Shown: positions 1-64,000 of the stretch, one piece after another | Position numbering within the stretch: position 1 is the stretch's first letter | How the letters are laid out: each line of letters starts with the position of its first letter | Assembly: GCF_017220215.1 (NCBI RefSeq) | Contig: NZ_CP071130.1 | Coordinates: 124,001 to 188,000 of the forward strand | Source: Caballeronia sp. M1242 | GTDB lineage: Bacteria > Pseudomonadota > Gammaproteobacteria > Burkholderiales > Burkholderiaceae | Direction of reading: 5' to 3' | Length of the DNA stretch: 64,000 bases | Notes under the pieces: generated by a model | What the model was told of the DNA's origin: nothing | Databases searched by the model: none | The model's input: only the letters and a program-made list of their open reading frames with translations | Position numbers and translations under genes: made by a program

Positions 1-215
1 AACGACGCCACCATCTCCGCATGTTCGGCCTCGCGACCGACCTGCGCGCCGTCCTCGCAATCGAGCGTGATGTCGAACACCGGGCCGAGCTGCGCCTGCA
101 ACGCGAGCGACTTCCTGATCAGCTTCTCGCTGCCCGCGTAGTGATCGCAGGGCGGCAGAACTGCGGGTTGCGGCTCGCCGTCAAACAGCACGTCGGCGGG
201 GGAGAGAGCGGGCAT
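1..215 (-). CDS. HpcH/HpaI aldolase / citrate-lyase-like protein (N-terminal part, cut by window edge)
   Basis: Only the first 71 codons lie in the window. The peptide starts MPALSPADVLFDGEPQPAVL and continues through a CDHYAGSEKL segment to FDITLDCEDGA. The DCEDGA motif is the metal and phosphate-binding signature of the citrate lyase beta-subunit / malyl-CoA lyase family (TIM-barrel CoA-ester lyases). The gene lies directly downstream of mdh on the same strand, a pairing I recall from Burkholderia genomes, so co-transcription with malate dehydrogenase is likely. Substrate cannot be set from this fragment; a CoA-thioester C-C lyase or thioesterase role is the family expectation. Confidence 0.8.
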   Translation of the reverse strand, partial: MPALSPADVLFDGEPQPAVLPPCDHYAGSEKLIRKSLALQAQLGPVFDITLDCEDGAQVGREAEHAEMVAS

Positions 216-344
216 TGTCGGCGTCGGGTCCGAGGAAATGTGAATTCGATGCTGCTCGTATGTCTGATTCGGCCGCGCTCGCAGTGGTACGCGAGGTACG
301 CAAGCGCGACCGGATCAGGCGCGAACCGCAAAGTCCGCGCTGAA

Positions 345-364
345 GGGAAGCGCGTGCGCTTCCC
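345..364 (-). terminator. Hairpin downstream of mdh
   Basis: A perfect inverted repeat (GGGAAGCGC / GCGCTTCCC) sits 15 nt past the mdh stop codon. It has no clear T-run, so it may be a weak terminator or only an mRNA-stabilising hairpin between mdh and the citrate-lyase-like gene. Confidence 0.35.
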
Positions 365-378
365 ATGTGCCGCCGTGC

Positions 379-1365
379 TTACTTGCCCAGCAGATGCGCA
401 ACGCCGTCGCGCTCTTCGAGCAGTTCGTTCAGCGTGTTGTCCATCTTCTCGCGCGAGAAAGCGTCGATTTCCAGGCCTTCCACGCGCTTGTACTCGCCGT
501 TTTCGCACGTGACGGGCACGCCGTAGATGATGTCTTCCGGAATGCCGTACGAGCCGTCCGACGGAATGCCCATGGTGACCCACTTGCCGTTGGTGCCGAG
601 CACCCAGTCGCGCACATGGTCGATCGCCGCGTTAGCCGCCGATGCCGCCGACGACAGGCCGCGAGCCTCGATGATCGCCGCGCCGCGCTTGCCGACGGTC
701 GGGATGAACGTGTTGCGGTTCCATTCATCGTCGTTGATGAGCTTCGTCAGGTTCTCGCCTTCGGCCGTCGCGAAGCGGAAGTCCGGGTACATGGTCGGCG
801 AGTGGTTGCCCCACACGGCAAGCTTCTCGATGGACGCCACCGGCTTGCCCGACTTGGCCGCCAGTTGCGACAGCGCGCGGTTGTGGTCCAGACGCAGCAT
901 GGCGGTGAAGTTCTTCTTCGGCAGGTCCGGCGCCGACTTCATCGCGATATAGGCGTTCGTGTTCGCCGGGTTGCCGACGACCAGCACCTTCACGTCGCGG
1001 CTCGCGACTTCGTTCAGCGCCTTGCCCTGAACCGTGAAGATTTCGGCGTTGGCCGAGAGCAAATCCTTGCGCTCCATGCCCTTCGAACGCGGACGCGCGC
1101 CGACCAGCAGCGCGATGTCGGCGTCCTTGAACGCGACCTTGGGATCGTCCGTGACGACGACGCCCGCGAGCAGCGGGAACGCGCAGTCTTCCAGTTCCAT
1201 CACGACGCCCTTCACGGCGGCTTGCGCTTGCGGCAGATCGAGCAGCTGAAGAATCACGGGCTGGTCTTTGCCGAGCAGATCGCCGTTGGCGATGCGAAAC
1301 AGCAGCGAGTAGCCGATTTGACCTGCGGCGCCGGTGACGGCAACGCGCTTTGCGGACTTAGCCAT
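379..1365 (-). CDS. mdh: Malate dehydrogenase
   Basis: NAD-dependent oxidation of malate to oxaloacetate in the cytosolic TCA cycle. The 328-residue product has the dinucleotide-binding loop [10 protein letters not shown] near residue 11 and the catalytic histidine in [11 protein letters not shown], and its length fits the family. The start is the ATG at 1365 because AGGAG lies 7-11 bases upstream; the frame stays open further upstream but without family similarity. It is divergent from the GntR regulator at 1955 and is followed by the citrate-lyase-like gene. The pairing with sdh and gltA on the other side makes this a TCA-cycle locus. Confidence 0.97.
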
Positions 1366-1861
1366 TGAAACTCTCCTGGACGGTACGTGGAACGCTAGGG
1401 AAAAACGCCATTTTATGCGCGTTACGCAAAGCGTTGATGATGTCATGCCGGACATGCCGCCCGCGGATTGCTGAGAGCCTTCCGCCACGCGGGCCGCGCG
1501 CCGCATGGCTGCGCTTTCCCGCATGGCTGCGTGGCGGCATGACCGTCATGCCATGAATCCTTCTATGAGCGGAAAGTGCGGGACTGCGCGAGGAGGCGCA
1601 TTTTCGCTAGAGTCTGACGGCAAGCGCCCATTCGAGACGGCGCTGGACGTTGCGAGGCGGTAGACAGGCAGCGGCGCGCGAATCGTGTGGCCGATCGGCG
1701 TAAGGCGAAGCGAAAGGGCGTGCCTGGCGGTTGGTGGCGTGGACCCGGCGCGCGCCCGACACTGGCAATTCGGCGAAAACCGCCGAAAAAACCACGCCGA
1801 ACGAACGTTTCCGAAAACCGTGCGACGACCCGCAAACCCTTGCTCGACAAGGAGTGTAGGA

Positions 1862-1890
1862 TTGCCCGCAGGCAAAGTCAACACTATCTT
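1862..1890 (+). promoter_or_regulatory. Putative sigma-70 promoter of the GntR gene
   Basis: TTGCCC at 1862-1867 and TATCTT at 1885-1890 are separated by exactly 17 bp, placing transcription start near 1897, inside the palindrome at 1890-1909 and about 58 nt before the ATG. The overlap is what a repressor-controlled promoter would show. Confidence 0.5.
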
Positions 1891-1909
1891 ATGTCTTATA
1901 TAAGACATA
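1890..1909. promoter_or_regulatory. 20-bp perfect palindrome, probable GntR operator
   Basis: The sequence TATGTCTTAT followed by its exact reverse complement ATAAGACATA forms an uninterrupted 20-bp palindrome 45 bp upstream of the GntR start. Dimeric GntR/HutC-type regulators bind short palindromes with AT-rich centres, and this one covers the end of the -10 box and the expected transcription start. Autoregulation is an inference. No second copy was seen immediately upstream of sdhC or gltA. Confidence 0.6.
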
Positions 1910-1954
1910 GAACTCGCGCGAAAATGTGGACGCGCGACGGGCCTTTGTGTTGAA

Positions 1955-2761
1955 ATGCGCGGCATGAATTCGAACGCGCCAAACTCGGCGGGCACGCCCC
2001 CACAGAACGGCAGCGCACAGGCGGGCGAGCCCGCGGGCGCGCCGTCGCCGACGTTTAGCCCGCTGTATCAGCAAATCAAGGCGCTCATCACGCAGGGCCT
2101 CGAATCCGGCGAATGGAAGCCGGGCGAGATCATTCCGAGCGAGGTCGAGCTCGCGGCCCGCTACAAGGTGAGCCAGGGCACCGTGCGCAAGGCGATCGAC
2201 GAACTTGCCGCGGACAACCTTCTGGTGCGCCGCCAGGGCAAAGGCACGTTCGTTGCGACGCACAGCGAAGATCGCGTGCAATTCCGCTTCCTGCGCCTTC
2301 TGCCCGACGATGGCGACATTCATCCCCATGTCAGCCGCCTGCTCGAATGCCGACGCCTGCGCGCGCCCGCCGAAATTGCGCGCCAGCTCGATCTCAAGCC
2401 CGCCGATCCCGTCGTTCTTATCAAGCGTCTGTTGCAATTCGATGGCGTCACCACGGTCTTCGACGAAATCTGGTTGCCGGGCGCCGTGTTTCGCGGGCTG
2501 ACGGCGGAACGCCTCGCCGACTACAAGGGCCCGCTCTACGCGATGTTCGAAACGGAGTTCGGCACGCGCATGATTCGCGCGTCGGAGAAGATTCGGGCGG
2601 TCGCGGCGGAAGAGCCGGTCGCGCAATTGCTGGATGTGCAGCCGGGCTATCCGCTGTTGTCGGTCGAACGTATTTCGTACACCTACGGCGATCGTCCGGT
2701 GGAAGTGCGGCGCGGCTGGTACGTGACGAGCGGCTATTACTATCAGAACGACTTGAGTTGA
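1955..2761 (+). CDS. GntR-family transcriptional regulator with UTRA domain
   Basis: A 268-residue HutC-subfamily regulator. The winged helix covers about residues 28-105 (PLYQQIKALI, GEIIPSEVELAARYKVSQGT, then GKGTFVATH), followed by a UTRA effector-binding domain to the C terminus. An alanine/proline-rich tail of about 25 residues precedes the helix-turn-helix. It lies upstream of sdhCDABE in the same direction with a 172-bp gap, and divergent from mdh, so control of TCA-cycle genes is likely. A 20-bp palindrome over its promoter suggests autoregulation. An alternative start at 1964 (Met 4) is possible; neither start has a strong ribosome site. The effector is unknown. Confidence 0.9.
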   Translation: MRGMNSNAPNSAGTPPQNGSAQAGEPAGAPSPTFSPLYQQIKALITQGLESGEWKPGEIIPSEVELAARYKVSQGTVRKAIDELAADNLLVRRQGKGTFVATHSEDRVQFRFLRLLPDDGDIHPHVSRLLECRRLRAPAEIARQLDLKPADPVVLIKRLLQFDGVTTVFDEIWLPGAVFRGLTAERLADYKGPLYAMFETEFGTRMIRASEKIRAVAAEEPVAQLLDVQPGYPLLSVERISYTYGDRPVEVRRGWYVTSGYYYQNDLS

Positions 2762-2933
2762 GCGCGCGGGCTTGGGTCGAGTGGTCCGCCTGGTTGGAAG
2801 CGGCCTGGCAAGGGCATCCGAGGGCGCTATTTTCGCGTGGGCGGCAACAGTCTCTTGGGCCGCTTTTCGCTGCGTTGCGGAATGAAAAGGCGCTAAAATC
2901 GCGGGTTAGTGTAATAACAAGTTGGGGTCTAGC

Positions 2934-3344
2934 ATGGCTGAAGCCGTAAAAAAACCAAGGCCCGAGTACCGGAACATCGGGCTTGGACAGATCGCGAAGT
3001 ATCGCTTGCCGTGGGCGGGCAAGGTGTCCATCCTGCATCGCATCAGCGGTCTGTTGCTCTTCATCGCGCTGCCCTTTCTGCTGTATCTGCTCGACCAGAG
3101 CCTCACGTCCGAGATCAGCTTCGAGGCGTTCAAGGGCTTTCTCGCGCACCCCATCGTCAAGATCATCACGCTCGTGCTGTCGTGGGCGTATCTGCATCAC
3201 TTCTGCGCGGGTATCCGCTTTCTCGTGCTTGACATGCACGTCGCCGTCAACAAGGAAGGCGGACGGCAGACCGCCATCGCGGTGCTGGTCGTGTCGCTCG
3301 TGCTGACGCTTGCCGTCGCGCTGAAACTTTTCGGAGCCTTCTAA
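2934..3344 (+). CDS. sdhC: Succinate dehydrogenase cytochrome b556 subunit
   Basis: Membrane anchor of complex II, 136 residues with three predicted transmembrane helices (about residues 35-55, 70-95 and 110-135). The HRISG segment near residue 34 carries conserved quinone/heme-site residues of SdhC. The start at 2934 (MAEAVKKPRPEYRN) matches the family N terminus better than an in-frame start 12 nt earlier. First gene of sdhCDABE; only one base separates it from sdhD. Confidence 0.95.
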   Translation: MAEAVKKPRPEYRNIGLGQIAKYRLPWAGKVSILHRISGLLLFIALPFLLYLLDQSLTSEISFEAFKGFLAHPIVKIITLVLSWAYLHHFCAGIRFLVLDMHVAVNKEGGRQTAIAVLVVSLVLTLAVALKLFGAF

Positions 3345-3345
3345 C

Positions 3346-3714
3346 ATGGGAACGCAAAACCGGGTCGGCCCGAAGCGCCTCGTCGTGGGCGCGCATTACG
3401 GCACAGGCGAATGGCTCGCGCAACGCGTGACGGCCGTCGCCGTGGCGGTGTACACGCTCTTGCTGCTCGTGCTCTTTTTCGGCGCACATAACTTCTCCTA
3501 TGAAGGCTGGGCCGGCATCTTCGCGATGCAGTGGATGAAGCTCGCCACCTTCGTCGCCTTGCTCTCGCTCTTCTATCACGCGTGGGTCGGCATGCGCGAC
3601 ATCTGGATGGATTACGTGAAGCCCGTCGGATTGCGCCTGGGCCTGCTGGTGCTCACCGTCCTGTGGCTCATCGGATGCGCCGGCTACGCTGCACAGATTC
3701 TCTGGAGAGTTTAA
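3346..3714 (+). CDS. sdhD: Succinate dehydrogenase membrane anchor subunit
   Basis: A 122-residue hydrophobic protein with three transmembrane helices and the SdhD motif YHAWVGMRDIWMDYVKP, whose histidine region helps ligate heme b. With SdhC it anchors the SdhAB catalytic dimer in the inner membrane and carries the ubiquinone site. It starts one base after the sdhC stop and ends 5 bases before sdhA, so translation of the three is probably coupled. Confidence 0.95.
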   Translation: MGTQNRVGPKRLVVGAHYGTGEWLAQRVTAVAVAVYTLLLLVLFFGAHNFSYEGWAGIFAMQWMKLATFVALLSLFYHAWVGMRDIWMDYVKPVGLRLGLLVLTVLWLIGCAGYAAQILWRV

Positions 3715-3719
3715 AGAAC

Positions 3720-5495
3720 ATGGCTGCAATCAAGACTTCCTTGCCGCGTCGTCGTTTCGACGTGGTGATCGTGGGCGCGGGCGGGTCGGGCATGCGCGCG
3801 TCGCTGCAGCTCGCGCGCGCGGGCCTGTCCGTCGCGGTGCTCTCCAAAGTGTTCCCGACGCGCTCGCATACGGTGGCCGCGCAAGGCGGCATCGGCGCAT
3901 CGCTCGGCAACATGAGCGAAGACAACTGGCACTACCACTTCTACGACACGATCAAGGGCTCCGACTGGCTCGGCGACCAGGACGCGATCGAGTTCATGTG
4001 CCGCGAGGCGCCGAACGCCGTGTACGAGCTCGAACACATGGGCATGCCGTTCGACCGCAATCCGGACGGCACCATCTATCAACGCCCGTTCGGCGGCCAC
4101 ACCGCGAACTACGGCGAGAAACCCGTGCAACGCGCGTGCGCCGCTGCTGACCGCACGGGTCACGCGTTGCTGCACACGCTGTATCAGCAGAACGTCGCGG
4201 CCAAGACGCACTTCTTCGTCGAGTGGATGGCGCTGGACTTGATCCGCGACGCCGACGGCGACGTGCTCGGCGTGACCGCGCTCGAAATGGAAACGGGCGA
4301 CGTCTACATCCTCGAAGGCAAGACGACGCTGTTCGCCACGGGCGGCGCGGGTCGCATCTTCGCGGCATCGACCAATGCGTTCATCAACACGGGCGATGGC
4401 CTCGGCATGGCCGCTCGCTCGGGCATCGCGCTGCAGGACATGGAGTTCTGGCAGTTCCACCCGACGGGCGTCGCGGGCGCGGGCGTGCTGATCACCGAAG
4501 GCGTGCGCGGCGAAGGCGGCATTTTGCGTAACGCGAACGGCGACCGCTTCATGGAACGCTACGCGCCGACGCTGAAAGACCTCGCGCCGCGCGACTTCGT
4601 CTCGCGCTCGATGGACCAGGAGATCAAGGAAGGACGCGGCGTCGGTCCGAACAAGGATCACGTGCTGCTGGACCTGTCGCACATCGGCGCCGAGACGATC
4701 ATGAAGCGTCTGCCGTCGATCCGCGAGATCGCGCTCAAGTTCGCCAACGTGGACTGCATCAAAGAGCCGATTCCCGTGGTGCCGACCATCCACTATCAGA
4801 TGGGCGGGATTCCGACGAACATGCACGGTCAGGTCGTCGGCACGGCCAAGGGCTACGACGATCCGGTCAACGGCTTCTATGCAGTGGGCGAATGCTCGTG
4901 CGTGTCGGTGCACGGCGCGAACCGTCTGGGCACGAACTCGCTGCTCGACCTCGTCGTGTTCGGCCGCGCGGCGGGCAATCACATCATCAAGCACGCGACC
5001 GAGATGAAGGAGCACAAGCCGCTGCCGGCCGACGCCGCCGACTTCGCGCTCGAACGCCTCGCGGTGCTGGAGAAGTCGACCTCGGGCGAATACACGCAGC
5101 ACATCGCCAACGACATCCGCGCGACGATGCAGTCGCACGCGGGCGTCTTCCGAACCTCGAAGCTCCTGGAAGAGGGCGTCGGCAAGATCGCGGAGTTGGC
5201 CGAGCGCGTGAAGCACGTGCATCTGAAGGACAAGTCGAAGGTGTTCAACACCGCGAAGGTCGAGGCGCTGGAGCTGGCGAATCTGATCGAAGTGGCGCGC
5301 GCGACGATGGTCTCGGCCGAGGCGCGCAAGGAAAGCCGCGGCGCGCATGCGCATAGCGACTACGAACATCGCGATGACGAGAACTGGATGCGTCATACGC
5401 TGTGGTTCAGCGAAGGCAATCGCCTCGACTACAAGCCGGTGCAGATGAAGCCGCTGACGGTCGAATCGGTGCCGCCGAAGGCGCGTACCTTCTAA
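3720..5495 (+). CDS. sdhA: Succinate dehydrogenase flavoprotein subunit
   Basis: Catalytic subunit of complex II, 591 residues, oxidising succinate to fumarate. The N-terminal FAD fold shows VIVGAGGSGMRASLQLA, and RSHTVAAQGG contains the histidine that binds FAD covalently in this family. Active-site segments HPTGVAGAGVLITEG and SVHGANRLGTNS are intact, and the C-terminal domain ends normally. The start at 3720 (MAAIKTSLPRRRFD) is chosen because upstream in-frame sequence overlaps sdhD and is not SdhA-like. Fifteen to twenty bases separate it from sdhB. Confidence 0.97.
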   Translation: MAAIKTSLPRRRFDVVIVGAGGSGMRASLQLARAGLSVAVLSKVFPTRSHTVAAQGGIGASLGNMSEDNWHYHFYDTIKGSDWLGDQDAIEFMCREAPNAVYELEHMGMPFDRNPDGTIYQRPFGGHTANYGEKPVQRACAAADRTGHALLHTLYQQNVAAKTHFFVEWMALDLIRDADGDVLGVTALEMETGDVYILEGKTTLFATGGAGRIFAASTNAFINTGDGLGMAARSGIALQDMEFWQFHPTGVAGAGVLITEGVRGEGGILRNANGDRFMERYAPTLKDLAPRDFVSRSMDQEIKEGRGVGPNKDHVLLDLSHIGAETIMKRLPSIREIALKFANVDCIKEPIPVVPTIHYQMGGIPTNMHGQVVGTAKGYDDPVNGFYAVGECSCVSVHGANRLGTNSLLDLVVFGRAAGNHIIKHATEMKEHKPLPADAADFALERLAVLEKSTSGEYTQHIANDIRATMQSHAGVFRTSKLLEEGVGKIAELAERVKHVHLKDKSKVFNTAKVEALELANLIEVARATMVSAEARKESRGAHAHSDYEHRDDENWMRHTLWFSEGNRLDYKPVQMKPLTVESVPPKARTF

Positions 5496-5516
5496 GGCAA
5501 GGGCAAGGATATCCAA

Positions 5517-6218
5517 ATGGCAAAGAGAATTTTCGAGGTCTACCGGTACGATCCGGACAAGGACGCCGCGCCGCGCATGCAGCGCTACGAGCTCGACCTG
5601 ACGCATGAACGCATGCTGCTGGATGCGCTGGTGAAGCTGAAGGAGCTCGATGAAACGCTGTCGTTCCGTCGTTCGTGCCGCGAGGGCGTGTGCGGATCGG
5701 ACGCGATGAACATCAACGGCAAGAACGGGCTCGCGTGCCTCACGAACCTGAACGACTTGCCGCAGCGCATCGTGCTGCGTCCGCTGCCGGGGCTGCCGGT
5801 GGTGCGCGATCTGATCTGCGATTTCACGCAGTTCTTCAACCAGTATCACTCGATCAAGCCGTACCTGATCAACGACACGCCGCCGCCGGAGAAGGAGCGT
5901 TTGCAGTCGCCGGTGGAGCGGGATGAACTCGATGGGCTGTACGAGTGCATTCTGTGCGCGAGCTGCTCGACGTCGTGCCCGAGCTTCTGGTGGAATCCGG
6001 ACAAGTTCGTGGGTCCGGCGGGTTTGCTGCAGGCGTATCGCTTTATCGCCGATAGCCGCGATCAGGCCACTGGCGAGCGGCTCGATAATCTGGAAGACCC
6101 GTATCGCCTGTTCCGCTGCCATACCATCATGAACTGCGTCGATGTGTGCCCGAAGGGACTCAACCCGACGAAGGCCATCGGCAAGATCAGGGAAATGCTG
6201 GTGCGGCGGGCGGTTTGA
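5517..6218 (+). CDS. sdhB: Succinate dehydrogenase iron-sulfur subunit
   Basis: A 233-residue electron-transfer subunit. It has the 2Fe-2S set [19 protein letters not shown], the 4Fe-4S set [12 protein letters not shown] and the 3Fe-4S set [14 protein letters not shown], all intact and in family order. It passes electrons from SdhA flavin to ubiquinone at SdhCD. It is followed after 14 nt by the assembly factor gene. Confidence 0.97.
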
Positions 6219-6232
6219 CAAAGGACGATGAC

Positions 6233-6514
6233 ATGGTCGACAAGCAAGACGACTCGCATCAGTCCGACCCTCTTCGCCGTGCGCGTCTTCGCTGGCGCGC
6301 GCGGCGCGGCTTGCTGGAAAACGATCTGATCTTCGAGCGTTTTTTCAGCCGATATGAGCATGACCTCAGCGACGCCGACGTGGCCGCTTTGACGCGCCTG
6401 CTGGAGCTGAGCGACAACGAACTGATGGACCTGCTGCTCGCGCGCACCGAACCGGAAGGCGATCTCGCCACGCCGGACGTGCTGCGCCTGCTGCAGTGGC
6501 TGCGTTCGGTGTGA
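6233..6514 (+). CDS. sdhE: SdhE/SDH5-type FAD assembly factor
   Basis: A small 93-residue acidic protein whose core RARLRWRARRGLLENDLIFERFF carries the RGxxEx-D signature of the SdhE/YgfY family, here with RRGLLENDL. These proteins promote covalent flavinylation of SdhA. The start at 6233 (MVDKQDD) has AAGGA 7-12 bases upstream. Its position as the last gene of the sdh operon fits the role. Confidence 0.9.
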   Translation: MVDKQDDSHQSDPLRRARLRWRARRGLLENDLIFERFFSRYEHDLSDADVAALTRLLELSDNELMDLLLARTEPEGDLATPDVLRLLQWLRSV

Positions 6515-6679
6515 TTTCGGCAAAGATCCCGGGCGTTCTGCACAATACGCGTACGAACCGGGCCGAAGTCACGCGACGACCAGCCTAAAGCACTCGCGGC
6601 TACTCAAAAGCGTTGCCGCGCAGCTTCCGTCGTGCAAATTATCGAAAACCTGTATCCATACTTCGATTGAGGATGTGCT

Positions 6680-7981
6680 ATGACCCCGTCAGATGTTAAA
6701 GCCACGCTATCGTTCAGCGACAACTCGCCGAGCGTCGAAATGCCGATCTACAAGGGCACGATGGGCCCGGACGTGATCGACATCCGCAAGTTGTACGGGC
6801 AGACCGGCAAGTTCACGTACGACCCGGGCTTCATGTCGACGGCGGCGTGTAATTCGGCGATCACGTATATCGACGGCGACAAGGGCGAGCTGCTGTATCG
6901 CGGCTACCCGATCGAGCAACTGGCCGTGAACGCCGACTTCCTCGAAACCTGCTATCTGCTGCTGAAGGGCGAATTGCCGAACGCGGCGCAGAACAAGGAA
7001 TTCGTCGACACGGTGACGCGTCACACGATGGTGCATGAGCAGATGCACTTCTTCTTCCGCGGCTTCCGTCGCGACGCGCACCCGATGGCCGTGCTGACTG
7101 CGGCAGTTGGCGCGCTGTCGGCGTTCTATCACGATTCGCTGAACATCAACGACCCGCGTCACCGCGAAGTCTCCGCGATTCGCATGATCGCGAAGCTGCC
7201 GACGCTCGTCGCGATGGCGTACAAGTTCAGCATCGGCCAGCCGTTCGTGTATCCGAAGAACGATCTGTCGTACAGCGCGAACTTCATGCACATGATGTTC
7301 TCGAACCCGTGCGAAGAGTACAAGGTCAATGACGTGCTGGTGCGCGCGCTCGACCGCATCCTGATTCTGCACGCGGATCACGAGCAGAACGCGTCGACGT
7401 CCACCGTGCGTCTCGCGGGCTCGTCGGGCGCGAATCCGTTCGCGTGTATCGCGGCCGGTATCGCGTGTCTGTGGGGCCCGGCGCACGGCGGCGCGAACGA
7501 AGCCGCGCTGAACATGCTGGAAGAGATCGGCTCCGTCGAGAACATTCCCGAATTCATCAAGCAGGTGAAGGACAAGAATTCGGGCGTGAAGCTGATGGGC
7601 TTCGGCCACCGCGTCTACAAGAACTACGATCCGCGCGCCAAGCTGATGCGCGAAACCTGCCACGAAGTGCTGAACGAGCTCGGCCTGCACGACGATCCGC
7701 TCTTCAAGCTCGCGATGGAACTGGAAAAGATCGCGCTGGAAGACGAATACTTCGTGTCGCGCAAGCTGTACCCGAACGTCGATTTCTACTCGGGCATCGT
7801 GCAGCGCGCGCTGGGCATTCCGACGTCGATGTTCACCTGCATCTTCGCGATGGCGCGTACCGTCGGCTGGATCGCGCAGTGGAACGAGATGATCGCCGAT
7901 CCCGAGCAGAAGATTGGCCGTCCGCGTCAGTTGTTTATTGGTCAGACGCCGCGTGAGGCAAAGCCGCTGGATCAGCGTTAA
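6680..7981 (+). CDS. gltA: Citrate synthase, type II
   Basis: Condenses oxaloacetate and acetyl-CoA to citrate; 433 residues, normal for the hexameric NADH-sensitive type II enzymes of proteobacteria. Catalytic regions visible are the [14 protein letters not shown] stretch, the [12 protein letters not shown] stretch, [15 protein letters not shown] with the active-site histidine, and NVDFYSGI with the catalytic aspartate. It lies 165 bp after sdhE, probably with its own promoter, and is closed by a strong intrinsic terminator at 8011. Confidence 0.97.
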
Positions 7982-8010
7982 GCCGATCTCACGGTTCAAG
8001 TAGGTTTGAA

Positions 8011-8040
8011 GGCCCCGGCGGGCGACTGCCGGGGCCTTTT
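8011..8040 (+). terminator. Intrinsic terminator of gltA
   Basis: A 9-bp GC stem (GGCCCCGGC / GCCGGGGCC) with an 8-nt loop is followed directly by TTTT, 29 bp after the gltA stop codon. Confidence 0.85.
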
Positions 8041-8075
8041 GCGTTGTGAATGACAGAATCGACGGGGAGACTGAT

Positions 8076-8260
8076 ATGCGAACGACTGTCGCGATTGATC
8101 GTGACTTACTGGCTAGAGCGCAGGCTTACACTAGTCTGACGGACGAATCCGCGGTGTGTACGAAGCGCTGAAGGCGCTCGTGCAGCGCGAGGCAGCGCGG
8201 CGGCTTGCGAGCCTCGGCGGCATTCAGCCGGACGTTAAAGGCGCTCGCCGTCGTCGGTAG
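8076..8260 (+). pseudogene. Frameshifted VapB-type antitoxin relic
   Basis: The first frame reads MRTTVAIDRDLLARAQAYTS and on to LTDESA, the ribbon-helix-helix N terminus of VapB-family antitoxins, then hits a stop near 8170. Shifting frame after the GCG codon near 8150 restores VYEALKALVQREAARRLASL and the family-like tail GVKGARRRR before TAG at 8258. The span of 185 nt is one base short of 62 codons, so a single-base deletion explains it. A GGGGAG ribosome site precedes the ATG. It is followed by a fragment of the partner toxin. Reading is from the DNA; the family assignment is by pattern. Confidence 0.75.
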
Positions 8261-8261
8261 G

Positions 8262-8345
8262 AAGGGCGTAAAGATCTGGACGCGCGATAAGCGCTTGCAC
8301 AAAGTCGCGGAAGAGCTCGGCGTCAATGCAGTGCTCCAACATTGA
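8262..8345 (+). pseudogene. C-terminal remnant of a VapC PIN-domain toxin
   Basis: The frame ending at TGA 8343-8345 encodes VKIWTRDKRLHKVAEELGVN plus seven residues. This matches the last beta strand and helix of VapC toxins, where the WTRDKRL segment bears the last acidic residue of the PIN active site. About 100 N-terminal residues are missing. It follows immediately the antitoxin relic, as toxin follows antitoxin in intact vapBC pairs, so an internal deletion removed most of the toxin. Confidence 0.65.
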
Positions 8346-8459
8346 TGGCACAGGAGCGGAAGGCTGGTAGTGCCCATCCAGGTACTGATACCACTACCAT
8401 AACCCCATGTTTTCAATAGCTTTTTTGCCTTAGCCTATTACCCAAGCGGCGCGCGAAGG

Positions 8460-8468
8460 TGGCATAAT
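8460..8468 (+). promoter_or_regulatory. Possible extended -10 element for leuC
   Basis: TGG followed by CATAAT fits an extended -10 hexamer about 65 bp upstream of the leuC start. No good -35 box is seen at 16-18 bp, which extended -10 promoters tolerate. Confidence 0.35.
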
Positions 8469-8532
8469 CGTCCAACAAGCTGCCGACGAAGCGAAGCAGC
8501 GTCACCCCGCAGTCATCTGAGAAGCGCTCACC

Positions 8533-9942
8533 ATGTCCCAGACTCTCTACGACAAGTTGTGGAACTCGCACGTCATCCACACGGAAGAGGACGGCACCTC
8601 GATCCTCTATATCGACCGTCATCTGCTGCATGAAGTGACGAGCCCGCAAGCCTTCGAAGGGCTCAAGCTGCATCAGCGTCCCGTCTGGCGCATCAGCGCG
8701 AATCTGGCCGTGTCCGATCACAACGTACCGACCACCGACCGCTCGCAAGGCATCGCCGATCCGGTGTCGAAGCTGCAAGTCGACACGCTCGACGCCAATT
8801 GCGACGAGTTCGGCATCACGCAGTTCAAGATGAACGACCTGCGGCAGGGCATCGTGCACATCATCGGGCCGGAGCAGGGCGCGACGCTGCCGGGCATGAC
8901 CATCGTCTGCGGCGACTCGCACACGTCCACGCACGGCGCGTTCGGCGCGCTCGCGCACGGTATCGGCACGTCGGAAGTCGAGCACGTGCTCGCTACGCAA
9001 ACGCTCCTGCAAAAGAAGAGCAAGAACATGCTCGTCAAGGTGGAAGGTCCGCTGCCGCGCGGTTGCACGGGTAAGGACATCGCGCTCGCGGTCATCGGCA
9101 AGATCGGCACGGCGGGCGGCACGGGCTACGCCATCGAGTTCGGCGGCTCCACCATTCGCGCGCTCAGCATGGAAGGCCGCATGACCGTCTGCAACATGGC
9201 GATCGAAGCGGGCGCGCGCGCGGGCATGGTCGCCGTCGACGATACGACCATCAACTATCTGAAGGATCGTCCGTATTCGCCGCAGGGCGTCGAGTGGAAT
9301 CAGGCGGTCGAATACTGGCGCACGCTCAAGTCGGACCCGGACGCGCACTTCGATCGCGTGGTGGAGATCAATGCCGCCGAGATCGTGCCGCAAGTGACGT
9401 GGGGCACGTCGCCGGAAATGGTGACGTCCATCGACGGTCGCGTGCCCGATCCCGAGCGCGAGAAGGACCCGGTCAAGCGCGATGCCATGGAGCGCGCGCT
9501 GCATTACATGGCGCTGCAGCCGAATACGCCGATCGAATCGATCAAGCCGGACAAGATCTTCATCGGCTCGTGCACGAACGCGCGCATCGAAGACCTGCGC
9601 GCCGCCGCGTACGTGGTGAAGTCGCTCGGCAAGCGCGTGGCGTCGAACATCCGCACGGCCATGGTCGTGCCTGGCTCGGGTCTCGTGAAGGCGCAGGCCG
9701 AGCGCGAAGGGCTCGACAAGATCTTCACCAACGCCGGTTTCGAGTGGCGCGAGCCGGGCTGCTCCATGTGCCTCGCGATGAACGCGGACCGTTTGGAGCC
9801 GGGCGAACGCTGCGCATCGACGTCGAACCGCAACTTCGAAGGGCGTCAGGGCGCGGGCGGCCGCACGCACCTCGTCAGCCCGGCGATGGCCGCCGCGGCG
9901 GCCATCGAAGGTCACTTCGTCGACGTGCGCAAGCTCGCGTAA
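8533..9942 (+). CDS. leuC: 3-isopropylmalate dehydratase large subunit
   Basis: A 469-residue aconitase-superfamily protein that, with LeuD, isomerises 2-isopropylmalate to 3-isopropylmalate in leucine biosynthesis. The 4Fe-4S cysteines are seen in [16 protein letters not shown] and in the [10 protein letters not shown] pair. [20 protein letters not shown] is the substrate-binding signature. It is the first gene of leuCDB; only 24 nt separate it from leuD. I recall a small lipoprotein gene between leuC and leuD in some Burkholderia, which is absent here. Confidence 0.97.
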
Positions 9943-9966
9943 CCCAACGGGACACAGAGACAGATC

Positions 9967-10617
9967 ATGGAAAAATTCACCGTGCATAGCGGCCTCGTGG
10001 CGCCCCTGGACCGCGAGAACGTCGATACCGACGCAATCATCCCGAAGCAGTTCCTGAAGTCGATCAAGCGCACCGGTTTCGGCCCGAACGCGTTCGACGA
10101 ATGGCGTTATCTGGACGTCGGCCAGCCTGGCCAGGACAACAGCAAGCGTCCGCTGAATCCGGACTTCGTGCTGAACCAGCCGCGCTATCAGGGCGCGTCG
10201 ATTCTGCTCACGCGCAAGAACTTCGGCTGCGGCAGTTCGCGCGAGCATGCGCCGTGGGCGCTGGAACAGTACGGTTTCCGCGCGATCATCGCGCCGAGCT
10301 TCGCGGACATTTTCTATAACAACTGCTTCAAGAACGGCTTGCTGCCGGTCGTGCTGTCGGAGCAACAGGTCGACAGGCTCTTCAACGAGACGTACGCGTT
10401 CGTCGGCTTCAAGCTGACCATCGACCTCGAAGCGCAAGTCGTGCGCACCGGCGACGGCACCGAGTACGCGTTCGACGTGCCCGGCTTTCGCAAGTATTGC
10501 CTGCTGAACGGTTTCGACGACATCGGTCTCACGCTGCGCCACGCGGACAAGATCAAGCAGTTCGAAGCCGAGCGGCTCGCGAAGCAGCCGTGGCTGAACA
10601 ATCGGCTCGTCGGATAA
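9967..10617 (+). CDS. leuD: 3-isopropylmalate dehydratase small subunit
   Basis: A 216-residue swivel-domain subunit that pairs with LeuC. It has the start segment [16 protein letters not shown] and the loop [15 protein letters not shown] that closes the active site. The length and both motifs are normal. It sits in leuCDB with a 30-nt gap to leuB and an AGAAGGAAG ribosome site in that gap. Confidence 0.97.
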
Positions 10618-10647
10618 ACGAAACACGCACACGTAGAAGGAAGCGAC

Positions 10648-11715
10648 ATGAAGATTGCAGTGCTCCCCGGCGACGGGATCGGTCCGGAAATCACGGCCGA
10701 AGCGGTCAAGGTGCTGAACGCGCTCGGCGAAAAGTTCGAGCTGGAGGAAGCGCCCGTCGGCGGCGCGGGTTACGAAGCGAAGGGGCATCCGCTGCCCGAC
10801 GAGACGCTCGCCCTCGCGAAAGAGGCCGACGCGATTCTCTTCGGCGCGGTCGGCGACTGGAAGTACGACTCGCTCGAGCGCGCGCTGCGCCCGGAGCAAG
10901 CCATTCTCGGCCTGCGCAAGCATCTGCAGCTCTTCGCGAACTTCCGCCCGGCGATCTGCTATCCGCAACTGACGGCCGCGTCGTCGCTGAAGGCGGAAAT
11001 CGTGTCGGGGCTCGACATCCTGATCGTGCGCGAACTAAATGGCGACATCTACTTCGGCCAGCCGCGCGGCGTGCGGCAAGCGCCGGACGGCCCGTTCGAA
11101 GGCGCGCGCGAAGGTTTCGACACCATGCGCTATTCGGAGCCGGAAGTGCGCCGTATCGCGCACGTCGCGTTTCAGGCCGCGCAAAAGCGCCAGAAAAAGC
11201 TGACGAGCGTCGACAAGGCCAACGTGCTGGAAACGTCGCAACTTTGGCGCGACACGATGATCGACGTCGCGAAGGAATACGCGGACGTCGAGCTGTCGCA
11301 CATGTATGTGGACAACGCGGCGATGCAGCTCGTCAAGGCGCCGAAGGCATTCGACGTGGTCGTGACCGGCAACATGTTCGGCGACATTCTGTCCGACGAA
11401 GCCGCGATGCTGACCGGCTCTATCGGTATGTTGCCGTCGGCGTCGCTCGACAAGAACAACAAGGGTCTGTACGAGCCGTCGCACGGTTCCGCGCCGGATA
11501 TCGCGGGCAAGGGCGTGGCCAATCCTCTCGCGACCATCCTGTCGGCCGCGATGATGCTGCGCTATTCGCTCGGCAAGACGGAGCAGGCGGATCGCATCGA
11601 GAACGCGGTAAAGAAGGTGCTCGAACAGGGCTACCGCACCGGCGATATCGCGACGCAGGACGGCAGGACCGTCGGCACGAAGGAAATGGGCGACGCGGTG
11701 CTGGCAGCGCTGTAA
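10648..11715 (+). CDS. leuB: 3-isopropylmalate dehydrogenase
   Basis: NAD-dependent oxidative decarboxylation of 3-isopropylmalate, 355 residues. The N terminus [15 protein letters not shown] and the metal/substrate site [20 protein letters not shown] are standard for the isocitrate/isopropylmalate dehydrogenase family, as is the adenine-site segment [14 protein letters not shown]. Last gene of leuCDB. A weak 6-bp hairpin (CTCGGG/CCCGAG, 11723-11738) follows without a T-run, so readthrough toward asd is possible. Confidence 0.97.
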
Positions 11716-11828
11716 TGTCCGTCTCGGGATGACCCGAGTCGGTACAGTTGACACGCAATTCGCGGCGATTTCACCGGAAAGACGGTACTTCCGACGAAAA
11801 CGCCGCGTTTCGTGTATATTCTTTGGTC

Positions 11829-12008
11829 ATGGCGAAGAACTCTCAATTCTCTACGGATTGCATCGGCCGCGGCATCGACGCTCGCGCGACCGGCTTCGCC
11901 ATCGTCACGCGCATCGACGGCATCGCCAGCATTGGCGCTATCGGCACTATCGGCACGTCGAAAACGCGCATTACGAAACTCTCCATCAAAGCGATCACGA
12001 TTCGCTGA
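11829..12008 (+). CDS. Isoleucine-rich 59-residue ORF upstream of asd, possible leader peptide
   Basis: The frame runs from ATG 11829 to TGA 12008 and contains 12 isoleucines and 8 threonines in 59 residues, with runs such as GIASIGAIGTIGTSKTRI. No ribosome site precedes the ATG and a TATATT hexamer lies only 9 bases upstream, so it would be nearly leaderless if that is the promoter. Isoleucine and threonine are end products of the aspartate pathway that the next gene, asd, feeds, which makes a leader-peptide role thinkable. The DNA itself is repetitive in ATCGGC, so it may equally be non-coding. No family recognised. Confidence 0.25.
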   Translation: MAKNSQFSTDCIGRGIDARATGFAIVTRIDGIASIGAIGTIGTSKTRITKLSIKAITIR

Positions 12009-12029
12009 TCGTCCCTCGTGTCCGAGCGT

Positions 12030-12068
12030 CTTCCCCGCGCGGCCACGCCGGGTAAGGATGCGGGGAAG
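12030..12068 (+). promoter_or_regulatory. 9-bp perfect hairpin just upstream of asd
   Basis: CTTCCCCGC at 12030-12038 pairs with GCGGGGAAG at 12060-12068 around a 21-nt loop, ending 21 nt before the asd start. There is no T-run, so it is not a plain terminator. It could affect asd translation initiation or mRNA stability. Confidence 0.4.
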
Positions 12069-12089
12069 CCTCAACAAATAAGGTTAGTC

Positions 12090-13211
12090 ATGAACGTAGG
12101 TCTCGTGGGTTGGCGCGGCATGGTCGGCAGCGTGCTGATGCAGCGCATGCAGCAGGAAGGCGATTTCGACCTGATCGAACCGGTGTTTTTCAGCACCAGC
12201 AATGCGGGCGGCAACGCGCCGTCGTTCGCCAAAAACGAGACGAAGCTCAAAGACGCGACGAGCATCGACGACCTGAAGAAGTGCGACGCCATCATCACCT
12301 GCCAGGGCGGCGACTACACGAACGACGTGTATCCGAAGCTGCGCGCGGCGGGCTGGAAGGGCTACTGGATCGACGCGGCCTCGGCACTGCGCATGAAGGA
12401 CGACGCGGTCATCATTCTCGATCCGGTGAACCTCGACGTCATCAAGGATTCGCTCGTCAAGGGCGGCCGCGATTTCATCGGCGGCAACTGCACCGTCAGC
12501 CTGATGCTGATGGCGTTGGGCGGCCTCTTCCGCGAAAACCTCGTCGACTGGATGACGGCCATGACGTACCAGGCCGCATCGGGCGCGGGCGCGCAGAACA
12601 TGCGCGAACTGCTGTCGCAAATGGGCGCGCTGAACGCGTCGGTGGCGGACGATCTCGCGAATCCGTCGTCGGCCATTCTGGATATCGACCGCAAGGTGCT
12701 CGCCACCATGAACAGCGACGCCATGCCGACCGACCATTTCGGCGTGCCGCTCGCCGGCTCGCTGATTCCGTGGATCGACAAGGATCTCGGCAACGGCATG
12801 TCGAAGGAAGAGTGGAAGGGCGGCGCGGAAACCAACAAGATTCTCGGCAAGCCGGCAATGGGCCAGCCGGGTTCCATTCCGGTCGATGGCCTCTGCGTGC
12901 GTATCGGCGCGATGCGCTGCCATTCGCAGGCGCTGACCATCAAGCTGAACAAGGACGTGCCGCTCGACGAAATCAACGGCATTCTGGCTTCGGCGAACGA
13001 CTGGGTGAAGGTCGTGCCGAACGAGCGCGAAGCCTCGATGCGCGATCTGTCGCCGGCAGTCGTCACCGGCACGCTGACCGTGCCGGTCGGCCGTCTGCGC
13101 AAGCTCGCCATGGGCGGCGAATACCTGTCGGCGTTCACCGTCGGCGACCAGCTGCTGTGGGGCGCCGCGGAGCCGTTGCGCCGCATGCTTCGCATTCTGT
13201 TGGACAAGTAA
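12090..13211 (+). CDS. asd: Aspartate-semialdehyde dehydrogenase
   Basis: NADPH-dependent reduction of aspartyl phosphate to the semialdehyde, the branch point to lysine, methionine, threonine, isoleucine and diaminopimelate. 373 residues, close to the 367 of the gamma/beta-proteobacterial enzyme. It shows [19 protein letters not shown] at the N terminus, the catalytic cysteine in [15 protein letters not shown] and the [13 protein letters not shown] segment. Start at 12090 has AAGG 9 bases upstream. A terminator at 13251 follows. Confidence 0.97.
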
Positions 13212-13250
13212 AGTAAACTACGCGCCTGAGAGCGCGGACCTCGTCCAGGA

Positions 13251-13276
13251 AGCGTCGCGTTATCGCGGCGCTTTTT
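13251..13276 (+). terminator. Intrinsic terminator of asd
   Basis: AGCGTCGCG pairs with CGCGGCGCT (one G-U pair) around a TTAT loop and is followed by TTTTT, 40 bp after the asd stop codon. Confidence 0.85.
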
Positions 13277-13386
13277 GTTTATGGAGCCGCATTTTTGGGA
13301 CTGCGAGCGAATCGACCGGTCGTACGATTGGGGCGCGCATCAGTCTTGCTGTTCGTATCAACCTTCGCCGTACTTCTGGAGCTTCA

Positions 13387-15432
13387 ATGATTCGACGACC
13401 CCGCCGGTCCTTCATCCCGTCATCGCGTGCGGCGCTTGCCGCGGCCAGCGCCGTTCTGTGCGCGGCGCTCTGGACGAACTCCGGCGCGGCGTTCGCGCAG
13501 GCGAGCGGCGCGACAGCCGATGCCGCCGCGCCCGGCAATGCGCCCGCGCAGCGGTACGCCGTGAAGCCGGGGCAGTCGCTGAGTGATATCGCGGGCGAGC
13601 TCACGGGTTCGAAAGAGCGGGCCGTCAAGGAGAAGATGGCGCGTGCGCTGTTCGACGCGAATCCGAACGCGTTCGCGGGCCACGACATCAATCGGCTGAA
13701 GCTGGGCGCGGTGTTGAACGTTCCGGCTATGGATGCCAGCGCGGCCTCTGAAGGCGCCGCAGCGCCGGCGCCAGCGCCGCAGGCAGTTCAGCCGAGCGCG
13801 CCGTCGGCGAATTCGGCGAGTGCAGCGCAGTCGTCGTCGCTGGCGGTCGAAACCGCGCCGGTTCAGCCGGCGGCGTCCGCCCCCAAACCGGCCGCGAGCG
13901 AGCAGGCCACGCCGGGCACGGCTTCGGCGGCATCGCAAGCCGCGCCCGAGGCCGCGCCTGCCGTCGCGCCCGTCGCGAGCGCGCCTGCGGCCGACGCCGC
14001 GCCGCAAGCCCACGGCGGCATCGATCCGAAGGTGATCGCGCTCGTTCTCGCGGTCATCGCCGTGCTGCTGTTTCTCGTGCTCCGCCGCAATAAGCGCCGC
14101 GCTCAGGCCGAAGCCGAAGCCCGCCAGCAGCCGCCCGCGCCGGTTCCCGCCGCAACGCCGCAGCGTGCTGAATCGGCAGCCGATCTGGAAGGTACCGCCG
14201 TCGAGCGCGATCAATCCGAACTGAACGCCGTGGCTGCGAGCCTGGAAAGTTACGAAGCGGCGCAGTCTTTCGCGACGCCGTCGGCGGATGACGCGCCCGA
14301 GTCCGCCAGAACGCCCGAAGCGCGCGCGGACCAGCCGAATCGCACAGAGCCTGCCGAGCCGTTCATTCCGACGCCGCCGGCCGCGGCTCACGCTGCCTTC
14401 GTTCCGCCGCTTGCGCATGCGGGCACGGCCGACGCCCAAACGCATGAGGCCCAGGAGGCTCACGTGCGGGAAATCGCCGCCCGCGAGGCCGCAGCGCACG
14501 AAGCCGAAAAGTGGGAAACCGAAGAACGGGAAGCCGCCGCGCGACAGGCCGCCGCTCGAGAAGCGGAGGAGCGCGAAGCCGCAGCGCGGGAAGCCGCAGC
14601 GCGCGAAGCACTGGAACGCGAGCTTGCCGGGCGCGACGAGGCGTCTCGCGAAGCGGCCGAGCAGGAAGCGCAGGCGCATCAGGCTCGCGAGGCAGCGGCG
14701 CGCGAGATCATCGCTCGCGAAGCCGAGTTGCGCGAAGCGCAGGCGGTTGCCGCGCGGCAGCAAGCAGCGGAGCAGCGCGCGGCGCAACAACGCGCCGTCG
14801 AGGAGCAAGCCGCGCGCGACGCGGAGAAGCATCCTGCGGGCGTCGAGGACGACGAACCGGCATCCGCTGACCGCTTCCCGATGCCCAAGTTTCCGACCGA
14901 AGCCGTCCAGGCGCTGGACTCGCTCGACATGAGCCTGCCGCCTCGCATGGAGCTGACGCTGGCTCCGCCTTCCGATGACCACGCTCCGCGCCACGACGCG
15001 CCGGCGCACCGGTCGGTCGGGGACGAGCCTTTCGTTCCGCAGCCGATTGCCGAGACGAACCCCGCGCACGAGGCGCAGGCATTCGCGCTGCCATCGGTTG
15101 CCGACGAGGATCAGTCGTCCGCCGCCGCGCGTATCGAAGCGGGAACGGCCGGCGCGCCGTCGGTCGCAGGGCTGGGCGCGACGCAGTTCGGCCCGTTGAG
15201 TCTCGACTTCAATCTTGATCTGCCATCGAGCCACACCGAACCGCTGCCCGCGCTGACCGCCGCGCAACTGGCGACCATCGCGCGCAATAAGCTGGAATTG
15301 GCGGTCGAATACATCGAATTGGGCGATCTTTCGGGCGCGCGCACGCTGTTGCAGGAAGTGATCGCATCGAACGATCAGGCGACGCGCCAGCAAGCGGCCG
15401 GCTTGCTCTCGACGCTCGCGCCGCACTCCTGA
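13387..15432 (+). CDS. fimV: FimV-like LysM membrane protein with long Ala/Glu helix
   Basis: A 681-residue FimV/TspA-type polar protein linked in other proteobacteria to type IV pilus assembly and cell polarity. It has an N-terminal signal segment (about 15-38), a LysM-type peptidoglycan-binding motif ([18 protein letters not shown], about 57-115), a proline/alanine linker and one transmembrane helix ([19 protein letters not shown], about 217-236). A charged alanine/glutamate/arginine region follows (about 355-480, [17 protein letters not shown] type), predicted as a long helix or coiled coil. The FimV C-terminal motif is [20 protein letters not shown]. It ends one base before truA. The helix region is likely variable between relatives. 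Confidence 0.88.
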
Positions 15433-15433
15433 T

Positions 15434-16237
15434 ATGCGCATAGCGTTAGGCGTTCAGTACGACGGGGCCGCGTTTTGCGGCTGGCAATCGCAGCCGCATG
15501 GCAATACGGTGCAGAATGAACTGGAGCGCGCGCTCGCGGAATTCACGCAGACGCCGGTTCAGACGGTCGTCGCCGGACGAACGGACACGGGCGTCCACGG
15601 CCTCGGGCAAGTGGTGCACTTCGACACCGAACTGGACCGCACCGACTTCTCGTGGGTGCGCGGGACGAACGCGTTTCTGCCGAGTTCGGTCGCCGTTCAG
15701 TGGGCGAAGGCGATGCCCGACGACTTTCACGCCCGTTTCGCGGCCTTCGAGCGCACGTACTTTTACGTTCTGTACGTCAATCCGGTGCGTTCACCCATGC
15801 TGGCGAAACGCGCGGGCTGGGTGCACACGCCGCTCGACGTCGCCGCGATGCGCGATTCCGCCGCGTGCCTCATCGGCGAGCACGATTTCTCGTCCTTCCG
15901 TGCGGCCGATTGCCAGTCGAAGACGCCGGTCAAGCATCTCTATCGGATCGACGTGCGCGAACAGGGAGATTTCGTCCACTTTCGTTTTCGGGCGAATGCG
16001 TTCCTGCATCACATGGTGCGCAATTTGATGGGCTGCTTCGTCGCGATCGGGCGCGGACGCTATCCCGCGTCGTGGATGGCCGACGTGCTCGCAGCGCGCG
16101 ACCGTCGCGCCGCCGCGCCGACCTTCATGCCCGACGGGCTTTATCTCGCGGAAGTCGGATACCCCGAGCATTTCGCGGTTCCGCCACCGCATATTGCAAG
16201 CATGCCGTGGAGCGCCGTTTGGGCCGACCAGCCATGA
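15434..16237 (+). CDS. truA: tRNA pseudouridine(38-40) synthase
   Basis: A 267-residue TruA enzyme that isomerises uridines 38-40 of the tRNA anticodon arm. The catalytic aspartate is in [19 protein letters not shown] near residue 56, and [17 protein letters not shown] is the conserved C-terminal motif. It begins one base past the fimV stop and its stop codon overlaps the trpF start by 4 nt, so translation is coupled on both sides. Confidence 0.97.
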
Positions 16238-16902
16238 CAACTCAAGATTTGCACCGGACCAGAATCAAGCTGTGCGGGCTCTCGACAGAGGAGCACGTTA
16301 AGCACGCCGTCGCGCTAGGCGCGGACGCCGTGGGTTTCGTCTTTTATCCGCCGAGTCCGCGCTCGCTGACCGTGTCTCAGGCGGTGGAACTGTGCCGCTA
16401 CGTGCCGCCGCTCGTGGCGGCGGTTGGTCTGTTCGTCAACGCGACGCCCGAAAGGGTTCGCGAGGTGACGTCGAACGTGCCGCTCTCGCTGCTGCAATTT
16501 CACGGCGACGAAACGCCCGAGCAGTGTGCAGAACTGGCCGCGATTGCGGGTTTGCCCTGGTGGCGCGCAGTGCGTGTAGGGCCTGATGCGGCCGCAAGCG
16601 ATTTGGTAGAATCGTCGCTTAACTATGCGGCTGCAGGCGGTATTTTGCTCGACGCACTCGTCGAGGGCTTCGGCGGCGGTGGGAAGGTATTCGATTGGTC
16701 ACTTATTCCAACAGATCTCGGGCATCGGGCCGTTTTGAGTGGTGGGTTGAACGCGCAAAACGTCAGTGACGCCATCCGGCGCGTGCGCCCGTTCGCGGTC
16801 GATGTCTCGAGCGGCATCGAAGTGCCGGGCGCAAAGGGCGTGAAAGATTCCGCCCGAATGACCGCGTTCGTGCGCGCAGTGCGCGAAGCGGACGCCGGTT
16901 GA
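16234..16902 (+). CDS. trpF: Phosphoribosylanthranilate isomerase
   Basis: Third step of tryptophan synthesis from anthranilate, 222 residues in a TIM barrel. [16 protein letters not shown] holds the catalytic cysteine; the aspartate general acid lies in [35 protein letters not shown] forms the phosphate site. The ATGA overlap with truA fixes the start at 16234. It is followed after 46 nt by trpB; a 7-bp hairpin (16911-16930) lies in that gap. Confidence 0.96.
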
Positions 16903-16948
16903 TTCCGTCTGCGAGCCAACCAAGGCTCGCCACCGAGAGAGTGACGCA

Positions 16949-18142
16949 ATGTACAACTTGCCTGACGAAAGAGGCCACTTCGGCCAATATGGCGGCGTGT
17001 TCGTCTCCGAAACGCTGATTCACGCGCTGGACGAACTGCGCCGCGCCTACGACGCAGCCCGCCAGGACCCTGCATTCCAGGCCGAATACGACTACGAACT
17101 GAAGCACTACGTCGGCCGTCCTTCCCCGATCTATCACGCGAAACGCTGGAGCGACATGCTCGGCGGCGCGCAGCTTTATCTGAAGCGCGAAGACCTGAAT
17201 CACACGGGCGCGCACAAGGTCAACAACGTGATCGGGCAGGCGCTGCTCGCCCGCAAGATGGGCAAGCCGCGCGTGATCGCCGAGACCGGCGCAGGACAGC
17301 ACGGCGTGGCGACGGCGACCATCGCGGCGCGCTTCGGCATGGAGTGCGTGGTCTACATGGGCGCGGAGGACGTGAAGCGGCAGGCGGCGAACGTCTATCG
17401 CATGAAACTGCTGGGCGCGACCGTCGTGCCCGTGGAATCCGGCTCGCGTACGCTGAAGGACGCGCTCAACGAAGCCATGCGCGACTGGGTGACGAACGTG
17501 GAAAACACGTTCTATATCATCGGCACCGTGGCCGGTCCGCATCCCTACCCGATGATGGTGCGCGACTTCCAGCGCGTGATCGGCGACGAATGCCGCGTGC
17601 AGATGCCCGAAATGGCGGGCCGCCAGCCGGATGCCGTGATCGCGTGCGTCGGCGGCGGATCGAATGCGATGGGAATCTTTTATCCGTACATCGAAGATGA
17701 AGCCGTACGTTTGATCGGCGTGGAGGCGGCCGGCGACGGTATCGACACCGGTCGGCACGCGGCGTCGCTGATGGGCGGAAGCCCCGGCGTGCTGCACGGC
17801 AACCGCACCTATCTCTTGCAGGACGACAACGGCCAGATCATCGAGACGCATTCGGTGTCGGCAGGGCTCGACTATCCGGGCGTCGGTCCGGAGCACGCGT
17901 GGCTCAAGGACGTCGGCCGCGCAGAGTACGTCGGCATCACGGACGACGAGGCGCTGAAGGCGTTCCACGACTGCTGCCGCATCGAGGGCATCATTCCGGC
18001 GCTGGAGTCGAGTCACGCGCTGGCGTACGGGGCGAAGCTCGCGAAGACGTTGCCGCGCGACAAGGTGCTGCTCGTCAACCTGTCGGGCCGCGGCGACAAG
18101 GACATGCACACGGTCGCCGAGCGATCGGGCATCCAGTTCTAA
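16949..18142 (+). CDS. trpB: Tryptophan synthase beta subunit
   Basis: PLP enzyme joining indole and serine, 397 residues. [19 protein letters not shown] holds the Schiff-base lysine, [13 protein letters not shown] is the PLP-phosphate loop, and the N terminus [16 protein letters not shown] is typical. GAGA at the start-proximal leader serves as ribosome site. The gene is separated from its partner trpA by a DNA methyltransferase gene, an arrangement I recall from Burkholderia. Confidence 0.97.
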
Positions 18143-18149
18143 GCCGCAG

Positions 18150-18977
18150 ATGCGCACCGTTATCGACGAACCGATGTCCGCCGGCGCGCTGCAAGGCGCC
18201 GGCATCGACATTCGGAACCGCGATTTTCTCGCCGATGCCGCCTCCATTCCCGATGCGTCGATCGATCTGATCGTCGCCGACCCGCCGTACGGGCTCGGCA
18301 AGGACTACGGGAACGATTCGGACATGCTGTCCGGCGAGGCCTTTCTTGCGTGGACGTATCGCTGGCTGGATATCGCGATACCCAAGCTCAAGAAAAGCGG
18401 GTCGATGTACATCTTCTGCACCTGGCAGTATTCGCCGGAACTGTTCGTGTTTCTGAAGCGCCGGATGACGATGGTCAACGAGATCGTCTGGGACCGGCGC
18501 GTGCCGAGCATGGGCGGAACCACGCGCAAATACACGTCGGTGCACGACAACATCGGCTATTTCGCGGTATCGAAGGACTACTACTTCGATCTCGATCCGG
18601 TGCGCATTCCCTACGACGCAGCGACGAAGAAGGCGCGCTCGCGCAAGATTTTCGAGGGCAGCAAGTGGCTCGAAATGGGCTACAACCCGAAGGACGTCTG
18701 GTCCGTGTCGCGGCTGCACCGGCAGCACGCGGAGCGGGTCGATCATCCGACGCAAAAGCCGCTGGAAATCGTCGAGCGCATGGTGCTGGCGAGTTGTCCG
18801 CCGGGCGGCCGCGTGCTCGATCCGTTCATGGGCAGCGGCACGACCGCTGTCGCGTGCGCGCGCCACGGCCGGCTGTTCACGGGCTTCGAGATCAACGCGG
18901 ATTACTGCGCCATCGCGGAAAACCGCCTGGCGAAGGTGGATGCGCCGCTGACCGCCGAAACCGAGACCGCCGAATAA
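18150..18977 (+). CDS. Orphan beta-class DNA methyltransferase (N6-adenine or N4-cytosine)
   Basis: A 275-residue AdoMet-dependent DNA methylase. The catalytic motif DPPY is at residues 44-47 and the AdoMet motif DPFMGSG is at 224-230. The order catalytic before AdoMet, with the recognition domain between them, defines the beta class. HPTQKPLEIVERMV is the linked conserved segment. No restriction endonuclease gene adjoins it. It begins 7 bases after trpB and is followed by trpA, so it is probably co-expressed with tryptophan synthase. From memory, the methylase at this position in B. cenocepacia has been tied to GTWWAC adenine methylation; the target here is not shown by the sequence. Confidence 0.92.
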   Translation: MRTVIDEPMSAGALQGAGIDIRNRDFLADAASIPDASIDLIVADPPYGLGKDYGNDSDMLSGEAFLAWTYRWLDIAIPKLKKSGSMYIFCTWQYSPELFVFLKRRMTMVNEIVWDRRVPSMGGTTRKYTSVHDNIGYFAVSKDYYFDLDPVRIPYDAATKKARSRKIFEGSKWLEMGYNPKDVWSVSRLHRQHAERVDHPTQKPLEIVERMVLASCPPGGRVLDPFMGSGTTAVACARHGRLFTGFEINADYCAIAENRLAKVDAPLTAETETAE

Positions 18978-19050
18978 CGCGCGAGCCGCCGCTTCGTCGC
19001 TGAAACGCGTCGAATGATCGACGCTAACGAATACGCTTACGAGAATTCTC

Positions 19051-19854
19051 ATGTCCCGTATCAAGAACACTTTCGCGACGCTTGCCGCGCAAGGCCGCAA
19101 AGGGCTGATTCCGTTCATCACGGCGGGCGATCCGAACCCCGAGCAAACCGTCGAATTCATGCACGCGCTCGCTAGGGGCGGCGCGGACGTCATCGAACTG
19201 GGCGTGCCGTTTTCCGATCCGATGGCCGATGGCCCCGTCATCCAGCGTTCGTCGGAGCGCGCGCTGGCGCGCGGCGTGACGCTCAAGCGCGTGCTCGCCG
19301 ACGTGACGCGCTTTCGCGAGACCGACGCCGACACGCCTGTCGTGCTGATGGGCTACGCGAATCCGATCGAGCGCATGGGCGCGGACGCGTTCGCGCAAGC
19401 CGCGAAGCAGGCGGGCGTGGACGGCGTGCTCGTCGTCGATTACCCGCCCGAGGAAGCCAGCGATTTCGGCGCGACGATGCGCGCGGCCGGCATCGATCCG
19501 ATCTTTCTCCTCGCGCCGACATCGACCGATGAGCGCGTGGCGGCGGTCGGCAAGATCGCGAGCGGCTACGTGTACTACGTGTCGCTCAAGGGCGTGACGG
19601 GCGCGGCAAATCTGGACGTTTCCAGCATCGCGAGTAAAATCCCGGCCATCAAGTCGCAGGTGCCGCTGCCGGTCGGCGTCGGCTTCGGCATTCGCGACGC
19701 AGAGACGGCCCGCGCCGTCGCGGAAGTCGCGGACGCGGTCGTCATCGGAAGCCGGCTCGTGCAGTTGCTCGAAGAGGCGCCGCCGGACACGGCCGCCGCG
19801 TCGCTCACGAGCTTCATCGCGGAAATTCGCGCGGCGCTCGATTCCGCCAAATAA
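19051..19854 (+). CDS. trpA: Tryptophan synthase alpha subunit
   Basis: A 267-residue TIM-barrel enzyme cleaving indole-3-glycerol phosphate and channelling indole to TrpB. The catalytic glutamate is in [19 protein letters not shown] and the aspartate in [25 protein letters not shown] makes the phosphate site. It lies 73 nt after the methyltransferase gene and 63 nt before accD. Confidence 0.97.
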
Positions 19855-19917
19855 CATGTGCTGCCGCGGCCGTCGTCGACGGTGCGCGGCGCTGCCCCGA
19901 TCAGTCAAGGAACAACG

Positions 19918-20790
<873 letters not shown>

Positions 20791-20811
20791 CGCCGTTTTG
20801 TGCCCGCGCCG

Positions 20812-20849
20812 CGCCGCGCGTGAACCGCGAGGTTCCGCGCGGCGTTTTT
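20812..20849 (+). terminator. Intrinsic terminator with GNRA-type loop between accD and folC
   Basis: A 9-bp stem (CGCCGCGCG / CGCGCGGCG), a one-base bulge, a further 5-bp stem (GAACC/GGTTC) and a GCGA tetraloop are followed by TTTTT, ending 19 bp before the folC start. This should largely separate folC-dedD-cvpA-purF expression from accD unless read through. Confidence 0.85.
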
Positions 20850-20868
20850 GCTTTTCCGACTACCGAAC

Positions 20869-22179
20869 ATGACCACATTTCCCACTCTCGACGCGTGGCT
20901 CGCTCATCTGGAAGCGGCGCATCCGGTCGGCATCGACATGGGCCTCGCGCGCATCGGGCGCGTCAAGGAGGCGCTCGGCCTGCGCTTCGACTGCCCGGTG
21001 ATCACCGTCGGCGGCACGAACGGCAAGGGCTCGACGTGCGCGATCCTCGAAAGCATTCTGCTGCGCGCGGGCTATCGCGTGGGCTGCCATACGTCGCCGC
21101 ATCTGCTGTCGTTCAATGAACGCGCGCGCCTCGATGGTGTGGAAGCCACGGACGGTGACTTGCTGGAACACTTCGAAGCCGTCGAGAAGGCGCGCGTCAG
21201 TTTGCCGGATCCCGTTTCGCTGACGTATTTCGAATTTACGACGCTCGCCATCCTGCATCTGTTCGCGTCGCGCGGGCTGGATGTCGTCATCCTCGAAGTG
21301 GGGCTCGGCGGGCGGCTGGACGCGGTGAATATCGTCGATACGGACTGCGCCGTGGTGACGAGCATCGACATCGATCATGCGGACTATCTCGGCGACACGC
21401 GCGAGAAGATCGGCTTCGAGAAGGCGGGCATCTTCCGTCCGGGCAAGCCTGCCGTGTGCGGCGATCCTTCGCCGCCGCAGACGCTGATCGACCATGCCGC
21501 CGCTGTGGGCGCGGATTTGTGGCTCGTCGGCCGCGACTTCCGCTACGAAGCGCAGCCGGGCAACGAACGCCAGCAGTGGAGCTACATCGGCCGCACGCAG
21601 CGGCGCGCGGCGCTCGCGTATCCGGCGCTGCGCGGGGCGAATCAGCTCATCAATACGTCGGCGGCGCTCGCCGCGCTGGAGGCGCTGCGCGACCGCCTGC
21701 CGGTGTCCGCGCAGGATATTCGTCTCGGGCTCGCGAACGTGGAATTGCCGGGGCGCTTTCAGGTGCTGCCGGGCAAGCCGCAGATCATTCTCGACGTGGC
21801 GCACAATCCGCACGCCGCCGCCGTGCTCGCGCAAAACCTCGGCAACATGGGCTATTTCCCGTACACCTACGCGGTTTTCGGCGCGATGGGCGACAAGGAC
21901 ATCGAGGGCATCGTGAAGCAGCTCGCGGGCGAGATCGATCACTGGAACGTGACCGCGCTGCCGACGCCGCGTGCGGCCACCGCCGACCGCCTGGAAGCTG
22001 TCCTGCGCGATGCCGGTGTCAACGACGGCCCCGACAGCAGCGTTCTCCGATTCGAGACCCCGGCCGATGCATTTCGAGACGCGTTAAGTCGCGCGTCCGA
22101 AAATGATAGAATCGTGGTTTTCGGCAGTTTCTATACGGTGGCTGGCGTCATGGCCTACCGCAAATCGCAGCATCACTGA
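20869..22179 (+). CDS. folC: Bifunctional folylpolyglutamate / dihydrofolate synthase
   Basis: ATP-dependent addition of glutamate to dihydropteroate and folates, 436 residues. The P-loop GGTNGKGSTCAILESILLRA lies near residues 46-65; HTSPHLLSFNERARLDG and the LGGRLDAVN segment are FolC signatures, and DVAHNPHAAAVLAQNL marks the C-terminal domain. The ATG at 20869 is preferred over one 21 nt upstream because the family begins near TFPTLDAWL. The gene is followed by the SPOR gene dedD after 39 nt. Confidence 0.95.
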   Translation: MTTFPTLDAWLAHLEAAHPVGIDMGLARIGRVKEALGLRFDCPVITVGGTNGKGSTCAILESILLRAGYRVGCHTSPHLLSFNERARLDGVEATDGDLLEHFEAVEKARVSLPDPVSLTYFEFTTLAILHLFASRGLDVVILEVGLGGRLDAVNIVDTDCAVVTSIDIDHADYLGDTREKIGFEKAGIFRPGKPAVCGDPSPPQTLIDHAAAVGADLWLVGRDFRYEAQPGNERQQWSYIGRTQRRAALAYPALRGANQLINTSAALAALEALRDRLPVSAQDIRLGLANVELPGRFQVLPGKPQIILDVAHNPHAAAVLAQNLGNMGYFPYTYAVFGAMGDKDIEGIVKQLAGEIDHWNVTALPTPRAATADRLEAVLRDAGVNDGPDSSVLRFETPADAFRDALSRASENDRIVVFGSFYTVAGVMAYRKSQHH

Positions 22180-22218
22180 GACGGCAGGCCGTCTGAAGCT
22201 TCTCGCACCAAGCCATAC

Positions 22219-23055
22219 ATGGGACTTTTCTCGTTCGGCAAGAAAGACGACGCCCGCGCCGCGAGCGACGCATACTCCGATTCCCCGCGCGGCTCGCGTC
22301 ATACCGTGCGCACGGAGCGCCGCACGCGCCGCACCGACCGTCCCGATGCCGACGCGATGATGCTCGACCCCACGCTTCCCGAGAAGCAGCGCGCGCGCCG
22401 CAGGCTCGTCGGAGCCATCGCGCTGGTGCTGGCGGCGGTCATTGTTTTGCCGATGGTGCTGGATTCGCGCCCGAAACCCGTCGCCGACGACATTTCCATC
22501 GATATTCCAAACCGCGCCGCGCCCGCCGCGAAGCAGTCCCGCGAGGCGAACGACGCGGACACGCAGGCAGGCGTCGCGCATGAGTCGCCTGCTGCGGCAA
22601 CTGACACGGCCAACGTGGCCGCAGGCGTGACGCAGCCGCAACCGTCGGCTTCGGCGCCTGCTGCCGCTGCGCAGGCGAAGCCGGAAGCGAAGGTTGACAG
22701 CAAGCCGGCACCCGTTGCCAAGGAAGCCGCGAAGCCGCAGGCCCAAGCGGCCGCGGAAAAGGACGCCACCGCAAGCCCGGCATCGGGCGCGGCAAACACG
22801 CCGTCGTCGCCGGCCGGCAGCCGCTTCGTGCTTCAGATCGGCACGTTCGACGACGACACGGCAGCGCAAAACTGGGTCAACAAGTTGAAAGCCGCGGGCG
22901 TGCCCGCATATCTCGAACATCGTCAGCAGTCGGATGGCTCGTCCCGCGCGTTGTTGCGCGCAGGACCGTTCCCGGATCGCGCGTCGGCGTCCGCCGCGCT
23001 CGTCAAGGTGCGGCAGGCGGGCCTGGCCGGCGGCAAGCGGTCGGCGTCGAACTAA
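22219..23055 (+). CDS. DedD-like SPOR-domain inner-membrane protein
   Basis: A 278-residue protein with a basic cytoplasmic segment (about 1-60), one transmembrane helix (LVGAIALVLAAVIVLPMVL, about 64-82), an alanine/lysine/proline-rich periplasmic linker and a C-terminal SPOR domain (about 200-275, RFVLQIGTFDDDTAAQNWV). SPOR domains bind denuded septal peptidoglycan, so a role at the division site is expected. Its place between folC and cvpA is the same as for dedD in E. coli. The linker is low complexity. Confidence 0.88.
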   Translation: MGLFSFGKKDDARAASDAYSDSPRGSRHTVRTERRTRRTDRPDADAMMLDPTLPEKQRARRRLVGAIALVLAAVIVLPMVLDSRPKPVADDISIDIPNRAAPAAKQSREANDADTQAGVAHESPAAATDTANVAAGVTQPQPSASAPAAAAQAKPEAKVDSKPAPVAKEAAKPQAQAAAEKDATASPASGAANTPSSPAGSRFVLQIGTFDDDTAAQNWVNKLKAAGVPAYLEHRQQSDGSSRALLRAGPFPDRASASAALVKVRQAGLAGGKRSASN

Positions 23056-23061
23056 GCGTCG

Positions 23062-23601
23062 ATGTCGATGTTCACGAGCTTCGACTACGCCGTGATGGCC
23101 GTGATCGGCTTGTCCGCCTTGCGCGGCATGTGGCGCGGGTTGCTCGCCGAAGCCTTCGGGCTGATTGGCTGGGTCGCTGCCATCTTGATCGCGGGCCGGT
23201 TCGTGAGCGTGGTGGTGCCGTACATCCCGGCATACTGGCCGGGCGGCGCGCTGACTCAGTGGCTCGTCGCGTTTTTGCTGGTGGTCGGCGCGGTGCTGCT
23301 GCTGTCGAGCGTGCTGTCGGCGCTGCTCACGCGCATCACGGAAGTGACGGGCCTGCGCGGCGTGGATCGTTCGCTCGGCCTGCTGTTCGGCCTCGTCCGA
23401 GGCGCTATATTGGTGGTGATTCTGGTCGCGCTCGCAGGTCTGACCGAATTGCCGCAAAAGGATTTCTGGCGTCACGCGCTGCTGCGGCCCATGGCCGAGC
23501 AAGGCGTGCGCGAATTGAGACCGCTTCTCCCCGATACGCTCGCCGCGTATGTGCACGTCGCACCGCAATCAGGCGACACGGCGCCAAGCGCCGCACAATA
23601 G
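23062..23601 (+). CDS. cvpA: CvpA family membrane protein
   Basis: A 179-residue inner-membrane protein with four hydrophobic helices (about residues 5-25, 28-48, 65-88 and 105-128). The start MSMFTSFDYAVMAVIGLSA, then RGMWRGLLAEAFGLIGWVAA, is typical of CvpA, named for colicin V production and found upstream of purF in many proteobacteria. Molecular function is not settled. It starts 6 bases after dedD; 133 nt separate it from purF. Confidence 0.92.
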   Translation: MSMFTSFDYAVMAVIGLSALRGMWRGLLAEAFGLIGWVAAILIAGRFVSVVVPYIPAYWPGGALTQWLVAFLLVVGAVLLLSSVLSALLTRITEVTGLRGVDRSLGLLFGLVRGAILVVILVALAGLTELPQKDFWRHALLRPMAEQGVRELRPLLPDTLAAYVHVAPQSGDTAPSAAQ

Positions 23602-23734
23602 ACGAACGGCAGGCTACACGAGGAACGCGCGACGGCCAGTTGCGCAGCCGAACGCGCCCGCTCGCGCGGCTCGTTCGACCTGGCGCGACGCCGGCACGCC
23701 TCTCTACCGTTTCGACTCTTTGAAGGACCATGCC

Positions 23735-25282
23735 ATGTGCGGCATCGTAGGTGTAGTTTCCCAAAGCCCCGTCAATCAGCTCATCTATGACAGCCTGCTG
23801 CTCTTGCAGCATCGCGGGCAGGATGCGGCGGGAATCGCGACAGCGAACGGCAACAACTTCCACATGCACAAAGCCAACGGCATGGTGCGCGACGTGTTCC
23901 GCACGCGCAACATGCGCAGCCTGCCGGGTAACGTCGGTATCGGGCAAGTGCGTTATCCGACGGCCGGTTCGGCGTCGAACGAGGAAGAAGCGCAGCCGTT
24001 CTACGTCAACGCGCCGTTCGGCATCATCCTCGCGCACAACGGCAACCTGACGAACTGGATGCAGCTGAAGGACGAGATGTTCCGGATCGACCGCCGGCAC
24101 ATCAACACCGCGTCCGACACGGAAGTGCTGCTGAACGTCTTCGCGCACGAACTGCAACTGGCGAGCTCCGGCCTCGAACTCGACGAAGCCGCGCTGTGGA
24201 AGGCGGTCGCGGGCGTGCATCGGCGGGTGAAGGGGTCGTACGCAATCGTCTCGCTGATCGCGGGCTACGGGCTCGTGGCGTTCCGCGATCCGTTCGGCAT
24301 TCGTCCGCTCGTGCTCGGCAAGCTGGAAACGTCGACGGGCGTCGAGTGGATGGTGGCGTCGGAATCGGTGGCGATCGAAGGTATCGGCTTCGAATTCGTG
24401 CGCGACATCGAGCCGGGCGAAGCGATCTTTATCGACGCCGACGGCAATCTGCACAGTCACCAATGCGCCGAAAAGCCGGTGCTCAATCCCTGCATCTTCG
24501 AGCTCGTGTATCTGGCGCGTCCGGATTCGTGCCTCGACGGCGTGCCGGTCTACAACGCGCGTCTGCGCATGGGCGACTATCTCGCCGAGAAGATCAAGCG
24601 CGTGCTGCCGGACGTGCCGATCGACGTCGTGATGCCGATTCCCGATTCGTCGCGCCCCGCCGCGATGCAGGTGGCCGCGAAGCTCGGCGTCGAATATCGC
24701 GAAGGCTTCTTCAAGAACCGCTACGTGGGCCGCACGTTCATCATGCCGGGCCAGGCGGTGCGCAAGAAGTCGGTGCGCCAGAAGCTGAACGCGATGGGCA
24801 TCGAGTTCAAGGGCAAGAACGTGCTGATCGTCGACGATTCGATCGTGCGCGGCACGACATCGCATGAAATCGTGCAGATGGCCCGCGATGCCGGCGCGAA
24901 CAAGGTGATTTTCGCGTCCGCCGCGCCGCCGGTGAAGTTCCCGAACGTGTACGGCATCGACATGCCGACGCGTGGCGAACTCGTCGCGCATGGCCGCAGC
25001 GACGAAGAGGTAGCGCGCATGATCGGCGCGGACTATCTGGTGTATCAGGACGTCGAAGACCTGAAGAACGCGGTGCGCGACATTAATCCGGCGCTGAAGG
25101 ATTTCGAGGCGTCCTGCTTCGACGGCAACTACATTACCGGCGACGTCACGACCGACTATCTGGATCGCATCGAAACCGCGCGTCTCGCGCCGCAAGAGCA
25201 GACGGACCGCGACATCGCGGGCGAGGCGCTCGAAGGCGGTCCCGCGCGTTCGCAACTGCATCTACAACTGTCGGTGGAATAA
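23735..25282 (+). CDS. purF: Amidophosphoribosyltransferase
   Basis: First committed step of purine synthesis: glutamine plus PRPP to phosphoribosylamine. The 515-residue protein starts MCGIVGVV, so Cys2 becomes the N-terminal nucleophile of the class II glutamine amidotransferase domain. The PRPP site VLIVDDSIVRGTTSHEIVQM lies near residue 365. The start at 23735 is required by Cys2. It is closed by an intrinsic terminator at 25303. In relatives I recall metZ following purF; here an AraC gene on the other strand follows. Confidence 0.97.
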   Translation: MCGIVGVVSQSPVNQLIYDSLLLLQHRGQDAAGIATANGNNFHMHKANGMVRDVFRTRNMRSLPGNVGIGQVRYPTAGSASNEEEAQPFYVNAPFGIILAHNGNLTNWMQLKDEMFRIDRRHINTASDTEVLLNVFAHELQLASSGLELDEAALWKAVAGVHRRVKGSYAIVSLIAGYGLVAFRDPFGIRPLVLGKLETSTGVEWMVASESVAIEGIGFEFVRDIEPGEAIFIDADGNLHSHQCAEKPVLNPCIFELVYLARPDSCLDGVPVYNARLRMGDYLAEKIKRVLPDVPIDVVMPIPDSSRPAAMQVAAKLGVEYREGFFKNRYVGRTFIMPGQAVRKKSVRQKLNAMGIEFKGKNVLIVDDSIVRGTTSHEIVQMARDAGANKVIFASAAPPVKFPNVYGIDMPTRGELVAHGRSDEEVARMIGADYLVYQDVEDLKNAVRDINPALKDFEASCFDGNYITGDVTTDYLDRIETARLAPQEQTDRDIAGEALEGGPARSQLHLQLSVE

Positions 25283-25302
25283 GCGTTCGTCGTGGCTTCG
25301 AG

Positions 25303-25338
25303 AAGCCCGCTCCGTCGATCAGACGAGCGGGCTTTTTT
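25303..25338 (+). terminator. Intrinsic terminator of purF
   Basis: AAGCCCGCT pairs with AGCGGGCTT (9 bp) around a 14-nt loop and is followed by a six-T run. It lies over the end of the convergent AraC gene; on the minus strand only a weak T tract follows. Confidence 0.85.
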
Positions 25339-26122
25339 GCGTCTGTTGCTCGCGCGGCGTCTTGAATGCGCTGCTGCGCCATTGTCCCGGCGCCATGCCG
25401 AAGCGCTTGGAGAACGCATGCGTGAATGCGCTTTGATCCGCGAAACCGACTTCGAGCGCGACATGCGTGAGCGAGGCGCGCGGATCGGCGAGCAGGGTCA
25501 GCGCCGTGTCCAGACGCAGGCGATGCAGATAGCGATGCGGCGTCTCGCCGAACGCTTCGCTGAACAACTGGTGAAAGCGCCGCATGCCGAAGCCGCAATG
25601 CGCGGCGAGATCCGCGATGCGCAGCGGCTCGCACAGATGCGCACGCAGCCATCGGTCGATGCGCGCGAAGTCGAGGCCGCGCGATTCGGCATTGAGCGAC
25701 GCGCTTGCATCGGCCATCAACGCGCCGCACAGATGCGTAGCTGTTTGCCAGGCCATGCGCGAGGGCAGGGCGCTACCGTCGCGATCGAGCCGTAGCGCGA
25801 CGCTCGCGACGAGTTGCGTGAGAGAGGAATCGAGATCGACGGTACGCGCGCGCTCGAAGAAACGTGCGGGCACCGCGACCGATGAAGCGGGAAGATCGAG
25901 CACGAGCTGGCGATTGACGCCTTCGGCCCAGTACTCGTGACGCGCGCCGGCAGGAATGATCCACGCGCGATGACGGTCGATGAGCGATTCGCCGCCATCC
26001 ACCGCCATGCCCATTGCGCCATCGAAACCGAGCACGATCTGATGGAAGTCGTGCTCGTCCGACGCCTGCACCGCTTCATAGCGGCGCAGCGAAACGGTAG
26101 GGCGGGGGACCGGCGCGTTCAT
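25319..26122 (-). CDS. AraC-family transcriptional regulator
   Basis: A 267-residue regulator. The N-terminal half resembles a cupin-like sensing domain (segments WIIPAGARHEYWAEG and LVLDLPASS). The C-terminal 100 residues hold two helix-turn-helix motifs: LRIADLAAHCGFGMRRFHQL, then LTHVALEVGFADQSAFTHAF followed by KRFGMAPGQWR. It is convergent with purF and 9 bases downstream of the FKBP gene, sharing its strand, so the two may be co-transcribed. The target and ligand are unknown; adjacency does not point to a pathway. Confidence 0.9.
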   Translation of the reverse strand: MNAPVPRPTVSLRRYEAVQASDEHDFHQIVLGFDGAMGMAVDGGESLIDRHRAWIIPAGARHEYWAEGVNRQLVLDLPASSVAVPARFFERARTVDLDSSLTQLVASVALRLDRDGSALPSRMAWQTATHLCGALMADASASLNAESRGLDFARIDRWLRAHLCEPLRIADLAAHCGFGMRRFHQLFSEAFGETPHRYLHRLRLDTALTLLADPRASLTHVALEVGFADQSAFTHAFSKRFGMAPGQWRSSAFKTPREQQTQKSPLV

Positions 26123-26131
26123 GCCGCGAGC

Positions 26132-26473
26132 TCAGACGTCGAGCAGTTCCACTTCGAAGACGAGCGTGGCGTTGGGCGGAATCACGCCGCCCGCGCCGCG
26201 CGCGCCGTAACCGAGTTGCGGCGGGATGGTAAGACGGCGCACGCCGCCGACCTTCATGCCCTGCACGCCTTCATCCCAGCCCTTGATGACCATGCCCCCG
26301 CCGAGCACGAAGGCGAAAGGATCGTTGCGGTCCTTGCTGGAGTCGAACTTCTGGCCGTCGGTCAGCCAGCCGGTGTAGTGCACGCTGACGGTCTTGCCCG
26401 CGACGGCTTCGGCGCCTTCGCCGACGGTGACGTCTTCATACTTGAGACCGGAATCGGTCGTGACTGTCGACAT
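26132..26473 (-). CDS. FKBP-type peptidyl-prolyl isomerase
   Basis: A 113-residue single-domain FKBP without signal peptide, hence cytosolic. Active-site segments [34 protein letters not shown] and the final VFEVELLDV are intact. The start at 26473 ([14 protein letters not shown]) is chosen for its AGGAG ribosome site. It catalyses proline cis-trans isomerisation in protein folding. The upstream gap of 81 bp separates it from the polysaccharide genes, with which no functional link is evident. Confidence 0.95.
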
Positions 26474-26554
26474 TGTTTGCTCCTGGTTGCACGGCTCTAC
26501 GCCGATGGTCGAAACCACCATTGTAGAGCGTAGCAACGAAGCAAGTCATGGCGA

Positions 26555-27988
26555 TCAGGAGTGACGGCCGCGCGGATTCATGCGGCTGCCGATGCGCGGC
26601 CGTTTCGCGGTCATCGGCGAGCCGAGCCGCGCGCCGGCGTTCGGACTCACGCTCACGCCGAAATCGGGGCTGATGTACGAAGGCTCCATCGCGTTGCCCT
26701 GAACGCGGTCGCGCGTGTCGCTCCTCGCGAGCTTCAGCGCCCGCACGCGCACGTACGCCATCGCGATGAACGTCCACGGCGAGAGGTACGCGAACTCGGG
26801 CACCGACACCATCATCATGGTCCACGTCGCGACGCAGCACTGCCGCAGCGCCATGCCGCGCGCGTCCCAGTCGAGCTTGAAGGCAGGGTAGAGCATCAGC
26901 ACGCTGACGCCGACGAGACCGACCACGCCCGTGTTGACGAGCAGCGTCGAGAACAGGTCAGTGGAGCGGATATAGCCGAAGCCGATGCCGAATAGCTGGT
27001 TCAGCGGGGAAGCATGCACCCACAAGCGCAACGACTCGAAGAACAGCATCGCGCGGTCGGAGCCGGACTCGTTCTTTCCCTCGAGCTTGTCCATCACCAT
27101 CTGCTGGAACAGGTCGGCGATATAGTCCTGCAAGACGAACGCGACCACCGCGAGCAGGAAGAGGCCGATGAGCGCCTTGATCGGATTGATGCCGAGCTTG
27201 CGCATGCGAATGAGCGCGAAGACCGCATAGCCGATCAGCACCGTCGACGACGTGCTCATCACGAGCGAAATCCCGATGATCCACACCGGCCAGCGCAGGC
27301 GGGCCGTCGCGTTGAAGTAGATCCAGAACGGAAAGATGGACATGGCGTACATCGACGGCTCGCCGGTCAACGCCTTGAGACGCTGTATCGACATGCCGCC
27401 CGCGCTCACGACCTGAAACGAGCTGCCGTTCACGGTGCCGTCCGAACGCACGATGCCGCGGCCGAACTGGTCGCCGAACGCGCGGTTCGAGATGAAGTCG
27501 CCGGGCGAGCCCGTCAGCACGTAGAACACCACTTCATAGATACCGTAGATGGCGAAGAGCGTCACCGCCGCGAAAATCCACTGGTCCCACGTCGGCCGGT
27601 AGTAGTAGTACACGTACGCCGCATACAGCACGACCGCCGCCACGTAGATGGACTGCGTGAACATGCTCTTGCGCAGGATGAACGTGAGCGGGTCCTTATC
27701 GTCGACGAGCGCGATCTTGCTGAAGTCCGGATCGAACGGCGCCATCACGTCGGCGAGTTGCGTCGTGCAGACCATCAACAGCCAGACGAAGATGGCCGCG
27801 CCCACGAAGTGCATCCAGTTCTTGCGCGAACGGCCGCCGAACAGAAGCACGAGCGGCACGGAAAGAAAGCACATGAGATAGCCGATCGTCGTGCCCTGAA
27901 TCGACGGGATCACGAGGAACGACGTCACCGGCATCGCAAAGGCCCAGATGCGGTAGTACTTGTCGAGCAGCGTTGCTTTGTCTTTCAT
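26555..27988 (-). CDS. Polytopic membrane protein of the O-antigen polymerase/ligase type
   Basis: A 477-residue protein with about ten to twelve hydrophobic helices, for example MPVTSFLVIPSIQGTTIGYL at the start and IKALIGLFLLAVVAFVL in the middle. A large loop separates helices, and the topology fits Wzy polymerases and WaaL-type ligases. Sequence signatures of these families are weak and the call rests on topology and context. The start MKDKATLL at 27988 has no strong ribosome site; the frame stays open to 28075. It lies downstream of the tyrosine autokinase with a 131-bp gap that contains an 11-bp hairpin. Probable role: polymerising the exopolysaccharide repeat unit in the periplasm. Confidence 0.65.
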   Translation of the reverse strand: MKDKATLLDKYYRIWAFAMPVTSFLVIPSIQGTTIGYLMCFLSVPLVLLFGGRSRKNWMHFVGAAIFVWLLMVCTTQLADVMAPFDPDFSKIALVDDKDPLTFILRKSMFTQSIYVAAVVLYAAYVYYYYRPTWDQWIFAAVTLFAIYGIYEVVFYVLTGSPGDFISNRAFGDQFGRGIVRSDGTVNGSSFQVVSAGGMSIQRLKALTGEPSMYAMSIFPFWIYFNATARLRWPVWIIGISLVMSTSSTVLIGYAVFALIRMRKLGINPIKALIGLFLLAVVAFVLQDYIADLFQQMVMDKLEGKNESGSDRAMLFFESLRLWVHASPLNQLFGIGFGYIRSTDLFSTLLVNTGVVGLVGVSVLMLYPAFKLDWDARGMALRQCCVATWTMMMVSVPEFAYLSPWTFIAMAYVRVRALKLARSDTRDRVQGNAMEPSYISPDFGVSVSPNAGARLGSPMTAKRPRIGSRMNPRGRHS

Positions 27989-28056
27989 CGTAGAGAGTGT
28001 GGCTGCGTCTTTTGTTTTGCTTGCCGTTGCGTGAGAAGGCCATGCCCCTGAAACGC

Positions 28057-28083
28057 AACGCCGCGTGACGGGCACGCGGCGTT
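28057..28083 (-). terminator. 11-bp perfect hairpin between autokinase and polymerase-like genes
   Basis: AACGCCGCGTG pairs exactly with CACGCGGCGTT around a 5-nt loop. It starts 37 nt past the autokinase stop on the minus strand. Neither side has a clean T-run, so it may be an inefficient terminator or a processing or stabilising hairpin. Confidence 0.4.
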
Positions 28084-28119
28084 TCGCTCAAGCAATGTTG
28101 CCTTGCTTCGAGACGTCCA

Positions 28120-30477
28120 TCAGTTCGCCGACTTGAAGCTGCTCGTGTAGGCCGCCGCGTAACCATACGTGCGGCGGTTGCTGCGGCGCTTCGGAATGGC
28201 GTTGAACACCGAGCCGACGAGACGCCCGCCTGCGCGCTGCACCTTCTTGACGGTCTCTTCGATTTCCTCTTCGCTCTGGATGCCCGAGCGCAGAACCAGA
28301 ACCGTCGAGCCCGCATCGCTTGCGACGATGGCCGCGTCCGTGACGGCGAGGAAGGGCGGGGTATCGATGAGCACGAGGTCGTACTGATCGCTCAAGCGCG
28401 CGAGCATGTCGCGGAAGCCCGGCATCATCAGCAGTTCCGACGGATTCTCCGGGTAGCTGCCGCACGACATGAACGAGAGCCCCGGCACGCCGACCTGACG
28501 AATCGCCTCGGCCGTGCCCACTTGACCCTTCAGCACTTCGGACAGACCGCCCGGATTCGACTGCTTGAAGAACGACGCGATATGGCCGCGGCGCAAGTCG
28601 CCGTCGATCAGCAGCACGCGCAGGCCGATCTCCGCGAGCAGAACCGACAGGTTCGCCGCGACGAAGCTCTTGCCCGCCGACGGAATCGGACCGGTCAGCA
28701 TGACGATGTTGTTCGGCGCATTCACGAGGTCGCGATACAACTCGGTGCGCACCGCACGCAGCGCTTCGACGGCCGGATCATGCGGATAACGCGTCGCGAG
28801 CACGAAGGCGTCGCGGTCGGTATCGCCGAGATTCGGCATGGTGATGTCGTCGTGCGCTTCGCGCTTGATGTGCGGCAACGCCTTCGGCGCGCTGCCCGTT
28901 TGCGTGCCCGAAGACCCGAGCGCGTGACCGACCGGCGAGACCGAGATCTCATGATCGAGCAACTGCTGCTGGCGGCTGAAGAGCACTTCGCCGAGCACCG
29001 GCACCGAGAGGCGACGTTCGACGAACATCGGATCGGTGACGCCGATCATTGCGTGACGGCGCAGGAAGATGAAGAACGTGCCGACGAAGAAGCCGAGCGC
29101 CGTGCCCGCGACGATCACGAGCGGCTTATTCGGCTTGACCGGACGATGCGGACGCAGCGCGCTATCGACGATATGCGCGCCGCCGCTCGTGCTCGCGCGA
29201 CGAATCGACAGCTCTTCGGCCTTGTTCATCATGCCGAGGTAGACCGTTTCCGCGACGCGCGCATCACGCGTGAGTTCGGCGCTTTCGCGTTCGGAAGCAG
29301 GCATGCTGTCGAAGCGCGATTGAATCTGCTTGTTGGTCTGCTCGTATTGCGAGATCTGCTGGTCCAGATTGCGAACCTGCGGGCTGTCCGGCGTGAAGCG
29401 CTGCAACGCTTGCGTGCGCTGAAGTTGCAGCATCGCGAGTTGCTGCATCGAAGTGATGCTGCCTTGCAGATACGCTTGCGCTTCGTTGATCGGCTGCACC
29501 GACTGCGACTTCGCGCGGAATGCGCTCAGGCGGCCTTCTGCGTCCTTCAGGTCGCGTTCGAGGCGCGGCAGTTCCGAGCGGATGAATTCGAGCGTCTTCG
29601 TATCGTTGGCCTGACGGCTCGCGACGGCGGCGGCGAGATAGGCCTGACCTAGCGCGTTCGCGACTTCGGCGGTTTGATCGGGATCGTCGCCGTTATACGA
29701 GATCTCGACGATGCCCGTGTCCTTCGTGGACTCGGCCACCTTGATCGACTTCAGCAGCAAGTCGATGGCATCCAGCGTGTTGTAGCGCGTGACCGTGAAG
29801 TGCACTCCCGGATGACCGACCGCGCCGTCCACGAGCATCGACACGCCGTGCGCCGAAGCGGGACGGCCGATGGTGCCGCGCAGGATCACGTTGCCGTCCG
29901 GGTCTTCGAGCTGATACTGATTGTTGTCGAGCAGCGTGAAGTCGAGCTTCGCGTCTTCGAGCGACGGCGGTACGTCCAGACGCGAGATGCGCAGATCTTC
30001 GCCGCCCCACGCATACGACTTCATGCCGAACCATGCGGGCGCGAGATGGCCGCGCTCGGCGAACATGCTCGCGATCCAGCCGAGCACCGGCATGGCATGC
30101 GGCTTGACCTTGATATCGAAGTGGAACTGATTGACGACCGGCTCCAGCACCGAGCGGCTCTTCATCACCGAGATTTCTGCCGGCGCGAGCTGAGTGGCCG
30201 ACATTTGCGGCTGCTGCGCCTGCATCTGGTTCTGCGGCGCGATGCCGAGCGCGTTCGGATCCGGAGGATCGACGCGCACGACGACGTCGGCCGAATAGAT
30301 CGGCTTCGCGAGGAAAGCGTAGGCGGACGCGAGCGCGGCGGCCGCGGCGATGAACACCAGCAACATGCCGATGTGATCGCGCAGCAGCTTGATCATGTCG
30401 CCCGCAGTGAATTCATTGTCGTCCTTGCCAGGACGCGAAGATCCAGAGTTGACGTATAGCGTGTTCAAAGGCGGCAT
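28120..30477 (-). CDS. Wzc/BceF-type polysaccharide co-polymerase and tyrosine autokinase
   Basis: A 785-residue inner-membrane BY-kinase. The first helix is at about residues 36-57, a Wzz chain-length domain with coiled coil spans about 60-440, and the second helix (KPLVIVAGTALGFFVGTFF) is near 450-470. The cytoplasmic kinase carries Walker A GPIPSAGKSFVAANLSVLLA (about 593-612), Walker A' LRVLLIDGDLRRG and Walker B YDLVLIDTPPFLAVTDA. Three tyrosines lie in the final 20 residues (RRTYGYAAAY), a short autophosphorylation cluster. AGAGG precedes the ATG at 30477. It should control chain length and export of the polysaccharide. A cognate phosphatase and outer-membrane channel are not in this window. 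Confidence 0.93.
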   Translation of the reverse strand: MPPLNTLYVNSGSSRPGKDDNEFTAGDMIKLLRDHIGMLLVFIAAAAALASAYAFLAKPIYSADVVVRVDPPDPNALGIAPQNQMQAQQPQMSATQLAPAEISVMKSRSVLEPVVNQFHFDIKVKPHAMPVLGWIASMFAERGHLAPAWFGMKSYAWGGEDLRISRLDVPPSLEDAKLDFTLLDNNQYQLEDPDGNVILRGTIGRPASAHGVSMLVDGAVGHPGVHFTVTRYNTLDAIDLLLKSIKVAESTKDTGIVEISYNGDDPDQTAEVANALGQAYLAAAVASRQANDTKTLEFIRSELPRLERDLKDAEGRLSAFRAKSQSVQPINEAQAYLQGSITSMQQLAMLQLQRTQALQRFTPDSPQVRNLDQQISQYEQTNKQIQSRFDSMPASERESAELTRDARVAETVYLGMMNKAEELSIRRASTSGGAHIVDSALRPHRPVKPNKPLVIVAGTALGFFVGTFFIFLRRHAMIGVTDPMFVERRLSVPVLGEVLFSRQQQLLDHEISVSPVGHALGSSGTQTGSAPKALPHIKREAHDDITMPNLGDTDRDAFVLATRYPHDPAVEALRAVRTELYRDLVNAPNNIVMLTGPIPSAGKSFVAANLSVLLAEIGLRVLLIDGDLRRGHIASFFKQSNPGGLSEVLKGQVGTAEAIRQVGVPGLSFMSCGSYPENPSELLMMPGFRDMLARLSDQYDLVLIDTPPFLAVTDAAIVASDAGSTVLVLRSGIQSEEEIEETVKKVQRAGGRLVGSVFNAIPKRRSNRRTYGYAAAYTSSFKSAN

Positions 30478-30890
30478 CCTCTGTTCGAATGTTGAGCGTG
30501 GTTTTCCGGGCCTGACAGGAACGCAAAGCCCGCGCGGTTGGCCGCGTTACGTCGTTCGTGTTGTTTGTCCGGCGTGGCCGGGAGTGTCAAAGGCTTCAGG
30601 CGGTACGGCTCGTCGAGTTGCGCTCGAACGAGGAGAGCGCGAATCGTCGAGGCGCTCTATCGATCTGCAACGGCAGGGTGTTCGCCCCACGCGTGTGTGC
30701 GAATCGACACCATACGCCCAAAAAATATGTAGCGTCAGGCTAATCTTCCAGCCTTGAAGTGCTTACGTCTGTTAAGTAGCGAACGAAATATGGAGCGTAA
30801 TGGCGCGTACCGCACTTGCATGAGCGGCGTTTCGGGCGATACTTACTGATTTGGCTCGAACGCCATTCTTCATACCTAACTTTTTTTCCG
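30478..30890. other. 413-bp gap upstream of the autokinase gene
   Basis: AT-richer than its surroundings, with stretches such as AAAAAATATG near 30720 and TTTTTTT near 30880. Presumably it holds the autokinase promoter on the minus strand, but I could not place a convincing -35/-10 pair. No gene seen. Confidence 0.5.
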
Positions 30891-31955
30891 TTACGGCATC
30901 GGATTCGCTTTGATGAAGTCGCGCACGACGTCGAAGCGCGGCTTGCGCGTCTGCCCGTCGTCGTGAATCACGCCATAATTTCCGTCGCCGCCGAAGCGTT
31001 CGTCGTCGTAAAGCTCGTAGAGCGTGACGTTTTGAATGTCGTACGTTTTAGCCGCCTTCACAAAGCCCGCGAGCGCGTCCTTGCCGGTCAGATAACCGCC
31101 CGGGTCCGCATGGTCCGGGCGCACGCCGAATTCCGTGATCCAGATGGGCTTGCCGTAGCTATCACGCAGACGTTCGAGCACATTGACCTTTTTCGGGCCG
31201 GCCGCCGTGATCGAACCCATGTTCGAATACCAGTGCCACGCGGTGATGTCCCATTGAGGAATGGGGTGACCTTTCGTGCCGTCCGGTTGCGTGCCCGCGA
31301 AGAGCATGTCCGTGAAGCCGTAATGCAGCCATCCGAATGACGTGAGCAGAATCTTCGCGTCCGGGTTCGCTTCGCGTATGCCTTTGATGAGGCCGAGTAT
31401 CGAGCCACGCGCTTTCATGAATCTCGCGTTGTCGTAATCCGACGGATGCTCGCCGCTGCGATCCGAGCCGAGAATGGTCCAGTTGTCGTACTCGTTGCCG
31501 ACCTGATAGTAAGTGACGAGACCCTTCAACACGCGCCCCGCCGTCTTGCCGAGCGCATAGCCGCGCTCGAAGGTTTCCTGCTCGTTCGCGCGCTTTTGCG
31601 GCTCGAACGGCGTCACGAGCGCGAGCACGCCGATGCAGGATTTCGCGGCCTGACGCGCGAAATCCGCGACGAGATGCGCGCTGTCTTCACTCGACACGTC
31701 CTGCGCGTACATGGTGACGCCGAGATCGCGCAGTTGCGAAATCTGCAGGCCGAAGTCGGTCGTGCGATAAGCGCCGCGATGTTCGAGATGCCCGACGACG
31801 CCGTAGAACACGCCATTCGTGCGATCACCGCACTGCATCTTCGGCGCACCCGACGGTGCGGAATGCACCGCGCTAGTTCGCGCCTGCACCACGGCCGAGC
31901 CGCACAGCAGCACGCCGACCAACGAGATTGCGACCCACAGCCTTCGCTTCAACAT
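30891..31955 (-). CDS. Secreted clan-A glycoside hydrolase of the polysaccharide cluster
   Basis: A 354-residue protein with an N-terminal signal peptide (RRLWVAISLVGVLLCGSAVV, cleavage near AQA-R at about residue 26) and a TIM-barrel layout. The pair of catalytic glutamates expected of clan GH-A retaining enzymes is visible: acid/base in YYQVGNEYDNW (about residue 157) and nucleophile in PIWITEFGVRPD (about 275). The barrel begins with NGVFYGVVGHLEHRG. Which GH family it belongs to cannot be settled by eye; GH39- or GH5-like are candidates. It follows three glycosyltransferase genes by 23 nt. Probable role: trimming or degrading the exopolysaccharide in the periplasm or outside. Confidence 0.75.
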   Translation of the reverse strand: MLKRRLWVAISLVGVLLCGSAVVQARTSAVHSAPSGAPKMQCGDRTNGVFYGVVGHLEHRGAYRTTDFGLQISQLRDLGVTMYAQDVSSEDSAHLVADFARQAAKSCIGVLALVTPFEPQKRANEQETFERGYALGKTAGRVLKGLVTYYQVGNEYDNWTILGSDRSGEHPSDYDNARFMKARGSILGLIKGIREANPDAKILLTSFGWLHYGFTDMLFAGTQPDGTKGHPIPQWDITAWHWYSNMGSITAAGPKKVNVLERLRDSYGKPIWITEFGVRPDHADPGGYLTGKDALAGFVKAAKTYDIQNVTLYELYDDERFGGDGNYGVIHDDGQTRKPRFDVVRDFIKANPMP

Positions 31956-31978
31956 TCATCCCTCACGAGAAAGCCCGA

Positions 31979-33169
31979 TCAGCCCGGAACATCGGAGTGT
32001 TGCGGCGATGCCGGATCGAACGCGCCGCGGCACGGCATGGCGGGCAGCATGACGTTTTGCGCTTGCGCATCGAACGCTTCGCGCGAGAAGCGGCGGCGGA
32101 AGCTGTTGGCAAGCGCGGTCATCGGCACGTCGCGCGCGGCAAAGATGCGCTCGACGAACGCGTCGTGATCGCCAGGCCGGAAGAGCAGCGCATTCGGCAA
32201 GTACGAATCGAGGCCCGAGATACGCGACACGACGATGGGCCGCTCGGCCAGCACCGCTTCGATCATCACGAGCGGCACGCCTTCGAAGGCCGACGGCAAC
32301 ACGAGCGTATCGCTCGCGACGATATACGGCAGCACGTCATGCTTCGGCCCAACGATGCGCACGCATGCCGACAAGACCGGGCTCGCGTCGACCATTTCGG
32401 CAAGCCGCGCGGCATCCGGTCCTTCGCCCACGATCAGCACGACCGTGCGCTTGAATGCGTCGGCATGCCGCTCGATGGCTTCCATCAGAAAGTCCTGGCG
32501 CTTTTGCTTGAAGTTGATGCGGCCGATATGCGCGATGATCGTCGTGCCATCGTCCGGCAATCCCAGCGCTGCGCGCGCCGCGGGCTTCGTCAGCATGGAG
32601 CGGCTGAAGCGGTCGTCGACGTAGTTTTCGAGGATCATCGTGCGCGCCTGAGGCGCGAGCGCGCGCAACTGCCCGCGCAGATGTTCGTTAAGCGTGACGA
32701 ATTCATCCGGCATGCGGTACAGCACGCGTTTCACGAGCCACTTCATCTTGTCGGTGACGCCGGCGTGTTCGGGCGCTTCATCGACGAGCGGCAGATAGCT
32801 CAGGGTCGGCACGCGTGCATAACGTGCTCCCAAAAGGCCCGCGAGGCCGGATGCAATCGTGCCCTGCGCGATCAGCAGTTTCGAAAGGTTGAGCGTGCGC
32901 AGCGTCGCGGCCGTCGAGCGAATGGCGCGCAAGAGCGCGAAGAGGTCGCCTCTAATGGACTCCGCCGTGTAAGCGAGCCCGATGGTGCGCACCTTCGCAT
33001 GCTGGCGGCTCAGATCGCTGACATAGCGGTAAAGGGCTGCGTTCGTTCGCGGCACGAGAATGTGGAGCGTGTCGACGCTTCCGCTCGAAATAAGCGCGAG
33101 CATGAAACGCTTGAGCATCTCCTCGTGCCCGCCGTTGATGCCCGAATCGCAATAGATTCCAACGTTCAC
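31979..33169 (-). CDS. Glycosyltransferase, GT4 type (third of the set)
   Basis: A 396-residue GT-B glycosyltransferase. The N-terminal Rossmann part starts NVGIYCDSGINGGHEEM, with the glycine-rich acceptor loop. The C-terminal nucleotide-sugar domain has IAHIGRINFKQKRQDFLMEA and the E-x7-E motif in SAFEGVPLVMIEAV. I chose the GTG start at 33169 because GGGGAAA lies 7-13 bases upstream and the product starts as the family does; an ATG at 33205 would add 12 residues. It lies 43 bp after the previous glycosyltransferase and 23 bp before the hydrolase. Donor and acceptor unknown. Confidence 0.85.
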   Translation of the reverse strand: MNVGIYCDSGINGGHEEMLKRFMLALISSGSVDTLHILVPRTNAALYRYVSDLSRQHAKVRTIGLAYTAESIRGDLFALLRAIRSTAATLRTLNLSKLLIAQGTIASGLAGLLGARYARVPTLSYLPLVDEAPEHAGVTDKMKWLVKRVLYRMPDEFVTLNEHLRGQLRALAPQARTMILENYVDDRFSRSMLTKPAARAALGLPDDGTTIIAHIGRINFKQKRQDFLMEAIERHADAFKRTVVLIVGEGPDAARLAEMVDASPVLSACVRIVGPKHDVLPYIVASDTLVLPSAFEGVPLVMIEAVLAERPIVVSRISGLDSYLPNALLFRPGDHDAFVERIFAARDVPMTALANSFRRRFSREAFDAQAQNVMLPAMPCRGAFDPASPQHSDVPG

Positions 33170-33212
33170 TGTATTTCCCCTGTCGCACGCGTGGGCGCGC
33201 TTCATCGTCTGC

Positions 33213-34292
33213 TTATCGTCTGTTTATGAACTGCATCAGCATTCGCGCGCTCTCGGTCCAGCGGTACCGCTCCGCATGCGCGAGTCCCCGGCGTCTGAGC
33301 TCTTCGCTCAGTTGCGGCGAGTCCAGCAGTTCGCGCAGCTTCGCGGCAATGTCTTCGACCGAGAAGGGATCGCAGTAAATGGACGCATCGCCGCACGTTT
33401 CCGGCAGCGCGGCCGCGCGTCCGACGAGCGTGGGGCATCCATTACGCATCGCTTCCAGTGGTGGAATGCCGAAGCCTTCATAAATCGAAGGGTAAAGAAA
33501 GCAGGCCGCATGCTGATACAGCGCCTTGAGCTTTTCGTCGCTCACGTAGCCCGCCTGCTTGATGTTCGGTGCGCTCGACAGATCCTGCGCCTTGCCGAAG
33601 ATCGTCGCATTCTTCATGCCGACGATGACGAGATCGATGGACGGATCGTTCAGGCGCATGAACGCTTCGACCAGACGCTTGAAGTTCTTCGTCGGATTCA
33701 TGCTGCTCACGGCCAGCACATAGCGGTTCGGCGTGAGCTTCAGGTCGCCGATGACCGACGTATCCGGCACGATGTGATCCAGATGGTCCGCCGCGAGCGG
33801 TACGACGCCGATTCGCTTCGGATCCACGCCGACATGATGGGCGAGCCGATCACGCGAGAACTCGGAGTTCGTCATCACACAGCTCGAAGTACGCGCGAGA
33901 ATCCAGAACATCACGCGGTACCACATGCGGAATTTCCACGAGAAATGCGCGGGCGTGTCGAACACCGCTGCATCGTGCATGTAGATGATCTGGTTCGGCC
34001 GGAAGATGGAGCCCGAGTTGCTGAGATTGACGATGCGCGAGCGCCCCGCGAAAAGCGGCAGCACGATCTGCTCCCAGAACACGCCCTTGCCGAATCCGAG
34101 TTCGACGGTCGGCACGCCATCCACCGGCACGAGGCCCGGTTGCGGCGGCACGGCGAGCGTCACGTGCGAGCCTTCGGGCAACTTCATCAACGCGGCGACG
34201 AGTTCGCGCGCGACGCGCTGCACGCCGGTGGTTTTCTGGCTCGTGAAGCGGCCGTTGTAGACAAGCTTGTTTGGGGCGAAGGAGGTATCCAT
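33213..34292 (-). CDS. Glycosyltransferase, GT4 type (second of the set)
   Basis: A 359-residue GT-B enzyme. The N terminus has KLVYNGRFTSQKTTGVQRVA, a TGVQR acceptor-loop motif common in mannosyl- and rhamnosyltransferases of polysaccharide loci. The C-terminal domain shows YVLAVSSMNPTKNFKRLVEA and the E-x7-E motif in SIYEGFGIPPLEAMRNGCP. It is 10 bp downstream of the first glycosyltransferase gene. No signal peptide, so it acts on the cytosolic face on the lipid-linked repeat unit. The sugar is not deducible. Confidence 0.88.
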   Translation of the reverse strand: MDTSFAPNKLVYNGRFTSQKTTGVQRVARELVAALMKLPEGSHVTLAVPPQPGLVPVDGVPTVELGFGKGVFWEQIVLPLFAGRSRIVNLSNSGSIFRPNQIIYMHDAAVFDTPAHFSWKFRMWYRVMFWILARTSSCVMTNSEFSRDRLAHHVGVDPKRIGVVPLAADHLDHIVPDTSVIGDLKLTPNRYVLAVSSMNPTKNFKRLVEAFMRLNDPSIDLVIVGMKNATIFGKAQDLSSAPNIKQAGYVSDEKLKALYQHAACFLYPSIYEGFGIPPLEAMRNGCPTLVGRAAALPETCGDASIYCDPFSVEDIAAKLRELLDSPQLSEELRRRGLAHAERYRWTESARMLMQFINRR

Positions 34293-34302
34293 GTCTTACG
34301 CG

Positions 34303-35454
34303 TCAGAACTGTGAATCGGAGCTCGTCTCATACGATGCCACTTCATTCGTGCCGAGCGGTTCGCGCGAATGACGGTCCGAGCCGAACTCGTACATCGAAA
34401 GCCACTGCCGGAAGATCGCGTCCATCGAAAAGCGCTTGCAAGCCGACGCGCGCGCTTCGGCGCCCATGCGTTCGCGCAACGGCGCGTCGTCGCGCAGACG
34501 TGCGATGTAGCCTGCCATCTCTTCCTCGCTCTTCGCGACGAAGCCGGTCACGCCGTGCTGAACCACGTCGCGGTTTCCCACCACGTCGGTGACGACTGCC
34601 GGAATGCCCGCCACCTGCGCTTCGATCAGCGCGATAGGCATGCCTTCCCAGCGCGACGTCTGCACGTAGATGTCCAGTTCCGATGTCAGTTCGAGCGCGC
34701 GCTCGCGCGTCACCCAGCCGCTGCATTCGACCGCGCGCTTCGACTGGCCCGGCAGTTCTTCGACATTGCCGCCGATCCATAGAAACCTGACCGATGGCGC
34801 GTGCAGATCGGTTGCGAGCTTCACGAATGCCTCGTGATTCTTCTGGTACGAGGCGCGGCCGCTCATGCCGATGACGAGCTCGCCGCTCGTCTTCTGGATG
34901 CGAGGCGGAATCTCGGCAATGTTCACGCCGTTCTCGATCATGCGCGCGTCGGGCGGCCTGACCTTCGTTTCGATCTCGCGCAGTTCGCTCGTCGAACACG
35001 CGACGATGGTGCCGCCCATGCGCGCCGCGATGCGCTCGAACGTGAGATACGCGAACTGCTTGGCAGGCGATACATCGCGACGCAGGAACGACAGGCCATG
35101 CGGCGAATAGAAGACGCGCGCTTGCGGCGCGGCGATGCGAGCGGCGACGCGGCCCAGCACGCCGGCCTTCGAGGAATGCAGATGCACGACCGACGGATCG
35201 CATTCGCGCAGCGCGCGCGACAGATCGCGAACGCCGACGCAATCGTTTTTCGGATGTACTTCGCGGCACATGTTGACGTGCCTGAGTCTGACTGCGGGGT
35301 GGAACAGCTTCTCGAAGTTGTCCGGGGTTTCCTGCCTGATGGAATGAAGGATCGTTACGCCGACTCCTGCGGCTGCTGCGCGGTTGGATAGCTGGGTGAG
35401 CATCGAGAGAACCCCGCCTCCGAACGCTTCTGTTATATGGACGATCTCTTTCAT
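34303..35454 (-). CDS. Glycosyltransferase, GT4 type (first of the set)
   Basis: A 383-residue GT-B glycosyltransferase starting MKEIVHITEAFGGGVLSMLT, with the GGG acceptor loop. The donor domain has VIGMSGRASYQKNHEAFVKL and the E-x7-E motif in SRWEGMPIALIEAQVAG. GAAGAG about 8 bases before the ATG supports the start at 35454; the frame extends further upstream without family similarity. It is the first gene of a tight run with two further glycosyltransferases and the hydrolase, and should build the repeat unit. Confidence 0.88.
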   Translation of the reverse strand: MKEIVHITEAFGGGVLSMLTQLSNRAAAAGVGVTILHSIRQETPDNFEKLFHPAVRLRHVNMCREVHPKNDCVGVRDLSRALRECDPSVVHLHSSKAGVLGRVAARIAAPQARVFYSPHGLSFLRRDVSPAKQFAYLTFERIAARMGGTIVACSTSELREIETKVRPPDARMIENGVNIAEIPPRIQKTSGELVIGMSGRASYQKNHEAFVKLATDLHAPSVRFLWIGGNVEELPGQSKRAVECSGWVTRERALELTSELDIYVQTSRWEGMPIALIEAQVAGIPAVVTDVVGNRDVVQHGVTGFVAKSEEEMAGYIARLRDDAPLRERMGAEARASACKRFSMDAIFRQWLSMYEFGSDRHSREPLGTNEVASYETSSDSQF

Positions 35455-36029
35455 GTTTGACTCTTCGAATAGCGTATTACCGTGCGCCCCGCGGCAATCG
35501 CAATGGAGAAGAACAGCGGTCTTGTCGTTATCAATGGTCGGTGACCCACATATCGCCATGTGCAGCATGCTCTGACGGCAAGGGCGCATCCACGTTCAAA
35601 GGAAAACACAAAAAACAGAACTAGGCGCGCAGCATCGCTAACCGAGTGTGGTTTCGACCACTCGGTCGGGATGCACCCCTACGCACGCCGCCTGCCATCG
35701 CCAGGCATCGTTCTGTCTTCCATGAATCCCCGGACAATCGCGAGATGCGCCTTCCCCGTCAAGATTCGCCCGTTTGTCCGGGCGGGCGACTCCAGTGAAG
35801 CTCCAACTCATTCTTTCGTGACAGATAACGCAGGCCCGTTTGCGCGAACGAATCGCCGCGCAACCGATCATTTTCGAGTCTGCTTGAAAAATCCGTACGG
35901 AACGTAAAGCCCATTTGTCATGCAATCAGTCGAGACCGGCCGGCTGAGAAAGCGCATGCTGACACGCCGGGGCATGTTGCGCATTCCCGTGCCGGCCGAC
36001 TCGCGAGGGCTTTACTGATGATGGCGAAG
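35455..36029. other. 575-bp gap within the polysaccharide cluster
   Basis: No convincing gene. It presumably carries the promoter of the glycosyltransferase run on the minus strand. The only clear structure is a hairpin at 35641-35666. Two short frames (35560-35907 plus strand, 35638-35925 minus strand) lack ribosome sites and family likeness. Confidence 0.5.
35641..35666. other. Hairpin with TTCG loop
   Basis: ACCGAG-TG-TGGT pairs with ACCACTCGGT around a TTCG tetraloop, leaving a 2-nt bulge. On the minus strand a T-rich stretch follows only after about 25 nt, so it is not a standard terminator. It could belong to the 5' leader of the glycosyltransferase transcript or the 3' end of the small upstream gene. 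Confidence 0.4.
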
Positions 36030-36209
36030 TCAATTGACTTCCGGTTCTGTCTTGATGTCGGACATGGTCCGTTGTGCAAACGCTATTTCGCATACGTCCA
36101 GCAGGATTCGAAGATCCTTGACCGGCACCGCAGCGGATTGCATGCGCAGATTTTCAGCGCGCTCAACCAGCCTCTGCACGCGTTCGAACGATAGGTCGTC
36201 TTGTTTCAT
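36030..36209 (-). CDS. Small orphan protein, unrecognised
   Basis: A 59-residue product beginning MKQDDLSFERVQRLVERAEN, mostly amphipathic helix with a later LRILLDVCEIAFAQRTMSD segment. Its composition (few low-complexity stretches, heptad-like hydrophobics) looks protein-like, unlike the surrounding spurious frames. A GTG at 36221 would add four residues. No ribosome site is strong for either start. It shares the strand of the polysaccharide genes and lies between the flippase terminator and the glycosyltransferase run. Function unknown. Confidence 0.45.
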   Translation of the reverse strand: MKQDDLSFERVQRLVERAENLRMQSAAVPVKDLRILLDVCEIAFAQRTMSDIKTEPEVN

Positions 36210-36411
36210 GCCACGGCTCACAATAAGGATTGATACCTAGTACCTTAAGCCCCCAAATGTCATCCGTCCGTGCGCTCGCCCACATACACCGGTGCAACTT
36301 TCGGAGTAGCGGCCAAGCAAGACACAAAAGCTTCACAGGGCGACGTGCAGGTTTGGCATGTCGTCCGTGAAAGTTCTATAGCAGGACAAAAGCAGGCAAG
36401 GTCGGGGTGCG

Positions 36412-36444
36412 AAGAAAAACCGGGGCTGTCAGGCTAGACAGCCC
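36412..36444 (-). terminator. Intrinsic terminator of the flippase gene
   Basis: On the minus strand GGGCTGTC pairs with GACAGCCC (8 bp, 6-nt loop), followed by CGGTTTTTCTT, 30 nt after the flippase stop. The flippase is therefore probably its own transcription unit. Confidence 0.8.
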
Positions 36445-36473
36445 ACGTGAAGATGCAGGAAACGGGCCAGGTC

Positions 36474-37739
36474 TCAACCGGCTCCGCCGGGCGTCATGGG
36501 GCGCTTGAGCAAGGGCACGCCTTCGAGGTGCAGCGTGAAGGCCATGGCCGCCGCAATGGCCGTCTCGACGATAAGGACGGTGGCCGCCGCGCCCTGTTCC
36601 CCGAAGAGCACCGCCAGTACCGCGAGCAGGCTGAAGTTCAGGATCGCGGAGCCGATCAACACGCGGCTGAAATGCGACTTCATGCCGAGCGGAAGCATGG
36701 TCTGAACGCCGAAGAGGTCGGTCAGTCCCGACATCAGCGGCACGAAGGCCATCCAGCGCAGCACGTCGACGGTCGGCCCGAACTGCGGACCGTACAGCAG
36801 CTTCACGGCGAGCGGCGCGCCGAAGAAGATGCCTACGGAGATGAGCGAAACGATCGTGCCTTGAACCACGAACATCTTGCGCAGGAACGCGAAGGCATCT
36901 TCGCGTGCATGGTGCATGAGGAAGCTCACGCGCGGATAAGCCGCCGTCTTGAGCGGCCTCAGCATGTTGAGCGCCGCGCGAATCAGCTTGTCCGCCGCGG
37001 CAAAGTAACCGCCCGCGACGTTGCCCGAGATGAACGTCAACAGCACGATATTGCTCGACGCATAGATGTCGACGAGCGATGTTGCCATGAAGACGCTCCA
37101 TCCGTCTTTCAGGCGATCGATGACGGTCTTGAGCGAGACGTGAACGAAGTCGATATCGCGCCGGAAGTACAAGTAAATGCAGATCGCGATACCCGAGCCG
37201 AGCGGCACGAGCGTATTGACGAGCATGGCGTTGTTCACGTCGTCGTGATGACGCACGAAGAGATACATCGCGGGGATGCTGAGCGCGCGGCCCACGAACA
37301 CGAGCGCGCTGATCACGCCGAGATCTTCGACGCCCTGGAAATACCACGTAGGAATCAGCATCGAGCCGATGGCCATGCCGAAGCCCACGAGCAGCAACTG
37401 TCGATTCTCCGCGAGCGTCGGCACGACGAACGTCAACACGAGCAGCACGAGAAAGCCAGCGACCGAGAGCGCAATCTGCGCATACATGGTCTCCCAGAAG
37501 ATCTGGGACCGCACCGCGCGGTTATCACGGTTGATGGATATCTTGGGTGTGGCGGTGAGTGAGAAACTGAAGTTCGTGAGGGTGATGAAATAGGCCGTGA
37601 AGGCCATCGCAAACGAAAGCCGGCCATACTCGCTCGGACCCAGGACGCGTGCGAGCCACGGCAGCGTCAGAAGCGGTGCGAGGTAGGTCGATACCTGCAA
37701 CGTCATCAGAATCGTGAAGTTCTTTCGAAAAGATGCCAT
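36474..37739 (-). CDS. Wzx-type oligosaccharide flippase
   Basis: A 421-residue polytopic protein of the MOP/PST superfamily with about 12 transmembrane helices. The N terminus (LMTLQVSTYLAPLLTLPWLA, RVLGPSEYGRLSFAMAF) is characteristic of repeat-unit flippases, and the positively charged loop AADKLIRAALNMLRPLKTAA is at the expected middle position. It should move the undecaprenyl-linked repeat unit across the inner membrane. It is the promoter-distal outlier of the cluster, on the same strand, ended by its own terminator and preceded by a 614-bp gap. Confidence 0.9.
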   Translation of the reverse strand: MASFRKNFTILMTLQVSTYLAPLLTLPWLARVLGPSEYGRLSFAMAFTAYFITLTNFSFSLTATPKISINRDNRAVRSQIFWETMYAQIALSVAGFLVLLVLTFVVPTLAENRQLLLVGFGMAIGSMLIPTWYFQGVEDLGVISALVFVGRALSIPAMYLFVRHHDDVNNAMLVNTLVPLGSGIAICIYLYFRRDIDFVHVSLKTVIDRLKDGWSVFMATSLVDIYASSNIVLLTFISGNVAGGYFAAADKLIRAALNMLRPLKTAAYPRVSFLMHHAREDAFAFLRKMFVVQGTIVSLISVGIFFGAPLAVKLLYGPQFGPTVDVLRWMAFVPLMSGLTDLFGVQTMLPLGMKSHFSRVLIGSAILNFSLLAVLAVLFGEQGAAATVLIVETAIAAAMAFTLHLEGVPLLKRPMTPGGAG

Positions 37740-38353
37740 TGAGCGATTTTTCCCGGCTTGAATGCTGCGCTTGATTTCGATGACGCAAAAAATGCTGACT
37801 CATACGTGCCTCGTGCATGTTCGCCCTGTCGGCGAGCCATTGCCAGACAACGCATCGGACGAATAGTTTCGTCGGACGCGCGGATCGCAACGGCAGGACG
37901 TAGGCCGTAGAGGGTGAAGCACCCGCGTCTTGGCCTGACAGCGAGTGAGCGAAGGAACATGCGAGGTAACGATGCAACGACATGACGGCGTCGCCTCAGT
38001 ATCGCACCACGGGGCGCGAGTATGACGCGGACACAAGTAATGGGTATTTAACAGGAAAAAAAAGAATTGTTCAGTGGGTTGGCACACGAACGAATTGGCG
38101 CGCGTGTGCATGCGCGGCGTAGAGAACGAAGAGTCTGGCGTGTCCTCACGCACGCGGTTTGCTCCATCGCGAAAGACGGCCGCGAGCCGGGGTCGAGCGG
38201 TGGCGCTGTTTCGCCCCGCATGCGCGTCTGGCGCTCACCTATAATGCGCTGACGATAAGGCTACATGATCGGCAACACGGCTTGCATCGCTCAGGGCGCT
38301 CATGGGCGACCGGAACGCATCGGCTAAAGCGTCATTCACTGCAACATCGATAC
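37740..38353. other. Divergent intergenic region between flippase and histidine-kinase-like gene
   Basis: About 614 bp without a credible gene. It should contain promoters for both flanking genes. A perfect TATAAT lies at 38240-38245 on the plus strand. An AT-rich patch near 38040-38070 (TATTTAAC then a run of A) may belong to the flippase promoter on the minus strand. Confidence 0.5.
38240..38245 (+). promoter_or_regulatory. Perfect TATAAT, possible -10 box of the histidine-kinase-like gene
   Basis: A consensus -10 hexamer about 110 bp upstream of the coding start. No good -35 hexamer is found at 16-18 bp, so the assignment is tentative. Confidence 0.4.
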
Positions 38354-39490
38354 ATGCAAGGACTAACAACCGTGACCACGTCTTTCTCAAGTACGGTCGA
38401 ACGCACAGGCGCCCAGTCCGGCGATCCGGTCGTCGCAGGAAACGACGGCGTTCTGGTCCTCGATGCCGCCCTGCGCTGCATCTCGGCCGACGCCACCTTC
38501 GCCCATCTCTTCGAACTGGATGCCGCGGCCCTTGCCAACCGCGCGCTCGCCGACACGCCGCTGCCCAAGCCGCTCGCGGCCGCGCTCGGCGAAGCCGCGG
38601 ACGCCGCGCTCGCCGGTCACCGCTTAAGCCGTGCGCGGGTGACGTTCGATGACGATGCCGCCTCGCGCAGCTTCACCATTCTCGCGCTGCCATCGGCAGG
38701 GGCGGTGACGGTCGTGGTCTCGCCATCGGCCGATGCGTCGGAGGAAGTGGCGCCCGGCCGCATCGCGCATCTTCGGGCGGAGGCCGCGCTCTTCATGCGC
38801 GATCACGTGCTGTCCATCGTCTCGCATGACCTGCGCGGGCCGCTCAACGCCATTCACAGCTGGGGCTACGTGCTCGAACGCAAGGTCGACGCGAAAGATC
38901 CCGCCGCGCAACGCGCGCTGACGGGCATTCGCTCGGGCGTCGAGCAGCAGGTCAAGCTGATCGAGCAATCCGTCGATACCACGCGCGCCGAAACGCGTGC
39001 CGTCGCGCTCTCGCTGGCGCCGGTGGCCGTGCGTCCGCTGCTCGACAAGAGCGTCGCGCTCGCGCGTGCGAGCATTGCGCGCTCGCGTGGCATCAGCTTC
39101 GCGGTGGAGTCGTCGTTGGCCGAGGAGCAGGTCGAAGGCGATGCCGAGCGTCTCACTCAAATGCTTTGGCTCATGCTCACGTTCGCCGCGGAAGCGAGCG
39201 CGCGCGACGCGAGCGTGCAGGTGTCGAGCGTCATGGAGGGCGGCATGTGGCGCACGGACGTGCGCTTCACGACATCGGCGCAGGCGCTCACCGATGCGTC
39301 ATCGCCGCACGCGCTCGAAGCGTTCGCGCGCAGGCAGGCGCTCGAGCCGCGCGAGGCCGGGCGCATTGCGTGGGGGCTCGCGCTCTGCAAGCGCGTTGCC
39401 GAGGCGCACGGCGGCGGCTTCGAGCACGCGAATATCGTCGACGGCCAGGAGGCCGTGCTGTCGGCGCGTATCGCGGTCGCAGGAATGTAA
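38354..39490 (+). CDS. Histidine-kinase-like protein with degenerate ATPase domain
   Basis: A 378-residue soluble protein. A PAS-like N-terminal domain (about 20-120, DGVLVLDAALRCISADATFA) precedes a HisKA dimerisation helix with an intact H-box, LSIVSHDLRGPLNAIHSWGY, His at about 158. In the HATPase region the N-box reads DAERLTQMLWLMLTFAAEAS, without the usual Asn residues, and no DxGxG motif is found. Only a G2-like AWGLALCKRVAEAHGGG remains. ATP binding is therefore doubtful. The start may instead be the GTG at 38372, which has AAGGA 9 nt upstream. No response regulator gene adjoins. Confidence 0.75.
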   Translation: MQGLTTVTTSFSSTVERTGAQSGDPVVAGNDGVLVLDAALRCISADATFAHLFELDAAALANRALADTPLPKPLAAALGEAADAALAGHRLSRARVTFDDDAASRSFTILALPSAGAVTVVVSPSADASEEVAPGRIAHLRAEAALFMRDHVLSIVSHDLRGPLNAIHSWGYVLERKVDAKDPAAQRALTGIRSGVEQQVKLIEQSVDTTRAETRAVALSLAPVAVRPLLDKSVALARASIARSRGISFAVESSLAEEQVEGDAERLTQMLWLMLTFAAEASARDASVQVSSVMEGGMWRTDVRFTTSAQALTDASSPHALEAFARRQALEPREAGRIAWGLALCKRVAEAHGGGFEHANIVDGQEAVLSARIAVAGM

Positions 39491-39551
39491 GTTGACTTTC
39501 GATTACCTGTCGCCCATATACTGACGCTTTCCATTTTCGAAGAGAGTTGCT

Positions 39552-40913
39552 TTGGCTCAGGTTGTCGCGCTCGTCGGCGCATTGTTGTTGGTCGCCCTCA
39601 ACGGCTTCTTCGTTGCGGCGGAATTCGGCCTCGTCAAACTGAGGGCGACGCGCGTCAAGGCCATCGCGCGGACCAACGGCTTGCCCGGCCGCTTGCTCGC
39701 CAAAGTGCACGGGCAACTCGACGCCTATCTCTCCGCATGCCAGCTCGGCATCACGCTGGCATCGCTCGGCCTCGGCTGGATCGGCGAACCGGCATTCGCC
39801 GCGTTGCTGCATCCGCTGTTCGCGCTCGTCGGCGTGCATTCGGAGCAAGTGATCGAGTCCGTCTCGCTCTTCTTCGCGTTCTCCGTCATTTCGTTCCTGC
39901 ATATCGTCGTCGGCGAGCTCGCGCCCAAGTCGTGGGCCATTCGCCGCGCGGAACAAGTGGGCTTGTGGCTCGCCACGCCGCTCTACGGTTTCTATTGGCT
40001 GATGTACCCGTTCATCTGGGTGCTGAACACCAGCGCGAATCTCGTGCTGCGGCTTTTCGGCATGTCCGCTGAGCACGGCCACGACGCGCAGTATTCGACC
40101 GACGAACTCAAGCTGATCCTGCGCGGCCGGCGTCATGGGGGCGCGTCGTCGTATAACGCGGACGAGTGGAACACCATCGCGCATTCGCTCGATTTCAGCC
40201 GCATGACGGTCTCCGATCTGATGCGGCCCGCGCACGAACTCGTCGGCCTGCGCAACGACTTGCCCGCTCGCGAGAATCTCGCGATCATCTCGCGGCATCG
40301 CTTCAGCCGCTATCCGCTGTATGCGGACGCTTCCGGTGAGCGCGTGATCGGCATGGTTCATCTGAAGGACTTGCTGCTGGATCGCGGGCTCGCGAGCCGC
40401 ACGTTCAGCTTCAGCATCACGAAGGACGCGAGCAAGCTGGAGAAGCTCTCGCGGTATGCGCGGCCAGTGCAATACGTCGCGCCGAATCTGTCCGCGCTCG
40501 AACTCTTCCGGCGCTTTCGCAAGGGCGCGCCGCATCTCGCCATCGTCGGCAGGAAGGGCGCGAAGCCGATCGGCTTCATCACGCTCGATAACCTGCTCGG
40601 CGCGCTCGTCGGCCAGATTCACGATGAATTCCGTCAGGGCGACGCGGACTGGTCGCGTATGGACGACGGCACGCTGATGGGCAAAGGCTCGTTGCCGGTG
40701 GTGTCGCTGGAGCGCGCGCTCGGTATCGATATCGACGAAGGCCGCGCGGAGTCGGTCGGCGGGCTCGTCATCAACGCGCTGGGCGATCTGCCATCGGAAG
40801 GGCAGCGCGTGGGCTTCGACCGCTTCGATATCGTCGTCAAGAAGATGAACGGGCCGAGAATCGTGCTCGTTCGCGTGTATCCTCGCGAAGAGGCGCTCGA
40901 AGGGGCCGAATGA
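39552..40913 (+). CDS. CNNM/CorC-type membrane protein with CBS domains (hemolysin family)
   Basis: A 453-residue protein. A CNNM transmembrane domain (about 1-200) starts VVALVGALLLVALNGFFVAA and contains GITLASLGLGWIGEPAFAAL. A CBS pair (about 215-340, MRPAHELVGLRNDLPARENL and RFSRYPLYADASGERVIGMV) is followed by a CorC/HlyC C-terminal domain (about 350-440). The family is linked to divalent cation export or homeostasis; the hemolysin name is historical. The start is TTG at 39552, preceded by GAAGAGAG. It converges with treY, with a hairpin between them. Confidence 0.9.
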   Translation: MAQVVALVGALLLVALNGFFVAAEFGLVKLRATRVKAIARTNGLPGRLLAKVHGQLDAYLSACQLGITLASLGLGWIGEPAFAALLHPLFALVGVHSEQVIESVSLFFAFSVISFLHIVVGELAPKSWAIRRAEQVGLWLATPLYGFYWLMYPFIWVLNTSANLVLRLFGMSAEHGHDAQYSTDELKLILRGRRHGGASSYNADEWNTIAHSLDFSRMTVSDLMRPAHELVGLRNDLPARENLAIISRHRFSRYPLYADASGERVIGMVHLKDLLLDRGLASRTFSFSITKDASKLEKLSRYARPVQYVAPNLSALELFRRFRKGAPHLAIVGRKGAKPIGFITLDNLLGALVGQIHDEFRQGDADWSRMDDGTLMGKGSLPVVSLERALGIDIDEGRAESVGGLVINALGDLPSEGQRVGFDRFDIVVKKMNGPRIVLVRVYPREEALEGAE

Positions 40914-40918
40914 AGCGT

Positions 40919-40942
40919 GGCCGCGAGCGGGCGCTCGCGGCC
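40919..40942. terminator. Shared hairpin between convergent genes
   Basis: GGCCGCGAGC pairs with GCTCGCGGCC (10 bp) around a GGGC loop in the 46-bp gap between the CNNM gene and treY. T-runs are lacking on both sides, so termination strength is uncertain. Confidence 0.45.
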
Positions 40943-40959
40943 ATCGCAACATCGACCTA

Positions 40960-43908
40960 TCAACCGCCCGGAACGCCTTCCTCCACGAGCAACGCCACCG
41001 GCATCACGCCGAGCACGTCGCGCACGAACAACCGCTCGCCATCGGCCTTCGGCGCGTTGGGACTGAGCCAGTCGAAGAGCGCCCGCGAATGCAGCGCTTC
41101 CGGCAGCACGATCGACGTATCGCCCCAGACCGAAGGTTCGACCAGCGGCACATCACGCTTATCGCCGAGCAACCGCGCCGCATGCCGGGTCGCGACGACG
41201 ATCGCATACGCGCTGCCCGCATGCCGCGCGTAGGCGATCACATGCTTCGCGTGTTCGCCCTGCACGGTGAGCGGCACGTAATCGCCCTGCGCGAACAGCG
41301 ACTCGCAGTGCTTGCGCAACGCCAGCGCACGACGCACCAACCCAAGTTTCACGCGGCCGTCGCGCCAGTTTTCCATCTGCTCGGACGGCGGGCCTTTTTC
41401 GTCGATCTCTTCGAGCCACTTGCGGCGCAGCGCGTAATCCACCGGGCGCCGATTGTCCGGATCGACGAGACTGAAATCCCACAGCTCGGTGCCCTGATAC
41501 AGGTCCGGCACGCCCGGCGATGTGAGCCGCAAGAGCGTCTGCTGGAAGCTGTCGATGGCGCCGAGCGGCCCGATGCGCTCGACGAACTTCGATAGCTCCT
41601 GCAGAAACCCGCTGCGGCGCTGCGGCGCGACGATATCGAACAGGAAGTCGCGGCACGCCTGCTCGTACGCCTCGTCGGGCGCGAACCAGCTCGTGCGCAG
41701 CTTGCCTTCGCGCAATGCCTTCAGCTGCCATTGCGCGACGCGTTCGGCGAGTTCCTGCACGCCCGCTTCGTCGTCCGGCGAGAGCGTGAGCGGCCAGCAG
41801 CCGACGAGCGTCTGATACAGCATCGATTCGGCGGCGGGACCGGGCGCCCAGTCGTGGCTGTCGCTCGTTTCGTTGTGGCCGCCGTTCGGCCCGCGCCGCA
41901 ACGGTGCGTTCAGCGTGGACCACGCCTTCTGCGTCGCGGCCCATTCGTCGGGAATCTCGCTCAATGCGGCGATGCGCGCGCGCACGTCCTCGCCGCGCTT
42001 GTGGTCGTGCGTCGCGGTGCAGAGCATCGCGTGCGGGAAGGAGGCAAGCCGCTCGCGATTGGCCTTGTGGAACTCTTCGAGCGACAGCGAAAACTCGCCC
42101 GGATCGGCGCCCACTTCGTTGCGCGAGATGAGGCGGCCATAGCGATAGCACGCGGTGTCCTCGACCGCCTTCGCCGCGACAGGCGAGGTGAGTTGCGAGA
42201 ACAGCGTCTGCGCCGCGCGCCGCTGCGATCCTGCGGATGCCTGCGGGTTCTGATTCGGGTTCTGGCCTTGCCCCGCGTGAACCTGCGCGTGATTGCGGTC
42301 GCGATTGCGTTCGGCTGCGCGATCCCGCTGACGGTCGTTCTTGTCGCCGCGCTCGTGTTGCGCGCCGTCGTCGGGCAGCTTGCCGCCGAGCCATTGCGCG
42401 ACCTGATCGAGAATCTGATGATCCGCAGGCGCCAGCGACGCGCGCGCGGCTTCGAGTGCCTGCGAGAAGTAGCGTTCATCCTCGGGACTGCGCACGCCGC
42501 CGACCGGATAAATGCGATACACCGGGAAATGCACGACGAGTTCCGCCACCACGCGGCGAATCGACGTGAACGTGTAGTCGCGCGTGGTCTGCGCATCGCG
42601 TGCAATGCGATGCAGCGCCCGCGTCACGCGATCCAGTTCCGCCGACAGGTTCTCCGCGAGAATCTTGCGGCGCGCGATCAGCGCCTCGTCCGCGAATTCG
42701 CTGCTCTTGCCCGTGATCTCGGCCCACAGCGCGGCAAGCGGCTCCGCGCCCGCCGGATCATGCAGGAGCGCGCCGACGTCGTTCATGAAGTCGTAGCCGG
42801 TCGTGCCGTCCACCTGCCAGTCGCGGCGCAACGGCTCGCCGCGCGCCAGAATCTTTTCGACGACGAAATACGTGTGGCCATTGCCGTTGCGCAACGCTTC
42901 GGGCCGCTCCGCCGACAGTTCTTCGAGCCGCGCGCGCAGGCGCTGGCAATACTCGCGCGGTTCCGCGAGACCATCGACGTGATCGATCCGAACGCCGTCG
43001 ATCAGCCCTTCCGTGAAGAGCCGGAAAATCAGCGCATGCGATGCCTCGAACACTTCCGGCCGCTCGACGCGCACGCCGCCCAGCGTGCTCACGTCGAAGA
43101 AGCGCCGCCAGTTCACTTCGTCCGCTGCCGTGCGCCACCATGCGAGCCGGTAGTGCTGGCGCTCCAGCAGCCGGTGCAGACGCTCGCGGCCCGCCGGCGT
43201 TTCCGGCGAATGCGCGGCGAGCACCGCTTTGATCGCGGCCCGGCCGCCTTCCGTGTTCGCGATGGTCACGAGCGCCGTGCGCGCGTCGGCGGCGCGCGGC
43301 TGATCGACGGGCTGCGTCGTCAGGCCGGCGAAGCGTTGCGCAAGCTCGGGCGCTTCCTGAAGCACGGCGGGGTAATCCACCGGACACACCGGGAACACAT
43401 GCGAGTAATACTCGATGACGAAGCGCCCTTCCTCCTGACGATACGCGAGCTTGATCTTGCCGCCTTGCAGCTCTTCGCCGTAGGCCGCGCCGAGAAAAGG
43501 CGCGAGCACCTTGCCGCGCAGCGCGGGATCGGGCGAGTGCCAGTCGACATCGAAGAAGCGCGCATGCGCCGCGTGGCGTCCCCATTCGAGGATGTCCTGC
43601 CACCACGCGTTCTCCGATCCGCCGACGCCCATGTGGTTCGGCACGACATCGACGATCAAGCCCATGTCATGTGCGCGCAGTTTTTCGACGAAGCGGCGCA
43701 AGCCTTCCTCGCCGCCGAGCTCGGGGTTGACCTTCGTGTAGTCGACGGTGTCGTAGCCGTGCGTGGAACCGGAGGTCGCGGTCGTGATCGGCGACGCATA
43801 CGCGTGGCTCACCCCGAGCGACGCGAAGTAGTCCACTTGCGCGGCGGCGTCGTCGAAGGTGAAGTCCTTGTGAAGCTGAAGCCTTAGCGTGGAGCGCGGT
43901 ACGGTCAT
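40960..43908 (-). CDS. treY: Maltooligosyl trehalose synthase
   Basis: A 982-residue GH13 enzyme that rearranges the reducing end of maltodextrins to an alpha,alpha-1,1 bond for TreZ to release. RLQLHKDFTFDDAAAQVDYF opens the barrel. Catalytic regions are DGVRIDHVDGLAEP (nucleophile Asp, about 309), FVVEKILARGE (Glu, about 349) and CTATHDHKRGEDVRARIAAL (Asp, about 632). About residues 515-557 form a hydrophilic Asn/Gln/Arg-rich insert (GDKNDRQRDRAAERNRDRNH) with no family counterpart I know of. It is longer than the roughly 720-930 residues usual for TreY. Its ATGA overlaps malQ by 4 nt. Last gene of the island. Confidence 0.95.
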   Translation of the reverse strand: MTVPRSTLRLQLHKDFTFDDAAAQVDYFASLGVSHAYASPITTATSGSTHGYDTVDYTKVNPELGGEEGLRRFVEKLRAHDMGLIVDVVPNHMGVGGSENAWWQDILEWGRHAAHARFFDVDWHSPDPALRGKVLAPFLGAAYGEELQGGKIKLAYRQEEGRFVIEYYSHVFPVCPVDYPAVLQEAPELAQRFAGLTTQPVDQPRAADARTALVTIANTEGGRAAIKAVLAAHSPETPAGRERLHRLLERQHYRLAWWRTAADEVNWRRFFDVSTLGGVRVERPEVFEASHALIFRLFTEGLIDGVRIDHVDGLAEPREYCQRLRARLEELSAERPEALRNGNGHTYFVVEKILARGEPLRRDWQVDGTTGYDFMNDVGALLHDPAGAEPLAALWAEITGKSSEFADEALIARRKILAENLSAELDRVTRALHRIARDAQTTRDYTFTSIRRVVAELVVHFPVYRIYPVGGVRSPEDERYFSQALEAARASLAPADHQILDQVAQWLGGKLPDDGAQHERGDKNDRQRDRAAERNRDRNHAQVHAGQGQNPNQNPQASAGSQRRAAQTLFSQLTSPVAAKAVEDTACYRYGRLISRNEVGADPGEFSLSLEEFHKANRERLASFPHAMLCTATHDHKRGEDVRARIAALSEIPDEWAATQKAWSTLNAPLRRGPNGGHNETSDSHDWAPGPAAESMLYQTLVGCWPLTLSPDDEAGVQELAERVAQWQLKALREGKLRTSWFAPDEAYEQACRDFLFDIVAPQRRSGFLQELSKFVERIGPLGAIDSFQQTLLRLTSPGVPDLYQGTELWDFSLVDPDNRRPVDYALRRKWLEEIDEKGPPSEQMENWRDGRVKLGLVRRALALRKHCESLFAQGDYVPLTVQGEHAKHVIAYARHAGSAYAIVVATRHAARLLGDKRDVPLVEPSVWGDTSIVLPEALHSRALFDWLSPNAPKADGERLFVRDVLGVMPVALLVEEGVPGG

Positions 43909-46112
43909 GGTGTTTCGGATTTGGGTGTGTCTGAGTTGTCAGGGCGCACGGCGCGCTTGCGGGCTGAATCGACGGCGAGCAGACGGTCGCGGAACGCATC
44001 GTCGTTCATCATCTCGTCCACCGGCAGCGCGAGACGCCGCCTCCAGTTCGGATGCTCGTCGATGGAACCGGGCAGATTCGGCTGCTCCACGAGTCCGAGC
44101 AGGTCTTCGAGCGGATACGTGACGAGCGGCGCGGGCGTCATGCCGACGAAGGCCAACGCCTCGTCCACCGGCGCGTTGTGGACGGAAGGCGGCGGCACGT
44201 CTTTCGGCGCAATGCCGGCTTCCTGAAACGCCTGCCACAGATGCCCGCGATCGACGCCGCGCTCTTCCATCGCCGCCTCGACCGGATCGCGGCCATCGGC
44301 GCGCGCCATCGTCTGGCCGATCTTCGAGCGCCATTCGATGTCTTCGCCGCGCCACCATCCGTTGACGGTCGGCAGGTCGTGCGTCGTCGTCGTTGCCGTC
44401 ACGCCATCGCTCCATTCGCCCGGCGGCTTGAATCCTTCGCCATCCTGAGCACGTTCGAACCAGAGTACTCGTATGCCTAGCAAACCCTGCTCCTGCAAGC
44501 GCTCGCTGAAGCCCGGCGGCACGGTGCCGAGGTCTTCGCCGACCACGATCGCGCGATGCCGCCACGATTCCAGCGCGATCAGCCGCAACAGGTCTTCGAA
44601 CGGATAGCGCAGATAGGCGCCGTCTTTCGCGCTCTCGCCTTCGGGCACGAGCCAAAGGCGGCGCAGCCCGAGAATATGGTCGATGCGAATGCCGCCCGCG
44701 TGCGCGAACGCGGCGCGCAGCATGTCGATGAACGCGGCGAAGCCCTGCATGCGCATGGCGCGCGGCGAGAACGTCGTGAGTCCCCACGACTGCCCGGCCT
44801 GATTGAAGAGATCGGGCGGAGCGCCGACGGACACGCCGGTCAGCATGTCGTCGCGATACGACCATGCGTGACTGCCCGCGCTGTCGCAGCCGACCGCGAG
44901 ATCCGCCACGAGACCGACCGCCATGCCGGCATCGCGCGCGGCGTGCTGGGCGTGCGCGAGTCCCTTGGCCGCGAGCCATTGCGTGAAAAGATAGAAGTCC
45001 ACTTCGCGCCGATGCGCCTCGGCGAACGCGGTCACCGCTTCGCTGCGCGGGTCGCGCAGTTCCTCGGGCCAGTTGCGCCAGTGACCTTCGCCGTTCTGCG
45101 CGATCTGTTCGGCTTGCAGCGCCTCGAAGCGCGCGTGGTCTAACAGCGCGCGGCCGCCTTTCTCGACAAACGATGCGAAGTCCTTCGCAAAGGGCGAATC
45201 GTCGTCTTGCGAGAAGCCGTCGAAGAGGGCGCGCAGCACGGCCACGCGCGCTTGCATCAAACGCGGCCAGTCGATCAGCGGCAGTCCTTCGAGCGCGGTG
45301 AGTTCATCGGCGACGCCGGCTTTCTCGATCGCGGCGCGCGCAGCCGGCGCGCCGAGCACGGCGGCCGGATCGATATGCGCGATGTTGACGAAGAGCCGCG
45401 ACGACGGCGAGTACGGGCTGCACTTGTTCGGCTCGGCGGTGAACATGGCGTGCATCGGGCTGATGGCGAGCGCGTGGCTGCCTTGCTTCGCCGCCTGCGT
45501 CGCGAGCGATGCGAGCGCGGTGAAGTCGCCCACGCCGCCGTCGCCGTTGCGGCGCAAGCCATACACTTGCGCGGCGATGCCCCAGAGCGGCGGCGCGACT
45601 TGAGCGTCGTCGGCGTCGTCATGCAACGCGCGCCATGCGTCATCGACCGTATAGCAGCGCGTCGGCGCGACGGCGAGCGTCGTGCGATGGTCGTTGATGA
45701 CGAGCGTGTGATAGCCCGGCTCGGCAATCGGCGCGAGCAGCGCGGTCTCGCCTTTGGGCGACGTGAAGCGCCCGTCGATGATCTCGCCGTTCTCCAGCTC
45801 GACGCGATAACGCGCGCCCGACTTGGCCGCCGCCGCCGGCAGCGCGATGCCGCGATCCACTTCCGCCGTGATGAGCGGCGGCAGCTTGCGGCCGCTCATT
45901 TCGGCATCGACGGCCGCCATGCTCTGCTTGATCTGCGTGGCGTTGCCGCACGGCAGGCCGAGCTTTTCGAGCAGGATGCGCAGCGTGTTTTCCGGCACGC
46001 GCTGCGTCTTCTTGTGCGCGTCCTGCCACTCGACTTCGAAACCCGCGCGCTCGGCGAGGGTTTCGATCGACGAGCGCGGGCGCTCACTTTTGCCTTGATT
46101 CGCGGCGCTCAC
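43905..46112 (-). CDS. malQ: 4-alpha-glucanotransferase (amylomaltase)
   Basis: A 735-residue GH77 enzyme transferring glucan segments between maltodextrins. Catalytic segments are GIRIDHILGLRRLWLVPEG, VVGEDLGTVPPG and TTTHDLPTVNGWW. The N-terminal extension of about 130 residues (AGFEVEWQDAHKKTQRV) is the usual MalQ_N-type domain of the longer proteobacterial forms. Start and stop overlap treZ and treY by 4 nt each, so the three are translationally coupled. Here it can reshape short glucans so that TreY and GlgX products are recycled. Confidence 0.95.
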   Translation of the reverse strand: MSAANQGKSERPRSSIETLAERAGFEVEWQDAHKKTQRVPENTLRILLEKLGLPCGNATQIKQSMAAVDAEMSGRKLPPLITAEVDRGIALPAAAAKSGARYRVELENGEIIDGRFTSPKGETALLAPIAEPGYHTLVINDHRTTLAVAPTRCYTVDDAWRALHDDADDAQVAPPLWGIAAQVYGLRRNGDGGVGDFTALASLATQAAKQGSHALAISPMHAMFTAEPNKCSPYSPSSRLFVNIAHIDPAAVLGAPAARAAIEKAGVADELTALEGLPLIDWPRLMQARVAVLRALFDGFSQDDDSPFAKDFASFVEKGGRALLDHARFEALQAEQIAQNGEGHWRNWPEELRDPRSEAVTAFAEAHRREVDFYLFTQWLAAKGLAHAQHAARDAGMAVGLVADLAVGCDSAGSHAWSYRDDMLTGVSVGAPPDLFNQAGQSWGLTTFSPRAMRMQGFAAFIDMLRAAFAHAGGIRIDHILGLRRLWLVPEGESAKDGAYLRYPFEDLLRLIALESWRHRAIVVGEDLGTVPPGFSERLQEQGLLGIRVLWFERAQDGEGFKPPGEWSDGVTATTTTHDLPTVNGWWRGEDIEWRSKIGQTMARADGRDPVEAAMEERGVDRGHLWQAFQEAGIAPKDVPPPSVHNAPVDEALAFVGMTPAPLVTYPLEDLLGLVEQPNLPGSIDEHPNWRRRLALPVDEMMNDDAFRDRLLAVDSARKRAVRPDNSDTPKSETP

Positions 46113-48016
46113 GAGCGTTGTCCTTCAGTCGGTTCGAAGCGGCGCGCGTCGTGCGCGGTCGCGTATTCGTTCACTTCGCCGGTCAGCCACGCGACGAACG
46201 TGCGGCCGCCTAGTTCACCCTTGGCCGTGCGATCCTGCGCGCGCGGCGGCGTTTCGAAGATCACCTTGCCCTGTGGTGCATCGGAAGGCGAGTCGGAAAG
46301 GGCGACGGGCGCATCGGCCAGATTCAGCGCGATGGTGAGCGTCTCGCCGTCGCCGAGCTTCCAGCGCGCGACGAGCGCCTTCTCGCCGAGCACGTTCGCG
46401 CCGAGCGCCTTCGCGCCCTTCAGACGCGGCGTGATGAGCTTCGCGCGCACCGTCAGCCCCGAGCGATAGAAATGCAGCCATTCGAGGCGATCGAGTTCGT
46501 CTTCCTTGTTCGCGATGTTCGGCGACGACATCTCGAAGGTGCGCTTGTCGTTCGGATCGGGAATCTGCGCACGGCGCTTTTCATCCGTGAACGCGGAGAA
46601 CTTCGCGAATTCCTTGCGACGTCCTTCGCGCACGGCGTCGGCAAGTTCATCGTGATAGTCGGTGAAGAACAGGAACGGTTGCTTCGAGCCGTATTGTTCT
46701 TCCATGAAAAGCATCGGAATCTGCGGCGATAGCAGCAAAAGGCCGGTGGCCGCATAGAGCGATTCGTCGTCGGTCAGCGCGCGCAGGCGATCGCCCATCG
46801 CGCGGTTGCCGACCTGATCGTGATTCTGCAGAAACATGACGAAGGCCGTGGGCGGCAAGTGACCGCTCGGCTCGCCGCGCGGGGCGCCGTCGTGAATCGG
46901 CGACGGATCGCCCTGATACACGAAGCCTTCCGACAGCACGCGCGCGAGCTTCTGAATGGGCTCTTCCGCATACGCGCCGTAGTAGCTCTCGTTTTCGCCC
47001 GTGAGCAGCACATGCAGCGTGTTGTGCGCGTCGTCGCTCCACTGCGCGTTGAAGTGGTTCTCGAGCAGGCTCGCCGTGTTGTGCTCGTTCTCGAGCACCA
47101 GATGCACGTGACGTCCCGCCTCAACGGAACTGCGCACGCGGTCCGCGAGTTCGCGCAGCCATTCGTCGTCGTTAATCGCATGCACCGCGTCGAGGCGCAG
47201 GCCATCGAAACGGTACTCGTTGAGCCAGTACAGTGCGTTGTCGAAGAAGAAGTCGCGCACTTGCGGACGCTCGAAGTCGATCGCCGGGCCCCACGGCGTG
47301 TTCACGCCTTCGCGGAAGAAGGTCTTCGCGTAGGCGTGCAGATAGTTGCCGTCCGGGCCGAAGTGGTTATAGACGACATCGAGAAAGACCATCAGCCCCA
47401 AGCCGTGCGCGGTGTCGATCAACTGCTTCAGTTCTTCCGGACGGCCATACGCGGAATCGGGCGCATACGGCAGCACGCCGTCATAGCCCCAGTTGCGCGT
47501 GCCGGAGAAGTCGTTGAGCGGCATCAGTTCGATGGCCGTGACGCCGAGTTGCGCGAGTTCCGGCAGACGCGCGGTGACGCCCGCGTAGCCGCCCATCGCG
47601 CCGACGTGCAATTCGTAGAGCACGGTCTCTTCCCACGGCCGGCCGTGCCAGTTGGTATTCGTCCAGCGATAGGCGCGCGGATCGACCACTTCGCTCGGAC
47701 CGTGCACGTCCTGCGGCTGAAAGCGCGAGGCCGGATCGGGCACGGCGAGGTCCGCATCGAGACGATAGCGATACAGCGTGCCTGCGCCGCCATCGGCTTC
47801 GGCTTCGAACCAGCCGTCGCCCGTCGCCTGCATGTCGACGAGGTCGGGCGTCGTGTTGCCGGGGCGTTGAATCTCCACTTGAACGTGGTCGCGGGAAGGC
47901 GCCCAGAAGCGAAAGCGCGTGCGCGGATTGTCGCCCGCCGCGCCGGTGAGATGCGCGCCGAAAGGAAGGCAATGCGCGTGGTGATGCTGATGAGGATCGA
48001 TCGGACGTTCGGACAT
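46109..48016 (-). CDS. treZ: Maltooligosyl trehalose trehalohydrolase
   Basis: A 635-residue GH13 enzyme that cleaves trehalose from the product of TreY. An N-terminal CBM48-like domain (RFRFWAPSRDHVQVEIQRPG) precedes the barrel. Catalytic regions are [18 protein letters not shown] (nucleophile Asp), HLVLENEHNTASLLE (Glu) and FLQNHDQVGNRAMGDRLRAL (Asp). The glycine-rich GYAGVTARLPELAQLGVTAI starts the barrel. It overlaps malQ by 4 nt and lies 82 nt downstream of glgX. No strong ribosome site is seen upstream of its ATG. Confidence 0.95.
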   Translation of the reverse strand: MSERPIDPHQHHHAHCLPFGAHLTGAAGDNPRTRFRFWAPSRDHVQVEIQRPGNTTPDLVDMQATGDGWFEAEADGGAGTLYRYRLDADLAVPDPASRFQPQDVHGPSEVVDPRAYRWTNTNWHGRPWEETVLYELHVGAMGGYAGVTARLPELAQLGVTAIELMPLNDFSGTRNWGYDGVLPYAPDSAYGRPEELKQLIDTAHGLGLMVFLDVVYNHFGPDGNYLHAYAKTFFREGVNTPWGPAIDFERPQVRDFFFDNALYWLNEYRFDGLRLDAVHAINDDEWLRELADRVRSSVEAGRHVHLVLENEHNTASLLENHFNAQWSDDAHNTLHVLLTGENESYYGAYAEEPIQKLARVLSEGFVYQGDPSPIHDGAPRGEPSGHLPPTAFVMFLQNHDQVGNRAMGDRLRALTDDESLYAATGLLLLSPQIPMLFMEEQYGSKQPFLFFTDYHDELADAVREGRRKEFAKFSAFTDEKRRAQIPDPNDKRTFEMSSPNIANKEDELDRLEWLHFYRSGLTVRAKLITPRLKGAKALGANVLGEKALVARWKLGDGETLTIALNLADAPVALSDSPSDAPQGKVIFETPPRAQDRTAKGELGGRTFVAWLTGEVNEYATAHDARRFEPTEGQRS

Positions 48017-48098
48017 GATTGAGTGCCAGGTTTGCTTGTCGCATTGCCTACGGTGGAGCGTGCCGCGCGAGCCTCGACGTCGTGCGTCCGACGTGGCG

Positions 48099-50324
48099 CT
48101 ACTGCGTCGAATCGGTCTCGTGTGGCCGGTTCGACGGCAACGTGCCGGGGTCCGGCGGCAGCGCGGTCAGAAGTCGCGGGCCCTGATGCGCGCCCGCCAT
48201 CCAGACAGCCTGCCAGTCCGCTTGGCCCGACGGCTGCGCCAGCAGCACGACGATGCTATGCGCTTCCAGCTGCAGTTCGCTGCCCACGAGCGGCCGTTCG
48301 ACGGCGTCAGGTTCCGCGCTGTCTAGCAGCACGTTCCATTCCAAGTGCGGCGCGGGCGGCGCGAACGCGAGCGGGCTCGCGGAGCCGTTGATCATGATGA
48401 GGATGACGTCGATTTCGCTGTGGATGCCGGGTCCCGCGCGACGCAAAGTCAACGCGCGGCCTTCGGGGTCCTGCCACGCTTCGATGGCGAGCGCGTTGCC
48501 GCGTTCGTCGAACCAGCTGACGTCGTAGAGGCCGGGCAGCACTTCGCGGTCGCCGTAGAGAAAGCGCGTTTCGCGCAGCACCGGGTACTTTTTGCGCAGC
48601 GCGATCACGCGCGCGACGAATTCCGTCATCTCCACGCCGCGCGGGCTTTGCGCCGCTTCCCAGTCCATCCACGACAACTCGTTGTCCTGACAGTACGCGT
48701 TGTTGTTGCCGCCCTGCGTGCGAAGAAACTCGTCGCCGCCGAGAATCATCGGCGTGCCGAGCGAGAGCAGCGTCGTCGCGATCATCGAACGCGCGAGACG
48801 CGCGCGGACGTCGAGGATCTTCGGGTCGTCGGTCGGGCCTTCCACGCCCCAATTCGCGCTGCAATTTTCGTTGTGGCCGTCATTGTTGCCTTCCTGATTC
48901 GCTTCGTTGTGCTTGTGCGTATAGGCGGTCACGTCGGCGAGCGGGAAGCCGTCGTGCGACGCGACGAAGTTCACCGATGCCCACGGCTTGCGAAAACGCC
49001 TGTTGAAGAGTTCCGCCGAGCCCGTGAGACGCGCGGCGAGATCGGGCCGCATGCCGGCGTCGCCGCGCCAGAAGCGCCGCACGCCGTCGCGGAACTTGTC
49101 GTTCCATTCCGCGAAGCCCGGCGGATGATTGCCGACCTGATAGCCGTCGGGCCCGATATCCCACGGCTCGGAAATCAGCTTGCGCGTGGAGAGAATCGGG
49201 TCTTGGCGGATGGCGTCGAAGAAGCCCGAGCCCGGATCGAAGCCATGACCTTCGCGCCCAAGCGTGACGCCGAGATCGAAACGGAAGCCGTCGATGTTGA
49301 ACGCGGTGCACCAGTAGCGCAGCGAATCCATCACCATTTGCAGCACGCGCGGATGCGAAAGATTCACCGTGTTGCCGCAGCCGGTCTCGTTGATGTAATG
49401 CCGTTCGTCGCCGGGAATCAGACGATAGTAGCTGGCGTTGTCGAGCCCGCGCCACGACAGCGTCGGCCCAAGTTCGCTTCCTTCGCACGTGTGGTTGTAC
49501 ACGACATCGAGTATGACTTCGATGCCTGCCGCATGCAGTTGCCGCACGGCGATGCGCATTTCGTTGAGCCGATGCGTGGACAGATACGTGGGCTCGGGCG
49601 CGAAGAACGCGGCGGTGTTGTAGCCCCAGTAATTGCGCAGGCCGCGCTCGATGAGGAAGCGGTCGTTCAGAAAAGCGTGCACCGGCAGGAACTCGACGGC
49701 GGTGATGCCGAGCTTCTGCAAGTGCTCGATGAACCACGGCGAGGAGAGCGCCGCGAACGTGCCGCGTTCGTGCTGACGAATATCGCCGCGCAGCATGGAT
49801 GCGCCGCGCACGTGCGTTTCGTAGATGATGGTTTCGCCCCAGGGCGTATCGGGGCGCACGTCGCGGGACCAGTCGAAGGCGTCGTCGGTGACGATGCACT
49901 TGGGCATCGCGGGCGCGGAATCGCGGCGATCCATCGACATGTCGAGCCGGTTCGAATGCACGCGATAACCGAAGAGCGCATCGGACCATCGCCACGGGCC
50001 GACGAGCTTCTTCGCGTACGGATCGAGCAGCAGCTTGTGCGGATTGAAGCGATGCCCGTGCTGCGGCTGATACGGCCCGTGCGCGCGAAAGCCGTACACG
50101 GTGCCGGGATGCGCGCCCGGCAGATAGCCGTGCCAGATTTCGTCGGTGCATTCGGGCAGGTCGAAGCGCATCAGCTCCTTGCGGCCGGTGCTGTCGAAGA
50201 GACACACCTCGATGCGGTGCGCATTCGACGAGAACACGGCGAAGTTGACGCCCAAACCGTCCCAGTTGGCTCCGAGCGGGTACGGAGCGCCCGGGAGCAA
50301 CTTTTCGGGGAGTGCGTTCGGCAT
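48099..50324 (-). CDS. glgX: Glycogen debranching enzyme
   Basis: A 741-residue GH13 isoamylase-type enzyme that hydrolyses alpha-1,6 branches of phosphorylase-trimmed or limit glucan. The CBM48 start GAPYPLGANWDGLGVNFAVF, the nucleophile segment NIDGFRFDLGVTLGRE, KLISEPWDIGPDGYQVG (Glu) and FVASHDGFPLADVTAYTHKH (Asp) are intact, as is the FPVHAFLNDRFLIERG insertion typical of GlgX. It supplies linear chains to TreY/TreZ. The 763-bp gap upstream contains an inverted-repeat element, so expression may be partly uncoupled from glgB. Confidence 0.95.
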   Translation of the reverse strand: MPNALPEKLLPGAPYPLGANWDGLGVNFAVFSSNAHRIEVCLFDSTGRKELMRFDLPECTDEIWHGYLPGAHPGTVYGFRAHGPYQPQHGHRFNPHKLLLDPYAKKLVGPWRWSDALFGYRVHSNRLDMSMDRRDSAPAMPKCIVTDDAFDWSRDVRPDTPWGETIIYETHVRGASMLRGDIRQHERGTFAALSSPWFIEHLQKLGITAVEFLPVHAFLNDRFLIERGLRNYWGYNTAAFFAPEPTYLSTHRLNEMRIAVRQLHAAGIEVILDVVYNHTCEGSELGPTLSWRGLDNASYYRLIPGDERHYINETGCGNTVNLSHPRVLQMVMDSLRYWCTAFNIDGFRFDLGVTLGREGHGFDPGSGFFDAIRQDPILSTRKLISEPWDIGPDGYQVGNHPPGFAEWNDKFRDGVRRFWRGDAGMRPDLAARLTGSAELFNRRFRKPWASVNFVASHDGFPLADVTAYTHKHNEANQEGNNDGHNENCSANWGVEGPTDDPKILDVRARLARSMIATTLLSLGTPMILGGDEFLRTQGGNNNAYCQDNELSWMDWEAAQSPRGVEMTEFVARVIALRKKYPVLRETRFLYGDREVLPGLYDVSWFDERGNALAIEAWQDPEGRALTLRRAGPGIHSEIDVILIMINGSASPLAFAPPAPHLEWNVLLDSAEPDAVERPLVGSELQLEAHSIVVLLAQPSGQADWQAVWMAGAHQGPRLLTALPPDPGTLPSNRPHETDSTQ

Positions 50325-50421
50325 AATTGGTTTTTTGAGCTTCGCTCAGGGGTACTTGGTTTCTTTGTCGGGGAACTTGATTTCTTGTCGGTCTATTAGC
50401 GTTGCCCCTCCCCGGGGCGGG

Positions 50422-50455
50422 GGTTACTTTCTTTGCTGCTGCAAAGAAAGTAACC
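50422..50455 (+). repeat. 15-bp perfect hairpin in the left arm
   Basis: GGTTACTTTCTTTGC pairs exactly with GCAAAGAAAGTAACC around a TGCT loop. On the plus strand a seven-T run follows 23 nt later. It sits within the larger inverted-repeat element. Confidence 0.8.
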
Positions 50456-50950
50456 AAAGAAAGCAGCTTTTTTTAGCCCGAAGCAGTAACAGTGTGGTCA
50501 CTCCGCAGCAAGTCATTGGCACTCAGTTTGAACCAACCCTGAATCACCCTCCACGCCCACTGAACACCACGTCCTCCGAGCCCCTTGGCTCGTCAAAACC
50601 TTCGGGAACATCGCGCATGTCGTTCCTCTCACGTTGCCCAGGCTAATCCGTGTAGCACGCGACTGCCTCCAACGCCTGAAATGGAATCCGCGCGACAGAT
50701 GCTGCACGCGCCGAGCCGGACAAGCACGCAATGTAGTTCAACACAGGCACTTTCTTCTTCCATGCGACACGCGAAAACACGCGTTGGTGTTAACGAGCCA
50801 AGGGGCTCGGAGGACGTGGTGCTCAGCTGGCGCGGAAGGTGATTCAACGCTGTATCCAGCTGAGTGCCACGGTCTCTCTGCGAAGTGACTACCTTTTCAG
50901 TGCTGCGGGCCCAGAAAAAAGCTGCTTTCTTTGGTTACTTTCTTTGCATG

Positions 50951-50982
50951 GGACCAGAGTACGGCGCTAAAGCGCCTACTCT
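50951..50982. repeat. Nested hairpin inserted in the right arm
   Basis: CCAGAGTA-C-GGCGCT pairs with AGCGCCTACTCTGG around an AA loop (8 plus 6 bp with one bulged base). It occupies the insertion that makes the right arm longer than the left. Confidence 0.75.
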
Positions 50983-51087
50983 GGTCGACAGCCAAGAAAG
51001 TGACCCCCGCCCCGGGGAGGGGCAACGCCAATAGACCGACGCGAAAACAAGTTCCCCGAAAAAGCGCAGCAGGCAAAAGCAAAAGTT

Positions 51088-53308
<2,221 letters not shown>

Positions 53309-53328
<20 letters not shown>

Positions 53329-56300
53329 CCGGATTGTCCTTGGTTACATCGAACACGGGCCGCGTGCCGGGCGCGGGCGGCTCGCCCGTGTCGCCGAGCA
53401 GGCGGCTCGCGAGCGACGCGAGGCCCCGCAGCGGAAGACCGATCCACGTCGGCCGGTTCGCCGCTTCATAGCGGATTTCGTAAGCGGCCTTCTCGATCAG
53501 GAAGAGATCGAGCAGCGCAGGCAACACGCTCTCGCCCGCAATCGGTTCGGGCGACGACGCAATTGCTTCGCGGTATTGCCGCATGAAGCTCTCTTCCGCG
53601 ACGGCGCGCATGCGTTCGAACAGCGCGCGCTTGCGGTCGGCCGTTTGCGCGGGCGCGGCTTCGGTGGTCGGCTGCGCGGCGGCGCTCGCATACGACAGCG
53701 AACGCAAGAGACCGGCCACGTCGCGCAGCGGGCTCGTCTTCTTGCGACGCTCTTCGAGCGTGCGCGCGGGCTCGCCTTCGAAGTCGATGAGATAGGCGTC
53801 GCCCTGCGCCATCAACACCTGACCGAGGTGGAAGTCGCCGTGGATGCGAATGCACAACGCATCGGCGTCGGACGTCACCAGCTGCTTTACCGCTTCAATG
53901 AGCTTCTCGCGGCGGTCCAGCAGGCTTTGCGCGAGGAAGCGGTCGTGCTCGTTGAAGCCGCCGATCTTCTGCGCGAGGATATCGAGCGCGCTGGTGAGCA
54001 GTTGCAGCGTGCCGTCGATCCAGCCTTGCACGTCTTCGGCCGTCGCGCGACGCGGCGAGAACGCTTCGTCGTCGGTCGGCGTGGCGAGCGCGACGTGCAA
54101 TTCACCCAGCCGCTTGCCGATGATCCCGATGATGTTGCCGTAGCCTTCGAAGCCGTTCAATTGAGCGCTGTGATCCGGCTTGCTCTCTTCGGTATCGACC
54201 GTGACGGCAAGCTCGTCGACCACGCGGCGCAGATAGTCGAGCGCGTAGTTCCACGCATCGCCTTGATTGTCGACGAAGCCTTGCAGAATCACGAGCGTAT
54301 GCGGCACGCCTTGCGGATCGACGCGTACCACTTCGCCATACAGCGGGCCGGTGTTCGCATAGCCGAGCTTCGTCAGATAGCGGCTCATCTCCGCTTCGGG
54401 ATGAATGCCGCCGACCACGCGCCGCACGAGTTTCAGCACGATCTTGTCGCCGATCACGAGCGAGCTGTTGCTCTGTTCCGCCGCGAGCCAGCGGATTTCG
54501 GGCGGCGACGCGGGATTCATGTCGAGCGTAGCGAAGCGTTCGGTCGGCAAGAAGCGGATCTCGCTCTTCTGCACGGTCGGCACCACGGCGCGCTGCGCGA
54601 GCTTCTGCAAGATGCCGTAGGTGAATTGCGGCACCGCGAACGCGTCCGTGATGTGCCCGATCGTGCGGCCGCGCCGCACCCGCGCGAGCGCAAGCTGCAT
54701 GTAGAGCGGCGACGTCGTTTCCGTGCCCCATGCAATGGAAAGCGGCAACACATAGCGTTCGGTGTGATCGCCGACGTCGGCTTCGATTTCGGTGAACGCG
54801 AAGCCCGCGCCTTCTATCGTCGTGAGCGCGGCGAGGCGCACCGCATGCAGCTGCTGATCTTTCGATGCAAACCAGCGGCGCTTGCTGAGATAGCTCGGCA
54901 GCACTTCCGATTCGAGCAGACGCACGTTCTCGGGCGTCGGTCCCGTTTGCCCTGCGCGAATCACCATGGTGACGAACTCCGGTAACTGCTCCGACGGTGC
55001 CTGCGACCATGCGGGGCGCATGTTGCCGGGGCAAAGCTGGAACCACAAGAAGCCGTAAGGCGGGAAGGTCAGCAGATAGGTGAGCTGACCGATGGCGGGG
55101 AAGGGCTGATCCGCCGTCATTTCGAGCGGCACGGAGCCCGCGAATTCCGACAAATCGAGCTCCACCGCTTGCGGCGCGCGCGAAAGATTCGCGACGCAGA
55201 GAATAGGCGGCTCGCCCTTCAGTTCACGCAGATACGCGAGAATCTTGCGGTTGCTCGGCTTCAGGAAGCGAATGGTGCCGCGTCCGAACGCATGCTTCGA
55301 GCGGCGCACCGCGAGCATCTTGCGCGTCCAGTTCAAAAGCGAATGCGGGTCGCGGCTTTGCGCTTCGACGTTGATCGCGTCGTAGCCGTAGAGCGAGCCC
55401 ATCACCGGCGGCAGCACGAGTTGTTCGGGATCGGCGCGCGAAAAGCCGCCGTTGCGATCCGACGACCATTGCATCGGCGTGCGCACGCCGTCGCGGTCGC
55501 CCAGGTGAATGTTGTCGCCCATGCCGAGCTCGTCGCCGTAATAGATGACGGGCGTGCCCGGCATCGAAAAGAGCAGCGAATTGATGAGCTCGATACGGCG
55601 GCGGTCGCGCTCCATCAGCGGCGCGAGACGCCGGCGAATGCCGAGGTTCAGGCGCGCCCGGCGGTCGCTCGCGTACGTGTTCCACAAGTAATCGCGCTCG
55701 GAGTCCGTGACCATTTCGAGCGTGAGTTCGTCGTGGTTGCGCAGGAAGATCGCCCACTGATTCGTTTCGGCGAGGTCCGGCGTCTGCCGCATGATGTCGG
55801 TGATCGGGAAGCGGTCTTCGCTTGCAATCGACATGTAGATGCGCGGCATCAGCGGGAAGTGGAACGCCATGTGGCATTCGTCTTCGTCGCCGAAATACTC
55901 CTTCACGTCTTCCGGCCACTGGTTCGCTTCGGCGAGCAGCATGCGGTTCGGATACTCGGCGTCGATGGTCGCGCGAATCTGCTTCAGGATGGCGTGCGTT
56001 TCGGGCAGATTCTCGTTGTTGGTGCCTTCGCGTTCGACGAGATATGGCACCGCATCCAGCCGCAGACCGTCGATGCCCATGTCGAGCCAGAAGCGCATGA
56101 TTTGCAGCACTTCCTTCATCACGGCCGGATTGTCGAAGTTCAAATCCGGCTGGTGTGAATAGAAGCGGTGCCAGTAGTACTGACCCGCGACGGGATCATG
56201 CGTCCAGTTCGAAGGCTCGGTGTCGATGAAGATGATGCGCGTCTCTTCGTACTTCTTGTCGGTATCGGACCACACGTAGTAGTTGCGGTGATTCGATCCC

Positions 56301-56701
56301 GGCTTCGCGCGGCGCGCGCGCTGAAACCACGGATGCTGGTCCGACGTGTGATTGATGACCAGTTCCGTGATGACGCGAATGCCGCGCGCGTGCGCTTCCT
56401 GAATGAAGCGTTTGACATCGGCGATGGTGCCGTAATCCGGATGCACGTTGCGATAGTCGGCGATGTCGTAACCGTCGTCACGGCGCGGCGAGGGATAGAA
56501 CGGCAGCAGCCAGATGGCGTCGACGCCGAGCTCCGCGATGTAATCCAGCTTCGCGAGCAAGCCCGGGAAGTCGCCGATGCCGTCGTTGTTCGCATCGAAG
56601 AACGACTTGATGTGCACCTGATAGATGATCGCGTCCTTGTACCACAGCGGATCGTCGCTGAGAGTCGACGACTTCTTGCTGCGCTTCACCCTTGTATCCA
56701 C
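53309..56701 (-). CDS. treS: Trehalose synthase fused to maltokinase
   Basis: A 1130-residue fusion. Residues 1 to about 560 are TreS, which interconverts trehalose and maltose: [20 protein letters not shown], then Asp 216 in [11 protein letters not shown], Glu 258 in LLAEANQW and Asp 324 in FLRNHDELT. From about 575 to the end is a Mak/Pep2-type maltokinase ([20 protein letters not shown], then [20 protein letters not shown] with kinase metal residues), making maltose-1-phosphate from ATP. Both halves look intact. The start is GTG at 56701, with GGAG 6 nt upstream. Fusion channels trehalose to the GlgE substrate. Overlaps glgB by 20 nt. Confidence 0.95.
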
Positions 56702-56794
56702 GGTTTGCTCCAGTGCTCTTGTAGGCGAATCTCTGCCCTGTTATCGGTTCGCTGTCGTCGCTGACGTTGGCTGCTCGTTCGTACCCTGTCGCAA

Positions 56795-59700
56795 TTAACG
56801 TTCTCCGTCGGGCGAAGGCTTCGGCAGACCCCACGTCGGCGAGATGCGCCAGATCGCGAAGGGCAGCGAATGCGGGTTGAGCCGCACATGCTGACGCCGG
56901 CCGCGCCACTCGAAACGTTCGCCCGTCATCTGATCCTCGACCGCGATGGCGTCCCATTCCTTCACGCCCCAGCGTTCCAGCGTCTGCCACGGCAGTTCGA
57001 TATCCGCGCCTTGCTCGTTGAACGGATCGAGATTAATCGCGACGAGCACGACGTTATCGCGCGATGCGTTGGCCTTCTCGAAGAACAGGATGTGATCGTT
57101 ATGCGCCGGCAGGAAGTTCACGCCGAGATGCGTCTGCAACGCGGGATTCGCGCGTCGAATGCGATTGAGCGCAGTCACTTCGCCGACGATGTTGCCGGGC
57201 CGGTTCCAGTCCCACGCCTTCAACTGATACTTCTCGGAATCGAGATACTCCTCGCTATTCGGCAGCGCGGCGGACTCGCACAATTCAAAGCCGCTGTACA
57301 CGCCCCACAGCCCGGAAAGCGTCGCGGCGAGCGCGGCGCGAATCACGAAGCCGGGACGCCCCGAGCTTTGCAGGAAGCGCGGGTTGATGTCCGGCGTGTT
57401 GACGAAGAAGTTGGGCCGGAAGTAATCCTTCGCGTCCGTCTGCGTCAGGTCGTGCATGTATTCGAGGAAATCGCGCTTGGTCTCGCGCCACGTGAAGTAC
57501 GTGTACGACTGCGAGAAGCCCAGCTTCGCGAGCCGGTTCATCACGCGCGGCCGCGTGAACGCTTCGGCAAGGAAGATCACATCTGGATGACGCGCGCGCA
57601 CGTCGCCGATCACCCATTCCCAGAACGGGAACGGCTTAGTATGCGGGTTATCGACGCGGAAGATACGCACGCCCGCCGCGATCCAGTGCAGGAACACGTC
57701 GCGCAAGGCGATCCACAAATCGGGCTTCGCGTCCTGCGCGTAGAAGTCCGGATTCACGATGTCCTGATACTTCTTCGGCGGGTTCTCGGCATAACGCAAC
57801 GTGCCGTCGGGTCGCCACGCGAACCATGTCGGATGCTCCTTCAGCCACGGATGATCCGGCGAGCACTGCACCGCGAAGTCGAGCGCGATTTCTAGGCCGT
57901 GCTCGTGCGCGGCTTCGAGCATGCGCTTGAAGTCATCGAAGTTGCCGAGTTCCGGATGCACCGCATCGTGGCCGCCTTCCTTCGCGCCGATCGCATACGG
58001 GCTGCCCACGTCGCCCGGCTCGGCCGTCAGCGAATTGTTCTTGCCCTTGCGGTTCGCCGTGCCGATAGGATGGATCGGCGGGAAATACAGCACGTCGAAG
58101 CCCATCTCGCGAATGCGCGGCATCTTGCCGATCACGTCGATGAACGTGCCGTGACGGTTCTCGTCGTCGCTCATCGAGCGCGGGAAGATCTCGTACCAGC
58201 TTGCGAAGCGCGCAGCCGCGCGTTCGGAGTCGATGCGATACACGACCGGATCGCGCGACAGGAACGGCCGGTGGCGCGCCGCCGCGACCGCCTTCGCCGT
58301 CGCGGCCGACAGCACGAGTTCGAGCTTGCGCTCGGACTCGGCCTTCGTGAACTCCTTGACGATGGCTTCGAGCGGCGCGCTCTCGGAGCCCTCGACGGTC
58401 TTCACTTCCGCGAGGATCAGCGCGAACAGGTGCTTGGCTTCTTCGAGTTCGAGCTCGACCGTTTGCCCGGCCTTCAGCTTCTTCTGCATGTGATCGACGA
58501 GCGACGCGAAGTCGTCGCGCCACGCCATCACCACGAATTCGTGACGTCCCACGCGTTCGAGCGGAATGCGCGCCGTCCACAAGTCGTTGCCGAGCGGAAG
58601 CACGAGCGACATCGGCGTTTCGTGCCACTCGGTTTCGTCGGCGGCGCGCCATTGCACCGCCGCCGCGATCTTGTCGTGGCCTTCCGCGAAGATCGCAGCC
58701 TGAATCTCGACCGCCTCGCCGACGATGCGCTTGGCCGGAAAGCGCCCGTGATCCACCGAAGGCGTGACGCTCTCGATGGATACGCGCGGCGCGGCGATCG
58801 CTTCGTTCACGGACTTCTTGTCGGCGGTCTTCGCGCCGCGCTTCACTTGCGGCTGCGCGAGCAGAATGAACGGCTCGGCTTCCGCGCGGAAGAGGCGCAG
58901 TTCGCCGGCTTTCAGCGACAACGCCGAGAGGCGCTCCGCCGGGGCGTTCGCGTCGCCGAGCGGCGCGAAGCGCGTGTAGTTGCCAGGCACGCCTTCCAGC
59001 AGATGCCGCGTGTCCACCTGCACCGGCGCGACGAGATCGGGATTGACGAGCACGAGCACCGCCGAATCGCTGTCGCGCAAGTCGCCGCCGGCGGCGCGAA
59101 TCAGCGCGGCGTACGGCGTGCCCGCGCCTGTCAGCGAGCGCAGTTCGCCGACATCGGAAAGCGTCGCGGTATCGCGCTGCAATCCGTTCGCGCGCTTGAT
59201 CTGCTCGCACAGGTCGATGCGCGCCTCGCTCTTCGCGCGCTGATACTCGGCTGCGACGCCGTACTGCTGCGACATCGGCAAGCCGACGCCGAATTCGAAG
59301 CCCATCGGCACGAGGATGCCCGTGCCGAGCGCGGTGGCCGTGTAAAGCGCGCGGCAATACGCGCGTTCGACGAGCGCGGTATCGCTCGTATCGCTCAGGT
59401 CCGCGATCAGGCGCGTGCCGAACGGCTCCTCGGGGAACGAGATCGGCGGCGCGATGCGCGAGAGCGCCGCGTGCTCGTCCACCAGCCACGCGCCCTTGAA
59501 GTCCCACCAGCGCGTCGAGGCGAAGACGGCATCGAACTCGGCATCGGCGAGCGCGCGCAAGTCATCGCGCGATACGCCGACGGTCCACGCGAGCCAGCGC
59601 GTCTGCGGATGCTTTTCCCGCACCGCGGCCCCGAGCCGCCGCCACACATGCGCCGGCACCGCGTGCGGCGAGTCGAAGCGAAAGCCGCCGATGCCCGCAT

Positions 59701-60193
59701 CCGCGATCACGCTCAACTCGCGCGCCCACCACTGCGTCAGTTGATGCGCGGCTTCGCCATCGGCGAAATTGGCGTAGGCCACGTCGCGCTGTTGCGGCGG
59801 ACGGCGCGGATCGAGCCGCGCATCCGCGCTCTCGAACGGCTGAAACCAGTGCTTGTTGTCCTGATACAGACCGCCTTCCGCGCTCACGCGGTTGATCACG
59901 ATGTCCACCAGCACCGTCAGGCCATGCGTTTTCGCGGCGTCGGCGAGCTGGCGCAGGCCGTCCGCGGCGCTCGTGTCGCATTCGAAGACAGGGTGCAGGC
60001 GATGATGATCGGCGACGGCCTCGCGATGCCCGTTGCTGCCGGGCACGAACGGAGAGCCGATCAGGACATGGTCGAAACCGAGCGCCGCCGCGTGTTCGAA
60101 CTGGGCAGGCCAGTTGGACAGCGGGCCGACGAGCAAGGGATCGATGAAATAAATACGGGGTGCGTACGCATGATGAGCTTGATGGTTTTCCAT
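56795..60193 (-). CDS. glgE: Maltose-1-phosphate maltosyltransferase with N-terminal pseudo-amylase domain
   Basis: A 1132-residue protein extending alpha-1,4-glucan from maltose-1-phosphate. The GlgE core is C-terminal: a beta domain from about residue 455, WYEIFPRSMSDDENRHGTF at the barrel start, nucleophile Asp 848 in IFRVDNPHTKPFPFWEWV and acid/base Glu 877 in FLAEAFTRPRVM. The first 450 residues form a second GH13-like barrel. It keeps GGFRFDSPHAVP (Asp near 174), but at the acid/base position reads WLAWTVGVS, without Glu, and lacks the NHD motif. The ATG at 60193 (MENHQAHHAY) is preferred over a TTG 51 nt upstream. It lies 93 nt upstream of treS. Confidence 0.93.
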   Translation of the reverse strand: MENHQAHHAYAPRIYFIDPLLVGPLSNWPAQFEHAAALGFDHVLIGSPFVPGSNGHREAVADHHRLHPVFECDTSAADGLRQLADAAKTHGLTVLVDIVINRVSAEGGLYQDNKHWFQPFESADARLDPRRPPQQRDVAYANFADGEAAHQLTQWWARELSVIADAGIGGFRFDSPHAVPAHVWRRLGAAVREKHPQTRWLAWTVGVSRDDLRALADAEFDAVFASTRWWDFKGAWLVDEHAALSRIAPPISFPEEPFGTRLIADLSDTSDTALVERAYCRALYTATALGTGILVPMGFEFGVGLPMSQQYGVAAEYQRAKSEARIDLCEQIKRANGLQRDTATLSDVGELRSLTGAGTPYAALIRAAGGDLRDSDSAVLVLVNPDLVAPVQVDTRHLLEGVPGNYTRFAPLGDANAPAERLSALSLKAGELRLFRAEAEPFILLAQPQVKRGAKTADKKSVNEAIAAPRVSIESVTPSVDHGRFPAKRIVGEAVEIQAAIFAEGHDKIAAAVQWRAADETEWHETPMSLVLPLGNDLWTARIPLERVGRHEFVVMAWRDDFASLVDHMQKKLKAGQTVELELEEAKHLFALILAEVKTVEGSESAPLEAIVKEFTKAESERKLELVLSAATAKAVAAARHRPFLSRDPVVYRIDSERAAARFASWYEIFPRSMSDDENRHGTFIDVIGKMPRIREMGFDVLYFPPIHPIGTANRKGKNNSLTAEPGDVGSPYAIGAKEGGHDAVHPELGNFDDFKRMLEAAHEHGLEIALDFAVQCSPDHPWLKEHPTWFAWRPDGTLRYAENPPKKYQDIVNPDFYAQDAKPDLWIALRDVFLHWIAAGVRIFRVDNPHTKPFPFWEWVIGDVRARHPDVIFLAEAFTRPRVMNRLAKLGFSQSYTYFTWRETKRDFLEYMHDLTQTDAKDYFRPNFFVNTPDINPRFLQSSGRPGFVIRAALAATLSGLWGVYSGFELCESAALPNSEEYLDSEKYQLKAWDWNRPGNIVGEVTALNRIRRANPALQTHLGVNFLPAHNDHILFFEKANASRDNVVLVAINLDPFNEQGADIELPWQTLERWGVKEWDAIAVEDQMTGERFEWRGRRQHVRLNPHSLPFAIWRISPTWGLPKPSPDGER

Positions 60194-60576
60194 CGTTCGT
60201 CTTTTCCAGAGTCGTCCTGCGGTGGCGGGGATGCGGGCAACCAATCGCGATCACGCTCACGGGTCAAACTGGCTGAAGAGCCGGTCCGCACGTTACGCCG
60301 CATGGCGCGCATCGCGCGTCGCGAACCGTGGGACACCGCCGCGCCGTCGAGCGGCGCAAGTCCCGGTCGCGTCTCGTGTGCACCATGCATCGAGCGCAGC
60401 TGCCGCCTGGTCGCGCTCGCCGGTGGGCGCCACGGTCCCAAAAGGGATGTCCTGCGGGCATTGCACGGGCTTGGGAGCACGTTACGTGCCGCGCCCGGCG
60501 CAACAGCGACGCATTGGCTGCATCGCTGCTGTGCGCTCAGGCGGGCGGACGCGCGCGGCATGGGCTCACGCGGTGC
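60194..60576. other. 383-bp gap between glgA and glgE
   Basis: Very GC-rich and without a credible gene or clear promoter. It may hold a separate minus-strand promoter for glgE-treS-glgB. No inverted repeat of note was seen. Confidence 0.45.
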
Positions 60577-62226
60577 TCAGGCGGTCTTCGCGACGAGCGG
60601 CTTGCCGCTCTCGTGCGTGCGGTGGCCGAGCGCGTGCGCGTCGCTTTCGGCGGCGCGGCGCGGACGGAGGGCGGTGCGGCTCGGGCGCAGGCCGGTGAGA
60701 TCGCTGTAAAGCGCGACCATCTTCGCGACGGTTTCGCCCCAGCCGAAATCGCTGGACATCGCGTTGCGCTGCATCGCGCGCCAGACCGGCGGGCGCATGT
60801 AGGCGTCGATGGCGCGGCTCGCGGCGGCGATCACGTCGTCGGGCGTTTCGCCGTCGAAGAGAAAGCCCGTGGGCGCGGGCGCCGTGTCGTGCGCGTCATG
60901 CATCGCGATGGGCGCGTCATGCGTGCCGTCGCGGACATAGAGGGTCTCGCGCGAGGCCAGTTCGGCGTGGTGCCCGGCATCGACGATGGTATCGGCAAGC
61001 CCGCCCACGCGCGAGGCCACGGGCAGCGTGCCGTAGCGCATGGCGTACATCTGCGTGAGGCCGCACGGCTCGAAGCGGCTGCCGTGCAGAAGAATGTCGG
61101 CGCCCGCGTGCAGCGCGTGCGCGCGGCGCTCGTCATAGCCGATATGGACGCCGACGCGATCCGGCCATTGCTGCGCGAGCTGCCGGAAACCGCGCTCGAT
61201 GTACGCCTCGCCCTGGCCGATCACGGCCAGTTGCAGACGCGGATGCTTTTCTAGCAGGCGCGGCAAGGCGTCGATCACGACATCCGCGAGCTTCTGGCCG
61301 GTCATGCGGCTGCCGATCGCCATGAGCGGCGCGAACGGATCGGCCGGCAGCCCGAACATGCGCTGAAGACGGCGCTTGCACGCGTGCTTGCCGCGCATGT
61401 CGTCGAAGGAATAGGCGCGCTCGATCAGCGGGTCCGTAGCCGGATTCCACACGTCTTCGTCGATGCCGTTCACCACGCCCGAGAGCTTGTCCGCGCAGCT
61501 TTGCAGCACGCCTTCCATCAGGTGCCCGAAGCGCGGCGTCAGGATCTCGCGCGCATACGTTTCACTGACGGTCGTCACCCGGTCGCTATGGACGATGCCC
61601 GCTTTCATGAGACTCAGCGCGCCATAGAATTCGATGCTTTCCGGATTGCTGAGCGCGTGAACCAGCCATTTCGCCGGCACGCCGAGCGATGCGCCCAGCG
61701 ACAGCGCGTAGTTGCCCTGAAACGCGAGGTTGTGGATCGTGTAGACGCTTTTCGCCTGCACGCCCGCGTCTTTCATCAGAAGCGGCGTGAGGCCGGTATG
61801 CCAGTCGTGCGCATGAACGAGGTCAGGCTTCTTCACGCCGCGCACGCCTTGCGCGATGCGCACGGCGGCGGCCGAAAGCGTCGCGAAACGCACGGCGTTG
61901 TCCGGATAGTCGCGGCCCTGCGCATCCTGATAGAGCCCGGTGCGCGCGTAGAGTGCATCGCAGCGCAGCAAAAGAACCGGGACGCCGGTGTCCGGCATGC
62001 GGGCGCGCAAGAGCGCGGCGTCGCCGCCCGGCAGGCCGCGCAAGGTGCAGAGCTTGCTCACGCCTTCGGCCTGCGCGAGCGCTTTCGGGTAGGCGGGAAG
62101 AAGGATGGTGGCATCGACGCCCGCTGCGCGCAGGGCGGCGGCGTAGGCGCTGACCATATCGCCGAGGCCGCCCGTCTTGGCGAGCGGAACGGCCTCGGAG
62201 GCGACCAGCAGTACGTTCAAAGGCAA
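60577..62226 (-). CDS. glgA: Glycogen synthase
   Basis: A 549-residue GT5 enzyme adding glucose from a nucleotide sugar to alpha-1,4-glucan. The N-terminal KTGGLGDMVSAYA loop, HAHDWHTGLTPLLMKDAGVQ and the C-terminal SRFEPCGLTQMYAMRYGTLP are intact. I place the start at a TTG (62226), because AGGAG lies 6-11 bases upstream and the product then begins PLNVLLVASEAVPLAKTGGL as the family does. An ATG at 62283 would add 19 poorly conserved residues with no ribosome site. No glgC lies nearby, so the source of ADP-glucose is unexplained. First gene of the island. Confidence 0.93.
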   Translation of the reverse strand: MPLNVLLVASEAVPLAKTGGLGDMVSAYAAALRAAGVDATILLPAYPKALAQAEGVSKLCTLRGLPGGDAALLRARMPDTGVPVLLLRCDALYARTGLYQDAQGRDYPDNAVRFATLSAAAVRIAQGVRGVKKPDLVHAHDWHTGLTPLLMKDAGVQAKSVYTIHNLAFQGNYALSLGASLGVPAKWLVHALSNPESIEFYGALSLMKAGIVHSDRVTTVSETYAREILTPRFGHLMEGVLQSCADKLSGVVNGIDEDVWNPATDPLIERAYSFDDMRGKHACKRRLQRMFGLPADPFAPLMAIGSRMTGQKLADVVIDALPRLLEKHPRLQLAVIGQGEAYIERGFRQLAQQWPDRVGVHIGYDERRAHALHAGADILLHGSRFEPCGLTQMYAMRYGTLPVASRVGGLADTIVDAGHHAELASRETLYVRDGTHDAPIAMHDAHDTAPAPTGFLFDGETPDDVIAAASRAIDAYMRPPVWRAMQRNAMSSDFGWGETVAKMVALYSDLTGLRPSRTALRPRRAAESDAHALGHRTHESGKPLVAKTA

Positions 62227-62628
62227 AATGGGCTCCTGTGCGGGCAGACGCGGACGATGACCATGCGCCTCGTTCACGTGCATCGACGTGGGTATTCGAG
62301 TGACGAGGAAAAGGCCGGGCCGCGCGATCCTGGTGCTGATTGGGGTTTATTCTTAGTGCTGGCGCAGTGCAGCAATCTACGTGCCACTGCGCTCTGCGGT
62401 ATGTGCGGTTGACCACGATCATTTCGGACTGATGCTCGACGAGGGTCTGCTCGCGCGCACGCGAAAACCCGAAACGCGCGAAGCGGTCGCGCATGTAAAA
62501 CTGACAGCCGCGCGCGCCGCGTTTTTACATGACGCGTTTCGTCGGGCGCTCGTAGAAGAGCTTAGGGACGACGTGTGACAGGCGCGTTGCGCGCCGCGTC
62601 GAAGAAGGAGCGGAGACGAAGCTCGGCG
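62227..62628. other. Intergenic region upstream of glgA
   Basis: About 400 bp between divergently irrelevant, same-strand genes; no credible gene. It should contain the glgA promoter. An inverted repeat at 62492-62531 is described separately. Confidence 0.5.
62492..62531. promoter_or_regulatory. Inverted repeat upstream of glgA
   Basis: CATGTAAAA at 62492-62500 and TTTTACATG at 62523-62531 are exact reverse complements with a 22-nt spacer, and both flanks extend into GCG/CGC. It could be a two-site operator for glgA or a hairpin at the 3' end of the DUF1345 gene. Confidence 0.35.
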
Positions 62629-63282
62629 TCAGCCGCCGACGAGGCTCGCGGCAATGTTCACGGACAACCCGAGCACCGCGAGATTGAAGAAGAACGAGAG
62701 GACGGATTGCGCGAGCGCGGTGCGTCGCGCGCTAGTCGAGCAGAGCACGACGTCGGAAGTCTGCGAAGCGACCGCGATGGTGAACGAGAAGTAGAGAAAA
62801 TCCCAATAATCGGGTTTCAGGTGCCGGTCGGGAAACCTCAGTGCCGCATCGCCTCGCGGCGAACGATAGTAATGCCGGGCGTAGTGCAGCGTGAACATCG
62901 TGGGAATGAGGAACCAGGCGCCGAGCATCGTCGCGCCGGTCAGCAGATAGTTGGGAAACGCGCGAAAGCCGAGGCTCTTCGCTGCAGCGAGTTCGACGAC
63001 GATCGCCACGAGGCTCGCGATGGCCGCGAGGCTCACGATCACGAGCACGGCGGCGGCGTTCTCGTCTTCGCGTTCGGCGAGCGCCTGCACGTTGCTCTGG
63101 CGCGCGGTGCCCATCTGTAGCCAGATCAGCGCGAGATAGAGCCAGACAGCCGAGTCCCAGCCGATCAGCGCGCGGGCAGCCGGCCGCACGTGCGCCGGAA
63201 CCAAAGCCGCGATGACGAAACCAACCAGCAGGCCGATCATGGCTCGCGGACGAGTGCGCAAAACGGACGGGATAAGGTTCAT
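62629..63282 (-). CDS. DUF1345 family inner-membrane protein
   Basis: A 217-residue protein with five or six transmembrane helices (about 14-34, 45-60, 78-98, 112-130, 165-180 and 190-212). Family features visible are [16 protein letters not shown] near the start, the [16 protein letters not shown] segment, and [20 protein letters not shown] in the C-terminal half; this last motif is typical of DUF1345. Function unknown. It points towards glgA on the same strand, 402 bp upstream of its start, and is divergent from the dehydrogenase genes. Confidence 0.85.
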
Positions 63283-63357
63283 CGCGTGGCAACGGCTCGG
63301 TTCGCTCGACGCCAGCGATTATCACTGACGCGCCTTACATAGACATGAGGACGACCG

Positions 63358-63855
63358 ATGGCTGAACGTAAGCGCGTGTCCTTCGCGATGCGTCGAGGCG
63401 TGCTGGCGGGCGCGGGGGCGTCGGCTGCGTTGGCGTTCGCGCCGTCGCGCGCGGCGCCCGCGGTCGCCGAAGACTTCGACACGTTCATCGCGGTGTCTAT
63501 GAAGCTGACCGGCCGCACCGCCTTCGATCCGCTCGTCGCCGCGCGCGTTCACGCGGCTCTCCTTCGCGCGGATGCGAATTTCGCCGACACCATGAAGCGG
63601 CTCGATCACTGGTTATCGACGCACGGCGGCACGCCGAGCGACGTCGTGACCGCCGCGCTGCGGGCGACGCAGCCCGATCTCGCGAAGGCCGTCGGCAGCG
63701 TGGTGCGCGCGTGGTATCTGGGCGTCGTCGGCGAGGGCGAGCAGGCGGAGGTCGTTGCGTTCGAACGCGCACTGATGTTCGATCCCGTCCGCGACATGCT
63801 CACGGTTCCTTCGTACTGCCGCGGCGCGCCCGCCGACTGGGCGAAAAAGCCGTAG
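63358..63855 (+). CDS. Tat-exported small subunit of a membrane sugar/alcohol dehydrogenase
   Basis: A 165-residue protein with a twin-arginine-like N terminus (RKRVSFAMRRGVLAGAGASA, cleavage expected near residue 35). The rest resembles the gamma subunit of FAD-dependent gluconate/sorbitol dehydrogenases: DFDTFIAVSMKLTGRTAFDP and VVRAWYLGVVGEGEQAEVVA, ending MLTVPSYCRGAPADWAKKP. Such subunits help export the cofactor-loaded GMC catalytic subunit, whose gene begins 52 nt downstream. The sugar substrate is not deducible. Confidence 0.85.
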   Translation: MAERKRVSFAMRRGVLAGAGASAALAFAPSRAAPAVAEDFDTFIAVSMKLTGRTAFDPLVAARVHAALLRADANFADTMKRLDHWLSTHGGTPSDVVTAALRATQPDLAKAVGSVVRAWYLGVVGEGEQAEVVAFERALMFDPVRDMLTVPSYCRGAPADWAKKP

Positions 63856-63907
63856 CCAACATCCGACTCCCCAACCACAACGACAACGACGAACAAAGGC
63901 GAAGCGC

Positions 63908-64000
63908 ATGGCGGGATCGACAGCGGCGGACGTGGTCATCGTCGGGTCGGGGGTGGCGGGCAGTCTCGTCGCGTACCGGCTGGCGAAGGCGGGCGCGTCG
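63908..64000 (+). CDS. GMC-family oxidoreductase, N-terminal fragment (cut by window edge)
   Basis: Only 31 codons are present: MAGSTAADVVIVGSGVAGSL followed by VAYRLAKAGAS. The GSGVAGSL dinucleotide-binding motif is that of the FAD domain of GMC oxidoreductases. Lack of a signal peptide fits export in complex with the Tat-bearing small subunit encoded just upstream. A cytochrome c subunit gene would be expected further on. Confidence 0.85.
   Translation, partial: MAGSTAADVVIVGSGVAGSLVAYRLAKAGAS

Follow-up and report, generated by a model that had tools for sequence, protein, structure and literature searches.

A gene-less inverted-repeat element between glgX and glgB of Caballeronia carries outward pseudoknot units which occur in at least four phyla

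Background

A long palindrome lies between the glycogen genes glgX and glgB of Caballeronia sp. M1242. Does it belong to these genes, or is it a repeat which has settled beside them? An earlier note on this DNA had described it as an inverted repeat of about 700 bases from a family with no gene, which could be a non-autonomous mobile element, or else a boundary keeping genes of synthesis and degradation apart, and whose transcript could fold into a very long hairpin. We have studied it in the window (the whole stretch of 64,000 nt which was analysed), in the complete genome and in other bacteria.

The element between glgX and glgB

In the window both genes are on the minus strand, glgX at 48099-50324 and glgB at 51088-53328. 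The element is found in between, at 50363-51064, and consists of two arms and a middle region (50602-50785, to which no strand applies). The left arm (50363-50601, about 239 nt) contains a structured unit on the minus strand which faces outward, to glgX; the unit of the right arm (50786-51064, about 279 nt) is on the plus strand and faces outward, to glgB. The right arm is longer because it has an extra tip hairpin (approximately 50946-50992). Between the left arm and the start of glgX there are 38 nt; the stop of glgB is 23 nt from the right arm. Three ungapped inverted blocks bear out the inverted repeat of about 700 bases: 50363-50438 with 50989-51064 (76 nt, 91% complementary), 50440-50473 with 50915-50948 (34 nt, 100%) and 50468-50600 with 50786-50918 (133 nt, 77%).

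The RNA fold of 50340-51090 has a predicted energy of -494 kcal/mol, against -272 ± 8 in shuffled sequences (z -28). A long hairpin in the transcript is predicted, but it is not what evolution tracks, since the arms are not tuned to each other. The complementarity of their inner parts is 0.82 within the same element and 0.81 across elements in M1242 (G000), and 0.81 against 0.83 in a copy-rich relative (G022). In these two genomes there is no excess within elements over that between elements, and we reject a coevolution of the arms as a long hairpin. The constrained part is a unit of about 75 nt near each outer end, not the long hairpin.

Copies in the genome and in the genus

In the M1242 genome (5.76 Mb) we count eight copies with both arms, a half copy and some fragments. 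The left arm was matched in 26 of the 41 genomes searched. Among 58 congeners the exact core hairpin has from 0 to 214 copies per genome and is absent from 22; the reversed pattern, used as a control, gave no match. Named records with the core include many Caballeronia species and Paraburkholderia. The earlier note had proposed to search for other copies of the arms, and a lack of further copies would have spoken against it; they are present in the genome itself and in its relatives. The elements are about 600-900 nt long. No coding ORF was found inside related elements, so they form a repeat family with no gene, as had been proposed.

In G022 a unit of about 600 nt is conserved whole, middle included, in both orientations. 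The middles of 12 elements (about 175-190 nt) match in all 66 pairs, 35 in minus and 31 in plus orientation, which indicates that the whole element would spread as a unit in either orientation. In M1242 the similarity of the middles is absent between most copies, which therefore look older. Judged from the sequences compared, the element behaves as a non-autonomous unit similar to a MITE, which appears to spread whole.

One copy in M1242 (E5, L054 14334-15200; G000:C1:2736814-2737700) has a nested form. A complete element is bordered on each side by additional outer arm ends, as would result from its insertion into an earlier element reduced to a scar.

Occupied, empty and scarred sites

Orthologous sites differ among congeners. 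At the L091 site the element is present in G022, and nine congeners have a short gap. Both occupied and empty states are also found at L093 and L090, although empty orthologous sites by themselves fit gain as well as loss. At L093 the empty gaps have only tens of nucleotides, and the element splits a tight gene pair. The E1 site is occupied in M1242 and, judged by gap length, in G056; it has ordinary terminators in G011 and G010, and a scar left by internal deletion in G012 and G055. Such deletions within the palindrome, which leave hairpin scars, have been seen at E1, L090 and the glg site. No target site duplication was recognised by eye at the aligned junctions, where the intergenic regions of empty relatives are too diverged. 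The multiple copies, the occupied, empty and scarred sites and the conservation of whole units support the suggestion of a non-autonomous mobile element.

Two widely spaced pairs of units enclose genes which are similar to gabT/gabD or otherwise ordinary; we reject them as an autonomous version with an internal gene.

A pseudoknot unit at the end of each arm

Each arm ends in a conserved unit, newly recognised here, with its sense strand outward and the order a(5)-TTTCTTTG-b-a'-b'. Its outward consensus is a(5)-TTTCTTT-G-STTAC-TTTCTTT-a'(5)-NNN-AAAGAAA-GTRAS, with a size of about 45-75 nt inside arms of about 240 nt. In the left arm the unit is defined by sequence and covariation at 50423-50467 of the minus strand: a (50467-50463), the third strand TTTCTTT (50462-50456), the foot (50454-50450), the pyrimidines of stem b (50449-50443), a' (50442-50438), the purines (50434-50428) and foot' (50427-50423). 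This unit shares its strand with glgX and ends about 80 nt before the start of that gene. In the right arm it occupies 50921-51004 of the plus strand: a (50921-50925), the third strand (50926-50932), the foot (50934-50938), the stem-b pyrimidines (50939-50945), the purines (50993-50999, first base mismatched) and foot' (51000-51004). Here an inserted hairpin on the plus strand (50946-50992) replaces the tip. This palindromic insertion contains GGGACCAGAGTACGGCGCTAAAGCGCCTACTCTGGTCG, a separate palindrome at 50950-50987 of the window, and is shared with copy E4 and, in either orientation, with arms of G012, G053 and G045.

The sequence of stem a/a' varies freely and its pairing is kept: we have found GCTGC/GCAGC, TCGCC/GGCGA, GGTGC/GCACC, CCTGC/GCAGG, CCTCC/GGAGA and others, with 22 types of at least 4 bp against 4.6 in shuffles. 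When both stems are considered in 40 distinct units, 96.5% of the cells are paired. Double changes are found in 102 cells, where shuffles give 38 and slid strands no more than 19; the units were picked for diversity, and the shuffles ignore relatedness, which the slid controls keep. The covariation score was reached by none of 500 shuffles. The two covarying stems follow the order a-b-a'-b', which is therefore the topology of an H-type pseudoknot. Wobbles in the foot stem of the outward strand are 39 G.T and only 2 A.C, so that the outward strand is the structured one, subject to selection.

Two overlapping GC stems come after the unit in Burkholderiaceae, arranged as S1(4)-1-S2(5)-S1'-1-S2'. 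In the left arm they occupy 50404-50423 of the minus strand, with S1 CCCC at 50423-50420, S2 GCCCC at 50418-50414, S1' GGGG at 50413-50410 and S2' GGGGC at 50408-50404. In the right arm they are found at 51004-51023 of the plus strand (S1 51004-51007, S2 51009-51013, S1' 51014-51017, S2' 51019-51023). S1 and S2 are fully paired in 34 of the 48 distinct units of the genus; the fully paired ones represent 12 distinct combinations, where shuffles give 0.5. In gammaproteobacterial units a simple GC hairpin seems to take the place of the overlapping stems.

Evidence for a triple helix

A third strand of the pyrimidine motif must run parallel to the purine strand, and in the H-type topology found here loop 1 is parallel to the purine strand of stem b. 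The rules for triples are followed in 634 of the 644 positions of 92 units, which were chosen without requiring pairing. The canonical tract TTTCTTT is its own mirror, so the test is carried by asymmetric variants; these are few, as one tract sequence is common to most units. In all nine asymmetric tracts the loop is the mirror of the partner strand, as expected for a third strand bound by Hoogsteen rules, and in none is it a direct repeat, which indicates a three-way covariation. Such variants (loop/partner/purines) are TTCTTTT/TTTTCTT/AAGAAAA in Variovorax, Undibacterium and others, TTTTCTT/TTCTTTT/AAAAGAA in L382 and TCTCTTT/TTTCTCT/AGAGAAA in Ralstonia. A looser scan gave 25 mirrors and no direct repeat, part of them from windows shifted by one base. 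An origin of the two pyrimidine tracts as direct repeats is rejected. From covariation and topology, the pseudoknot is apparently held by a triple helix.

Distribution beyond the genus

The structured unit occurs in at least four phyla: Pseudomonadota (Beta- and Gammaproteobacteria), Negativicutes, Bacteroidota (Chitinophaga) and Fusobacteriota (Ilyobacter). The core was found in Ralstonia, Variovorax, Herbaspirillum, Neisseria, Eikenella, Lysobacter, Xanthomonas, Pseudomonas, Marinobacterium, Selenomonas, Chitinophaga and Segetibacter, with near-identical forms in Pasteurella and Ilyobacter. Copy numbers reach 45 in a Selenomonas MAG, 39 in Chitinophaga and 39 in Silvimonas, with zero in the reversed controls. 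Contamination could explain a stray hit in a MAG, but probably not Chitinophaga, an isolate genome with 39 copies and a variant of its own; there the units are again in outward-facing inverted arms, with variable middles. The distribution is patchy, since the exact 20-mer is present in only 7 of 299 genomes in an even sample of the phylum. We searched E. coli and found no unit. In a Selenomonas region (L398, G372:C6:9000-21000) units appear on one strand every few hundred to few thousand bases, six of them within 12 kb, unlike the paired form of Caballeronia.

No Rfam family matched the unit at the gathering score. TwoAYGGAY RNA (RF01731) is found about 70 nt upstream of the unit in two genomes, at L382 1365-1429 (above the gathering score) and L162 1377-1442 (just below it); it does not cover the pseudoknot. 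Both loci are of the gammaproteobacterial type. The window and the other loci compared with Rfam gave no match to RF01731. The core strings are printed in no open-access paper on bacteria, and our searches on repeats and MITEs of Burkholderia and Caballeronia found nothing that matches. A phage origin is rejected: one search gave no viral match and another only three viral contigs.

Position beside genes

In 38 loci the median distance of the element to gene 3' ends is 37 nt, and to 5' ends 158 nt. The neighbouring genes are convergent in 13 cases, tandem in 22 and divergent in 3. These genes were obtained with a simple caller based on codon usage, and the loci include the glg site itself and a duplicate count of one element. 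At two sites, L091 and E1, intrinsic terminators are present in congeners without the element and lacking in its carriers, where the element takes their place.

These features would agree with a portable bidirectional terminator or insulator of transcription, in which entering transcripts meet a GC-rich hairpin and then TTACTTTCTTT. The element would be kept beside gene 3' ends, and in the glgB-glgX gap, because of this function. Terminator-like hairpins are flagged in both entering directions, 4 against 1.6 in shuffles. However, the T-tract after the GC hairpin is interrupted, and the wobble bias marks the outward strand, not the entering one, as the selected structure. Elements in Chitinophaga adjoin ordinary terminators, and some copies, such as the one at L093, split gene pairs only tens of nucleotides apart. 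We find this explanation rather unlikely, although more likely than the alternatives which follow.

Single-stranded or duplex form

The unit might instead act in double-stranded DNA, as an intramolecular triplex (H-DNA) or as a duplex site bound by a protein. H-DNA, too, would be marked by mirror-symmetric pyrimidine tracts such as these two. But seven triples are short for such a structure, which requires neither the b/b' hairpin nor a covarying a/a' stem, and a duplex site should show no strand bias between G.T and A.C wobbles. We hold a duplex form to be improbable. The unit would probably act as a single strand, most likely as RNA, with single-stranded DNA as another possibility.

The glg site in the genus

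Most members of the genus with a readable glgX-glgB gap carry the element, and either the element or a scar is found in nearly all. Scars are present in G055, G009, G017 and G010; G054 has a bare gap of 60-72 nt and G044 a different palindrome. Distant species have a version which has diverged in sequence but keeps the architecture, with compensatory changes (GTGC/GCAC, GCGC/GCGC; CGTCA/TGACG, CTTCA/TGAAG). This persistence would be explained equally by an old insertion, homogenised throughout the genome, and by repeated insertion at a favoured site. A role of the element at the glg locus is possible from its presence, whole or as a scar, in nearly all the members examined.

Could it then be a regulatory RNA of the host, for example a leader of glgX, with the other copies as by-products? 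The persistence and compensatory change in the genus, together with a left unit placed just upstream of glgX on its own strand, would agree. On the other side, the four congeners with scars, the bare gap and the different palindrome do without it, and copies elsewhere adjoin unrelated genes, so we give this proposal very little credence.

In the gaps of distant congeners (L137, L138, L340, L341) we have also observed further inverted layers, TCCGTTCGCACTCGG ... CGAGTGCGAACG and GGTTAGCGGTCGG ... CCGACCGCTAACC. They surround the element, or persist without it in G044; those gaps are therefore nested palindromes.

Relation to known repeats and folds

The element resembles bacterial MITEs, such as Correia/NEMIS, RUP or RU-1/RU-2, by its terminal inverted repeats without a transposase gene, its intergenic position and its many dispersed copies with polymorphic insertion sites. 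It differs in that each arm, of about 240 nt, has a complex structured unit, and in its extension to at least four phyla. No target duplication was recognised by eye in the diverged intergenic regions, and no parent IS or other mobiliser was found among the Y1 genes and the two widely spaced pairs of units examined.

REP sequences and REPINs also form inverted pairs of hairpins in intergenic regions with a high copy number. However, their hairpins have 20-40 nt, and here the unit reaches about 75 nt with a pseudoknot and a triple helix, in elements of about 600 nt; no RAYT gene flanked by the repeat was found. A giant REPIN moved by a RAYT (Y1) transposase is the least credible explanation, as the single Y1-family gene found in each of nine congeners, which might favour it, is present also in congeners without the exact core (G012, G013, G050), the Y1 genes of these nine and 11 other bearers have no unit within 1.5 kb, and five unit-bearing genomes, including Chitinophaga with its 39 units, have no Y1 match. 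In M1242 the Y1_Tnp/RAYT-like gene is found at L310 1126-1932 (G000:C1 near 2543026), next to a gltB-like gene; no repeats of the element's family were found near genes of this type in the nine congeners.

Telomerase RNA and the SAM-II and preQ1-II riboswitches have H-type pseudoknots in which loop 1, made of pyrimidines, occupies the major groove of stem 2. The likeness is in the working of the fold and need not reflect shared descent, and here the unit has dozens of copies per genome, within probably mobile palindromes between genes.

Conclusions

We have computed a repeat family, its presence and absence at orthologous sites, the conservation of whole units, the covariation of stems and triples and the position at gene 3' ends. 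We consider it probable that the element is a gene-less palindromic mobile repeat, amplified in trans, which has outward triple-helix pseudoknots at its ends and lies beside gene 3' ends. It would be amplified as one unit, in either orientation, by a factor acting in trans. It would then settle beside gene 3' ends, where it may replace terminators, as seen at two sites, and would decay by internal deletion into small hairpin scars. In each outward H-type pseudoknot, TTTCTTT would lie in the major groove of stem b, with U.A-U and C+.G-C triples, and in Burkholderiaceae the overlapping GC stems would follow. The outward unit is probably the end by which the element is recognised or protected. 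More tentatively, the element might represent a new class of bacterial repeat, with members in four or more phyla, whose units encode a telomerase-like triple-helix pseudoknot RNA. Recognition of this RNA would serve to replicate or protect the element itself, perhaps by way of an RNA intermediate.

A single structured unit with three-way covariation, present in dozens of copies in some genomes, thus lies outside every Rfam family. If it is mobile, it is a gene-less element moved by a factor acting in trans; if it is regulatory, the neighbourhood of gene 3' ends has a common feature which annotations have missed. In both cases its structure can be tested on an RNA of 45 nt, and a curiosity among glycogen genes becomes a test case.
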